Shown: positions 1-43,407 of the stretch, piece by piece | Numbering within the stretch: the first letter of the stretch is position 1 | Layout of the letters: every line of letters starts with the position of its first letter | NCBI RefSeq assembly: GCF_003288845.1 | Contig: NZ_NHYN01000014.1 | Span: forward strand, 1-43,407 | Origin: Helicobacter monodelphidis | GTDB lineage: Bacteria > Campylobacterota > Campylobacteria > Campylobacterales > Helicobacteraceae | Direction of reading: 5' to 3' | Length of the DNA: 43,407 bases | Translations under genes and position numbers: made by a program | The notes under the pieces: model-generated | What the model was told of the DNA's origin: nothing | The model's input: the letters and a program-made list of their open reading frames with translations, nothing else | Database searches by the model: none

Positions 1-1
1 A

Positions 2-238
2 CTTTCAGCAAAACCATTACCTAAAGATTCTTTGATTGGAAATCTACAAGAAGAACACGAAGAAAATCAAAAACCCTTTAAACCTATTCAAGGAGAAAGC
101 GATAATACAGAAACCTATCAAGATGAATTTAAAAAAACATTCTTTGAACGTTTCTTAAAAGTAGAACAAGAAAAGGGTAATGACATTACAGAAATCTTGG
201 AACAACTTTCTAAAATAGGGTATAAGTTTTCTGGGTAA
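2..238 (+). CDS. C-terminal end of an unrecognised protein (5' end outside window)
   Basis: The reading frame is open from the first bases of the window to a TAA at 236-238, so about 78 C-terminal residues are visible. A TTG at 32 could be taken as a start, but the frame stays open upstream with no clear ribosome binding site, so a longer gene beginning outside the window is more likely. The peptide is rich in Glu, Lys, Asn and Gln, with no membrane segment and no motif I recognise. The end (about residues DITEILEQLSKIGYKFSG) looks like a short amphipathic helix. It converges with lgt, with 136 bases between the stops. No function is proposed. Confidence 0.5.
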   Translation, partial: LSAKPLPKDSLIGNLQEEHEENQKPFKPIQGESDNTETYQDEFKKTFFERFLKVEQEKGNDITEILEQLSKIGYKFSG

Positions 239-374
239 TTCTATAGAAAAGTAAAATGTTTACCTTGATTTATCTCATAAATTTTTTTAAAGATTTATCC
301 TGCAATAAATACACAGATGAGCATAGAAATCTCAAGCCATATGCTAAAGTATTCTATGTGTGAATGTTTTGTAT

Positions 375-1286
375 TTATGATGAAGCGGTATGTGGGCAGA
401 AAAAACGTGGATTTTTCATTTGGGCTATCAATAAAATTACCGCAGGAATCGCCATTGCAAGACATAGAATTTGCCCCATAGAAAATTGCACAAATAAGAA
501 ACCGATATGTGAATCTGGCTCACGAAAAAATTCCGCACAAAATCGTGCTAAAGAATAAGCAATCATATATAGACTTCCAATTTGTCCACAAAAAGGAATA
601 TTCTGCTTGAGCCTATAGCGGTAAAAAGCATATACAATAATAAAAACAAGCGGACCTTCTAAAACTGCCTCATAGAGCTGACTCGGATGTCTGAGTACAC
701 CATTCACATAAATCCCCCAACTTACATCTGTTTCTCGTCCAACTAATTCTTGGTTTAAAAAATTTCCAATTCTGCCAAAAACATATCCAACAGGCACACT
801 CAAGCCTACCAAATCCATAATTTTCCAAAAATGAACACCGCGTTTGCGGTGAAATCTTACAAACAGGATAGAGCTAAGCAATGCACCCACTAAAGCACCA
901 TGAAAACTCATTCCGCGAATTCCAACAAATTCACCATTCATAAAGGGGTTAAACATTTGCCATGGTGCACTGAGGTAATAGACTAAACTTCCTTCTTCAT
1001 AGGGGATAATGTAAATTAAAATATAACCAATTCTAGCACCTAAAATAACCCCAATCTCAATCCAGAAAAAATAACTCATCAGCAATTCTTTATCTAAAGA
1101 AAAGCGCAAATCTCTAACATTAGCAAGTGTGTTGAGAGCCTTTTTTTCCTGAATAACAAAATGATAGGCAATATATAAAGCACTAAGGAGTGCAGTGATA
1201 TAGGCAAGAGCATACCAATGAATCTTGAAGCCAAAGAACTCAAATGCAACGGGATTAAATGTGCTATAAATTTGCGACCATTCCAT
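375..1286 (-). CDS. lgt: Prolipoprotein diacylglyceryl transferase
   Basis: Lgt transfers diacylglycerol from phosphatidylglycerol to the lipobox cysteine of prolipoproteins in the inner membrane, the first step of lipoprotein maturation. The 303-residue protein has many hydrophobic segments and the family signatures RGMSFHG (about 124-130), GRIGNFLNQE (about 171-180) and RHPSQLYEA (about 199-207). The ATG at 1286 is chosen over a TTG one codon upstream because it overlaps the stop of the preceding gene by one base (TGATG), a typical coupling arrangement. It is the last gene of a minus-strand run beginning with a cytochrome c peroxidase. The region contains several lipoproteins that would be its clients (at 15835 and 35938). 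The family assignment is secure. Confidence 0.96.
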   Translation of the reverse strand: MEWSQIYSTFNPVAFEFFGFKIHWYALAYITALLSALYIAYHFVIQEKKALNTLANVRDLRFSLDKELLMSYFFWIEIGVILGARIGYILIYIIPYEEGSLVYYLSAPWQMFNPFMNGEFVGIRGMSFHGALVGALLSSILFVRFHRKRGVHFWKIMDLVGLSVPVGYVFGRIGNFLNQELVGRETDVSWGIYVNGVLRHPSQLYEAVLEGPLVFIIVYAFYRYRLKQNIPFCGQIGSLYMIAYSLARFCAEFFREPDSHIGFLFVQFSMGQILCLAMAIPAVILLIAQMKNPRFFCPHTASS

Positions 1287-1594
1287 CAATAATCCTCAGG
1301 ATTCATTAAGGTAACATTAAAAGTGCCTAAAAGTTGTACATCGCGTAAATAGATACCTAATTTTAAACTCATAATATCCATAACAATATTTATTTTTTGC
1401 TGGTTGTGGATTTTAATAAGAAAACCAATGATTGATGGGCTAATTTCGTGTGCATCTAAGATATTAAAATGGATTGTTTCTCCATTTTGTAATTGAATTT
1501 CCCGTATTAATTTTTTGAAAGTAAGGTAATCCTCTTCCGTATCCATGCTACCCTTAATATCAAAAGAACGTTCTTCTAATTTAATAATTTTCAT
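1286..1594 (-). CDS. Small STAS-like protein
   Basis: This 102-residue protein has no membrane segment or signal peptide. The alternating beta/alpha pattern (an N-terminal strand pair, then IHFNILDAHEISPSIIGFLIKIHNQ, then an INIVMDIMSLKLGIYLRD stretch) resembles anti-sigma-factor antagonist (STAS) domains, in which a short D/S-containing loop precedes a helix. A canonical phosphorylatable D-S-S/T-G motif is not evident; the equivalent place reads HEISPSIIGF. It lies 18 bases behind a chemoreceptor gene and overlaps lgt by one base, so it is probably co-transcribed with both. A good ribosome binding site (AAAGGAA) precedes the ATG. A role in signalling is inferred from fold impression and context only. 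Confidence 0.6.
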   Translation of the reverse strand: MKIIKLEERSFDIKGSMDTEEDYLTFKKLIREIQLQNGETIHFNILDAHEISPSIIGFLIKIHNQQKINIVMDIMSLKLGIYLRDVQLLGTFNVTLMNPEDY

Positions 1595-1612
1595 AAGAAT
1601 TCCTTTAAGAAA

Positions 1613-3211
1613 CTACGATTTGAAACGCGATAATTCTGTATCCAATTTTTGACTTCTTGTTAATATTTCATGTGAAATTTCGTCAATACGTTTGCTAACT
1701 TCTTTGGTTTGCATAGAGAGATCCACAATTTGCTGAATGGATTGGACAAGTTTCTGCGTTTTTTCTTCCGCTTCATCACTTTTTTGTTCTGAATTCATTG
1801 AAATTTGTAAGCTGGAATGTAACCTATCCCGCGTTTGTGAAGTGCTTTCAATTAAATTATTTGCTTGGGCTAGAATCTGAATACTATTAGTTGAAGTTTG
1901 TGTAATGACTTCATTTACCTCCTTGACACTTTGTGCAATAACGCCAATATTTGATCGAATTTCGCCCAAACTTTTTTGTGTTCGTTCTGAAAGTTTCCTT
2001 ACTTCATCAGCTACTACTGCAAAGCCTCTCCCGTGTTCTCCAGCTCTAGCAGCTTCAATTGTCGCATTCAAAGCAAGCAAATCGGTCTGTTCTGCCACTT
2101 CAGCAATAACACTTAGAACTTCACCTACCTGAGCGGCGTGATTTGAAAGCATTTGGAATTTTTCTAAAAGCTCCTTTTGACGTTCATTGTCGTCTGAAAT
2201 TAACCGGACAACATCACCAAGCTGAGTGCTAAATTCCTCAAGATTCATACATACTTTATTAATATCATCAGAGGTGCTTTCTGCAGATTGTGCGACAGAA
2301 TGCAAGTGTTCATTAATATCCCTTGTAAATGCGTAAATGGATTCGATATATTCCTCTTCTTTATTAGCAGATTGTGTGAGAATTTCTGCTTCCTCTTTGA
2401 GTTTTTCGCTTTCTGCAACACTGCTTTTAGAGCTGTGTTTAGCAATGGATATTGCACCTTGAATTTTTTCTATGAAAGCATTAATAAGCATAGAAGCTGT
2501 GCCAACTTCATCTTCTGTTTTAATTTTTAATCGTTTTGTTAAATCACCATCACCAGTGGTAAGGTCTTTTGCCATCGTTATAAGATGTGTTAATGGAGTG
2601 ATTAATTCACGCGTGAAAAATATCCAAAGCCCAAGTATGCCCATCAAAACAACTAAAACCATTGCTACTCCAATTGATGTTTTTGTTGTCGCAATTTTTT
2701 CATGTGTTTCTTTGAGTGAAAATTCTAAATCCATTACCCCTAAAACCTCTCCTTGTGTGCTGTTTGCGTGACAAAGTAGGCATGTCTCATCAGCCTTTAG
2801 AGGTTTCAGGAGACGTAAGCTATCTGTATTGCTTGTGGGGAATTGTATTTGTTCTTCTCCTTTTTTGAATATTTCTAAGATTTCATTATCTTTTGTCATT
2901 GTAATTTTCATACCAAACAAATCAATCACGCTTTGTGATTGATACAAATCAAGTCGTGTAACACCATTAATTTTCTTTGCTTCCTCTATTGTGTTATCAA
3001 TGACTTCTCTTTCACCAATATTCATACTTAAACGTAAGGTTTGAAAAATAGAGCTACTCAACATATGAAGAGAGTTTGTTGCATTATTAACCGCCATTTT
3101 CTCATAATCATGGGCTAAAAATGTGTAGAGACTAACAGAGCCAGTGGTGAAAAAAACTAGAAGTGTGATTAATACTTTTGCACGAAACGATTTTAAGAAT
3201 CTTATGTCCAT
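1613..3211 (-). CDS. Methyl-accepting chemotaxis protein with CxxCH heme-type motif in the sensor region
   Basis: This is a transmembrane chemoreceptor of 532 residues. TM1 lies at about 12-33, a periplasmic sensor at about 34-178, TM2 at about 179-200, HAMP at about 200-253, and a cytoplasmic signalling domain follows with its hairpin at about 371-410 ([20 protein letters not shown] and the following [16 protein letters not shown]). The sensor has C144-L-L-C147-H148 just before TM2, the covalent c-type heme attachment motif; the surrounding [15 protein letters not shown] resembles Tll0287-like (DUF3365) heme sensor domains. It would thus sense redox state, oxygen, NO or a similar ligand, which is inference. 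It follows a second receptor by 67 bases and the diheme peroxidase upstream of that, and precedes the STAS-like gene by 18. Confidence 0.93.
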
Positions 3212-3278
3212 AACCCCATCTCTCTTTAGTTTTTTAAATTATACATATTTTGCCCTAAATAAATCAAGGGCAATGAGT

Positions 3279-5081
3279 CTACTTAAAAGAATCTAGCTTT
3301 GTTGAAAGATTAGAAGCACCATTGAGAACATCGATTGAAATGTGATTAACTTCTGATGCAAATTGTTGCAAATTGTCTGCAATTTCTGTAACTTTTTGGA
3401 TATTACTTCCTAATTCTTCCATCTTTTCTTGTGCTTCAGTGCTTTTTTCTTCCATTGTTTCTGTGGATTGAATACCAATTTGTAGTTTTTCGATAGAAGT
3501 AACCATCTCTTCTTGCAAAATATTAGCTTTTTGGGTTGTTTCCCCCATTGAAGTGTGAATGCCATGCATTAAAGAAAGATTATTGTTGATTTGTTGTGTG
3601 ATGGTTGAAACGGTGTGGTTAATATCTGTAAGCGAAGTTGTTGTTTTTTCTGCTAGTTTGCGAATTTCATCAGCTACCACTGCAAAGCCTCTCCCGTGTT
3701 CTCCAGCTCTAGCAGCTTCAATAGCGGCGTTTAAAGCAAGTAGGTTTGTTTGGTCTGCAATATCTTTGATGGTGGTTGTAACAAGGATAATGCTATCAGC
3801 ACTTTGGGTAAGGAGATCCATATTTTGCATAATTGTTTCTTCTTTTTCCTTGTTTTCTGTAATGAGCTGGATTAATTCTTGTAAAGTCATTTTAACTTTA
3901 TTCATTGTTTCCTCTGTTCCATGCATATCGATAATGGTTTGGTGAGCAAGATTTTGCGTTAGGTCGATATGTTCGTCAAGAATCTTGCTAATTGCACTCA
4001 TATTATTAATTTGATGATATTGCAAGGAGGCAGATTCTTTGAGCGTATTTGCATTTTGTTGGAGCTTTTGGGAGTTGCTATGGCTTGCTTCAGCTGTTGA
4101 AATTGCTTCCATAATGGATTGTTCCACAATTTCAATAAAGCGGTTAATATAGTGTGCACTTTGTCCTAATTCACTTTTTGGGCTAATATTAAGTCTTGCG
4201 TGTAGATTGGCATTCTTACCAGCAAGATTTGCACTGAGATGTTCTAATTCTGTAATAGGGATAATGACCTTTTTAAGCGTTATGAAGATAAATGAAACTA
4301 AGGCAACAAGGCTAAAAATAAAAACACTAATCGCAAGAAAAAAGCTATTGCGACTATCAAGAGAAATTTGTTCCCTTTTCTCAAGGGAAAAACGTCTAAT
4401 CTCTTGAGAGAGCGTTTTTTTCAAGAAAAGGTTTGAGTTGAGTTGTAATTGATTTGCTTGAAAAATCATCATATTAAAGTGTGTAAGAAATAAATCTACA
4501 AGTTGTGTATCTAGAACATCTTTATTTACTGCGATAATCTGGATAAATTTTTGAAGTCGGCTTTGGGTTGATTCTTCTAAAATATCTTCTGTTGCAATAA
4601 TTGAAAGAATTGTATTGCTTGCTTCAATACCCGCCAAAGATTGGGGCGTTAAAACTTTATTGCGTAAAGAATCTGCAAGAGATTGATGAATTTTATACAA
4701 ATAAAGTTTTGAATTCATTGCAATTGCATTTGCTGATTTAAAACGTTCTAGCTCATAAGACTTTTGATGATAGATTGATTCAATGCTTTCTATATCTGTG
4801 CCTAAACTTTTTAGGGTATCAAGTGTTTCTTGGAATTTATGGCTAGCTTCAACGCTGGCATCAAAGTTAATGAAAGTGAGGCGATTTTTAAAAAATTCAT
4901 CTAATCGTGTATCTAAAGTTTCTAAATATTGCAAGTTCTGTAAGACTTTAATGTTTCTGTCTGAAGCAATATAGGTGTTTAGGACAAAAAATACAAGGGA
5001 TAAAACGAGGAGTAAAACAAGAATGGAGAGACCGATAAATTGTTTAAAAAATGAGAATCTTTTTTTATTGGTGAAGGGCAT
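3279..5081 (-). CDS. Methyl-accepting chemotaxis protein with long helical periplasmic domain
   Basis: This chemoreceptor has 600 residues. TM1 is at about 13-36 and TM2 at about 247-269, and between them lies a roughly 210-residue, mostly helical sensor domain without cysteines, resembling four-helix-bundle-type ligand binding modules. HAMP follows at about 270-325 and the signalling hairpin at about 438-480 ([20 protein letters not shown] then [16 protein letters not shown]). The ligand cannot be read from sequence. The start codon at 5081 lies 17 bases inside the end of the cytochrome c peroxidase gene, so the two are probably translationally coupled. The hairpin sequence is nearly the same as in the neighbouring receptor, while the sensor domains are unrelated, so the pair looks like two inputs into the same kinase. 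Confidence 0.94.
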
Positions 5082-5982
5082 CTTTGTATTCTCCTGTCAG
5101 TGATTGTAAGAAGGCGACTAAATCATTGATTTCATCAGTCTCTAAAATTGTTCCTAATTGATAGAGAGCCATTAATTGGATTGTAGTTTCTAAATTAATG
5201 ACACTTCCATCGTGGAAATAGGGTGCAGTTTTATCTATATTGCGTAAGCTAGGCACTTTAAAGAAATATTTGTCCTCTTCTTTTTTTGTAACATCATAAC
5301 GTCCTAATTGTGGGGTATTGTAAGGCGTAAAAATACCCACTTTTTGATACATATTTCCCCCGATACCAATACCATGATGACAAGAAATGCAACCATTTGC
5401 CTTAAAAGACTCATAGCCACGTTTTGCTGATTCAGAGATAGCGTTTTGATCGCCTTTTAGGTAACGATCAAAAGGAGAATTTGGTGTTAATAGTGTCTTT
5501 TCAAATTCGGCAATGGCATCAGCAATAGTCTCCAAACTAACTTCCCCTTTGTAAAGTTTTTCAAATTCTTCCATATAAGCTTCATCGCTTTGCACGACAG
5601 CAATAGCCTCCTCTTCACTAAAAGCCATTTCCTTAGGGTTTGTGATAGGCCCCTTTGCTTGCTCTTTGAGACTATTTGCACGTCCATCCCAGAATTGAGA
5701 GAGATTAAAGACGGCATTAAAGGAAGTAGGGGTATTAAAAGGGTCGTCAACAATACCATTCACACCTAATGAAATGGCTTTATTGTCAACGCCATAAGTT
5801 GCGAGATTATGACAAGTTGCACAAGCTACCTTTCCATCTTTAGAAAGTCTTGCATCAAGGTAAAGTTTTTTTCCTAGCAATGCTTTTTCTTTCTCATAAT
5901 GGATAGAATCTGGAATAGGAATAATCATTTCTACCGCAAAAATTGGAATTAAAAAAACACACACTATTATCATAATCCTCAT
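5065..5982 (-). CDS. Diheme cytochrome c peroxidase
   Basis: This periplasmic enzyme reduces H2O2 to water with electrons from cytochrome c. The 305-residue protein starts with a hydrophobic signal peptide (about 1-17) and has two heme c attachment sites, C54-A-T-C57-H58 and C198-I-S-C201-H202, as in the bacterial diheme CCP/MauG family. Further family marks are FWDGRA (97-102), [10 protein letters not shown] (111-120), KVPSLRN (242-248) and YFHDGS (255-260). It is the first gene of a minus-strand run and overlaps the downstream chemoreceptor by 17 bases, which links peroxide detoxification with taxis. Campylobacter relatives of this family include Ccp and DocA; which of them this corresponds to was not determined. 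Confidence 0.95.
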
Positions 5983-6106
5983 TCAACCACTCCCATTTTT
6001 GCTTTTAATTTGTTTTGTAACTATAGTTAAAATTTACTTAAGCTTTGTTAAAGCCATATTTATTTATGTAATATTTTTGTATAGATAAAATCTAACTAAG
6101 CTGTGT

Positions 6107-6112
6107 TATAAT
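6107..6112 (+). promoter_or_regulatory. Probable -10 box of the cmoA-to-pssA transcript
   Basis: A perfect TATAAT lies in the AT-rich divergent gap between the cytochrome c peroxidase and cmoA, 75 bases before the chosen cmoA start. No clear -35 box is visible, as is usual for sigma-70 promoters in Campylobacterota. The start site itself is inferred. Confidence 0.55.
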
Positions 6113-6186
6113 TATTGTCAGATATTAAAGTAGGGTGATACAAATTCTTTTTAGATTTTAACTCTTTGCTTTATAGAAGGATGCCG

Positions 6187-6912
6187 ATGAGAGATGAGCT
6201 GTTTAAGCAAACAGATATGAAAACCTTTTGTTTTGATGAGCGCGTGAGTGCTGTTTTTGATGATATGGCTGAACGGTCTATTCCTTACTACCATACGACA
6301 TTAGAATTAATCAGTGAATTTAGCTTAGGATTCTTATCTAAAACTCAAGGGCGTTGTTATGATTTAGGGAGTTCCACAGGCAATATGCTGATTGAAATTG
6401 CCCTAAAAACGCAAAATCAACATTATGAGGAACTTCAACTCATTGGGATTGATAATTCAATCGCGATGATTGAACGAGCAAAGTTAAAATCTGCTGCGAT
6501 TGGCGTTCATGTAGAATTTATTTTGAGCGATATTGTCGATGCAGAATTCTTGGAGGCAGATTTATTTCTTTGTCATTATACTTTGCAATTTATCAATCCC
6601 TCTAAGCGATTAATTTTGTTACAAAGGATATTTGATCACTTAAAAACAGGGGGGGCTTTGATTATGAGTGAAAAAATTTATTCAAATCATTCTTTCTTAA
6701 ATCAAAAGATGATTCAGCAATACTATCGCTTTAAAGAGTCTCAAGGCTATTCTTTGGGGGAAATTGCTAAAAAACGGGAGGCTTTAGAAAATGTCTTAAT
6801 CCCAAACACACATGAACAAAATATAGAATTGTTAAAAATTGCTGGTTTTCAACATATTGAGAATTTATTTTTATGGTTGAACTTCGAAACTCTTATTGCC
6901 ATTAAGTTATAA
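6187..6912 (+). CDS. cmoA: Carboxy-S-adenosyl-L-methionine synthase
   Basis: CmoA makes carboxy-S-adenosylmethionine from SAM and prephenate; CmoB then uses it to form cmo5U34 in tRNA anticodons. The protein has a class I methyltransferase fold with the CmoA signatures FDERVSAVFDDMAERSIPYY near the N terminus, YDLGSSTGN as the SAM loop, and FKESQGYSLGEIAKKREALE in the C-terminal third. The ATG at 6187 is preferred over TTG 6166 and ATG 6181 because AGAAGG at 6175-6180 then has a normal six-base spacing; the product has 241 residues, close to the family length. It is followed 12 bases later by dapE. A run of seven G lies at 6649-6655 inside the gene, too short to count as a phase-variation tract. 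The cmoB partner is not in the window. Confidence 0.92.
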   Translation: MRDELFKQTDMKTFCFDERVSAVFDDMAERSIPYYHTTLELISEFSLGFLSKTQGRCYDLGSSTGNMLIEIALKTQNQHYEELQLIGIDNSIAMIERAKLKSAAIGVHVEFILSDIVDAEFLEADLFLCHYTLQFINPSKRLILLQRIFDHLKTGGALIMSEKIYSNHSFLNQKMIQQYYRFKESQGYSLGEIAKKREALENVLIPNTHEQNIELLKIAGFQHIENLFLWLNFETLIAIKL

Positions 6913-6924
6913 AAAGGAGGGATT

Positions 6925-8040
6925 ATGCAAACAAGTATAGAAATTCTAAGGAATTTGGTGCGTAAAAAAAGTATCACGCCTGATGAAGCTGGGATTTATG
7001 ATTATATCAAAAGTCTTTTGCCTCATTTCAAGCATCATCATATCAATAAAGAGGGTGTTCAGAATCTTTATAGTTGTTATGATGGTGGAGGCGATGTACA
7101 TCTATGTTTTGCTGGGCATATTGATGTTGTGAATGAGGGAAGTGGTTGGAGTGTTGATCCTTTTTTGGCTGAACAGAAAGATGGATATATTTATGGACGT
7201 GGAACACAAGATATGAAAAGTGGCGTGGCGGCGTTTGTATCTGTGTTGCAAAATGAAGAATTTTTGCGTGATTTCAAGGGTAAAATCAGTATGATTTTGA
7301 CGAGTGATGAAGAAGGGGATGCTGTTTATGGCACGCAAGAGGTTTTAAAATATTTGAAGATACGCAACGAATTGCCACATTATGCGGTTGTTGCTGAACC
7401 AACGGCAGAAAAATGGGTAGGTGATACGATTAAAGTTGGTCGACGTGGTTCTATTAATGGGACATTGGTCATACATGGTATTCAAGGGCATGTTGCATAT
7501 CCTGGTAAGTGTGATAATCCTGTAGAAAGAATCGCACCCGTCCTTTCTCAAATTGCCGGTTTTAATTTAGATTCTGGAGATGAACATTTTGAGCCTTCAA
7601 AGATTGTTGTGACAGATATACGAGGTGGATTAGAGGTTGTCAATGTGACACCAAGTGAACTGAAAGTGATGTTTAATGTGAGAAATTCTACAAAAAGTAA
7701 TAAGGAAAGTTTGCAAAAACATTTGGAAACAATTCTTGCAGGAATTCCGCACAAACTGACATTAAAGGCAAGCTCTTTTGCATTCTTAACACAAAATGAC
7801 TCAGAAATTATCCAAACGCTTAAAGAAGTATTGGAAAAGAAATACCAAAAATCTCCCATACTTTCTACAGGTGGTGGAACAAGTGATGCAAAGTATTTTG
7901 CGGCTTTTGGTGTGAGTGTTGTTGAATGTGGTGTGTGCAATGACCGCATTCACGCTGTTGATGAGCGAGTAAGCGAAAAGGAAGTTTTGGAGCTAGAAGA
8001 GATTTTTTATGCCCTTATTCAGAGAATGGGAGAAAAATAA
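6925..8040 (+). CDS. dapE: Succinyl-diaminopimelate desuccinylase
   Basis: DapE hydrolyses N-succinyl-LL-diaminopimelate to LL-DAP and succinate in lysine and peptidoglycan precursor synthesis. The 371-residue protein is an M20 metallopeptidase-family member. Metal-binding and catalytic positions are visible as CFAGHIDVV (H65, D67), GRGTQDMKSG (D97) and LTSDEEGDA (E129/E130), with a histidine in NDRIHAVDE near the C terminus. KVGRRGS and STGGGTSDAKY are typical of DapE rather than other M20 enzymes. A strong AAAAGGAGGG ribosome binding site precedes the ATG. The stop overlaps the next start by one base (TAATG). Confidence 0.95.
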   Translation: MQTSIEILRNLVRKKSITPDEAGIYDYIKSLLPHFKHHHINKEGVQNLYSCYDGGGDVHLCFAGHIDVVNEGSGWSVDPFLAEQKDGYIYGRGTQDMKSGVAAFVSVLQNEEFLRDFKGKISMILTSDEEGDAVYGTQEVLKYLKIRNELPHYAVVAEPTAEKWVGDTIKVGRRGSINGTLVIHGIQGHVAYPGKCDNPVERIAPVLSQIAGFNLDSGDEHFEPSKIVVTDIRGGLEVVNVTPSELKVMFNVRNSTKSNKESLQKHLETILAGIPHKLTLKASSFAFLTQNDSEIIQTLKEVLEKKYQKSPILSTGGGTSDAKYFAAFGVSVVECGVCNDRIHAVDERVSEKEVLELEEIFYALIQRMGEK

Positions 8041-8828
8041 TGTTATGTGTTTTTGATTGCGAGAGTATTCCTGATACGCAGTTATTGCGTAAAATTTATG
8101 GCTATGAGGGCGATGATTTAGAGATTTGTGAGCAGGCTTTTAAGGCACAAGAAGAGTTGAGCGGTAGCAGTTTTCTGCCTCATGCTTTTCATAAAATTAT
8201 CAGTATAGCAGCTTTAATCGCCGATGAATCTGGCAATATGATTAAAATAGGTTGCTTTGAGGAGGGTGGCGGTGAAAAGGCGATTTTAAGCAGTTTTTTG
8301 CAGTACCTAAATACGAAGCAACCGCGCTTAGTAAGTTTTAATGGGAGAGGTTTTGATATTCCAACTATCTTATTACGTGCCATGCAATACAATTTGAATG
8401 CAGAAGCTTATTTTGAAACAACGAATCCTACCCTTAAGAAAGATAAATGGGAAAATTATCGTCAACGTTATAGCGAACGATTTCATCTTGATTTATTTGA
8501 TGTTTTAGGGCATTATGGTGCAGCAACAAAAGGATTAAGACTAAATGTTTTAGCTAATATGTGTGGTTTACCCGGAAAATACGATATTTATGGTGACGAA
8601 GTCTATCGGCTTTATTTTGAGAATCAACAAGAAAGAATTGATACTTACTGCCAAAGCGATGTTTTAAATACTTATTGGGTTTATCTGAAATATCAGCTTT
8701 TAAGTGGGGTGATTCAACTCTCACATTATCGAAAATGTCTTGAAAGTATGGGTGAAAAAATTCCGCAAGATAAAGAATATGCGGATATTTTCTTGGAAGC
8801 AATTCAGGCTGAAATTCAAGCTATATAG
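8040..8828 (+). CDS. PolB-like 3'-5' exonuclease (DEDD fold)
   Basis: This predicted 3'-5' exonuclease has 262 residues and corresponds to the stand-alone PolB-type exonuclease domain family. Exo I is FDCESIPD (D6, E8), Exo II lies at VSFNGRGFDIP, and Exo III is in the segment ending YCQSDVLNTY, giving the acidic residues expected for two-metal catalysis. There is no polymerase domain. A role in DNA repair or nucleic acid trimming is inferred from the family. It overlaps dapE by one base and precedes the PDC-like membrane protein gene by eight bases, so it belongs to the long plus-strand run starting at cmoA. Confidence 0.85.
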   Translation: MLCVFDCESIPDTQLLRKIYGYEGDDLEICEQAFKAQEELSGSSFLPHAFHKIISIAALIADESGNMIKIGCFEEGGGEKAILSSFLQYLNTKQPRLVSFNGRGFDIPTILLRAMQYNLNAEAYFETTNPTLKKDKWENYRQRYSERFHLDLFDVLGHYGAATKGLRLNVLANMCGLPGKYDIYGDEVYRLYFENQQERIDTYCQSDVLNTYWVYLKYQLLSGVIQLSHYRKCLESMGEKIPQDKEYADIFLEAIQAEIQAI

Positions 8829-8836
8829 GAGATTGA

Positions 8837-9742
8837 ATGCTATCAAAAGAGATTGCAACTTTTAAAGATTTGCGTTACGAAGTGCGTGCGTACGCTTGTT
8901 TTTTATTTAACCGTAATATCAAAAATCATCTTCCTACCATTGAGTTAAGTAAGGTTTATGAGGGATTGCAAAAAATTTCACGCGAGATTGGGGATATTGA
9001 TGCTGCCTACATTCTTGATTCACACGGAACACAGGTAATTGAAACTATCACTAAACATTCTGAAAGTAGTTCTGCAAAAGGAAAAAACTTTAACCATCGT
9101 GCATATTTTTATCGTGCTGTTGAAGAAAGAAAATGTATTTTGACTGACCCTTATCCTACACGTAATGACGGCGAACTTGTTGTTACAGCGGCATATCCGA
9201 TTTATGATGAGCATAAGGAGCTTAAATTTGTCGCTTGCATGGATTTTGAGCTTAGCCACGCGATTTCATTAACACAATCTACAACGCTTTCAAAAGGTTT
9301 TGGTGGATTCTCGCAGTTAACCTATTTTACGCTTTCTATAATGTTGATGATTGTTGTTTGTTTGTTGTTTTTAAAAGGGGCAGAAAGTATTTACCATGCA
9401 CTTGTAAATTTTCAAACATTGGATTCAAAGGAGATTTTTCAAGCCACTATTCTTCTTACTCTTTCTTTGGCAATCTTTGATTTAGTAAAGACAATTTTTG
9501 AGCAAGAGGTTTTAGGACGTGGCATTGGGGAAGAGCGCAAAATGGTGCATCAAACGATGATTCGCTTTTTGGGTTCTATTATTATTGCCCTTGCGATTGA
9601 AGCTTTAATGCTTGTATTTAAATTTACGATGACAGAACCTGATAAGATTATTTATGCAATTTATTTGATTGGTGGCGTCGCTTTGCTTTTGATAGGGCTT
9701 GCCGTTTATATTTATTTTACACATAGGATAAAGGAAGAATGA
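8837..9742 (+). CDS. PDC/Cache-like sensor domain fused to four membrane segments
   Basis: The 301-residue protein has an N-terminal PDC/Cache-like domain (about 15-145) with the characteristic AAYILDSHG strand, NHRAYFYRAVEE helix and DPYPTRNDGELVVTAAYPIYD sheet, followed by four hydrophobic segments at about 162-179, 202-220, 244-262 and 271-294. No methyl-accepting, kinase, cyclase or other output domain is present. It also lacks an N-terminal membrane anchor or signal peptide, although PDC domains are normally extracytoplasmic. Homologous PDC membrane proteins are common in Campylobacterota without a firm function. Its stop overlaps hisH by four bases (ATGA). Confidence 0.75.
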   Translation: MLSKEIATFKDLRYEVRAYACFLFNRNIKNHLPTIELSKVYEGLQKISREIGDIDAAYILDSHGTQVIETITKHSESSSAKGKNFNHRAYFYRAVEERKCILTDPYPTRNDGELVVTAAYPIYDEHKELKFVACMDFELSHAISLTQSTTLSKGFGGFSQLTYFTLSIMLMIVVCLLFLKGAESIYHALVNFQTLDSKEIFQATILLTLSLAIFDLVKTIFEQEVLGRGIGEERKMVHQTMIRFLGSIIIALAIEALMLVFKFTMTEPDKIIYAIYLIGGVALLLIGLAVYIYFTHRIKEE

Positions 9743-10383
9743 AGCAAGATATTGCGATTATTGATTATGGTGTAGGTAATTATGCAAGCATATTCAATGC
9801 TTTGCAGAAAATAGGTGCAAATCCTGTGTTTGTGAAGAATCCTCAAGAATTAAAAAATTTTAGGAAGATTCTTTTGCCAGGCGTTGGAGCATTTGGGCAA
9901 GCAATGGAGTCGTTAAAGAAAAATGACATGCATTTAGCCATTCGTGAATATGCAGATAATGCGGAAAAACAGGGCTGTTTTTTGTTGGGTATTTGTTTGG
10001 GTATGCAACTTCTTTTTGAAAAAAGCTATGAATTTGGAGTATTTGATGGGCTTGGACTGATTCAAGGGGAAGTACTTCCTTTTGATGTTGAATCTTTTTC
10101 GATCTCTCAAAAAGTGCCACATATCGGTTGGAATTCACTAAAGATTCAGCAACAAGATACGCTCTTTGACTCTTTGAAGGATGCAGAATTTTTGTATTTT
10201 GTGCATAGCTATCATGTTGTGCCAAGTGATAATCACACAATTTTGGCAACGACGAATTATGGATATGAGTTTGTGAGTATAGTTAGATATGGACATCTTT
10301 ATGGGATTCAGCCTCACCCAGAAAAAAGTCATAATGTTGGTTTAAGAGTATTAGAAAATTTTTGTAAGAAGGAAGCAAAATGA
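9739..10383 (+). CDS. hisH: Imidazole glycerol phosphate synthase, glutaminase subunit
   Basis: HisH hydrolyses glutamine and passes ammonia to HisF, which makes imidazole glycerol phosphate and AICAR in histidine synthesis. The 214-residue class I amidotransferase has the nucleophile elbow GICLGMQ (C86) and the catalytic His-Glu pair in QPHPEKS near the C terminus; GVGNYASI at the N terminus and PHIGWNSL are also typical. It overlaps both the upstream membrane-protein gene and the downstream hisA by four bases. HisF, its obligate partner, is not in this window and must be encoded elsewhere. Confidence 0.95.
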   Translation: MKQDIAIIDYGVGNYASIFNALQKIGANPVFVKNPQELKNFRKILLPGVGAFGQAMESLKKNDMHLAIREYADNAEKQGCFLLGICLGMQLLFEKSYEFGVFDGLGLIQGEVLPFDVESFSISQKVPHIGWNSLKIQQQDTLFDSLKDAEFLYFVHSYHVVPSDNHTILATTNYGYEFVSIVRYGHLYGIQPHPEKSHNVGLRVLENFCKKEAK

Positions 10384-11120
10384 GTTTTGAAGTAATTCCA
10401 GCAATTGATATTAAGCAAGGTGAGGTTGTTAGGTTGACAAAGGGTGTAATGGAGAGTGCAAAAATTTATGACACAAATCCATGTGAGGTGGCAAAACATT
10501 TTGAGGAGATAGGTGCAGAATGGGTGCATATTGTCGATTTGGATGGTGCAATTGTCGGAAAGCCTGTTAATTTAGAAATTGTGCAAGAGATTCGCAAGCA
10601 AACACACTTAAAAATTGAAGTGGGTGGTGGAATTCGTAATGAAGAAGGCATTAAACGTTATATTGATGCTGGAATAGATAGAATCATTTTAGGGTCAGTT
10701 GCGATGCGTGATCCATTATTTACAATTTCTATGGCAGAGAAATATCCCATTGTTGTAGGTATTGATGCAAAGAATGGTTTTGTAAGTGTGAGTGGTTGGG
10801 TAGAGCAGGGCAAAATGCAAGCTGCAGAATTAGCTGCTGTTTTTAAAGATGTGCAATTAGAGGCAGTTATTTGCACAGATATTGGACAAGATGGCACATT
10901 AAGTGGCATTAATCGCGTTTTTAGTGAGGAAATTGCTAAAGCGAGTGGTCACCGTGTATTTGCAAGCGGAGGATTGGCAAATGAGGGCGAAATTGAAGAT
11001 ATTATGCGGTCTGGTTTGCTTTCTGGAGTCATCGTTGGTAAGGCATTTTACGAAGGTAAAGTAAATTTAGAACAGGTTTTTAAGAAAATTAATAGAATTT
11101 CTGATAAAATACGCGAATAA
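10380..11120 (+). CDS. hisA: ProFAR isomerase (HisA)
   Basis: HisA performs the Amadori isomerisation of ProFAR to PRFAR, the substrate of HisH-HisF. The 246-residue (beta/alpha)8 barrel shows VIPAIDIKQGEVVRLTKG with the catalytic Asp at position 9-10, the phosphate-binding VGGGIRNEEG, the second catalytic Asp in ICTDIGQDGT, and the second phosphate loop FASGGLAN. It overlaps hisH (ATGA) and is followed by a 40-base gap before cheY. HisF is a paralogue of this fold, but the IDIKQGEVVRL start identifies this copy as HisA. Confidence 0.95.
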   Translation: MSFEVIPAIDIKQGEVVRLTKGVMESAKIYDTNPCEVAKHFEEIGAEWVHIVDLDGAIVGKPVNLEIVQEIRKQTHLKIEVGGGIRNEEGIKRYIDAGIDRIILGSVAMRDPLFTISMAEKYPIVVGIDAKNGFVSVSGWVEQGKMQAAELAAVFKDVQLEAVICTDIGQDGTLSGINRVFSEEIAKASGHRVFASGGLANEGEIEDIMRSGLLSGVIVGKAFYEGKVNLEQVFKKINRISDKIRE

Positions 11121-11160
11121 AAAACAAAAATGCTGAAATATTTCGAAATAAAGGAGTCCT

Positions 11161-11538
11161 GTGAAGCTAGTTGTGGTTGATGATAGTTCAACAATGAGAA
11201 GAATTATAAAAAATACCCTTGCAAGATTGGGTTACAATGATGTATTGGAAGGGGAGAATGGTGTAGAAGGCTGGGAGAAGATGGATGGGAATCCTGATGT
11301 GAAGGTCTTAATTACGGATTGGAATATGCCGGAAATGAATGGATTGGAGCTTGTTAAAAAAGTGCGTGCCGATTCTCGTTTTGTTGATATTCCTATTATT
11401 ATGGTCACAACAGAAGGGGGTAAGGCAGAGGTGATTACTGCCCTCAAGGCGGGCGTTAATAATTATATCGTGAAACCTTTTACCCCACAAGTTCTTAAAG
11501 AAAAACTTGAGGCCGTACTAGGTGTGAATGAGGGTTAA
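11161..11538 (+). CDS. cheY: Chemotaxis response regulator CheY
   Basis: CheY is the single-domain receiver that is phosphorylated by CheA and binds the flagellar switch. The 125-residue protein has all key residues: acidic pair D7/D8, phosphoacceptor D53 (ITDWNMPEMNG), T83 and K105 in YIVKPFTP. It starts at GTG, preceded by AAAGGAG eight bases upstream. It lies in the conserved Helicobacter order cheY-prmA-ftsH-pssA, separate from cheA and cheW at the other end of the window. It overlaps prmA by 11 bases. Confidence 0.96.
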   Translation: MKLVVVDDSSTMRRIIKNTLARLGYNDVLEGENGVEGWEKMDGNPDVKVLITDWNMPEMNGLELVKKVRADSRFVDIPIIMVTTEGGKAEVITALKAGVNNYIVKPFTPQVLKEKLEAVLGVNEG

Positions 11539-12391
11539 TTGTTTGAAAGAATTCTATTACAAACTTCTTGTTATTCCCTCTTCTGTGGCAGAATTGTTTG
11601 CTGATTTTCTTTTAGAATATACGGGTGAGGCGATTGAGGAGATTTGTTATGAACAAAAGGAAGCTTTTGTTGTTTATAGTGAAAATAACTTACAACCCCT
11701 TATTGATGCATTGCAGGAGTTTGTACAAAGGCTGAATGCTATGGGCTGTCATGAGGAGGAGGTTACTTGCCGATATTTGCTTTCTTCTGAAAAACAGCAG
11801 GATTGGATTTCTCAGTATCAACAGGGGGTTTCTCCTGTTGAGTGTGGAGATTTTTATGTTCGTCCCTCTTGGTATCCGCCCCATTCTTGCTCCTTAGATG
11901 AGATTGTTATTGACCCTGCTTTAGCTTTTGGCTCGGGACATCATGAGACGACATCTTCGTGCTTAGAGATTTTGAGTGAATGCGATTTGGAGAATCGAAC
12001 AATCCTTGATGTAGGGTGTGGGAGTGGGATTTTGTCTATTGCTGCCATGAAAAAAGGGGCGATTGTCAGTGCATGCGATACAGATATGCTTGCCTACGAG
12101 GAGAGTCAGAAGAATTTTCAGATAAACAATGTAAAAGCTCAAGAACTTTGGCATGGTTCTTTGAATGATTCTAAAGTAATTTATGATTTTATTTTGGCAA
12201 ACCTTGTTTCAACCGTTATTATTGCCTTAGCTTTAGAATTTAAAAAGCATACAAAAAAAGGATCGAAACTTTTACTTTCAGGTATTTTAGGTAATGCTAG
12301 GACGAATGTCTTAGAATGTTTTAGAGATTTTAGTATTCAGAAAGAATTAGTAAAGCAAGAATGGTTAACGCTTTTGCTTTGCAAGAATTAA
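11528..12391 (+). CDS. prmA: Ribosomal protein L11 methyltransferase
   Basis: PrmA trimethylates amino groups of ribosomal protein L11. The 287-residue protein has an N-terminal L11-docking domain (to about residue 110) and a class I SAM-dependent methyltransferase domain: AFGSGHHETTSSCLEIL precedes the fold, ILDVGCGSGILSIAA is motif I, ACDTD motif II and ILANLV motif IV. The ATG at 11528 overlaps cheY by 11 bases; a TTG at 11543 (then KEFYYKLL) has GAGGG at a suitable distance and is a plausible alternative start. It follows cheY and precedes ftsH by ten bases, as in Helicobacter genomes in general. Confidence 0.93.
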   Translation: MRVNCLKEFYYKLLVIPSSVAELFADFLLEYTGEAIEEICYEQKEAFVVYSENNLQPLIDALQEFVQRLNAMGCHEEEVTCRYLLSSEKQQDWISQYQQGVSPVECGDFYVRPSWYPPHSCSLDEIVIDPALAFGSGHHETTSSCLEILSECDLENRTILDVGCGSGILSIAAMKKGAIVSACDTDMLAYEESQKNFQINNVKAQELWHGSLNDSKVIYDFILANLVSTVIIALALEFKKHTKKGSKLLLSGILGNARTNVLECFRDFSIQKELVKQEWLTLLLCKN

Positions 12392-12401
12392 AGGATTCAA
12401 A

Positions 12402-14339
12402 ATGGCACAAAATAATCAGAACAACAACGACAATGAAAAAAAACCTCGCCCTTTTAACCAAAATCCAATTCTTATTTTTGCAATTCTAGCAATTATTTCT
12501 ATTATTCTATTTCGTGGTTTTTCAGGCTTTGATTCAGATGGAATGGGTTCTTATTTTGGTGGATCTACAACCACGAAGAATGTTAACTATTATGAGTTGA
12601 AAAAGCTCATTGAAAATAAGGGCGTCAGTTATGTTGCGATTGGGCAGACAACAATTAAGGCGGTAAGTGAGAGTGGTGGAAGTAAGACGATTTATATGAC
12701 CAAGCGGATTATCCCCGATAGCACTCTTATTCCTTTGCTTGATGCAAGTGGTGTGGAATATAATGGCTATAATGAAACGAATTGGTTTATTGATACCCTT
12801 TTAGGTTGGGTGCTTCCTATTTTTATCTTTTTCGCAATTTGGATGTTTTTGGCGAATCGTATGCAAAAGAATATGGGTGGCGGAATTTTAGGTATGGGTA
12901 GCGCAAAAAAGCTTGTTAACTCTGAGAAGCCTAAGGTAAAGTTTGGTGATATGGCAGGAAATAAAGAGGCAAAAGAAGAAGTTGTTGAAATTGTTGATTT
13001 TCTTAAATATCCCGACCGCTACTTGCAATTGGGTGCGAAAATTCCTAAGGGTGTACTTTTGGTTGGACCTCCGGGAACAGGAAAAACACTTTTAGCGAAA
13101 GCAGTTGCAGGGGAAGCTGATGTACCTTTTTTCTCCGTAAGTGGAAGTAGCTTTATTGAAATGTTTGTTGGTGTAGGTGCGAGCCGTGTGCGCGATCTTT
13201 TCGAAACTGCAAAAAAGGAAGCTCCAGCCATTATTTTTATTGATGAAATTGATGCAATAGGAAAGAGTCGGGCAGCAGGGGGTATGATTAGTGGTAATGA
13301 CGAAAGAGAGCAGACCCTTAATCAGCTGTTAGCTGAAATGGATGGGTTTAGTTCCGATTCTTCTCCGGTAATTGTGTTAGCGGCAACGAATCGGCCGGAG
13401 GTGTTAGACCCAGCACTTTTGAGGCCGGGTAGGTTTGATAGGCAAGTGCTTGTAGATAAACCTGACTTTAATGGACGCGTTGAGGTGTTGAAAGTTCATA
13501 TTCAGTCGATTAAACTTGCAAGAGATGTGGACTTAGAGGAAATTGCACGTTTGACGGCAGGGTTAGCGGGAGCTGATTTAGCGAATATTATTAATGAAGC
13601 GGCGTTGCTTGCAGGACGTGCGAATAAAAAAGAAGTAGAACAAAGCGATTTTAGAGAGGCGGTTGAAAGAGGGATTGCAGGGCTTGAGAAGAAGTCTCGT
13701 CGTATTTCTCCTAAAGAAAAGAAAATTGTTGCTTATCATGAGAGTGGGCATGCTTTATTAGCAGAGACAACAAAGGGTGCAAAAAAGGTAAGTAAGGTGT
13801 CTATTATTCCGCGTGGGCTTGCAGCTTTAGGTTACACCTTGAATACTCCAGAAGAGAATAAATATCTTATGCAAAAGCATGAGCTGATTGCTGAGGTTGA
13901 TGTTTTGCTTGGAGGAAGGGCAGCTGAAGATGTTTTTATTGGTGAAATTTCAACAGGTGCAAGCAATGATTTAGAGAGGGCGACAGATATTATTAAAGCA
14001 ATGATTAGCTACTATGGGATGACAGATATTGTGGGATTGATGGTGCTTGAGAAGCAACGCAATGCTTTCTTGAATGGTGGATTGACGAGTGCACGGGAAT
14101 TCAGCGATAAAACAGCACAAGAAGTTGATGACTATGTAAAGAGGTTTTTAAAAGAACGTTTTGAGAGCGTAAAAGCAACACTTGAAAGCTATAAGGGTGC
14201 GATTGAAGAAATGGTTAAGGATTTATATGATAAGGAAACGATTGATGGGCAGAGGGTAAGAGAGATTATCCGTAATTTTGAAAAACAAAATGAAATGCCT
14301 ACTCGCTTAGTGAGTGCTGAAGAAAATGACGAAAAATAG
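12402..14339 (+). CDS. ftsH: ATP-dependent zinc metalloprotease FtsH
   Basis: FtsH is a membrane-anchored AAA+ protease that degrades misfolded membrane proteins and regulatory substrates. The 645-residue protein has TM1 at about 21-37, a periplasmic domain, TM2 at about 132-150, the AAA module with Walker A GPPGTGKT (222-229), Walker B IIFIDEID (277-284) and the second region of homology ending [10 protein letters not shown], then the zinc site HESGH (446-450) with a downstream Asp ligand in the [10 protein letters not shown] region. All catalytic residues are intact and the length is normal. It overlaps the Psd-like gene by 14 bases. Confidence 0.97.
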
Positions 14340-14958
14340 ACACAGTCGCCATTCTTTCGTCATTATTGATGGCGGTATGAAGTTTATTGTTGCTTTTTCT
14401 GTTGTATTATTGCTTGCTATCTTTTGCTATTCTTTGTTTTTTGTTTTTCTTGCAGTTATTTGTCTATTTTTGTCGGTAATGATCTTTTATAATCCGGAAA
14501 GAATTCCTTTTGAGCGCGGTAAGGATGTAATTGTCGCACCCATTGATGGGGTGGTGAAAAGCATAGAGCATAATCAAGAAAAAGGAATCAAGGTTGTTAT
14601 TTCTTCTCCCCCTTGTTTTGTGGGCGTGTTGCGGTGTCCCTTTGAAGGTGATATAGAAATTCAAAAAACAAGTGGTTTGTTTTTCTTTTCTCTTAAATCT
14701 GAAGTGGCAAAAAGGCTGAATACCTTTGCACAACTTAATATCCAAAGTGTTCGTGGTCAACTTTCTTTGGTTTATTATCCCCTATTTTTATCGAAATCCT
14801 TGAAATTTTTTGAGACTGAATCTTTAGAAAAGGGCGAGCGTTTAGGCTTTTTACCTTTTGGCGTTGTAGAATTTTTCTTACCTGCTAGTGTACATTTAAA
14901 AATTTGTGAGGGCGATAAAATTAAGGGTGCAGAAACGACAATAGGGATATTTGCTTAA
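14326..14958 (+). CDS. Phosphatidylserine decarboxylase-like protein lacking the processing serine
   Basis: The 210-residue protein is related to the short form of phosphatidylserine decarboxylase: two hydrophobic segments at about 19-35 and 37-54, YNPERIPFERG, VAPIDGVV (71-77) and a C-terminal swivel-like segment. In active enzymes a Gly-Ser pair in that segment self-cleaves to make the pyruvoyl cofactor. Here the equivalent place reads F178-G179-V180-V-E-F-F-L-P, with the serine absent and the stretch one residue shorter than the usual FGSRVDxYLP. Self-processing therefore seems impossible. The ATG at 14326 is preferred to a GTG at 14314. It sits between ftsH and pssA, overlapping both, so a lipid-related role remains likely. 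Confidence 0.78.
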   Translation: MTKNRHSRHSFVIIDGGMKFIVAFSVVLLLAIFCYSLFFVFLAVICLFLSVMIFYNPERIPFERGKDVIVAPIDGVVKSIEHNQEKGIKVVISSPPCFVGVLRCPFEGDIEIQKTSGLFFFSLKSEVAKRLNTFAQLNIQSVRGQLSLVYYPLFLSKSLKFFETESLEKGERLGFLPFGVVEFFLPASVHLKICEGDKIKGAETTIGIFA

Positions 14959-15686
14959 TGAACCCGATAAATCCTCTTTATATATTGCCTAATCTCTTCA
15001 CGGGCATTAGTGCGTTCTTAGGTATGTTGAGTATTGCCTATGCTTCTTCTCAACGTTTTGAGGCGGCTTGTTGGCTCGTGCTTGTGGCGTTGATTTTTGA
15101 TGGGCTTGATGGACGTGTTGCAAGACTTACAGGCACAACAAGTAAATTTGGTGTGGAGTTTGATTCGCTTGCTGATGTTATCGCATTTGGAGCTGCTCCC
15201 GCCACTTTATTGTATATTTATGTTGGGAGTAGTTTTGAGCGGTTTGGATTCATTGTGTCTGGACTTTTTGTTGTGTTTGGTGCAGTGCGTTTGGCACGAT
15301 TTAATGTTTCAACAGGAAATAATGAACCTAATGTTTTTATTGGATTACCCATTCCCTCAGCGGCAACTTTTGTTGTAATTTGGATTCTAATGGATATTTA
15401 CTATAATGATTATTTGCCAAATTTTTTTGGTGTTTTGTTGCTAATTTGTGCGTTGCTAACGGCTATTCTGATGGTGAGCAATATTCGTTATCCTAGTTTT
15501 AAAAATTTAACTAAAAATGGAATAAGTATGCGAGGGTTGATTATTTTGTTGATTCTTGTTTTAGCGATTTTATATTTATATGCAACTTTAGGTATTGCTG
15601 TTCTTATTACTTCCTATATTTTATTTGGTATTCTACGTGCGTGTTATTATTTGATTGTGCATCGTCTTTTAAGAAAAGGTTTGTAA
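14958..15686 (+). CDS. pssA: CDP-diacylglycerol-serine O-phosphatidyltransferase
   Basis: PssA makes phosphatidylserine from CDP-diacylglycerol and serine, the precursor of phosphatidylethanolamine. The 242-residue integral membrane protein carries the full CDP-alcohol phosphotransferase motif: D51-G-R-V-A-R56, then G65, D69 and D73 (spacing DGxxAR-x8-G-x3-D-x3-D), followed by several hydrophobic segments. It overlaps the Psd-like gene by one base (TAATG) and is the last gene of the run starting at cmoA. In H. pylori a copper-transport ATPase follows pssA; here the accessory region begins instead. Confidence 0.95.
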   Translation: MNPINPLYILPNLFTGISAFLGMLSIAYASSQRFEAACWLVLVALIFDGLDGRVARLTGTTSKFGVEFDSLADVIAFGAAPATLLYIYVGSSFERFGFIVSGLFVVFGAVRLARFNVSTGNNEPNVFIGLPIPSAATFVVIWILMDIYYNDYLPNFFGVLLLICALLTAILMVSNIRYPSFKNLTKNGISMRGLIILLILVLAILYLYATLGIAVLITSYILFGILRACYYLIVHRLLRKGL

Positions 15687-15697
15687 TACATAATAGT

Positions 15698-15739
15698 TTT
15701 ATAATATTAATATTATTTATTACTGGAAAATATTATAAA
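15698..15739. repeat. 11-bp AT-rich inverted repeat after pssA
   Basis: TTTATAATATT at 15698-15708 is exactly complementary to AATATTATAAA at 15729-15739, with 20 bases between. It contains no G or C, so it would be a weak terminator; an operator or chance palindrome in AT-rich DNA are alternatives. It marks the junction between the pssA run and the accessory region. Confidence 0.35.
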
Positions 15740-15834
15740 TATAGCGTGTAGTGAGGAAAGCGAGATAAAAATATGGGGGCAACGCAGTGGATATTTATGA
15801 AGTAGAGTATAAATAGAGATTGCAAGGAAGCAAT

Positions 15835-17553
15835 ATGACACGCACAATCACACTTGCATTGCTTGGTTTATCACTCATAGGTTTCATCGCGTGTAGTGAT
15901 AGCAAAAATAAGACAAATGAAATCAATGAGGCAAAAAATGAGCATAGAGAGAATGTGAGAAATGTAGGAGATTCCCACAAGAATATTGCCTTAGATTCTC
16001 ATAAAGATTCTAAAAACAATAGAGAATCTAGCGGGGATTCTAAGGCTTCCAATCAAGATTCTATACACAGCAAAGAATCTCATACAGATTCTCCGCGAGA
16101 TTTAGTGATACACACAAATCAAGAATCAAACAAAGATGTAGCGGGGGATTCTAAGAATTCAAGTCAAGATTTTAGTGGCAATTCACAAGATTCTAAGATA
16201 CATACAAAGGTGGATTCTGCATTAGAATCCCACGAAAAAGTTTCACAAGATTCCACGCAAGAATCTGCTCACGATTTGAATCAAGATTCTAAACCTACAA
16301 AAACTTGGCGTAAAGAGACAGATACGAAGCGTGAAGAGAGGCTCAAAGAGGAGGCGAAATATATCGCAGGCAGTTATGATTTTCGTGCGTATAATGGTAA
16401 GGGTGGCTACAATGCGTTTCAAAAGAAAGAGCTTTTCATCGATGAGATAGGCATCGTGCGTCCTGCCGTTACGACACTTTATGAAAATATGTCGCTAGAT
16501 ATTGCTTATCAAAGCTATTTGCAAAATTCAGGGGGAGACCATTATACAAAGCTAGATGATAAGATTCTATGGCTTCCCAAACTCCCCAAAGAAAGCACAC
16601 ACAAAGAAATCCTCTTAGATTTTGCACAACTTCGCCCACAGGGCAATGATAAAACAAGGATTTTGCTCTTTTTTGATTTCATCTATGAGACGCCCAAAAA
16701 GCTCCTCATCACCTATCAAGCTTACAGCGTAGGTGAGGAAGTCGAGTATAATATCTCTCCAAAATACTCTATTTTTACCCTACTTTTTGAGGAAAAAGAC
16801 GATGGGACTTATCTCACACTAAGCTCTACGCCCAAAAATGTAACTTTTTCTTGCACGCAAAGTGGGCTAAGTCAAACAGAGAGTGCGATATGCAAGGCAA
16901 ATCTCGCACTTGATTTGAAAATGCACTATGCCTATGAGACTTTGCAGCAAGATATAGAGAATCGTGATGGCTATCAAAATCACGAAAATGGCAAAACTAA
17001 TAGAGATTATAACGCCCTCAAAACCTCACAAAGAGCGTGGGTAAAGTCTCGCAATGCGTGTGGCAAGGATATAGAGTGCATTAAAGATTCTTACACCAAA
17101 AGAATCGCCACCTTGCAAGATGAGCTACAACAAAGGCTTATAAATCGGGGCTTTGATAAGACTTGCAAGCTTATGCGTAGCGTAAGTGTCGATGGTGGGT
17201 GGAGTCCCGGTGAGGAATACGAGGATTGGTATCAATGCGAGTATAAGAATGCAAATCTTTTAGATATGTATGCCAAATATGCTTTGAAGGAAAATGAGGG
17301 CAAAGAGCAATGGAGGCAGTGGCTTGGAGTAGATGAAATAGCAAAGGCGCGTCCAAACGATGAGAGCAGGTGGAAGTATGAGGGAGAGTTTATCAACGAT
17401 ATGAAAACAGGCTTTAGCTCGATTGATTATGAATGGGCGGGGAAAGATACGCTTATCGTCAGTGTGTATTATGAATACAATCCGCAAATCTACACTTTCA
17501 CTCAAAAAGGCGGTGATGTGATAGTGGATTTTAAGGATATAACGGCACCTTAG
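15835..17553 (+). CDS. DS-rich lipoprotein with LprI-like C-terminal domain
   Basis: The 572-residue protein starts with a lipoprotein signal (hydrophobic 3-18, lipobox GFIAC with C20). Residues about 21-155 are low-complexity, with many repeats of Asp-Ser-Lys, Glu-Ser and Gln-Asp-Ser, written mostly with the codons GATTCT and GAATCT. After a Lys/Glu-rich linker comes a globular part; about 338-435 matches the lysozyme-inhibitor LprI/DUF1311 pattern: CTQSGLSQTESAIC, then LALDLKMHY, SQRAWVKSRNAC and a final Cys before YTKRIATLQDEL. The four cysteines could form the disulfides of that fold. ATG 15835 is chosen with AAGGAAG at 15824-15830. It stands alone, with a 148-base gap to pssA. Lysozyme inhibition is only a family inference. 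Confidence 0.8.
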   Translation: MTRTITLALLGLSLIGFIACSDSKNKTNEINEAKNEHRENVRNVGDSHKNIALDSHKDSKNNRESSGDSKASNQDSIHSKESHTDSPRDLVIHTNQESNKDVAGDSKNSSQDFSGNSQDSKIHTKVDSALESHEKVSQDSTQESAHDLNQDSKPTKTWRKETDTKREERLKEEAKYIAGSYDFRAYNGKGGYNAFQKKELFIDEIGIVRPAVTTLYENMSLDIAYQSYLQNSGGDHYTKLDDKILWLPKLPKESTHKEILLDFAQLRPQGNDKTRILLFFDFIYETPKKLLITYQAYSVGEEVEYNISPKYSIFTLLFEEKDDGTYLTLSSTPKNVTFSCTQSGLSQTESAICKANLALDLKMHYAYETLQQDIENRDGYQNHENGKTNRDYNALKTSQRAWVKSRNACGKDIECIKDSYTKRIATLQDELQQRLINRGFDKTCKLMRSVSVDGGWSPGEEYEDWYQCEYKNANLLDMYAKYALKENEGKEQWRQWLGVDEIAKARPNDESRWKYEGEFINDMKTGFSSIDYEWAGKDTLIVSVYYEYNPQIYTFTQKGGDVIVDFKDITAP

Positions 17554-17683
17554 GGAAGTGGAGCTTTGGGATTCTAAGTGTTTTGCATATACTTGAAAAT
17601 CAAGCAATGCGTGGCAATCTATACATCTCATCATCATATTCAAGCAAACAATACTAATAAAGAGCTAAAAGAGAACATTTACG

Positions 17684-17695
17684 AAGCATCGCAAT
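17684..17695 (+). repeat. 12-bp direct repeat, left copy (AAGCATCGCAAT)
   Basis: AAGCATCGCAAT occurs here and again at 18299-18310, exactly where homology to YoeB stops. The two copies bracket the toxin-antitoxin module (615 bases apart). It could be a scar of module gain or decay, or chance. Confidence 0.4.
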
Positions 17696-17721
17696 AAATT
17701 TCACATACATTTATATGGTTT

Positions 17722-17763
17722 TATTATGGAATCTTATAGAAAATAATGTAAAATACCATAATA
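17722..17763. promoter_or_regulatory. Inverted repeat upstream of relB, possible autoregulatory operator
   Basis: TATTATGG at 17722-17729 is exactly complementary to CCATAATA at 17756-17763, in the AT-rich stretch 55 to 96 bases before the antitoxin start. RelB/DinJ-family ribbon-helix-helix antitoxins usually bind palindromes overlapping their own promoter, so this is a candidate operator; a precise promoter is not assigned. Confidence 0.35.
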
Positions 17764-17817
17764 TTTTCATACTACACAAGATGAAAATCAAAAGAATTAA
17801 AATGACAAGGAGAACAA

Positions 17818-18120
17818 ATGACAACATTAGTGCAAGTCAAAGTCGATAAGGAGTTAAAAGAGGAGGCGGATAAGCTATTTCACGCTTTAGGGCTTGATAC
17901 GACTACTGCCTTAAGAATGTTTTTAAAAACAGCGGTGCGAGAGCAAAAAATCCCGCTCAATCTCACGCTAAACAAATCAAAACAAGACCCATTTTATAGT
18001 AAGGAGAATATCGCAGAGATAAAACAGCGTATAGAAGAGCTAGATTCAGGTAAAGTCAAGCCAATAATCAAAAGCATAGAGGAGCTAGAAGCCCTACAAA
18101 AAGAGGTGATGAATGCGTAA
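17818..18120 (+). CDS. RelB/DinJ-family antitoxin
   Basis: The 100-residue protein opens with the ribbon-helix-helix pattern of RelB/DinJ antitoxins: LVQVKVDKELKEEADKLF then LGLDTTTALRMFLKTAV, the usual DNA-binding and dimerisation half. The C-terminal half has DPFYSKENIAEIKQRIEEL, a typical toxin-wrapping region. AAGGAGA precedes the ATG by six bases. The stop overlaps the yoeB-like start by eight bases (the ATG at 18113), the normal arrangement of such modules. Because the partner toxin is truncated, this antitoxin may persist only as a DNA-binding or anti-addiction factor. Confidence 0.9.
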   Translation: MTTLVQVKVDKELKEEADKLFHALGLDTTTALRMFLKTAVREQKIPLNLTLNKSKQDPFYSKENIAEIKQRIEELDSGKVKPIIKSIEELEALQKEVMNA

Positions 18121-18349
18121 AATCACTTTTGCAGAAAGCTCGTGGAATCAATATACAGGCTTCATCAACGACAAAAAGATATTTGCAAAGATTAATGCCC
18201 TCATCAAAGAAATCGCTAGAGACCCGATGAAAGGGACAGGTAAGCCAGAATCTCTACGCGGGGATTTAAGCGGGTGCTATTCTCGCAGGATAGATTCCAA
18301 GCATCGCAATGATGAATGTTTCAAGGATAAATTATGCACAATATCTTAA
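18113..18349 (+). pseudogene. Truncated YoeB-family toxin
   Basis: The first about 65 residues match the YoeB/Txe mRNA interferase family: an initial MRKITFAESSW, helix KKIFAKINALIKEIARDP, then GKPESLRGDLSG (E46), YSRRI and KHR (R65). Intact YoeB continues with LVYxV and ends with a catalytic His-Tyr after about 84 residues. Here the homology stops at KHR and the reading frame runs on for 13 unrelated residues (NDECFKDKLCTIS) to a stop; no other frame restores it. The missing C-terminal His-Tyr is needed for RNA cleavage, so the toxin is predicted inactive. The break coincides with a 12-bp repeat and with the ribosome binding site of the next gene. Confidence 0.87.
18299..18310 (+). repeat. 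12-bp direct repeat, right copy (AAGCATCGCAAT)
   Basis: The second copy of the 12-mer at 17684-17695 lies at the last bases of recognisable yoeB coding sequence (codons for K-H-R-N). Confidence 0.4.
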
Positions 18350-19770
18350 AACAAATCATTGATTTTCCAATGAGAGAAAATGAATATATAGAATTTAAGC
18401 ATAACAACAAGAATCCTCAAGAAATTGGTGAATATATTTCTGTACTTTCCAGCTCTGCGACTTTATGTAATGTCTCCAAAGCATATTTAATTTATGGCAT
18501 CAATGATAATCAAGAGATTATAGGAACAGACTTTAAACCAAAGGAATGTAAGAAGGGCAATGAAGAATTAGAAAGTTGGCTGCATAGACTTTTAGAACCA
18601 AATATTAATTTTGTTATCAATGAAATTATATATCAAGAAAAACCTATTGTGATATTTGAAATAGACGCGACCACACATACGCCTATAAAATTTAGCGGAA
18701 GAGAATACATAAGAATAGGAAGCTACAAGAAACCTCTAAATGATTATCCAGAAAAGGAAAGATTACTTTGGCAAAAGCTCTCTGCCTTTTGTTTTGAAAA
18801 TGATATAGCAAAGCAAAATCTTAGTAAGAATGATATATTGAATTTGCTTGATACAGAAAGTTTTTTAAAGCTTACCTCATATGGTGAAACAAATCCAGAT
18901 TTTATCATTGATAAACTTATGGAGTATAAACTCGTAGTAAAACATTATTCATCTTTAGCTATCACTAATCTTGGTGCTATTCTTTTTGCAAAAAACCTTG
19001 ATAATTTTTCACATTTTCATAGAAAAAGAATGCGTGTTATCAAATACAAAGGGAATAATAAGCTAGAAACAGAATTTGAACAAGAAGGTAGCAAAGGATA
19101 TGCTACAGGCTTTCAAGGATTGATAAAATTTATTATAAACTCTTTACCAAAGCAAGAAACCATTAAAAATTCGATAAGGCAAAATAATTTATTATATCCA
19201 GAGATTGCCATAAGAGAATTGGTAGCCAATGCTTTAATACATCAGGATTTTAGTATGACAGGAACTAATCCTATGGTAGAAATTTTTGATAATAGGATTG
19301 AAATTACCAATAATGGCACATCTCTCGTAGAAGTGTTGAGGTTAATTGATTGTATGCCTAAATCTCGCAATGAAACTCTTGCGAGATTAATGAGAATATT
19401 AGGTATTTGCGAGGAAAGAGGTTCGGGTATAGACAAGGTTATTTCTTATACAGATAAATATCAACTCCCAGCCCCTATTTTTAGAGCTGAAAAGGATTAT
19501 TTTAAAGCAATTTTACTTGCTCCTATGCCTTTTGATGATATGGATAAAGAAGAGAGGATTAGAGCGACATATCAGCATTGTTGTTTGAAATTTTTAGAAC
19601 ATAATTGCATGACAAACTCTAGCTTGAGACAACGCTTTAATTTAGGTGATAAACAGCATTCAAAAGCCTCGAAAATTATAAGCGATACTTTGGAAAAAGG
19701 GCTCATCAAACCAGCTGATCCTGAAAATAAATCAACAAAACATATCAAATATATTCCATTTTTTGGATAA
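18334..19770 (+). CDS. AlbA_2/Schlafen-type domain protein with HATPase_c_4-like C-terminal half
   Basis: The 478-residue protein has an N-terminal AlbA_2 (Schlafen-like nucleic-acid-binding) domain at about 10-125, recognisable from ENEYIEFKHN, YLIYGINDNQEIIGTDF and THTPIKFSGREYIRIGS, followed by a part with RELVANALIHQDFS, VEIFDNRIEITNNG and RNETLARLMRILGICEERGSG, the ATPase-like module often annotated as RecG-like helicase. A winged-helix-like tail ends the protein. It is not a true helicase. The ATG at 18334 has AAGGA six bases upstream and lies inside the aberrant end of the yoeB relic. Genes of this type often accompany type I restriction loci, and an hsdS relic follows. A regulatory or defence role is inference. 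Confidence 0.82.
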   Translation: MHNILKQIIDFPMRENEYIEFKHNNKNPQEIGEYISVLSSSATLCNVSKAYLIYGINDNQEIIGTDFKPKECKKGNEELESWLHRLLEPNINFVINEIIYQEKPIVIFEIDATTHTPIKFSGREYIRIGSYKKPLNDYPEKERLLWQKLSAFCFENDIAKQNLSKNDILNLLDTESFLKLTSYGETNPDFIIDKLMEYKLVVKHYSSLAITNLGAILFAKNLDNFSHFHRKRMRVIKYKGNNKLETEFEQEGSKGYATGFQGLIKFIINSLPKQETIKNSIRQNNLLYPEIAIRELVANALIHQDFSMTGTNPMVEIFDNRIEITNNGTSLVEVLRLIDCMPKSRNETLARLMRILGICEERGSGIDKVISYTDKYQLPAPIFRAEKDYFKAILLAPMPFDDMDKEERIRATYQHCCLKFLEHNCMTNSSLRQRFNLGDKQHSKASKIISDTLEKGLIKPADPENKSTKHIKYIPFFG

Positions 19771-19934
19771 GTCTATGAATATTTCTTGTGTTATGTTTTC
19801 GTCATTTTTCTTTAAATTTTTCTTAATTACAAATCTGTATAGACCTATTTTACGCTATATAGAGCATATCTTCATCAAATTTCTTATATACCTCTCTCGT
19901 CATAAAAAATTAAACTATACTTAAAGGAATACAA

Positions 19935-21067
19935 ATGAGTGAATGGAAAACTTGTAGGCTTGGGGAAGCTCCATTAAATATTGTCGATGGCGATAGAGGT
20001 AAAAACTACCCAACACAAAATGATTTTCTTAGCGATGGATATTGTCTCTTTCTATCTACTAAAAATGTGCGTTCGAGTGGTTTTGATTTCGCAGAATGCC
20101 AATTTATTAGTAAAGACAAAGATTCTATACTAAGAAAGGGCAAGTTAGAAATGAACGATATAGTTTTAACTACGCGTGGCACAATAGGTAATGTCGCTCT
20201 TTATAATGAAAAAGTAAAATATCAAAATATGCGTATAAATTCAGGCATGGTTATCCCCTTCGTCCAAATATCAGTGAGCTAGATTCTAGATTTATTTTTT
20301 ATGCAATGGTAAATTTAAAAAGAGATATTGATAATTTTACTTCAGGCACTGCACAACCTCAACTTCCTATCAAGGATTTATCAACTTTAGAAATAAGCCT
20401 TCCACCGCTAGAGGAGCAAAGGAGGATAGCAGAGATTCTAAGCAGTCTTGATGATAAGATAGATTTACTCCATAAGCAAAACAAGACTTTAGAATCCCTA
20501 GCCCGACTCCTCTTCCGCCACCACTTCATCGACAACGCCAAAAGCGAATGGCAAATAGGAAAATTAGGAGATTATGTGAGGATTGTATATGGTAAAAATT
20601 TACCAACCAAAAACTTATTAAATTCTGGCTATCCTGTTTTCGGTGGAAATGGACAAATAGGATATTTTGATAAATTTCTTTATAAAGAACCACAAGTTTT
20701 AGTTTCTTGTAGAGGTGAAGCATCAGGCAAAGTTAATATTTCATATAAAGAATCTTATATAACAAATAATTCTTTGATATTAGAACGAAGTAAAGATAAA
20801 GACATAAGTTTTGTATATCTAAAATATTTTTGTCTTTCACAAGATTTTTCTTTATTTGTATCTGGCTCAGCCCAGCCACAAATTACAATACAAAGCTTGC
20901 AAGACGCTACTTTTATAAAACCTAATATAAAAGATATTCAATATTTTAGTCAAATTGTCTCAAGTTTTGAAACCAAGCAAGATAATAATTCTCAACAAAT
21001 CTTGAAGCTAGAGAAAATGCGTGATATAATACTACCAAGATTATTGAGCGGGGAAGTGAGGGTGTGA
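19935..21067 (+). pseudogene. hsdS: Type I restriction specificity subunit, frameshifted (hsdS)
   Basis: HsdS carries two target recognition domains separated by conserved helices and directs the methylase and nuclease to DNA. The first part (19935-20282) reads MSEWKTCRLGEAPLNIVDGD through TRGTIGNVALYNEK and then runs into a stop. The frame continues one base off as RPNISELDSRFIFYAMVNLK, then GTAQPQLPIKDL, LPPLEEQRRIAEILSSLDDKI, a second recognition domain and the final LEKMRDIILPRLLSGEV. Adding one C to the CCCC at 20255-20258 restores a single frame of about 377 residues. No hsdM or hsdR is in the window. An internal ATG at 20306 could still give a 253-residue partial protein. Confidence 0.88.
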
Positions 21068-21068
21068 A

Positions 21069-21938
21069 GTGAATAAAGAGGCTAGTTTTAATATATATAG
21101 GTATCAAATTTTGCCAAGAGATAGGATAGAATTTTCATTGTTTGATGAGATTCAAAATGTTGAACAATTAATAGAAAATAAAAATAAAATACTTCAACAA
21201 ATTTTAGAATCTTTAGAAACTCGTGATTTTAGGCATCGTCAATATCCTATTAAATTTCAATTAAAGTATAATTTAGATAACTTTTTGATATTTAAATTAG
21301 ATGTGAAGAGGGTTACAAAGATTGGGAATGAGGACTTGGAAGATACTGAACATGATGATTGGCGATATATTTTTATAATATTTTGGAATCACCCAGATAA
21401 GCAATTTTTACTCATTCAAGATAAGGTAAAAGTTTTTAATGATATAAAAGTTTCGCATACGAGGATAATGAAAATTCTTGAACAATCTTTATTGGAAAAA
21501 CAATTAGTTATCAAATCAGAATCTTTATTTGATAAATCTGAGTTTTGGAATATTGTAAATTTATATCCAGATAAAATTTCTCGTGTTAGATTTAATCTCA
21601 TTACTCCCAATATGGCTAATATTTCTAGTGCTTTATCTAAAGATTTAAAAAATCTTTTTAAGGCTACAAATACCACAGAAAGTTCGTTAGAAATAAAATC
21701 TGCAGAGCAATCTAAATTACATTTACAACAGGGTGATGATTTGGTAGAAGATATGGTTGATTATGCAAGTAATGGTGGAGGGTCTATTAATATTAAAGTA
21801 AAAGGCATTAAAAAGGTATTTAAAACAACAGATAAATATAAATCGATAGCTATTGATGAAATAACTTTGAATGCAGACAAACAAGAAAGTATAACAAAAG
21901 CTATAAATGACTTAGAAAAATTATTGGATAATTTATAA
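21069..21938 (+). CDS. Unrecognised soluble protein, first gene of a pair behind hsdS
   Basis: The 289-residue protein starts at GTG, one base after the hsdS stop, so it is probably translationally coupled. It has no signal peptide or membrane segment. The N-terminal part (FNIYRYQILPRDRIEFS, then a helix of about 25 residues) leads into beta-rich sequence with DWRYIFIIFWNHPDKQFLLIQ, and the C-terminal third holds ISSALSKDLKNLFKATN, a Gly-rich NGGGSINIKVKG stretch and a terminal helix. I cannot assign a family; no nuclease, ATPase or methylase motif is visible. The DNA is visibly more AT-rich than the flanks. The next gene, a small membrane protein, starts two bases after its stop, which suggests a two-component system. 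Confidence 0.72.
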   Translation: MNKEASFNIYRYQILPRDRIEFSLFDEIQNVEQLIENKNKILQQILESLETRDFRHRQYPIKFQLKYNLDNFLIFKLDVKRVTKIGNEDLEDTEHDDWRYIFIIFWNHPDKQFLLIQDKVKVFNDIKVSHTRIMKILEQSLLEKQLVIKSESLFDKSEFWNIVNLYPDKISRVRFNLITPNMANISSALSKDLKNLFKATNTTESSLEIKSAEQSKLHLQQGDDLVEDMVDYASNGGGSINIKVKGIKKVFKTTDKYKSIAIDEITLNADKQESITKAINDLEKLLDNL

Positions 21939-21940
21939 TT

Positions 21941-22390
21941 ATGGAATTCATTAAAAATATTTTTATGTCTCTTGGAATAGGTTTTTTATTTTCAATATTG
22001 CAACAAATACTTGATTCTTATTTTTTAATAAAGTTTTTAGAAAATAATCTTATAACTATTCTAGTTGCCCTATTGGCTATAAACTCTGCTACATTAGGTA
22101 TTATTTTAACAAAAATACGCGAAATTATAGACAAAAATCCAGAAAAAGCTGATTTTTCTAGCACAAAAAAAGAGATGGTTATTTCAATCAATGAGCAGAT
22201 TGTTTTAATTGTATTTTCTGCCCTTTCTTTGACTTTGCATAATAGTGAATTACACATTATCAAATGTAACCCTTATATCCAATTAAGCTTTGAAACATTG
22301 ATATTTAGCTGTTTTATCTATGCAATATTAATTTTGTCAGATACAGCAAAAAGTGTTTTTGTGCTTTTAGATTTTAAGCTTAAACAATAA
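21941..22390 (+). CDS. Small four-segment membrane protein, second gene of the pair
   Basis: The 149-residue protein has about four hydrophobic segments (roughly 5-25, 37-58, 86-104 and 112-134) with short Lys/Glu-rich loops, and no enzymatic motif. The ATG lies two bases behind the stop of the 289-residue gene. A soluble protein paired with a small multi-pass membrane protein is a layout seen in several anti-phage systems, where the membrane part acts as effector; here this is only analogy. Downstream comes a RhuM relic, so the pair is enclosed by remains of a restriction locus. Confidence 0.7.
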   Translation: MEFIKNIFMSLGIGFLFSILQQILDSYFLIKFLENNLITILVALLAINSATLGIILTKIREIIDKNPEKADFSSTKKEMVISINEQIVLIVFSALSLTLHNSELHIIKCNPYIQLSFETLIFSCFIYAILILSDTAKSVFVLLDFKLKQ

Positions 22391-22399
22391 GGACACCAC

Positions 22400-22504
22400 T
22401 TGCATACACAGAATCACCCCATAGCTCCCCTCATTATCTATCAAGATGAAAGGGACGATATTCATCTCGAAGTGAAGCTTGAAAATGAGAGTATTTGGGT
22501 ATAA
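22400..22504 (+). pseudogene. N-terminal relic of a RhuM-family gene
   Basis: The frame encodes about 34 residues including APLIIYQDERDDIHLEVKLE and then NESIWV before a TAA. This is the start pattern of RhuM-family proteins (a YxxDDGxxxIEVxLENETVWL-like stretch), which normally continue with a DNA-binding-like segment of several hundred residues. Everything after the Trp-Val is missing. RhuM genes are frequently found between type I restriction genes, in line with the hsdS relic upstream. A TTG at 22400 is the first possible start; real translation is doubtful. Confidence 0.6.
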
Positions 22505-22622
22505 TTAACTTGAAAATTATATTTATCTTTCCTTCGTATAAGACAAATGGAATACCTCCAACTCACCCAATATGATGTTTTCTATAGTTTGTAAAAGTTT
22601 TTCATGAATTTTGCAAAACCCC

Positions 22623-22653
22623 TTGACTTAGAGTAACTCTCATCATTTATAAT
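22623..22653 (+). promoter_or_regulatory. Promoter with 19-bp spacer and dyad, MerR-type candidate
   Basis: TTGACT at 22623-22628 and TATAAT at 22648-22653 are separated by 19 bases, longer than the standard 17. The spacer begins TAGAGTAACTCT, in which AGAGT and ACTCT form a dyad centred near the TAA. Long-spacer promoters with a central dyad are the hallmark of MerR-family activation. It points at the acetyltransferase gene 116 bases downstream. No merR gene is in the window. The rest of the 22505-22768 gap holds no recognisable gene. Confidence 0.5.
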
Positions 22654-22768
22654 ACTAAAAATTTCAAGTTATAGAATCTCACAGGGCAAAGAAAGATTCA
22701 AAACAATACCATTGCACTTTGTGCAGATTCTATAAAAAGAGATTTTGGATAATATGCAAGGAGCGATT

Positions 22769-23485
22769 ATGCAACATAGCGACAAATACACACAAAATAT
22801 ATGCGAAGATTCTAAGCAAGATTCTCAAAAGAGTGAATCTCAATTCGCCTCAAGTATCCCCTCGCCTATCGGGCTTGATAGGAGCAATCCAAAGTGGCGT
22901 AGCACACCTGCACCAAGCACAAATAGAGATGTTTTCATACGCGATTTGGAGGGCGAACTCGTAAGTATGGACGATAAAGAATGCGATAGAATCACATCGA
23001 TTATCAAGCAGACTTTGCAGCTTACAAACAAGCTTAATAACGGCATTCATAGCGATGAGGAAGTGAGGGCGATTTTTAGCGAAATCATCGGGCAAAAAGT
23101 CGATGAAAGCGTGTGGATACTGCCGCCATTTTATGTGGATTATGGGCGAAATATCCGCGTGGGCAAGAGGTTTTTTATGAATCAAAACTGCACTTTTATG
23201 GATAGGGGTGGGATAACTATCGGTGATGATGTCTTCATCGCGCCAAAATGTAATTTGACGACGATTAATCATGATTTTAATCCCTACAATCGCCGTGCGA
23301 CATTTTGCAAACCCATTGTGATAGGTGATAGAGTGTGGATAGGGATTGGTGCGACAATTTGTCCGGGTGTAACGATTGGGGAAAATAGTATCATCGCCGC
23401 AGGGAGTGTCGTAACAAAAGATATTCCACCAAATGTCATAGTGGGCGGGAATCCAGCAAGAGTGATAAAGAAATTGGATGTATGA
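22769..23485 (+). CDS. Hexapeptide-repeat O-acetyltransferase (maltose/galactoside acetyltransferase type)
   Basis: The enzyme is predicted to transfer acetyl from acetyl-CoA to a sugar. The 238-residue protein has an extra N-terminal region of about 50 residues, Ser/Asp-rich and probably disordered, then the acceptor-binding helices (SIIKQTLQLTNKLN), and from about residue 110 a left-handed beta-helix of hexapeptide turns: ILPPFYVDYGRNIRVGKRFF, MDRGGITIGDDVFIAPK, then IVIGDRVWIGIGATICPGV and IGENSIIAAGSVVTKDI. The catalytic histidine is in TINHDF. ATG 22769 is chosen because AAGGAG at 22758-22763 precedes it by five bases. It is convergent with a secreted-protein gene and shares a hairpin terminator with it. 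Confidence 0.88.
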   Translation: MQHSDKYTQNICEDSKQDSQKSESQFASSIPSPIGLDRSNPKWRSTPAPSTNRDVFIRDLEGELVSMDDKECDRITSIIKQTLQLTNKLNNGIHSDEEVRAIFSEIIGQKVDESVWILPPFYVDYGRNIRVGKRFFMNQNCTFMDRGGITIGDDVFIAPKCNLTTINHDFNPYNRRATFCKPIVIGDRVWIGIGATICPGVTIGENSIIAAGSVVTKDIPPNVIVGGNPARVIKKLDV

Positions 23486-23495
23486 GAAGATTCGC

Positions 23496-23519
23496 AGATT
23501 CTATATATTTATAGAATCT
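23496..23519. terminator. Bidirectional stem-loop terminator between convergent genes
   Basis: AGATTCTATA (23496-23505) and TATAGAATCT (23510-23519) pair perfectly over ten bases around the loop TATT. It lies between the acetyltransferase stop (23485) and overlaps the last codons of the minus-strand gene (stop at 23509-23511). No long T run follows on either strand, so efficiency is uncertain. The stem is built from the word AGATTCT, which is common in this part of the window. Confidence 0.6.
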
Positions 23520-24099
23520 CATACGCGTGGCACTCGGAATATATTTCGCCAGATTTATCATAGAAATAATCGCTCCCTAGCCCATCTTCTGTGATGATAT
23601 GCGTGATTTTTACACCATTTTTAAGAGTGAGATACACCACACCGCCCACACTTGTGCTACCCGGAGTAGCGGCTCTCACTAGAATCTTGCTCCCTTTGGG
23701 GAGAGAATGTGCTTCAAAAACTACTTTGCCCATTTCATGCCAATTTGCCCCATTATCCCCGCCATAGCCATGAGGAAACCAATCATCAACACTTGATTTA
23801 TCATTTTTGTGTCCTAGAATCTGTATACTTTTGATTGTCTCATTCAATTCTATCACTTCATAATCCACTCCCCACGAATTTGCCTTGACATAGGTTGCAT
23901 CACTATAATACTTCAGCACACCGCTTTCTCCGCCTGCCTCATCACCGCCATATTCCTTGATTATTTTGACTGCATACTGCTTTGCTTCAATCTGTGCTTC
24001 AGAGAGACACAAAGGCTCTGCCCACGCATAAAACACCATAATCCCAATAATCCCATAGAGGGCGAATATGAGTTTTAGACACTTTTTGAGAGTTTGCAT
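23509..24099 (-). CDS. Secreted protein of unknown function
   Basis: The 196-residue protein starts with a clear signal peptide (KK, hydrophobic LIFALYGIIGIMVFYAWA, cleavage likely near AWA-EP). The mature part begins PLCLSEAQIEAKQYAVKIIK and contains GGDEAGGESGV, DDWFPHGYGGDNGANW and an even spread of beta strands; one Cys near the start and one near the end may form a disulfide. I do not recognise a family. ATG 24099 is preferred over an upstream start at 24150 because it has AAGGAG at the right distance and starts the signal peptide directly. An inverted repeat at 24136-24152 lies just upstream. Confidence 0.72.
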   Translation of the reverse strand: MQTLKKCLKLIFALYGIIGIMVFYAWAEPLCLSEAQIEAKQYAVKIIKEYGGDEAGGESGVLKYYSDATYVKANSWGVDYEVIELNETIKSIQILGHKNDKSSVDDWFPHGYGGDNGANWHEMGKVVFEAHSLPKGSKILVRAATPGSTSVGGVVYLTLKNGVKITHIITEDGLGSDYFYDKSGEIYSECHAYEIL

Positions 24100-24135
24100 A
24101 CTTGCTCCTTGTAATGACTTTAATGACTTACAAAA

Positions 24136-24152
24136 TTGTGATTCTATCACAA
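24136..24152. promoter_or_regulatory. Perfect dyad TTGTGAT-TCT-ATCACAA, possible operator
   Basis: Seven-base arms around a three-base centre lie 37 to 53 bases upstream of the secreted-protein start codon. The arms recall CRP/FNR half sites, but the spacing between TGTGA and TCACA is five instead of six bases. It is a candidate operator, not a demonstrated one. Confidence 0.35.
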
Positions 24153-24202
24153 AACACGAGGAGAAATTATATCGTTTTTACCACTATGATTGAGTGTCGT
24201 AT

Positions 24203-24270
24203 CGTTTGGGCGGTGGTGAGTGAGAGGCTTCAACTTCACTTTTACCCCTACCCAAACGCGAGGCTTCAAC
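24203..24270. repeat. Structured intergenic stretch with inverted and direct repeats
   Basis: CGTTTGGG (24203-24210) pairs with CCCAAACG (24251-24258), and inside the loop AGTGA can pair with TCACT. GAGGCTTCAAC occurs twice, at 24224-24234 and 24260-24270. The stretch lies upstream of the promoter-like TATAAT of the type IIG enzyme. Its role is unknown. Confidence 0.35.
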
Positions 24271-24321
24271 AAAACACTTTTATGAATATCTAAGAAAGTA
24301 GCATTTAAATAAAATCCTTGT

Positions 24322-24327
24322 TATAAT
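24322..24327 (+). promoter_or_regulatory. Probable -10 box of the type IIG enzyme gene
   Basis: A TATAAT lies 31 bases before the GTG start, with a TAGGTAGGA ribosome binding site between. No clear -35 box is visible. Confidence 0.5.
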
Positions 24328-24358
24328 AGCAACTTGAGTAAATATGTAGGTAGGAATT

Positions 24359-27300
24359 GTGATTACAAAAGAAAATTTTAAAGCAAGTTTAGAATCTCTA
24401 GGATTTCAACACAATAATGATGAGGTGTATATAAAAATATTTGATGATTCAGAATGCGAACTACAAGCTGATTTTAAACACTCAAAGCTTCTTTATCCTA
24501 AGGGAATCATCATCAATGACGCGACTACAAGTAATTTTTCTAAACCTGAAAATTTTGTTGTCTTTGAATGTGTGCATAGACTTTTAGAAAAAGGCTACAA
24601 ACCACAGCATTTAGAGCTAGAGCCAAAATGGCAACTAGGCAGAGAGGCAAAAAGCGGCAAAGCTGATATTTTGGTCAAAGATAATGAGGGAAATTCCTAT
24701 TTGCTTATTGAGTGCAAAACCACAGATTCTAAAAATAGTGAATTTAAAAAAGAGTGGGAGCGAATGCAAAACAATGGCGGACAGCTTCTCTCATACTATC
24801 AGCAAGATAAAAATGTCAAATTCCTTTGTCTTTATACGAGTGATTTTAATGGGGAAAATATTATTTTTGAAAATTATATTTTAAATATGCAAGACAATGA
24901 AGATTATTTAAGAAAAAATGATTTTAAAGATTCATACAAAAACGCTAATACGAATGAGGAAGTTTTTAAAGTTTGGAGCGAGATTTATAAATATGATGCT
25001 TCAAGCATTGGAATCTTTGAGCGAAATATCAATGCCTATGAAGTAGGAAAAAATGCTCTTTGTTTCGAGGACTTAAAAGAATTGCAATCTTTTAAAGATG
25101 ATTCTAAAAAACACGAAGATGGCAAATATCACGAATTTGCAAAAATCTTGCGAAAGTATAATATTTCAGGCAAAGAAAATGCCTTTGATAAGCTTGTCAA
25201 TCTCTTTTTATGTAAAATCTATGATGAGATTCACAATAAAAATAATCTCAAATTTGTTTATCGTGGCGTGATTGCAGATAGCTTTGAGGATATGCAAGAT
25301 AGATTAATGTTGCTTTATAAAGAGGCGATGAGCGAGTTTTTAAAAGAAGAGGTAACCTTTATCGCAGATGAGACGATAGAAAAGGCTTTTAGTGCGTTAA
25401 ATCATAATAAAAAGAGCATTTCAAGCTTGGAAAGCGAAGTCAAAGGATTTATTAAAGCATTGAAATTTTATTCAAACAATGATTTTGCATTTTTGGAAGT
25501 GCATAATGAGGAGCTTTTTTATCAAAATGCCTTAGTGCTTATATCGGTTGTGAAGCTTTTTGAGAATCTCAAGCTTACCCAAAACAAAACCAATCAATTC
25601 TTAGGCAATCTTTTTGAACTCTTTTTACAAAAAGGTATGAAGCAAGATGAGGGGCAGTTTTTTACCCCTGTGCAAATTTGTGAGTTTATAATGTATTCTT
25701 TGCCCTTGCAAGATTATATTGATACAAAGATTCCAAAAGTGCTTGATTATGCGTGTGGAGCGGGGCATTTTCTCAATACTTATGCGAATTTTTTGCAAGA
25801 GTTCTGCAAAAAAGAAAATGTAAAAGAATATTTTTCTCAAATCTATGGCATAGAAAAAGAATATCGTTTAAGCAAAGTTGCCAAAGTCTCAAGCTGTATG
25901 TATGGGCAAAATGAGATAAATATCCTCTATGCAGACGCACTCTCAAGCGATGCGTTAGAATCTAAGATGAATAATTTTAGCTTTGATATACTTGTTGCCA
26001 ATCCTCCTTATAGTGTGCAAGGCTTTTTAGAGACTTTGAGCGAAAAATCACGCAAAAGCTATACGCTTTTTAGTCAGCAAATAAATTTAGAGACGAATAA
26101 CAATATCGAATGCTTTTTTATCGAGCGAGCCAATCAGCTTTTAGACGATAAGGCTATCACGGCTATTATTTTACCCTCTTCACTCCTCAATAAAAGCGGG
26201 ATTTATGAGCAAGCTAGAGAAATTATCCTCCAAAACTTTGATATTATCTCTATTGTGGAGCTAGGGAGCAATACTTTTGGTGCGACAGGGACAAACACGA
26301 TTATTTTATTTATGCAAAAGCGAATAAGTTTTAAAAATGATAGGTTACATTCACAAAGATTGAAACTCATTCAAGAGAGATTAGACTATGAAAATCTCAT
26401 CAATAATGATAATTTTAAAGAAAATGATTTATTAGAATCTTATATAAGTTATAGAGGTTTTGAGCCAGAATCTTACAAATCATTTTTAGATTCTATATTG
26501 AGCGATGAGATATTAGAAAATGAAAATTTCAAAGAATACAAGCAAGAATTTCTTAAAAGTGCCTCATATAAAAAGCTCAAAGATTCTAAGATTTATAAAG
26601 ATTGTGAGGATAAAAAAGCCTTAGAGGAGAAAGAATTTGTCCATTTTTGCCTTGAGAGAGAGAAAGAAAAATTGCTTTACTTTGCTTTGAGTATAGAAAA
26701 TGAAGTGCTGATTATCAAATCTCCTAGTGAAAATAAAGAGCAAAAGAAATTCTTAGGCTATGAATGGAGTGATAGAAAGGGCAGTGAGGGGCTTAAAGAG
26801 CTAAACACCCCATATCTCACACCACTTTTTGAAAGGGGCAATCCAGATAATCAAAACAAGCTTAGCTTTCTCATCAAACAAAGCTTTTTGAGAAATGAAT
26901 TTGAGATTCCAAATGATTTGACACAATACGCAAGTAGGGCAAGGCTTGTAGATATGATAGATTTTAGCAAAGTAGAGTTTGATAAGGCGATAAGTTTAAG
27001 TCCTTCGCGGTCATTGCGAGGCGAAGCCGAAGCAATCCATAATCCTTTTGTAAATTATAGGTATCCGTTGGTGAAGTTAGAATCTATTTGTAAAATGTAT
27101 CAGCCAAAAACTATTACTAGCACAGAAATTTTAGAACAAGGAAAATACAAAGTTTATGGAGCTAACGGAATTATTGGATACTTCAATGAATATAATCACA
27201 AAGATTCTGAAGTAGCTATGACTTGTAGAGGTGCAACTTGTGGAACTATTAATTTTACAGAACCAGAGTCTTGGATAACAGGAAATGCTATGGTTATTTC

Positions 27301-28513
27301 GCCATTAAACTCAAAAGAAGTTTTAAAGAAATTTTTAATTTATATTCTACCTTTATCAAATATTTCACACATTATTACAGGGTCAGCACAGCCACAAATT
27401 ACAAAAACAAATTTATCACAATTAAAAATCCCCCTTCCACCGCTTGAGATTCAACAACAAATCGTGAGCGAATGCGAAAAGATAGAAGAGCAATACAAAA
27501 CAATAAGAATGAGCATAGAAGAATATCAAAATCTTATCAAAGCAATCCTCGTAAATTGTGGTGTCATCGCCCAAGACTCTATCGGGGGGGGGGTGGGGAA
27601 TCCTCCTCGTAGCGTAGATTCTATTGTAGCAAAGTTAGAAAAACTCACCAAAGAGCTTATAGATTTTTCTCTAAAGTCGCTTGAGCTATCATCACAAGAT
27701 GAAGCCAAAACTTTTTACAATAACACAAACAACGATATTACTGACTCGTCATTGCGAGGCAAAGCCGAAGCAATCCATAATAAAAATATAATATTAGGCG
27801 AACGCAAAATATCCGAAAACGCAAACAATGGATTGCCACGATTTGCCAATGCAAATCTCACAATGGCACAAAAACAACAAAAAGACGACTTTAACACCTT
27901 AAAAAGCCTCTTAGAATCTCTACCCACTCCACCACCACAAGGCTGGGAGAAACAAAAACTCATAAATCTTTGCAAAATTAATGAAAAAACCTATAATCCA
28001 AGCTATGATACAAGCAAAGAATACATTTATATTGATATTGATTCTGTGGAAAAAGGCACAGGAAAATTTTTTACTGACAATAGAATATTAGGCTCAAATT
28101 TACCAACAAGGGCTAGACGATTAGCTGATGATGATAGCGTGTTGATTTCAACGGTGCGACCATATCTTAAAGGATTTGCATATATTAAAGAAAATATCAA
28201 AGATTCTATTTTCTCAACAGGATTTGCCATTCTTAAGGGCAATGAAAAGTTGGAATCTAAATTCCTCTATATTCTTTTTATGTTTTCAAACGATTTAATG
28301 CGACAAATAGAAGAAAAAATGCCAAAAGCTTCATATCCAAGCATTAATGTTGATGATATTAAAACATTTCAAATCCCGCTCCCGCCAAAAGAAGCACAAG
28401 ATACAATCGTGCAAACTATTGACTTTATAGAATCTCAAGTCTCATATTTACTATCAAATGAAATCCTATTGAGCGAGAAAAAAGAAGAAATATTAAGGGA
28501 ATTTCTCTATTGA
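24359..28513 (+). CDS. Phase-variable type IIG-like restriction-modification enzyme
   Basis: A single 1384-residue chain combines nuclease, N6-adenine methylase and specificity parts. A PD-(D/E)xK nuclease is visible at about 85-122 (D103, E118-C-K120 in LLIECK). The HsdM-like methylase follows: QDEGQFFTPVQIC, motif I D463-YACGAGHF and motif IV N548-P-P-Y551. Two HsdS-like recognition domains come last: about 900-1060 (VYGANGIIGYF, GSAQPQITKTNLSQLKIPLP) and about 1190-1384 (TVRPYLKGFAYI, ASYPSINVDDIKTFQIPLP). Ten G at 27584-27593 (residues 1076-1078) lie between them; loss or gain of one G gives a stop within about 12 codons, removing the second domain. Two in-frame copies of a 34-bp repeat precede the domains. 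The start is GTG 24359. Confidence 0.93.
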   Translation: MITKENFKASLESLGFQHNNDEVYIKIFDDSECELQADFKHSKLLYPKGIIINDATTSNFSKPENFVVFECVHRLLEKGYKPQHLELEPKWQLGREAKSGKADILVKDNEGNSYLLIECKTTDSKNSEFKKEWERMQNNGGQLLSYYQQDKNVKFLCLYTSDFNGENIIFENYILNMQDNEDYLRKNDFKDSYKNANTNEEVFKVWSEIYKYDASSIGIFERNINAYEVGKNALCFEDLKELQSFKDDSKKHEDGKYHEFAKILRKYNISGKENAFDKLVNLFLCKIYDEIHNKNNLKFVYRGVIADSFEDMQDRLMLLYKEAMSEFLKEEVTFIADETIEKAFSALNHNKKSISSLESEVKGFIKALKFYSNNDFAFLEVHNEELFYQNALVLISVVKLFENLKLTQNKTNQFLGNLFELFLQKGMKQDEGQFFTPVQICEFIMYSLPLQDYIDTKIPKVLDYACGAGHFLNTYANFLQEFCKKENVKEYFSQIYGIEKEYRLSKVAKVSSCMYGQNEINILYADALSSDALESKMNNFSFDILVANPPYSVQGFLETLSEKSRKSYTLFSQQINLETNNNIECFFIERANQLLDDKAITAIILPSSLLNKSGIYEQAREIILQNFDIISIVELGSNTFGATGTNTIILFMQKRISFKNDRLHSQRLKLIQERLDYENLINNDNFKENDLLESYISYRGFEPESYKSFLDSILSDEILENENFKEYKQEFLKSASYKKLKDSKIYKDCEDKKALEEKEFVHFCLEREKEKLLYFALSIENEVLIIKSPSENKEQKKFLGYEWSDRKGSEGLKELNTPYLTPLFERGNPDNQNKLSFLIKQSFLRNEFEIPNDLTQYASRARLVDMIDFSKVEFDKAISLSPSRSLRGEAEAIHNPFVNYRYPLVKLESICKMYQPKTITSTEILEQGKYKVYGANGIIGYFNEYNHKDSEVAMTCRGATCGTINFTEPESWITGNAMVISPLNSKEVLKKFLIYILPLSNISHIITGSAQPQITKTNLSQLKIPLPPLEIQQQIVSECEKIEEQYKTIRMSIEEYQNLIKAILVNCGVIAQDSIGGGVGNPPRSVDSIVAKLEKLTKELIDFSLKSLELSSQDEAKTFYNNTNNDITDSSLRGKAEAIHNKNIILGERKISENANNGLPRFANANLTMAQKQQKDDFNTLKSLLESLPTPPPQGWEKQKLINLCKINEKTYNPSYDTSKEYIYIDIDSVEKGTGKFFTDNRILGSNLPTRARRLADDDSVLISTVRPYLKGFAYIKENIKDSIFSTGFAILKGNEKLESKFLYILFMFSNDLMRQIEEKMPKASYPSINVDDIKTFQIPLPPKEAQDTIVQTIDFIESQVSYLLSNEILLSEKKEEILREFLY
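27010..27043 (+). repeat. Palindromic-type repeat element, copy 1, inside the type IIG gene
   Basis: This 34-base unit begins GTCATTGCGAGGCGAAGC and ends GAAGCAATCCATAAT. It matches copy 2 at all but one position. Its ends, CATTGC and GCAATCC, are partly complementary. In the protein it encodes SLRGEAEAIHN, residues about 885-895, just before the first recognition domain. Similar ATTGCGAGG...GAAGCAATCC elements are dispersed in several bacterial genomes. Confidence 0.85.
27584..27593 (+). repeat. G10 homopolymeric tract, phase-variation switch
   Basis: Ten consecutive G inside the coding sequence, followed by T and four more G. In the present state the frame is open (residues GGG then VG). 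With nine G the frame reads WGILLVA then TAG; with eleven it reads GGESSS then TAG. Poly-G tracts in restriction genes are established contingency switches in Helicobacter and Campylobacter. Confidence 0.9.
27748..27781 (+). repeat. Palindromic-type repeat element, copy 2, inside the type IIG gene
   Basis: It differs from copy 1 by one base (A for G at 27761) and encodes SLRGKAEAIHN, about residues 1131-1141, in the same frame of the element. It lies 738 bases (246 codons) after copy 1. About 50 bases on, ATGGATTGCCACG and the following CTCACAATGG look like a degenerate inverted partner arm. Confidence 0.85.
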
Positions 28514-28538
28514 ATCTCTTAAGAGATAGTGGGCGATT

Positions 28539-28572
28539 CTCCCTCCCTTGCGAATGGATTTAGGGAGGGGAG
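28539..28572. terminator. Stem-loop after the type IIG gene
   Basis: CTCCCTCCCT (28539-28548) can pair with AGGGAGGGGAG (28562-28572) with one bulge, loop of 13 bases. It lies 26 bases behind the stop and is likely a terminator, although no T run follows. Confidence 0.5.
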
Positions 28573-28633
28573 TGAAATAAAGCAATAAGAAGTATAAAAT
28601 GATATAATGAATGATAAATTTCGGAGGTGAATA

Positions 28634-28985
28634 ATGGGCAATTAGTGTCGGTTCTGGCTATATTGGATATGGCACGGGTGGTGGCTTTTCTAGCTCTATC
28701 TCTAAAAGTGTAAATCCATCAGATATAATCTCTGGAATCTTAATGAAAAAAGGCTATCTCATCGTAGATAGTGCAGAAAAAGACGGAACATTTCTTGTAA
28801 AATATGGGCAGGGAGACAAGCGGAATGTCTTAGGGGGTATTGGCGGATACACATTAAGTGTAAGTATTCAAATACTTGATGCGAAAACTTATGAGCCATT
28901 ATTTATGTGTTCAGCTGAAGGACAAGGTTCAACAGAAGCTGATGATGTGAGAGAAGCGATTAGTAGATGTTTGAAAACATTTTAA
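28634..28985 (+). pseudogene. Frameshifted and N-terminally lost DUF4136-like protein
   Basis: GGAGGTG at 28623-28629 and a TATAAT at 28603-28608 stand before ATG 28634, but that frame reads only MGN and stops at TAG. Removing one T restores an open frame of about 116 residues: SVGSGYIGYGTGGGFSSSIS, then SGILMKKGYLIVDSAEKDGT and LDAKTYEPLFMCSAEGQGS, ending DVREAISRCLKTF. The alternation of MKKGY, strand and DVREAI helix resembles the C-terminal part of DUF4136-type envelope proteins. The usual signal peptide is missing. An internal ATG at 28743 could give 80 residues. The family is tentative. Confidence 0.6.
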
Positions 28986-29001
28986 ATGCAGGGAATAAAA
29001 T

Positions 29002-29391
29002 ATGCCAAATATTGATGATTTTAACGAAGAGCGATTATGTGAATACAAAGACGAGAAATATTCTGTAAGAGATAATGGAGCGATTCTGAGATACCCAAAA
29101 GGCACAAAAGCTAGAAAACTTGATAATTATTTCACTTTTGGCAAACCAAAGAAGCATGGCTATTTGGAGTTTGCGGGGGTAAGGGTGCATAGAATCGTAG
29201 CGACTGCCTTTCATGGAGAAGCTCCAAGTAAGGATTATGTAATAGACCACATTGATACAAATAAGCAAAATAATAGGGTTGAAAATTTGCGGTGGGTTAC
29301 GCGTGAAGAAAATGTGCTAAAAAATCCATTGACTATTCATAAAATTGAATATATCATAGGAATGTCTATCAATGAGGTAAGGAAAAATTGA
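29002..29391 (+). CDS. HNH endonuclease
   Basis: The 129-residue protein has a compact HNH nuclease: VHRIVATAFHG (H63, H71), VIDHIDTNKQNNRVENLRWV (catalytic H83 with D82/D85, N91, N95), and TREENV, as in small homing-type and phage HNH enzymes. The N-terminal part (YSVRDNGAILRYPKG) is a short DNA-binding-like beta unit often seen before HNH domains. The C-terminal IGMSINEVRKN ends at a TGA; the next gene continues in the same frame only three bases later. It stands in the defence island between two broken genes. Confidence 0.85.
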   Translation: MPNIDDFNEERLCEYKDEKYSVRDNGAILRYPKGTKARKLDNYFTFGKPKKHGYLEFAGVRVHRIVATAFHGEAPSKDYVIDHIDTNKQNNRVENLRWVTREENVLKNPLTIHKIEYIIGMSINEVRKN

Positions 29392-29394
29392 AGT

Positions 29395-30021
29395 GTGCTA
29401 AGAAATCATAAACAAGATACTTCATGGATGCGTCCCACAAACAAGCACGAAGCAAATAATCTCACAAAACGACAAGAACAATGGCTAGAAAAAGAAAATA
29501 CTTTACAATCAGGCGGAAGTATGGGTGAATGGGCGTTTCATAAGCTAAGAGAATCTGCGAGACACACGACACAATCCTATACAGATGATAGAAAAGATGA
29601 GAGCAAGTATAATGTCCTATCTTTAACGCAAGGAGCGGTGCAAAGATATTGGCGAACCCCTGCTTACTTCCCACTTTGTCCGCAAAATCTTAATTTGAAA
29701 AACTTAGATTCTAGTGCTATGAATCCTTTAGAATCTTATCAGGCAAACTTGCAAGAGGGTAAAATATTTTCTGAAGATCAATATGGGAGACATTTGATTC
29801 TCAAAGCTGAATTATCAAAAGATAAAGACTTTATCATTGTGCAAACCGAAAACAAAGAAGCACTCAAGAAATATTATCTCTGTCAAATCATTTACGAAAA
29901 AAATGTATTCGTGCATATTTCTATGGGGAGCTATTTTGACCAAAATGGGGCGGAGAAATACTTTACCTTAGCACTTGGTAAAGAATGGAGTGGTGGAGAA
30001 GTATTTGAAGATTCTTGTTAA
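29395..30021 (+). CDS. Unrecognised protein in frame with the HNH gene
   Basis: The 208-residue frame starts at GTG 29395, in the same phase as the HNH gene and separated from it only by TGA and three bases, with AAGGAAA about ten bases upstream. It is hydrophilic in the first half (ESARHTTQSYTDDRKDESKY) and has a beta-rich second half (DKDFIIVQTENKEALKKYYL, VFVHISMGSYFD, AEKYFTLALGKEW). There is no signal peptide or membrane segment, and I do not recognise a family. Either it is a separate gene or the HNH protein was once longer and a stop has split it. Confidence 0.55.
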   Translation: MLRNHKQDTSWMRPTNKHEANNLTKRQEQWLEKENTLQSGGSMGEWAFHKLRESARHTTQSYTDDRKDESKYNVLSLTQGAVQRYWRTPAYFPLCPQNLNLKNLDSSAMNPLESYQANLQEGKIFSEDQYGRHLILKAELSKDKDFIIVQTENKEALKKYYLCQIIYEKNVFVHISMGSYFDQNGAEKYFTLALGKEWSGGEVFEDSC

Positions 30022-30406
30022 TAACAAAAAAGATGGAAAAATAAATTACACTATACAAAATATTAGCGAAATCGAGTTTTTAGAGGACTTGCAAAAATAT
30101 ATCCTTATGAAAGATAATATTTTTATCTAGTGTTTTGATGAAGAGAGACAAGAAATGAGGAGATTCTATCCAGATTTTGTATTCTCAAGTCTGAGTGCCA
30201 TAGTGTGTATCGTATTATATTCATCAACCCAAAGGGCTTGAAATATGAAGTAAATGCAAGAAAGAAGTAAGGCACGAGGTTTTGAGAGGATTTTTGCGGG
30301 GTAGAATCTACGATATGATGAATACGAGATCCAAGTAAGTTTGGTGTATTATAATAAGGACGGGGTAGGCAAGTTGGGCAAGGTGCGACGAAATCCTAAG
30401 CAATGA
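30020..30406 (+). pseudogene. Relic of a type III-like restriction endonuclease subunit (C-terminal part)
   Basis: Pieces of one protein appear in shifting frames: KKDGKINYTIQNISEIEFLE then DLQKYI; RRFYPDFVF (YPDF at 30167-30178); RIIFINPKGLKYE (NPKG at 30226-30237); and YDEYEIQVSLVYYNKDGVGK through RRNPKQ and TGA at 30404. The order EIEFxEDL, FYPDF, FIDPKG is that of the PD-(D/E)xK end of Res subunits, with the catalytic Asp of DPK now Asn. Several stops and frameshifts make it inactive. No methylase partner is nearby. The rest of the 30022-30479 interval holds only a TATACT box (30444-30449) of the next gene. Confidence 0.65.
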
Positions 30407-30479
30407 ACAAAATTTGCATTTCTACCTTTGATGAATTTTAGGCTATACTTAATGTATTATTTGGCACAAAGGAAAGATA

Positions 30480-31085
30480 ATGCGTTTTACATTCGATGAT
30501 ACAAAGAATTTTTTTAAATCTTTTGATGAAGCATATATCAAACCACCACAAAAAATGCCCTTATTTCTGCGCTTTGGTGCGTGGTTTTCTAAAAAAATGG
30601 TAAAGAAAAACATAATGATTCCTGAACTTCTTGCATGGTATCCAAAAACTGCTATAAGCTCTGGAATTATGGAGAGCCTCGTAGCACATGATGATAGGGA
30701 GATTAATAAGCGGCTATTAAAGATTATCCGTGTGCAAGTTTCAGTATTAATTGCCTGTCCTTTTTGTATCGATATGAATGCTTTTGAATACGACAAGGCG
30801 GGGTTAAATCGCGAAGAAATAGAGGCGATACAAAGAGGTGATTATAATTTTAAGACTTTTAGTGAGCAAGAAAAGGTGCTAATGGAATATGTTGCTATTG
30901 TTACACACACGCCTGTGGTAATACCAAAAGAGATTATCGATAGGCTTCATAGCCATTTTTCTGAACGCGGAATTGTGATTATCGCCTCAAGTATTGCTCA
31001 AGTCAATTATTGGGCGAGGCTCATTCGGAGCTTAGGTATCCCTGTGGCTGGCTTTGGCGATATATGTAAGATAGAAGAGAAGTGA
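30480..31085 (+). CDS. AhpD-like/carboxymuconolactone decarboxylase family protein
   Basis: The 201-residue helical protein carries the AhpD-type redox motif C93-P-F-C96-I-D-M-N, followed by the KAGLNREEIEAIQRG and FSEQEKVLMEYV segments typical of the family, and HSHFSERGIVIIASSIAQVNYWARL, the conserved last helices. Such proteins act as thiol peroxidase-like or alkylhydroperoxidase-related enzymes; the substrate is unknown. Ribosome binding site AAAGGAAA and a TATACT box precede the ATG. It is convergent with comF, nine bases apart, and marks the end of the accessory region. Confidence 0.85.
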   Translation: MRFTFDDTKNFFKSFDEAYIKPPQKMPLFLRFGAWFSKKMVKKNIMIPELLAWYPKTAISSGIMESLVAHDDREINKRLLKIIRVQVSVLIACPFCIDMNAFEYDKAGLNREEIEAIQRGDYNFKTFSEQEKVLMEYVAIVTHTPVVIPKEIIDRLHSHFSERGIVIIASSIAQVNYWARLIRSLGIPVAGFGDICKIEEK

Positions 31086-31094
31086 GGAGCTGTT

Positions 31095-31670
31095 TTAAGA
31101 AGAATTTGCAAGAGTAATGCCAAAGATAGCCTGAATATTATTCTTTTGTAAAACATTCTTTGCCTCTAGTATTGTTGTGCCTGTGGTGATAAGGTCATCA
31201 TATAAGATAACAAATGGAGGCTTTTTCTTATGAATCCACTGAAAATGACGCGGATTATTCTTGCGAAACTCCAAAGTTTTACCCGCGTATTGGATTGTAT
31301 TTTTTGCATGTAATGCACTATATAGGGGCTTAATTCCCAAAATTTGATAAAATGTGTGTGCAATAATTGCGGTGTGAGAAAAGCTATGTTTTGGCTTATC
31401 GTCTATCCCAACACCATAAACATTTTCAAGTAATGACGACTCATAAGAATCTTTGAAATAGTTTGCAGCTTTTATTGTTAGAATGCGTATCAATCGGCTT
31501 CCTAGAGTGCTATATTTGCTATGTAGAATCATTGAGGAATCATCATAAGAAAAAAAGCTATAAATTTTAAACCCATCTATTTCACGAATTTTTGGAGTAA
31601 TTTTAATCCACTTGAGACAACAATCACAAATCGCTTTAAAAGAAAAACGATGGCATAAAAAGCATTTCAT
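31095..31670 (-). CDS. comF: ComF-family phosphoribosyltransferase-like protein
   Basis: ComF proteins are needed for DNA uptake during natural transformation in several bacteria. The 191-residue protein has an N-terminal cysteine cluster (C3-F-L-C6 and C15-D-C17-C18) that may bind zinc, and a type I phosphoribosyltransferase fold with the PRPP loop VILYDDLITTGTT near the C terminus. The start codon directly follows the MFS gene stop with no gap, so it is the last gene of a six-gene minus-strand run. DNA uptake would favour the mosaic accessory region next door, which is inference. Confidence 0.88.
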   Translation of the reverse strand: MKCFLCHRFSFKAICDCCLKWIKITPKIREIDGFKIYSFFSYDDSSMILHSKYSTLGSRLIRILTIKAANYFKDSYESSLLENVYGVGIDDKPKHSFSHTAIIAHTFYQILGIKPLYSALHAKNTIQYAGKTLEFRKNNPRHFQWIHKKKPPFVILYDDLITTGTTILEAKNVLQKNNIQAIFGITLANSS

Positions 31671-32876
31671 TTATATTTTTCTTTGTGCAACAAAAAATAA
31701 CATAGCTGCTATTGTGTTGCATAGTAGAAATAAGATTCCCATTGGTAGAGCATTACTTTCACCTGCAACTCCAACTAAGGGTGCAATTAAACCTGCAAGA
31801 GTAAAGCTGACAACACCAAAAAGTCCAGAGGCAACACCGGCATTTCCGCTAATTGCATTCATACCTTCTGCTAAACTTGTGCTAGAGATTGCACCAAAAC
31901 CACTCACAACAAAAAATAAAGGAATTTCTAATAGAAGCAAGGAATTAGGTGTAAAAAATAATGCAAAGAGGACACCAATACTTCCTAAGAGTGTTGCATA
32001 AATTCCATATTTTAGGATATTCTTTGCTTGAAAATAAGTCGCCAATTTTGCAACGCTTGAGGCAACAATCATCACACCTAATGCATTGAAAGCAAATAGA
32101 TAGCTATATTGTGTTTTATCAAGATGGTAAATGTTTTGGAACACAAAAGAAGAGGCAGAAATGTATGCAAAGAGTGAACCGAATGCAAAACTATTAATGA
32201 ATAGGTAAAGTGTGAATTGTTGATTAGTTAATAATGATTTAAAGTTATTTAAAACTTCCTTGAAACTACCTTTATTTCTTGATGAAGCAGGTAAGGTTTC
32301 AGTAAGAAAAAACCATGAGCTTAATCCGAGCAACAATCCTAGAATTGCTAGAGTAACAAACAAACTCTGCCATTCTGCTGTAATAAATTCTAATAAAAAT
32401 GCACCAAAGAGTGGACTAAGAATAGGTGCAAGCCCAAATACGAGCATAAGCATAGCTGTGAAACGCAATAAAGATTCACCTTTAAATAGGTCATAGCCCA
32501 TTGCACGCGAAATCACAACTCCGGCAGCAGCACTTACGCCCTGCAAAAAACGCCACAAAATTAATTCAAAAATATGATTACTAACGCTACACAAATAAGA
32601 GCTAAGTACAAAGAAAAAAAGTGAAATCAGCAAAACATTCTTGCGTCCATAACGATCACTTAAATACCCAATCAAAATCTGCCCCCAAGCAATGCCAAAC
32701 ATCGAACCCGCAAGGGTAAGATTGACTAAGGAGGCTGATGAAAAGTGTATACCCAAAATATAATAATCTTGGTTGAAAGCCTTTTGGATGCTAGGTAAGG
32801 CGGGTAGGTACAAGTCTGTGCAAAACGGTCCTAAACCCGACAAAAGACCTAGAATTAAAATTAGACGCAAGGGCAT
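31671..32876 (-). CDS. MFS drug efflux transporter, Bcr/CflA type
   Basis: The 401-residue protein has about twelve membrane segments. The N terminus LGLLSGLGPFCTDLYLPALP is the Bcr/CflA signature, followed by the loop GYLSDRYGRKN (MFS motif A) and the motif C-like LRFTAMLMLVFGLAPILSP. It would export drugs or metabolites with protons. It lies two bases behind fqrB and abuts comF. Substrate specificity cannot be read. Confidence 0.92.
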   Translation of the reverse strand: MPLRLILILGLLSGLGPFCTDLYLPALPSIQKAFNQDYYILGIHFSSASLVNLTLAGSMFGIAWGQILIGYLSDRYGRKNVLLISLFFFVLSSYLCSVSNHIFELILWRFLQGVSAAAGVVISRAMGYDLFKGESLLRFTAMLMLVFGLAPILSPLFGAFLLEFITAEWQSLFVTLAILGLLLGLSSWFFLTETLPASSRNKGSFKEVLNNFKSLLTNQQFTLYLFINSFAFGSLFAYISASSFVFQNIYHLDKTQYSYLFAFNALGVMIVASSVAKLATYFQAKNILKYGIYATLLGSIGVLFALFFTPNSLLLLEIPLFFVVSGFGAISSTSLAEGMNAISGNAGVASGLFGVVSFTLAGLIAPLVGVAGESNALPMGILFLLCNTIAAMLFFVAQRKI

Positions 32877-32878
32877 AT

Positions 32879-33856
32879 CTAACTCTTTTGAATCTTAGAG
32901 TATCCATTCTTGAAAATATGTTGACTGATTTGAAATCCGTGATTAAGAGCGGCTGCGATTGAACCACCACTTTTAAACAAAATATCTCCAGCGATATAAA
33001 TGTTTTGTTGAGAGCTTTGATGGTTTTCATCGACAATAGGAACGCCTGATTCATCGATTTGAACACCACATTTCTTTAAAAAATCAATGGGTGCAACGCC
33101 ACCAATTGCATAAATTGCACGATCGAAAATGTCTTCACTTCCATCTTTAAAAATAATCTTTACTTTGCCTTCGCTATCTTCTACGCGCTCAATATCAACG
33201 CCCAATCTTGTTTTGAGACGTCTTGATGCAATGTATTCATTTAAAATCTTTGCATTCACATCATTAATGCGTGAGAAAGTGCGTTGGCGATAATTGAGCG
33301 TAACCTGATTATTATCGGCTAGAAAATAAGCATATTCAACGGCAGAATTTCCTCCTCCAACGACAATTATTTTTTCATTCTTAGAACAAGCAGAGGTGTT
33401 GAAGTTGATTATATTTTTTAGTGAGGAGGGTAGGGGGTAGCTAGGTTTGTTTGGTTGTCCCATTTTGCCAATTGAGATGACAACGAAATACGCCTTAAAT
33501 ACTCCACCACCCGTTGTGGATACCTCAAAAATATCACCTTGTTTTTTGATGGATTCTACCTCCGTTTTAAAATGGCTTTCAATGTGATGTCCTTTGAGCA
33601 TTTCATCAAATAAATCAAGAGTGCTTTCTTTTGTTCCATCAGCAAAAAAAATATTACCACTTAACTCAACTTTTTGTCCTTTGTAATCTTTGTCTACACG
33701 TTTGTTGTCTTTGTAGAACTTCCGCAAAGTTGTAGAGTGATTTTCTCCCTTTTCTAGTAAAACAATGTCTTTAATGCCAAGAATCATTGCTTCTACAGCA
33801 GACGCGATACCGCCAGGTCCGCCACCTACAATCGCTAAATTATATATTTTTTCCAT
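32879..33856 (-). CDS. fqrB: Flavodoxin/quinone-type NAD(P)H flavin oxidoreductase
   Basis: The 325-residue protein has a thioredoxin-reductase-like fold with an FAD motif AIVGGGPGGIASA (8-20), a second Rossmann motif VVGGGNSAVEYA for NAD(P)H and the C-terminal IYIAGDILFKSGG. It lacks the CxxC of true thioredoxin reductases. This fits the Campylobacterota FqrB group, which passes electrons from NADPH to flavodoxin or quinone; YpdA-like disulfide reductases are the alternative. It overlaps ccoS by 17 bases and precedes the MFS gene by two. Confidence 0.82.
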   Translation of the reverse strand: MEKIYNLAIVGGGPGGIASAVEAMILGIKDIVLLEKGENHSTTLRKFYKDNKRVDKDYKGQKVELSGNIFFADGTKESTLDLFDEMLKGHHIESHFKTEVESIKKQGDIFEVSTTGGGVFKAYFVVISIGKMGQPNKPSYPLPSSLKNIINFNTSACSKNEKIIVVGGGNSAVEYAYFLADNNQVTLNYRQRTFSRINDVNAKILNEYIASRRLKTRLGVDIERVEDSEGKVKIIFKDGSEDIFDRAIYAIGGVAPIDFLKKCGVQIDESGVPIVDENHQSSQQNIYIAGDILFKSGGSIAAALNHGFQISQHIFKNGYSKIQKS

Positions 33857-34079
33857 CTATTTTTCCTGTTCTCTGAGATTGTTGTTCAAATTTTTTCTTA
33901 CGTTCTTCCAATGCAATGGCTTCTTGCAAATCTTTTACACTATCAAAAAGAACGCCTTGAGTCATTTTTTTTTCATCATCAAACTGCCCTCTTTTAAGTC
34001 CCCACAAAAACCCGATTAACCCGATTAATCCAATCACGATTGAAGTGGCGAGCATAACGGCAACCATACCATTATTCAT
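33840..34079 (-). CDS. ccoS: cbb3-type cytochrome oxidase maturation protein
   Basis: CcoS is needed to insert heme and copper into cbb3 oxidase, the terminal oxidase of microaerobic Campylobacterota. The 79-residue protein has one membrane segment (about 6-27) followed by the family motif FLWGLKRGQFDDEKKMTQGV and LFD. The ATG at 34079 is preferred over a TTG at 34103 because AAAGGAG lies at the right distance from it. It overlaps fqrB by 17 bases and follows the GSP-synthase-like gene by 42. Confidence 0.88.
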   Translation of the reverse strand: MNNGMVAVMLATSIVIGLIGLIGFLWGLKRGQFDDEKKMTQGVLFDSVKDLQEAIALEERKKKFEQQSQRTGKIDGKNI

Positions 34080-34121
34080 TAATAGCTCCTTTAGCAATCC
34101 CACAATGGCTGATTTTGAGTG

Positions 34122-35294
34122 CTATTTGATAAAATGTGAAACAAATTTAGAATAATTATCAAGAATTTCTCCCCCTTGTCTAAAACCTAAAGCACAAGCT
34201 TCAAAAGCATAAAAAACATTTGCCTGATAATGCTTGTCTTGGTATTGATTCAAAGGTGTGAAAGATTGATAAATCGCTGGAAGGTTACCATAACTTCCCC
34301 CATTTTGTGCTAAAATTTCTCCATTTGCTCCGATAATTTGGATATTTTCTCCCTCGCGCGAAAATGCGTGTTTTTTAACCTGCTTTTGGTTAGGGAGAGG
34401 TTCAAAGGAAGTTTCTAGCAATAACGGGTGATTTGGAAATAAATCCCAAAGAATCTTTAAGATTCTTTTTGACTGAAAGAGAAGTGTATAAGCGGGATTT
34501 AGAAAAATTGTATTTTTGTTTCTCATCATTTCAGTTATCATAGAAGCCATATCCGGTTCATCAACTGCAATACTCTCCCAAGGGATAAGCTTAAACCAAA
34601 ATTCATAATTCAAATTTTGATAAAAAAGCCCCTCTTCCTGACTTAAATGGGCTTCATGTGCATAGCAAAATTGTGTATTAAACCCCGCCTCCTTTGCGAT
34701 ATGTTCCAAAAGTCTTACCGTTTGTTCTTCCTCGATATTCCCTTGTACGCTTGAAAAGAGAATTCTCCAGCCTTCGTACAAAGATTCAAAGTCTGATGTG
34801 TTTTCCTCAAGTGTAATAAGTCGCTTAAAATTCTCTCTTAGCGATTCATAAGCATTATTGAATTGTAGACTTTCGTCCATTCCATTTGCTTTTAGTAAAG
34901 CCCATTGAATAATAGTGCTTTCAAAAAGCATTGTTGGCGTATCAGCGTTGAATTCTAAAAGCTTAATTGGTGTTCCATCAAGCCCACCAGCAAAGTCAAA
35001 ACGTCCATACAAGTGCCAATGAATGTCTTCTTCCCAGCTCATTTTAATCATATCAATTGCATTGAAAGGAATTCCAATTTCAAAGAACAAATTATGATCA
35101 ATCACATATTGTGCTGCCTCAATAAACATATCGTAAAGTTCATTTGCCGCTGCATAATAATTTTCCGCCTCTTCCTCTTTTAAAGCAATTGCCTCATTGG
35201 CGATGTAGGAGCTAGAATCTGGGTCGGTATGCCATTCAAAGCCAATCTCTTCTAAAATATCTTTAGAAATGGGCTGAAGTTTTGTAATTTCCAT
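34122..35294 (-). CDS. Glutathionylspermidine synthase family protein
   Basis: The 390-residue protein belongs to the GSP-synthase ATP-grasp family (as YgiC/YjfC): WHLYGRFDFAGGLDGTPIKL, LLEFNADTPTMLFES, YFWFKLIPW-like (here YEFWFKLIPWE) and GANGEILAQNGGSYGNLPAIYQ. No amidase domain is present, so it is a stand-alone ligase, probably joining an amine to a peptide or amino acid; glutathionylspermidine itself is unlikely in this group. It starts two bases after a UPF0323 lipoprotein gene. That pairing is conserved in Helicobacter. Confidence 0.9.
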   Translation of the reverse strand: MEITKLQPISKDILEEIGFEWHTDPDSSSYIANEAIALKEEEAENYYAAANELYDMFIEAAQYVIDHNLFFEIGIPFNAIDMIKMSWEEDIHWHLYGRFDFAGGLDGTPIKLLEFNADTPTMLFESTIIQWALLKANGMDESLQFNNAYESLRENFKRLITLEENTSDFESLYEGWRILFSSVQGNIEEEQTVRLLEHIAKEAGFNTQFCYAHEAHLSQEEGLFYQNLNYEFWFKLIPWESIAVDEPDMASMITEMMRNKNTIFLNPAYTLLFQSKRILKILWDLFPNHPLLLETSFEPLPNQKQVKKHAFSREGENIQIIGANGEILAQNGGSYGNLPAIYQSFTPLNQYQDKHYQANVFYAFEACALGFRQGGEILDNYSKFVSHFIK

Positions 35295-35296
35295 TC

Positions 35297-35938
35297 TTAA
35301 CCTCCAAATCCGCTATTATTTGTTTGACGCGTTGTCGATGTTGCTGCTGGTGAATTGTTGTTGGCAGGACTATAAAAACCACTCCGCCCACTAGCAGGTC
35401 CTGCTCCTCTTGCGGCTTGTGTACCTTGCCTAACATTTTGACTTCTCTCATAAGCTTGTGGGGAAGAATATGCCCCCCTTTGCTGATTTGCAAAATTGTT
35501 ATTGTTGAATAGCTTGCTACCAATCCAACTTCCAATCAATGCCCCTGCAGCTGAGGCAAGAATCGTTTCACCTAAAGAGAGTCCGCCACCAGTAGGGTTT
35601 GTCAGCTGGCTCGTCCCTGCATCAATTTTTTTAGATTCTTCTTGCAAGAGAGCATCAATCTCTGCTTGTGTTAGCATTTTTTCTGTGCCATCAGGTTTTT
35701 TAAGAAGAATTCTTGTTGTTTCGCTTGGGTGTTCTTCTAAAATCTTGTAGCTTCCATCCGCATTTTCTTCAATAATAACAAAAGCACCTTGTTTTGCTGC
35801 TTGGGCAATAGCTGTTTTATCATCGGTTGCTTCGCTACTGCATGCACTCATCACTACAAGCACAAATGCACTCATTGTTCCAATCATCGCACAATCTGAT
35901 ATTTTGCGTAAATGCTTGAATTTATGTTGAAGTTTCAT
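35297..35938 (-). CDS. UPF0323-family lipoprotein
   Basis: The 213-residue protein has a long basic N terminus, a hydrophobic stretch ([16 protein letters not shown]) and lipobox MSAC with the lipidated Cys at about 33. The middle has [20 protein letters not shown] and [19 protein letters not shown], then a Gly-rich glycine-zipper-like segment ([20 protein letters not shown]) and a long Asn/Ser/Gly/Gln-rich disordered tail. This matches the UPF0323 family of Campylobacterota. CAGGAGAAAAC precedes the ATG. It is the first gene of the minus-strand run to comF. Function unknown. Confidence 0.88.
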
Positions 35939-36069
35939 GGTTTTCTCCTGTTTGTTTTTTCAATTGTGTATTTTAGCATAAACCTTATTTGTATTTCTCT
36001 TTATTTCTTAAAAAAGTATATGCTACAATGTCTAAAAGATGACATAGGGTTTAAAGGAATTTTCTTTAT

Positions 36070-36738
36070 ATGTTGACAACACTTTATATTATTGCCATTA
36101 GTGCAGAAGCAATGACTGGTGCGTTAGCGGCTGGTCGTCATCGTATGGATTTATTTGGTGTAATTTTTATTGCGGCAGTAACTGCTATTGGCGGTGGCTC
36201 GATTCGTGATATTTTGTTTGGGCATTATCCTCTTACTTGGGTAAAACATCCTGAATATATTATTCTTATTGCAATTTGTGCCTTAATTGCCACAAAAATT
36301 CCTGACTTTATTGATAACTCCAAACGTATTTTTTTAACCCTTGATGCGTTAGGGTTGGTTACTTTTAGCGTTATTGGTGCACAAGTTGCACTTGATATGC
36401 AGTACGGGGAAATTATTGCGATTGCAGGAGCTGTAATTACAGGGGTTTTTGGAGGAATTTTGAGGGATATTTTATGTAACCGTATTCCGCTTGTTTTTCA
36501 AAAAGAAATTTATGCTGGAATTTCGATTATTACGGGTGCTTTATATGTGGTTTTATTAAAAACGAATTTACCTCTCATTGTTGTAACAATTATTTCCTTA
36601 ATCGTTGGATTTGGTTTTCGTATGTATGCAATCTATCGACATTTGAATTTACCTGTTTTTTCTTTTAAGGCGAAGAATGTAGATGAATCTAATGAAGAGA
36701 AACAAGAAGATGACCATAAAAAATTTTTGACTAAGTAA
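36070..36738 (+). CDS. TRIC-type cation channel family protein (UPF0126)
   Basis: The 222-residue membrane protein has two homologous halves, each with GG(x)2[15 protein letters not shown] and [13 protein letters not shown], the signature of UPF0126/TRIC channels, which form trimeric K+ channels in studied members. About seven hydrophobic segments are followed by a short charged tail ([13 protein letters not shown]). A TACAAT box at 36024-36029 lies 41 bases before the start. It is divergent from the UPF0323 lipoprotein and followed by a 242-base gap with no recognisable gene. Confidence 0.9.
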
Positions 36739-36951
36739 GGATGGATATTTTGGGTGTAAAATTGCATTTATATTGAGTACTTATTAAAGTAGTGCTACAA
36801 GCTTTTCCACCCTCTCATTGCATTTTAGGATTCAATGGAGAGTCGGTAATTCATTATTTTTTAAATTTGATTTTTGTTGTTATAGCTCTTTTTATCTCAC
36901 AATTATGCTTTTTCTGTGTGAGCGTTAATTCATATTGATTCACTTTTTTGC

Positions 36952-36957
36952 TATAAT
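36952..36957 (+). promoter_or_regulatory. Probable -10 box of the rsfS-to-cheW transcript
   Basis: GCTATAAT at 36950-36957 contains a perfect TATAAT, 23 bases before the rsfS start, with periodic T-rich DNA upstream and no proper -35 box, as usual in this phylum. Confidence 0.55.
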
Positions 36958-36980
36958 CGTTACCAAAAAATGGAGTGAGA

Positions 36981-37328
36981 ATGGATATACAAGCACGTGT
37001 TGAACGTATTGTGGGTATTTTGGACGACAAGAAAGCAGAAAATATTGAATCTTTTGATTTGAGGGATAGTGGGTATTTTGTAGATTTTGTTGTGATTGCA
37101 ACTGCATTAATTGACCGTCACGCCCTTTCTTTATTAGATACTTTAAAGCAAGAATTGAAGCCGTTAGGTGAAGAGTTTTTGAGTGTTGAGGAAGGGCAAG
37201 ATTGGATTGTTGTTGATATGAATGATATTTTGGTGCATATTTTTACAGAAAATCATCGTAAAAAATTTAATCTTGAAGAATTCTTGTTGGAATTTTGCCA
37301 TTCAAAATGTGACCATACTAAAGAATAA
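36981..37328 (+). CDS. rsfS: Ribosome silencing factor
   Basis: RsfS binds ribosomal protein L14 and blocks subunit joining in poor conditions. The 115-residue protein has the family pattern: DDKKAENIESFDLRDSGYFVDF, TALIDRHALSLLDTL, then GEEFLSVEEGQDWIVVDMND and ILVHIFTENHRKKFNLEEFL. ATG 36981 is preferred over GTG 36975; GGAG lies five bases upstream. It starts a plus-strand run and precedes argC by 13 bases. Confidence 0.93.
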   Translation: MDIQARVERIVGILDDKKAENIESFDLRDSGYFVDFVVIATALIDRHALSLLDTLKQELKPLGEEFLSVEEGQDWIVVDMNDILVHIFTENHRKKFNLEEFLLEFCHSKCDHTKE

Positions 37329-37341
37329 TGAAAGGAAAAAT

Positions 37342-38358
37342 ATGCAAAAGATTCCTGTTGGTATTGTAGGGGTAAGCGGTTATACGGGCTTGGAATTATT
37401 AAAGATTCTTCTTTCTCACCCTGTTTTTGAAATAGCATATCTGGCTAATCAAGAAGGCACAGAGGATGTGAGCCATATTCACCCTTCTTTGGTGAATGTT
37501 TGCCATCAGCCCGTGCATAAAGCAGACCCTAAAGTTGCTAAACAATGTTGCAAATTGATTTTTTTAGCCCTACCTCACCAAAAGGCGATGGAATTTGCTA
37601 AAGAAGCGTTAGAATTAGGTTTACAAGTAGTTGATTTATCGGCTGATTATAGATTAAGTCAAGAATCTTATGAGCGATTTTATACAAGACATATTGATGT
37701 GGAGAATCTCCAACATGCTATCTATGGGCTTGTTGAATGGCAAAGAGGGTTAATTAAAAAGGCTAGAATTGTTGCTAATCCGGGTTGTTACCCTACAGCT
37801 TCACTGCTTGGTTTATTACCCTTTACACCTTATATTGATTCGCAAATTTCAGTTTTTATTGACGCAAAAAGTGGTGTAAGTGGTGCTGGAAAAACTTTGA
37901 GTGAAAATACACATTATACAACAATTAATGAAAATATGTTTGCCTATTCTCCAATGAAACACCGCCATTCAGGAGAAATTATAGAAAAGTTAAATCGTTT
38001 TGGGCGATGTGACTTAAAGGTGCAATTTGTTCCGCACTTAACTCCACTTACGCGTGGAATGTTAGTTTCAGCATTTGTGCATTTAAAATCAGCAAATATT
38101 GATACATTGGCGATTTTAAAGGATTGTTATAAGGGCGAAAGGAGTATCCGTATCGCCACAGAACCTGTGCGGATTAAAGATGTTGTAGGTACGCATTTTT
38201 GTAATATTTACATTCAGCAAGATGGTAAGGATTTATGGATTAATGTAGCGATTGATAATTTATTACGCGGTGCTAGTTCTCAAGCTATCGTGAATGCAAA
38301 TTTAATGTGTGGAATTGAGGAGCTAACAGCAATTCCAATGTTTGCCTATGTGCCTTAA
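37342..38358 (+). CDS. argC: N-acetyl-gamma-glutamyl-phosphate reductase
   Basis: ArgC reduces N-acetylglutamyl phosphate to the semialdehyde in arginine synthesis. The 338-residue protein has the NADP loop VGIVGVSGYTGLELLKIL, the catalytic cysteine in VANPGCYPTA, FIDAKSGVSGAG and the late VPHLTPLTRGM. AAAGGAAAAA precedes ATG 37342; the frame is open further upstream but the sequence there is unlike ArgC. It overlaps the next gene by 11 bases. Confidence 0.95.
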   Translation: MQKIPVGIVGVSGYTGLELLKILLSHPVFEIAYLANQEGTEDVSHIHPSLVNVCHQPVHKADPKVAKQCCKLIFLALPHQKAMEFAKEALELGLQVVDLSADYRLSQESYERFYTRHIDVENLQHAIYGLVEWQRGLIKKARIVANPGCYPTASLLGLLPFTPYIDSQISVFIDAKSGVSGAGKTLSENTHYTTINENMFAYSPMKHRHSGEIIEKLNRFGRCDLKVQFVPHLTPLTRGMLVSAFVHLKSANIDTLAILKDCYKGERSIRIATEPVRIKDVVGTHFCNIYIQQDGKDLWINVAIDNLLRGASSQAIVNANLMCGIEELTAIPMFAYVP

Positions 38359-39100
38359 GCTAGGGGAAATTGGGAATCATCTCATTTTTGTTGCGGATGC
38401 CCACCAAAATCGTTTTCATAATCCGTTACCTGGATTATTTGCATTTCTTGAAAATGAGATTCGTCTTCAAAATGATTTCACATTGATTTTAATGGGGGAT
38501 ATTTTTGATATGCTTTTTGGTGGTGTTGAATATAGTATTAAGCCTCATCAAAATGCAATTAACCAACTCAAAAAAATTGCACAAAAGCGACGAGTGTATT
38601 ATTTAGAAGGTAACCATGATTTCAATTTACAACCGATTTTTTCAAATATGGTGGTGATTCGTCGTGAAAATCAACCCGCCATCGCAGAATGTGGTGGAGT
38701 AAGAATTGCCTTGGCACATGGTGATTTTGCGGTGAATCGTTTTTATCATTTCTATGCAACATGTATTCGTAATCCTTATTTACTGAATTTTCTGGGGGGC
38801 TTAGATGTGTGTTGTAAAGGAAAAATTTTTGAGCAGGTGGAAAAAAGACTACAAAAACAGAAAATTTCTTATTTTTATGGTTTGCAAAAAGAGTTTATTG
38901 AGCATAGAATGCAACTTTATGATTCTTATGAAGTTGAATGGATTTTTGAGGGGCATTACCATATGCAAGGGGGTTTTTTGCAAAAAAATGAAAAAAAGTA
39001 TGTTGGACTTCCTGTATTTTATTGCATTCAAGACTGTTTTATAGTAAAATCCTATAATCGTCTGTTTTTTATTTACAGCCCAATCGCACAAGGAGAATAA
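38348..39100 (+). CDS. LpxH-like metallophosphoesterase
   Basis: The 250-residue protein has the metallophosphatase motifs in order: FVADAHQN, MGDIFDML, EGNHDF, AHGDF and EGHYHMQ. The spacing and FDMLFGG resemble UDP-2,3-diacylglucosamine hydrolase (LpxH), which makes lipid X in lipid A synthesis. The first Asp motif reads DAH rather than DLH. ATG 38348 lies inside the end of argC and has a weak ribosome binding site, pointing to translational coupling. The next gene, cheV, begins right after its stop. Confidence 0.8.
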   Translation: MCLKLGEIGNHLIFVADAHQNRFHNPLPGLFAFLENEIRLQNDFTLILMGDIFDMLFGGVEYSIKPHQNAINQLKKIAQKRRVYYLEGNHDFNLQPIFSNMVVIRRENQPAIAECGGVRIALAHGDFAVNRFYHFYATCIRNPYLLNFLGGLDVCCKGKIFEQVEKRLQKQKISYFYGLQKEFIEHRMQLYDSYEVEWIFEGHYHMQGGFLQKNEKKYVGLPVFYCIQDCFIVKSYNRLFFIYSPIAQGE

Positions 39101-40042
39101 GTGTCAACAGTTAGAAGCGATGGATTAAAGGTCGGCAACAATGAGATGGAGTTAGTAGATTTTCGTATTATGAAATTAGAAGATGGGAAAGTCTATGAAG
39201 GCGTGTATGGCATTAATGTAGCAAAAGTTAATGAGATTATTCGCTTGCCTAAACTCACAGAATTACCCGGTGCTCCAGATTTTGTCGAAGGTGTTTTTGA
39301 TTTAAGAGGGACCGTCATCCCCATAATTAATTTAGCAAACTGGATGGGCGTTGAAGTGCCTACAAATTATAAAATTAAGCCACGCGTGATTATTACAGAA
39401 TTTAATAATGTACTTATTGGTTTTGTTGTCCATGAAGCAAAAAGGATTCGTCGAGTTAGCTGGAAGAATATTGAACCAGCCCATTTTAGTTCTAATTATG
39501 GAAATCTTGATCGCAATAAAATCACAGGGACAACGCGCATTGAGGGTGATCATGTTTTGTTGATTTTAGATCTTGAAAGTATTGTAGAGGAGCTTGGATT
39601 CTATAAGCCAGAAGTTACTTCAGAACGGCAGGGGGTAAAATTTGATGGTTTAGCTTTAGTGCTTGATGATAGTGCAATTGCTAGGAAAATTGTGCGTGAA
39701 ACTTTAGAAAATATGGGCTTTACTGTTGTAGAAGCCATCGATGGAGAAGCAGGAATTGAAAGATTAGAGAATCTTTATGAGGCGTATGGTGATCGTTTAA
39801 ATCATGAATTAAAAGTGATTATCTCTGATGTTGAAATGCCCCAAATGGACGGCTTTCATTTTGCAACTAAAGTTAAAGAAGATAAAAGGTTTGCTAAAAT
39901 TCCGATTATTTTTAATTCTTCGATTAGTGATCAGTTTAGTGCTGAAAGAGGAAGAGAGGCTGGTGGAGAAGCGTATTTGGTCAAATATGATGCAAATTCG
40001 TTTTATGAAGAGATTGCACGCGTTGTCGGCGGAAAACAATAG
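39101..40042 (+). CDS. cheV: Chemotaxis coupling protein CheV
   Basis: CheV couples receptors to CheA and has a receiver that tunes adaptation. The 313-residue protein has a CheW-like domain (about 15-165: YGINVAKVNEIIRLPKLTEL, GVFDLRGTVIPIINL) and a C-terminal receiver with D-D at LVLDDS, phosphoacceptor Asp in IISDVEMPQMDG and the Lys in LVKYD. The start is GTG at 39101, with AAGGAG just upstream, immediately after the phosphoesterase stop. It precedes cheA by 17 bases; the order cheV-cheA-cheW is conserved in Helicobacter. Confidence 0.95.
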   Translation: MSTVRSDGLKVGNNEMELVDFRIMKLEDGKVYEGVYGINVAKVNEIIRLPKLTELPGAPDFVEGVFDLRGTVIPIINLANWMGVEVPTNYKIKPRVIITEFNNVLIGFVVHEAKRIRRVSWKNIEPAHFSSNYGNLDRNKITGTTRIEGDHVLLILDLESIVEELGFYKPEVTSERQGVKFDGLALVLDDSAIARKIVRETLENMGFTVVEAIDGEAGIERLENLYEAYGDRLNHELKVIISDVEMPQMDGFHFATKVKEDKRFAKIPIIFNSSISDQFSAERGREAGGEAYLVKYDANSFYEEIARVVGGKQ

Positions 40043-40059
40043 AGTAAAAGGGGTATATA

Positions 40060-42435
40060 ATGGATGAATTACAAGAAATACTAGAAGATTTTTTGATTGA
40101 GGCTTTTGAGATGATTGAGCAGCTTGACCAAGATTTGGTGGAGCTTGAAAGTAATCCTGAGGATTTAGAGTTATTAAATAGAATATTTCGTGTTGCACAT
40201 ACGGTTAAAGGTTCAAGCTCTTTTTTAAATTTTGATGTTTTAACACATTTGACACACCACATGGAAGATGTGCTAAATAAAGCAAGACATGGGGATTTGA
40301 AGCTTACGCCAGATGTGATGGATGTTGTACTTGAATCTATTGACTTAATGAAATCTCTTTTGAATGCGATTCGTGATTCTGGAAGTGATGCAAACACAGG
40401 TTTAGCGATTGAAGATGTTGTACAACGTTTAGATGCTATTTCTAATGGACGTGCAGCACCAGCGGCAGAAGCAGCCCCAGCACCGGTTGAAGCACCTCCG
40501 CCACCGGTTGAGGAAGAGCCAGAGCCAGATTATGCTAATATGAGTCCAGAGGAAGTGGAGGCAGAAATTGAAAGATTGCTGAAGAAGCGACAAGAGGAGG
40601 ATCGTGCAAGGCGAGAAGCGAAAAAAGCTTCAGGTGGAGATACTTCTGTGCAAGCTCCTGTTGAATCAGCTCCAGCAACTCCACCACCGGCTCCAGCAAC
40701 TCCACCACCCCCTAAACCAGCCCCCAAAGCAGCGGAAGCCCCCAAAGCAGCGGCAGGTGGTGGGGCAGCTCCTAAAGCACCCGCTGCAGCGGTGGAACAA
40801 ACAATTAGGGTAGATGTTAAGCGACTTGACCATTTGATGAGCTTAATTGGTGAGCTTGTTTTAGGAAAGAATCGTTTGATTAAGATTTATGACGATGTAG
40901 AGGAACGTTATGAAGGGGAAAAATTCTTAGAAGAACTAAATCAAGTTGTGTCATCAGTCTCAACTGTTACAACAGATTTGCAGCTTGCTGTAATGAAGAC
41001 AAGAATGATACCTGTTGGGAAGGTGTTTAATAAATTTCCTCGCATGGTGCGTGATCTCTCCCGTGAATTGGGCAAGAATATTGAATTAGAAATTTCAGGT
41101 GAGGAGACAGAATTAGATAAGTCTATTGTTGAAGAGATTGGTGACCCTTTGGTGCATATTATTCGTAATTCTTGCGACCATGGTGTGGAAATGCCTCAAG
41201 ATCGTGCAAAAGTCGGTAAACCTGAGGCAGGAACGATTAAACTTAAAGCTTACAATGAAGGTAATCATATTGTTATCGAAGTTGCAGATGATGGCAAAGG
41301 TTTGAATGCGGATGCATTAAAGCAAAAAGGTATTGAAAAGGGCGTAATTAGTGAGAGAGAAGCAGATTCTATGACAGATAAGGAAGCCTTTGGAATTATC
41401 TTTAAAGCAGGTTTTTCAACCGCAAAGCAAGTGAGTAACCTATCTGGACGTGGTGTGGGTATGGATGTTGTGAAGACAAACATTGAAAAACTTAACGGAA
41501 TTATTGATGTGGATAGTGAATGGGGCAAGGGTATGGTATTGAAGCTTAAAATTCCTTTGACATTGGCTATTATCCAGGCTTTGCTTGTCGGGGTGCAGGA
41601 GGAGTATTACGCGATCCCCCTTGCATCTGTGCTTGAAACCGTTCGTGTTGGGCAAGATGAGATTTACTCTGTTGAAGGAAAGAGTGTCTTGCGTTTACGT
41701 AATGAAGTGCTTTCTTTGGTGCGTTTGGGTGATATTTTTGGTGTGGATAGTGTGTTCCAAAATACAGAAGAAGCTTATGTTGTTGTTATTGGACTTGCAG
41801 AGAATAAGATTGGTGTGATTGTCGATTTCTTGGTTGGGCAAGAAGAGATTGTAATTAAATCATTGGGCTATTATTTAAGTGGGACAGATGGTATTGCAGG
41901 TGCAACTGTACGTGGTGATGGTAAGGTTACATTGATTGTTGATGTAGCAGCGATGATGCAGATGGCAAAGCATATTAAGGTGAATGTTAGTCAAAAAGGG
42001 GAAAGTGAAAGTCAGTCCGTGAAGCAAAAAACCTCACCTAGTGATTATGTGATTTTAGCTGTTGATGATAGTAAGGTAGATAGGGCAATTATCCAAAAAT
42101 CTTTGAAGCCTTTGGGTATTACTGTTGTTGAGGCAGTTGATGGATTGCAGGCATTAGAAATTGTTAAGAATGGTGATAAGCAATTTGATGCAATTTTGAT
42201 TGATATTGAAATGCCTAAAATGGACGGATATACGCTTGCGACGGAGATTCGAAAATACAATAAATTCAAGAATCTTCCATTGATTGCTGTAACAAGTAGG
42301 ACAAGCAAAACAGATAGAATGCGTGGTGTTGAGGCAGGTATGACGGAATATATCACTAAACCTTACTCTCCTGAATATTTAATGAATGTTGTTAAACGAA
42401 ACATCAATCTTGATGTTGAGGTAGAGAGTGTATGA
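40060..42435 (+). CDS. cheA: Chemotaxis histidine kinase CheA with C-terminal receiver
   Basis: CheA autophosphorylates and phosphorylates CheY. The 791-residue protein has an HPt domain with H47 (VAHTVKGSSSFLNF), a long Pro/Ala/Glu-rich linker (about 130-245) in place of a clear P2 domain, dimerisation helices, the HATPase with NSCDHGVEMPQ, ADDGKGLN and SGRGVGMDVV, a CheW-like domain, and a fused receiver (LAVDDSKVDR, phosphoacceptor D715 in IDIEMPKMDG, Lys in YITKPY), the CheAY arrangement of Campylobacterota. The linker DNA is richer in G+C and repeated GCA/CCA codons. It overlaps cheW by four bases (ATGA). Confidence 0.96.
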   Translation: MDELQEILEDFLIEAFEMIEQLDQDLVELESNPEDLELLNRIFRVAHTVKGSSSFLNFDVLTHLTHHMEDVLNKARHGDLKLTPDVMDVVLESIDLMKSLLNAIRDSGSDANTGLAIEDVVQRLDAISNGRAAPAAEAAPAPVEAPPPPVEEEPEPDYANMSPEEVEAEIERLLKKRQEEDRARREAKKASGGDTSVQAPVESAPATPPPAPATPPPPKPAPKAAEAPKAAAGGGAAPKAPAAAVEQTIRVDVKRLDHLMSLIGELVLGKNRLIKIYDDVEERYEGEKFLEELNQVVSSVSTVTTDLQLAVMKTRMIPVGKVFNKFPRMVRDLSRELGKNIELEISGEETELDKSIVEEIGDPLVHIIRNSCDHGVEMPQDRAKVGKPEAGTIKLKAYNEGNHIVIEVADDGKGLNADALKQKGIEKGVISEREADSMTDKEAFGIIFKAGFSTAKQVSNLSGRGVGMDVVKTNIEKLNGIIDVDSEWGKGMVLKLKIPLTLAIIQALLVGVQEEYYAIPLASVLETVRVGQDEIYSVEGKSVLRLRNEVLSLVRLGDIFGVDSVFQNTEEAYVVVIGLAENKIGVIVDFLVGQEEIVIKSLGYYLSGTDGIAGATVRGDGKVTLIVDVAAMMQMAKHIKVNVSQKGESESQSVKQKTSPSDYVILAVDDSKVDRAIIQKSLKPLGITVVEAVDGLQALEIVKNGDKQFDAILIDIEMPKMDGYTLATEIRKYNKFKNLPLIAVTSRTSKTDRMRGVEAGMTEYITKPYSPEYLMNVVKRNINLDVEVESV

Positions 42436-42923
42436 ATGAACAATTAAAAGAGGTTATGCAAAGGCAACAAGAAAGTAAGCAACCCCCTGCAGAGTTGGAT
42501 AGCATCGTCCAGCTTGTAGGTTTTATGGTGGGGAGCGAAGAATTTGCTGTTCCCATTCTTAGTATTAAAGAGATTATTAAACCTATTGAGCATACCCGTG
42601 TTCCGGGTTCTCCTAATTATGTGCTTGGGGTGTTTAATTTGCGTGGAAGTGTGATACCACTCATTAATTTGCGTTTGAAATTTGGTTTACCTGCTGAAAA
42701 GCAAGGACCAGATACGCGCTATATCGTTATGCAACACAATGACCAAATGGCTAGTTTTGTCATTGATAGCTTAACAGAAGCCATTCGCCTAAGAGAAAGT
42801 AGTATTGATGCAGCACCAGAGACGATTCAAGAGGGTGAGAATATCATCTATGGCGTGGGTAAAAAAGATGATCGTATTATTACGATTTTGAAGGCTGAAG
42901 GATTATTGAAGAGAACATTCTAA
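42432..42923 (+). CDS. cheW: Chemotaxis coupling protein CheW, copy 1
   Basis: CheW links receptors to CheA. The 163-residue single-domain protein has IVQLVGFMVGSEEFAVPILS, IKEIIKPIEHTRVPGSPNYV, LGVFNLRGSVIPLINLRLKF and the final ITILKAEGLLKRTF, all typical. The ATG lies in the last codon of cheA (ATGA overlap). A second copy begins 515 bases downstream. Confidence 0.96.
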   Translation: MNEQLKEVMQRQQESKQPPAELDSIVQLVGFMVGSEEFAVPILSIKEIIKPIEHTRVPGSPNYVLGVFNLRGSVIPLINLRLKFGLPAEKQGPDTRYIVMQHNDQMASFVIDSLTEAIRLRESSIDAAPETIQEGENIIYGVGKKDDRIITILKAEGLLKRTF

Positions 42924-42946
42924 TTCTAAAATAAAAGGATAACAAT

Positions 42947-43407
42947 ATGAATGAACAATTAAAAGAGGTTATGCAAAGGCAACAAGAAAGTAAGCAACCC
43001 CCTGCAGAGTTGGATAGCATCGTCCAGCTTGTAGGTTTTATGGTGGGGAGCGAAGAATTTGCTGTTCCCATTCTTAGTATTAAAGAGATTATTAAACCTA
43101 TTGAGCATACCCGTGTTCCGGGTTCTCCTAATTATGTGCTTGGGGTGTTTAATTTGCGTGGAAGTGTGATACCACTCATTAATTTGCGTTTGAAATTTGG
43201 TTTACCTGCTGAAAAGCAAGGACCAGATACGCGCTATATCGTTATGCAACACAATGACCAAATGGCTAGTTTTGTCATTGATAGCTTAACAGAAGCCATT
43301 CGCCTAAGAGAAAGTAGTATTGATGCAGCGCCAGAGACGATTCAAGAGGGTGAGAATATCATCTATGGCGTGGGTAAAAAAGATGATCGTATTATTACGA
43401 TTTTGAA
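42947..43407 (+). CDS. cheW: Chemotaxis coupling protein CheW, copy 2 (cut by window end)
   Basis: From 42947 to the window end the sequence repeats cheW copy 1 with one visible difference, G at 43330 for A at 42815, silent in an Ala codon. The first 153 codons are therefore identical in protein. It has its own ribosome binding site, AAAGGATAAC, in a 23-base spacer. The 3' end lies outside the window, so whether it is complete is unknown. Confidence 0.93.
   Translation, partial: MNEQLKEVMQRQQESKQPPAELDSIVQLVGFMVGSEEFAVPILSIKEIIKPIEHTRVPGSPNYVLGVFNLRGSVIPLINLRLKFGLPAEKQGPDTRYIVMQHNDQMASFVIDSLTEAIRLRESSIDAAPETIQEGENIIYGVGKKDDRIITIL

What the first reader, a model, noticed from the sequence alone, without database searches (positions are those of the whole stretch)
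27584..27593. G10 tract makes the second recognition domain of a type IIG enzyme switchable
Unlike tracts near the start that switch the whole gene off, this one lies between the two recognition domains. G9 or G11 ends the protein at about residue 1086, keeping nuclease, methylase and first domain. The switch could change sequence specificity or separate functions, rather than simply ON/OFF, and could alter the methylome in subpopulations.
Basis: partly seen in the sequence, partly recalled or inferred. Interest (0 to 1): 0.72.

Follow-up and report, generated by a model that had tools for sequence, protein, structure and literature searches.

The report
Slippery G-tract toggling a restriction enzyme's specificity
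A run of ten Gs sits between the two DNA-reading domains of a one-piece restriction-methylation enzyme from a Helicobacter-like bacterium, so gaining or losing one G would cut off the second reading domain and probably change which DNA sequence the enzyme marks and cuts; this trick is already proven in a related H. pylori enzyme, but relatives of this one carry it repeatedly, sometimes as a chain of three reading domains with a slippery repeat after each non-terminal one.

Summary
G10 (27584-27593) is the only G/C run of 8 or more in the window. It lies in frame in a 1,384-aa single-chain nuclease-methylase-specificity (RMS) enzyme, between two HsdS-like recognition domains. G9 or G11 stops translation at 1,085 or 1,084 aa, keeping nuclease, methylase, TRD1 and its CR1 helix. 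The enzyme is a homologue of Cj1051c (CjeI/CjeNII, bipartite GAGN5GT). In the AlphaFold model the tract is a disordered loop at the CR1 exit, where a natural single-TRD methylase (PDB 7eew) ends. Across 41 homologues, 16 of 19 internal G/C runs of 8 or more fall at this site; four of these genes also have a start-of-gene tract. New here: the switch inside a single-chain RMS enzyme, its recurrence across a family, and relatives with a third TRD behind a second repeat, (GA)n or G14. Not shown: length variation in this organism, or activity of the truncated form; one published half-S construct was inactive. Plain ON/OFF remains the main rival.

The parts
24359..28513 (+). Single-chain restriction-methylation-specificity (RMS) gene, 1384 aa, GTG start
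   Evidence: PADLOC REase_MTase_IIG E=0 over aa 2-1094
24569..24742 (+). N-terminal nuclease core (HSDR_N_2, aa 71-128)
   Evidence: Pfam PF13588 25.4 bits, just above cut-off 25; aligns to RM.BsaXI N-terminus
25592..26539 (+). N6-adenine methyltransferase domain (aa 412-727), with NPPY
   Evidence: Pfam PF02384 E=1e-29; NPPY visible
27059..27559 (+). TRD1 plus CR1 helix (aa 901-1067)
   Evidence: Family HMM E=3e-54; Methylase_S; AF2 helix at model 140-177
27584..27593 (+). G10 tract; encodes the Gly loop around aa 1076-1078 at the CR1 exit
   Evidence: pLDDT <50 at model residues 187-192
27610..27612 (+). TAG that ends the G11 (and G8) product, 1084 (1083) aa
   Evidence: read
27615..27617 (+). 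TAG that ends the G9 (and G12) product, 1085 (1086) aa
   Evidence: read
27923..28504 (+). TRD2 plus CR2, present only in the full-length frame
   Evidence: Family HMM E=6e-49
27010..27043 (+). 34-bp dispersed repeat (copy 1), in frame, just before TRD1
27748..27781 (+). 34-bp dispersed repeat (copy 2), in frame, before TRD2; 738 bp (246 codons) from copy 1

Best explanation
A fast specificity switch. Slippage at the G10 tract decides whether the single-chain RMS enzyme carries TRD1 and TRD2 (G7, G10, G13) or stops right after TRD1-CR1 (all other lengths). Full length reads an asymmetric bipartite site, as its Cj1051c homologues do. The truncated RM-TRD1-CR1 chain probably pairs with a second copy through CR1 and reads a palindromic site made of two TRD1 half-sites, remaining a methylase and probably a nuclease. 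Shown: tract, frames, product ends, domain order, recurrence of the site. Inferred: slippage in this organism, dimerisation, activity and the new motif.
For: (1) Truncated products keep all of the nuclease, methylase, TRD1 and CR1. (2) AF2 model of the S part: CR1 helix 140-177, then the tract in a loop with pLDDT <50 at 187-192. PDB 7eew, an intact M enzyme with one fused TRD, aligns to model 10-179 through its residue 631 (chain of 638; Z 17.6), so a natural single-TRD form ends where the tract truncates. (3) In 41 homologues, 16 of 19 internal G/C runs of 8 or more fall in the 150 bp at the CR1 exit, against 3.4% expected (binomial p about 3e-21, inflated by relatedness); presence changes at least 11 times on the RM tree. 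(4) Four homologues also carry a start-of-gene tract, which would make a second ON/OFF switch redundant. (5) Both wrong frames close within 10 codons after the tract in all 16, median 5 against 12 at random places. (6) Three homologues with the tract out of frame keep intact 1,129-1,211-aa RM-TRD1 ORFs, and one without the tract is fixed in the truncated form with an intact 1,164-aa ORF. (7) Experiments on related designs: HpyUM032XIII (PMC4450513), NgoAV (PMC9577141), BsaXI TRD1-CR1 gives ACN5GT (PMC9159934).
Against: No reads or isogenic clones were available, so length variation here is unproven. A single-TRD construct can be dead: TRD1 alone of JHP1422 did not modify the expected palindrome (PMC3936762). 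In the precedents the S chain is separate from RM; here TRD1 stays tethered to RM, which might hinder pairing. 12 of 16 tract alleles are in frame for TRD2 (1/3 expected, p=8e-4), so the full-length state seems preferred. More than half of the homologues lack the tract.
Confidence: 0.62

Rival explanations
1. Plain ON/OFF phase variation: the truncated enzyme is inactive or unstable, and the tract simply switches the whole enzyme, nuclease and methylase together.
For: Cj0031, another Type IIG with an internal tract, behaves as ON/OFF (PMC4889913). JHP1422 TRD1 alone showed no expected activity (PMC3936762). Full-length frames are over-represented among tract alleles.
Against: ON/OFF tracts need no particular position, yet 16 of 19 internal runs sit at the CR1 exit; four genes have a start tract as well. 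The truncation leaves a complete TRD1-CR1 module of the kind active in BsaXI and HpyUM032XIII. Truncated-frame alleles keep intact RM-TRD1 ORFs.
Confidence: 0.27
2. The tract is a constant, harmless glycine linker in this organism: no significant slippage, always full length.
For: Only one assembly, in frame. More than half of the homologues do without the tract.
Against: A glycine linker does not need an uninterrupted run of G; length varies G8-G33 among homologues and 4 of 16 are out of frame. In H. didelphidarum, whose DNA is 97.7% identical up to the tract, both contigs break exactly there although G15-G16 tracts elsewhere were assembled.
Confidence: 0.06
3. Fission: out-of-frame lengths give RM-TRD1 plus a separately started TRD2 polypeptide that works in trans, as in RM plus S enzymes.
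For: In some homologues an open frame with possible starts precedes TRD2; in three-TRD relatives the part behind the tract is a whole S-like module.
Against: Start codons found near TRD2 are mostly GTG/TTG without a clear ribosome site (by inspection). In HpyUM032XIII S2 gave no activity alone and was not needed (PMC4450513).
Confidence: 0.05

Closest known systems
HpyUM032XIII of H. pylori UM032 (BcgI-like Type IIG; PMC4450513)
   Same: Homopolymeric G tract at the junction of two TRDs; one length gives a single TRD, another fuses two; specificity changes from palindromic CYAN7TRG to CYAN7TTC.
   Different: S is a separate gene there; here TRD1 is fused to the RM chain, so truncation yields an RM-TRD1 protein, not a separate half-S. 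Motifs of the window enzyme are unknown.
NgoAV hsdS of N. gonorrhoeae (Type I; PMC9577141)
   Same: Poly-G at the end of the first half of hsdS; truncated form reads GCAN8TGC, fused form GCAN7STCA.
   Different: Type I with separate HsdM and HsdR; not a Type IIG enzyme.
Cj1051c (CjeI / CjeNII) family of Campylobacter
   Same: Homologous single-chain RMS enzyme, about 50% identity (best tblastn segment), at the murC-mutS2-X-sir2-dapE locus of C. jejuni/C. coli relatives that also carry G9 at the same site; bipartite motif GAGN5GT or GAGN5RTG (PMC4294202). Family already catalogued as phase variable in 22 genomes (PMC6321876).
   Different: Where the tract lies and what truncation does was not stated in the passages I read.
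JHP1272 / HP1353-HP1354 of H. pylori (PMC3936762)
   Same: Type IIG gene whose downstream tract changes specificity (GGWTAA to GGWCNA) rather than switching it off.
   Different: MmeI-like enzyme with a small extra C-terminal recognition domain; a first tract gives ON/OFF. The window gene has no first tract.
BsaXI (Type IIB; PMC9159934, PMC11997821)
   Same: RM and two HsdS-like TRDs; removing TRD2-CR2 gives active enzyme with ACN5GT.
   Different: Engineered, S separate, no repeat tract.

Membership tests
Cj1051c/CjeI-type single-chain Type IIG (IIB-like) RMS enzymes | N-terminal HsdR-like nuclease domain | tested here: met
   HSDR_N_2 25.4 bits vs cut-off 25; PADLOC REase_MTase_IIG E=0
Cj1051c/CjeI-type single-chain Type IIG (IIB-like) RMS enzymes | Gamma-type N6-adenine methylase with NPPY | tested here: met
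   PF02384 E=1e-29; NPPY in sequence
Cj1051c/CjeI-type single-chain Type IIG (IIB-like) RMS enzymes | Two HsdS-like TRD-CR units fused behind the methylase | tested here: met
   Family HMM; AF2 model matches HsdS structures, best Z 17-20
Cj1051c/CjeI-type single-chain Type IIG (IIB-like) RMS enzymes | Sequence relation to the Cj1051c locus | tested here: met
   C. jejuni GP013 homologue, 50% identity, flanked by murC, mutS2, sir2-like, dapE; that this locus is Cj1051c rests on my knowledge of the gene order
Cj1051c/CjeI-type single-chain Type IIG (IIB-like) RMS enzymes | Methylation of a bipartite site and cleavage outside it | not testable with these tools
   Needs methylome or enzyme assay
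Poly-G specificity-switch systems (HpyUM032XIII / NgoAV kind) | G tract at the TRD1-TRD2 junction | tested here: met
Poly-G specificity-switch systems (HpyUM032XIII / NgoAV kind) | Truncated form keeps complete TRD1-CR1 | tested here: met
Poly-G specificity-switch systems (HpyUM032XIII / NgoAV kind) | Separate S gene split by the tract | tested here: not met
   S is fused to RM in one ORF; so it works like these systems but is not a BcgI-like RM+S member
Poly-G specificity-switch systems (HpyUM032XIII / NgoAV kind) | Tract length differs between cells or strains | tested here: inconclusive
   No reads; between-species variation G8-G33 and 4 of 16 out of frame; contig break at the tract in H. 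didelphidarum
Poly-G specificity-switch systems (HpyUM032XIII / NgoAV kind) | Truncated form active with another specificity | not testable with these tools
   Needs expression and methylome
Cj0031-type phase-variable Type IIG (TaqI_C recognition domain) | TaqI_C-like recognition domain | tested here: not met
   Pfam shows two Methylase_S stretches and no TaqI_C hit at E up to 1

The most novel reading that the evidence does not exclude
The window gene is the two-domain member of a family built as a ladder: nuclease-methylase-TRD1-[G]n-TRD2-[GA]n or [G]n-TRD3, with a slippery repeat at the exit of each non-terminal CR helix. Independent slippage at each repeat gives one-, two- or three-TRD enzymes from one gene, that is, a combinatorial, heritable dial of DNA specificity, on top of slower replacement of TRD2 by recombination.
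Probability: 0.35. Interest if true: 0.72.

Novelty: new variant of a known kind. Interest (0 to 1): 0.55.

Why it matters
If the truncated form is active, one slippage event swaps one genome-wide methylation pattern and restriction barrier for another instead of switching the enzyme off. It would extend the mechanism shown in H. pylori HpyUM032XIII to single-chain enzymes, makes a testable prediction for many Helicobacter and Campylobacter species including the studied Cj1051c family, and warns that annotations calling such genes 'frameshifted' may be discarding working alleles.

Tried and rejected
Chance tract: rejected (shuffles). Tract as ancestral glycine linker: rejected, tract-free homologues have other residues at the site, for example L102 GIVDSSESSRDF against L112/L121 GIVDSSEGGGSRDF. 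Type I system: no, nuclease and methylase are one chain. 'Separate functions' (nuclease versus methylase uncoupled by the tract): rejected, both are upstream. Same-species length variants: looked for in plasmids (only distant Lactobacillus and Mycoplasmopsis relatives) and in viral contigs (none); the genome collections hold one genome per species, so none were found. Contig breaks at the tract as proof of heterogeneity: kept only as weak evidence, because one or two other contig ends in these drafts also carry G runs (L118, L132).

Full report
1. The observation. It lies in frame in a 1,384-aa ORF, 24359-28513. Changing the length by one ends the protein at 1,085 (G9) or 1,084 (G11) residues; G8 and G12 do the same at 1,083 and 1,086; G7 restores the full frame.

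2. What the gene is. Pfam finds an HsdR-like N-terminal nuclease segment (aa 71-128, barely above cut-off), an N6-adenine methylase (412-727) and two Methylase_S stretches; PADLOC calls it a Type IIG enzyme with E=0 over 2-1094. Relatives with solved structures include RM.BsaXI (Type IIB) and 7eew, an intact methylase with one fused TRD. A family HMM puts TRD1-CR1 at 27059-27559 and TRD2-CR2 at 27923-28504. The C. jejuni and C. coli homologues (about 50% identity) sit between mutS2 and a sir2-like gene with murC and dapE nearby, which from my knowledge of the gene order is the Cj1051c locus (CjeI, CjeNII), whose products methylate bipartite sites GAGN5GT or GAGN5RTG (PMC4294202). PhasomeIt lists the cj1051c group as phase variable in 22 genomes (PMC6321876) without, in the passages I read, saying where the tract lies or what it does.

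3. Structure. An AlphaFold2 model of aa 890-1384 (20-sequence alignment, mean pLDDT 79) shows TRD1, the CR1 helix (model 140-177), a disordered stretch at 187-192 that is the tract-encoded glycine loop, another helix, a disordered linker, TRD2 and CR2. The model matches HsdS-type subunits (PacII S Z 19.8, M. genitalium S 19.2, 1yf2 S 18.0, BsaXI S 12.0) and 7eew over model 10-179, ending at chain residue 631 (sequence length 638; Z 17.6). So the truncated product ends where a natural single-TRD methylase ends. The BsaXI TRD1-CR1 construct that gave a new specificity ends at about the same point (233 aa; the HMM alignment reaches BsaXI residue 213 at HMM position 180 of 196; with PMC9159934).

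4. The family. I mapped 41 homologues of the RM part, mostly Helicobacteraceae, with a self-built TRD HMM. Of 19 internal G/C runs of 8 or more, 16 lie at the CR1 exit, right after the conserved motif IEEYQ-LIKAIL-KC-GI (expected 3.4% of length; p about 3e-21, but the genes are related and the site was defined after looking). Two further genes near contig ends (L124, L134) also have it. Nine genes have a tract at the start of the gene; four have both (H. cinaedi CCUG 18818 L105, and L112, L121, L129). Presence of the CR1-exit tract needs at least 11 changes on the RM tree. Near-identical linkers with and without the tract exist (L102 against L112/L121). In all 16, both wrong frames close within 10 codons, median 5, against 12 at random places in the same genes (p 3e-6). 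Twelve of 16 are in frame for TRD2; four are not (L105, L116, L125, L127). L105, L116 and L127 keep intact RM-TRD1 frames of 1,211, 1,129 and 1,165 aa; L130, sister of L127, has no tract and is fixed in the truncated frame with 1,164 aa.

5. A ladder in the relatives. About 15 homologues have a third TRD or the junction for one, several as single ORFs of 1,600-1,730 aa. In all 15 a (GA)n run of 10-29 bp sits just behind CR2, between TRD2 and TRD3; it is out of frame in five (L100, L103, L116, L126, L131). H. didelphidarum uses G14 there instead. Thus a slippery repeat tends to follow each TRD that is not the last. Three-TRD S subunits are known in Type I: JHP1422 has dual specificity (PMC3936762), and the DOMO work describes TRD gain and loss by recombination (PMC3077401). 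I found no description of repeats separating three TRDs in Type IIG enzymes, but the library is partial.

6. Nearest copy. H. didelphidarum (another GTDB genus in these collections) has a 97.7% identical DNA stretch from 23495 to 27582, then a contig end; the next contig starts at 27595. Both contigs thus break exactly at the tract, while tracts of G15-G16 elsewhere in that genome were assembled. This hints at length heterogeneity but could be an assembly problem. Beyond 27958 TRD2 is a different sequence and a third TRD follows, while CR2 and the 3' end are 95% identical again: TRD2 appears to be swapped by recombination.

7. Mechanism. Best reading: slippage toggles between a two-TRD enzyme reading an asymmetric bipartite site and a one-TRD enzyme that pairs through CR1 and reads a palindrome. 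This was shown for HpyUM032XIII in H. pylori (S1 only CYAN7TRG at 99.96% of sites; fused S1-S2 CYAN7TTC; PMC4450513), for NgoAV (GCAN8TGC against GCAN7STCA; PMC9577141) and by engineering for BsaXI (ACN5GT; PMC9159934). JHP1272 and HP1353-54 show a different specificity switch by a second tract in Type IIG (PMC3936762). The main doubt is that not every half works: JHP1422 TRD1 alone was silent at the expected site. Plain ON/OFF, as in Cj0031 (PMC4889913), therefore remains the leading rival.

8. Verdict. Real feature; a new variant (single-chain RMS, recurrent, sometimes laddered) of a known kind. The window alone is one more case; the family pattern raises the interest.

Noticed in passing
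L067:1930-3180 (own genome, contig C46), G9 at L067:2501-2509: A separate Type I hsdS in the same genome also has a G9 tract between its two TRDs, in frame; loss or gain of one G ends it 5-7 codons later, as in NgoAV. An hsdM-like ORF lies upstream and an hsdR-like ORF downstream.
   Followed up: partly
window 27010-27043 and 27748-27781: Two in-frame copies of a 34-bp dispersed repeat (GTCATTGCGAGGCGAAGCCGAAGCAATCCATAAT) flank TRD1, 738 bp = 246 codons apart; recombination between them would delete TRD1 and the tract in frame. More copies occur elsewhere in this genome and in H. didelphidarum.
   Followed up: partly
turned loci L100:4984-5001, L113:5003-5024, L115:4761-4786, L119:4609-4629 and others: (GA)n dinucleotide repeats of 10-29 bp between TRD2 and TRD3 in 15 relatives; out of frame in five.
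   Followed up: yes
L066 (reverse strand), G14 at 911-924 of the turned sequence: H. didelphidarum allele has TRD2, then G14, then a third TRD, and a different TRD2 from the window within an otherwise about 95% identical 3' end.
   Followed up: yes
L118, G33 at 4021-4053 of the turned sequence: A G33 tract at the CR1 exit, in frame, unusually long for a homopolymer; may be partly an assembly effect.
   Followed up: no
L067:1402-1875: A short hsdS-like ORF with one TRD, ending in dispersed-repeat sequence, lies just upstream of the full hsdS; possible broken or donor S gene.
   Followed up: no
own genome contigs C40 and C44: Clusters of four and seven G tracts of 8 or more within about 8 and 13 kb, likely phase-variable gene clusters.
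   Followed up: no
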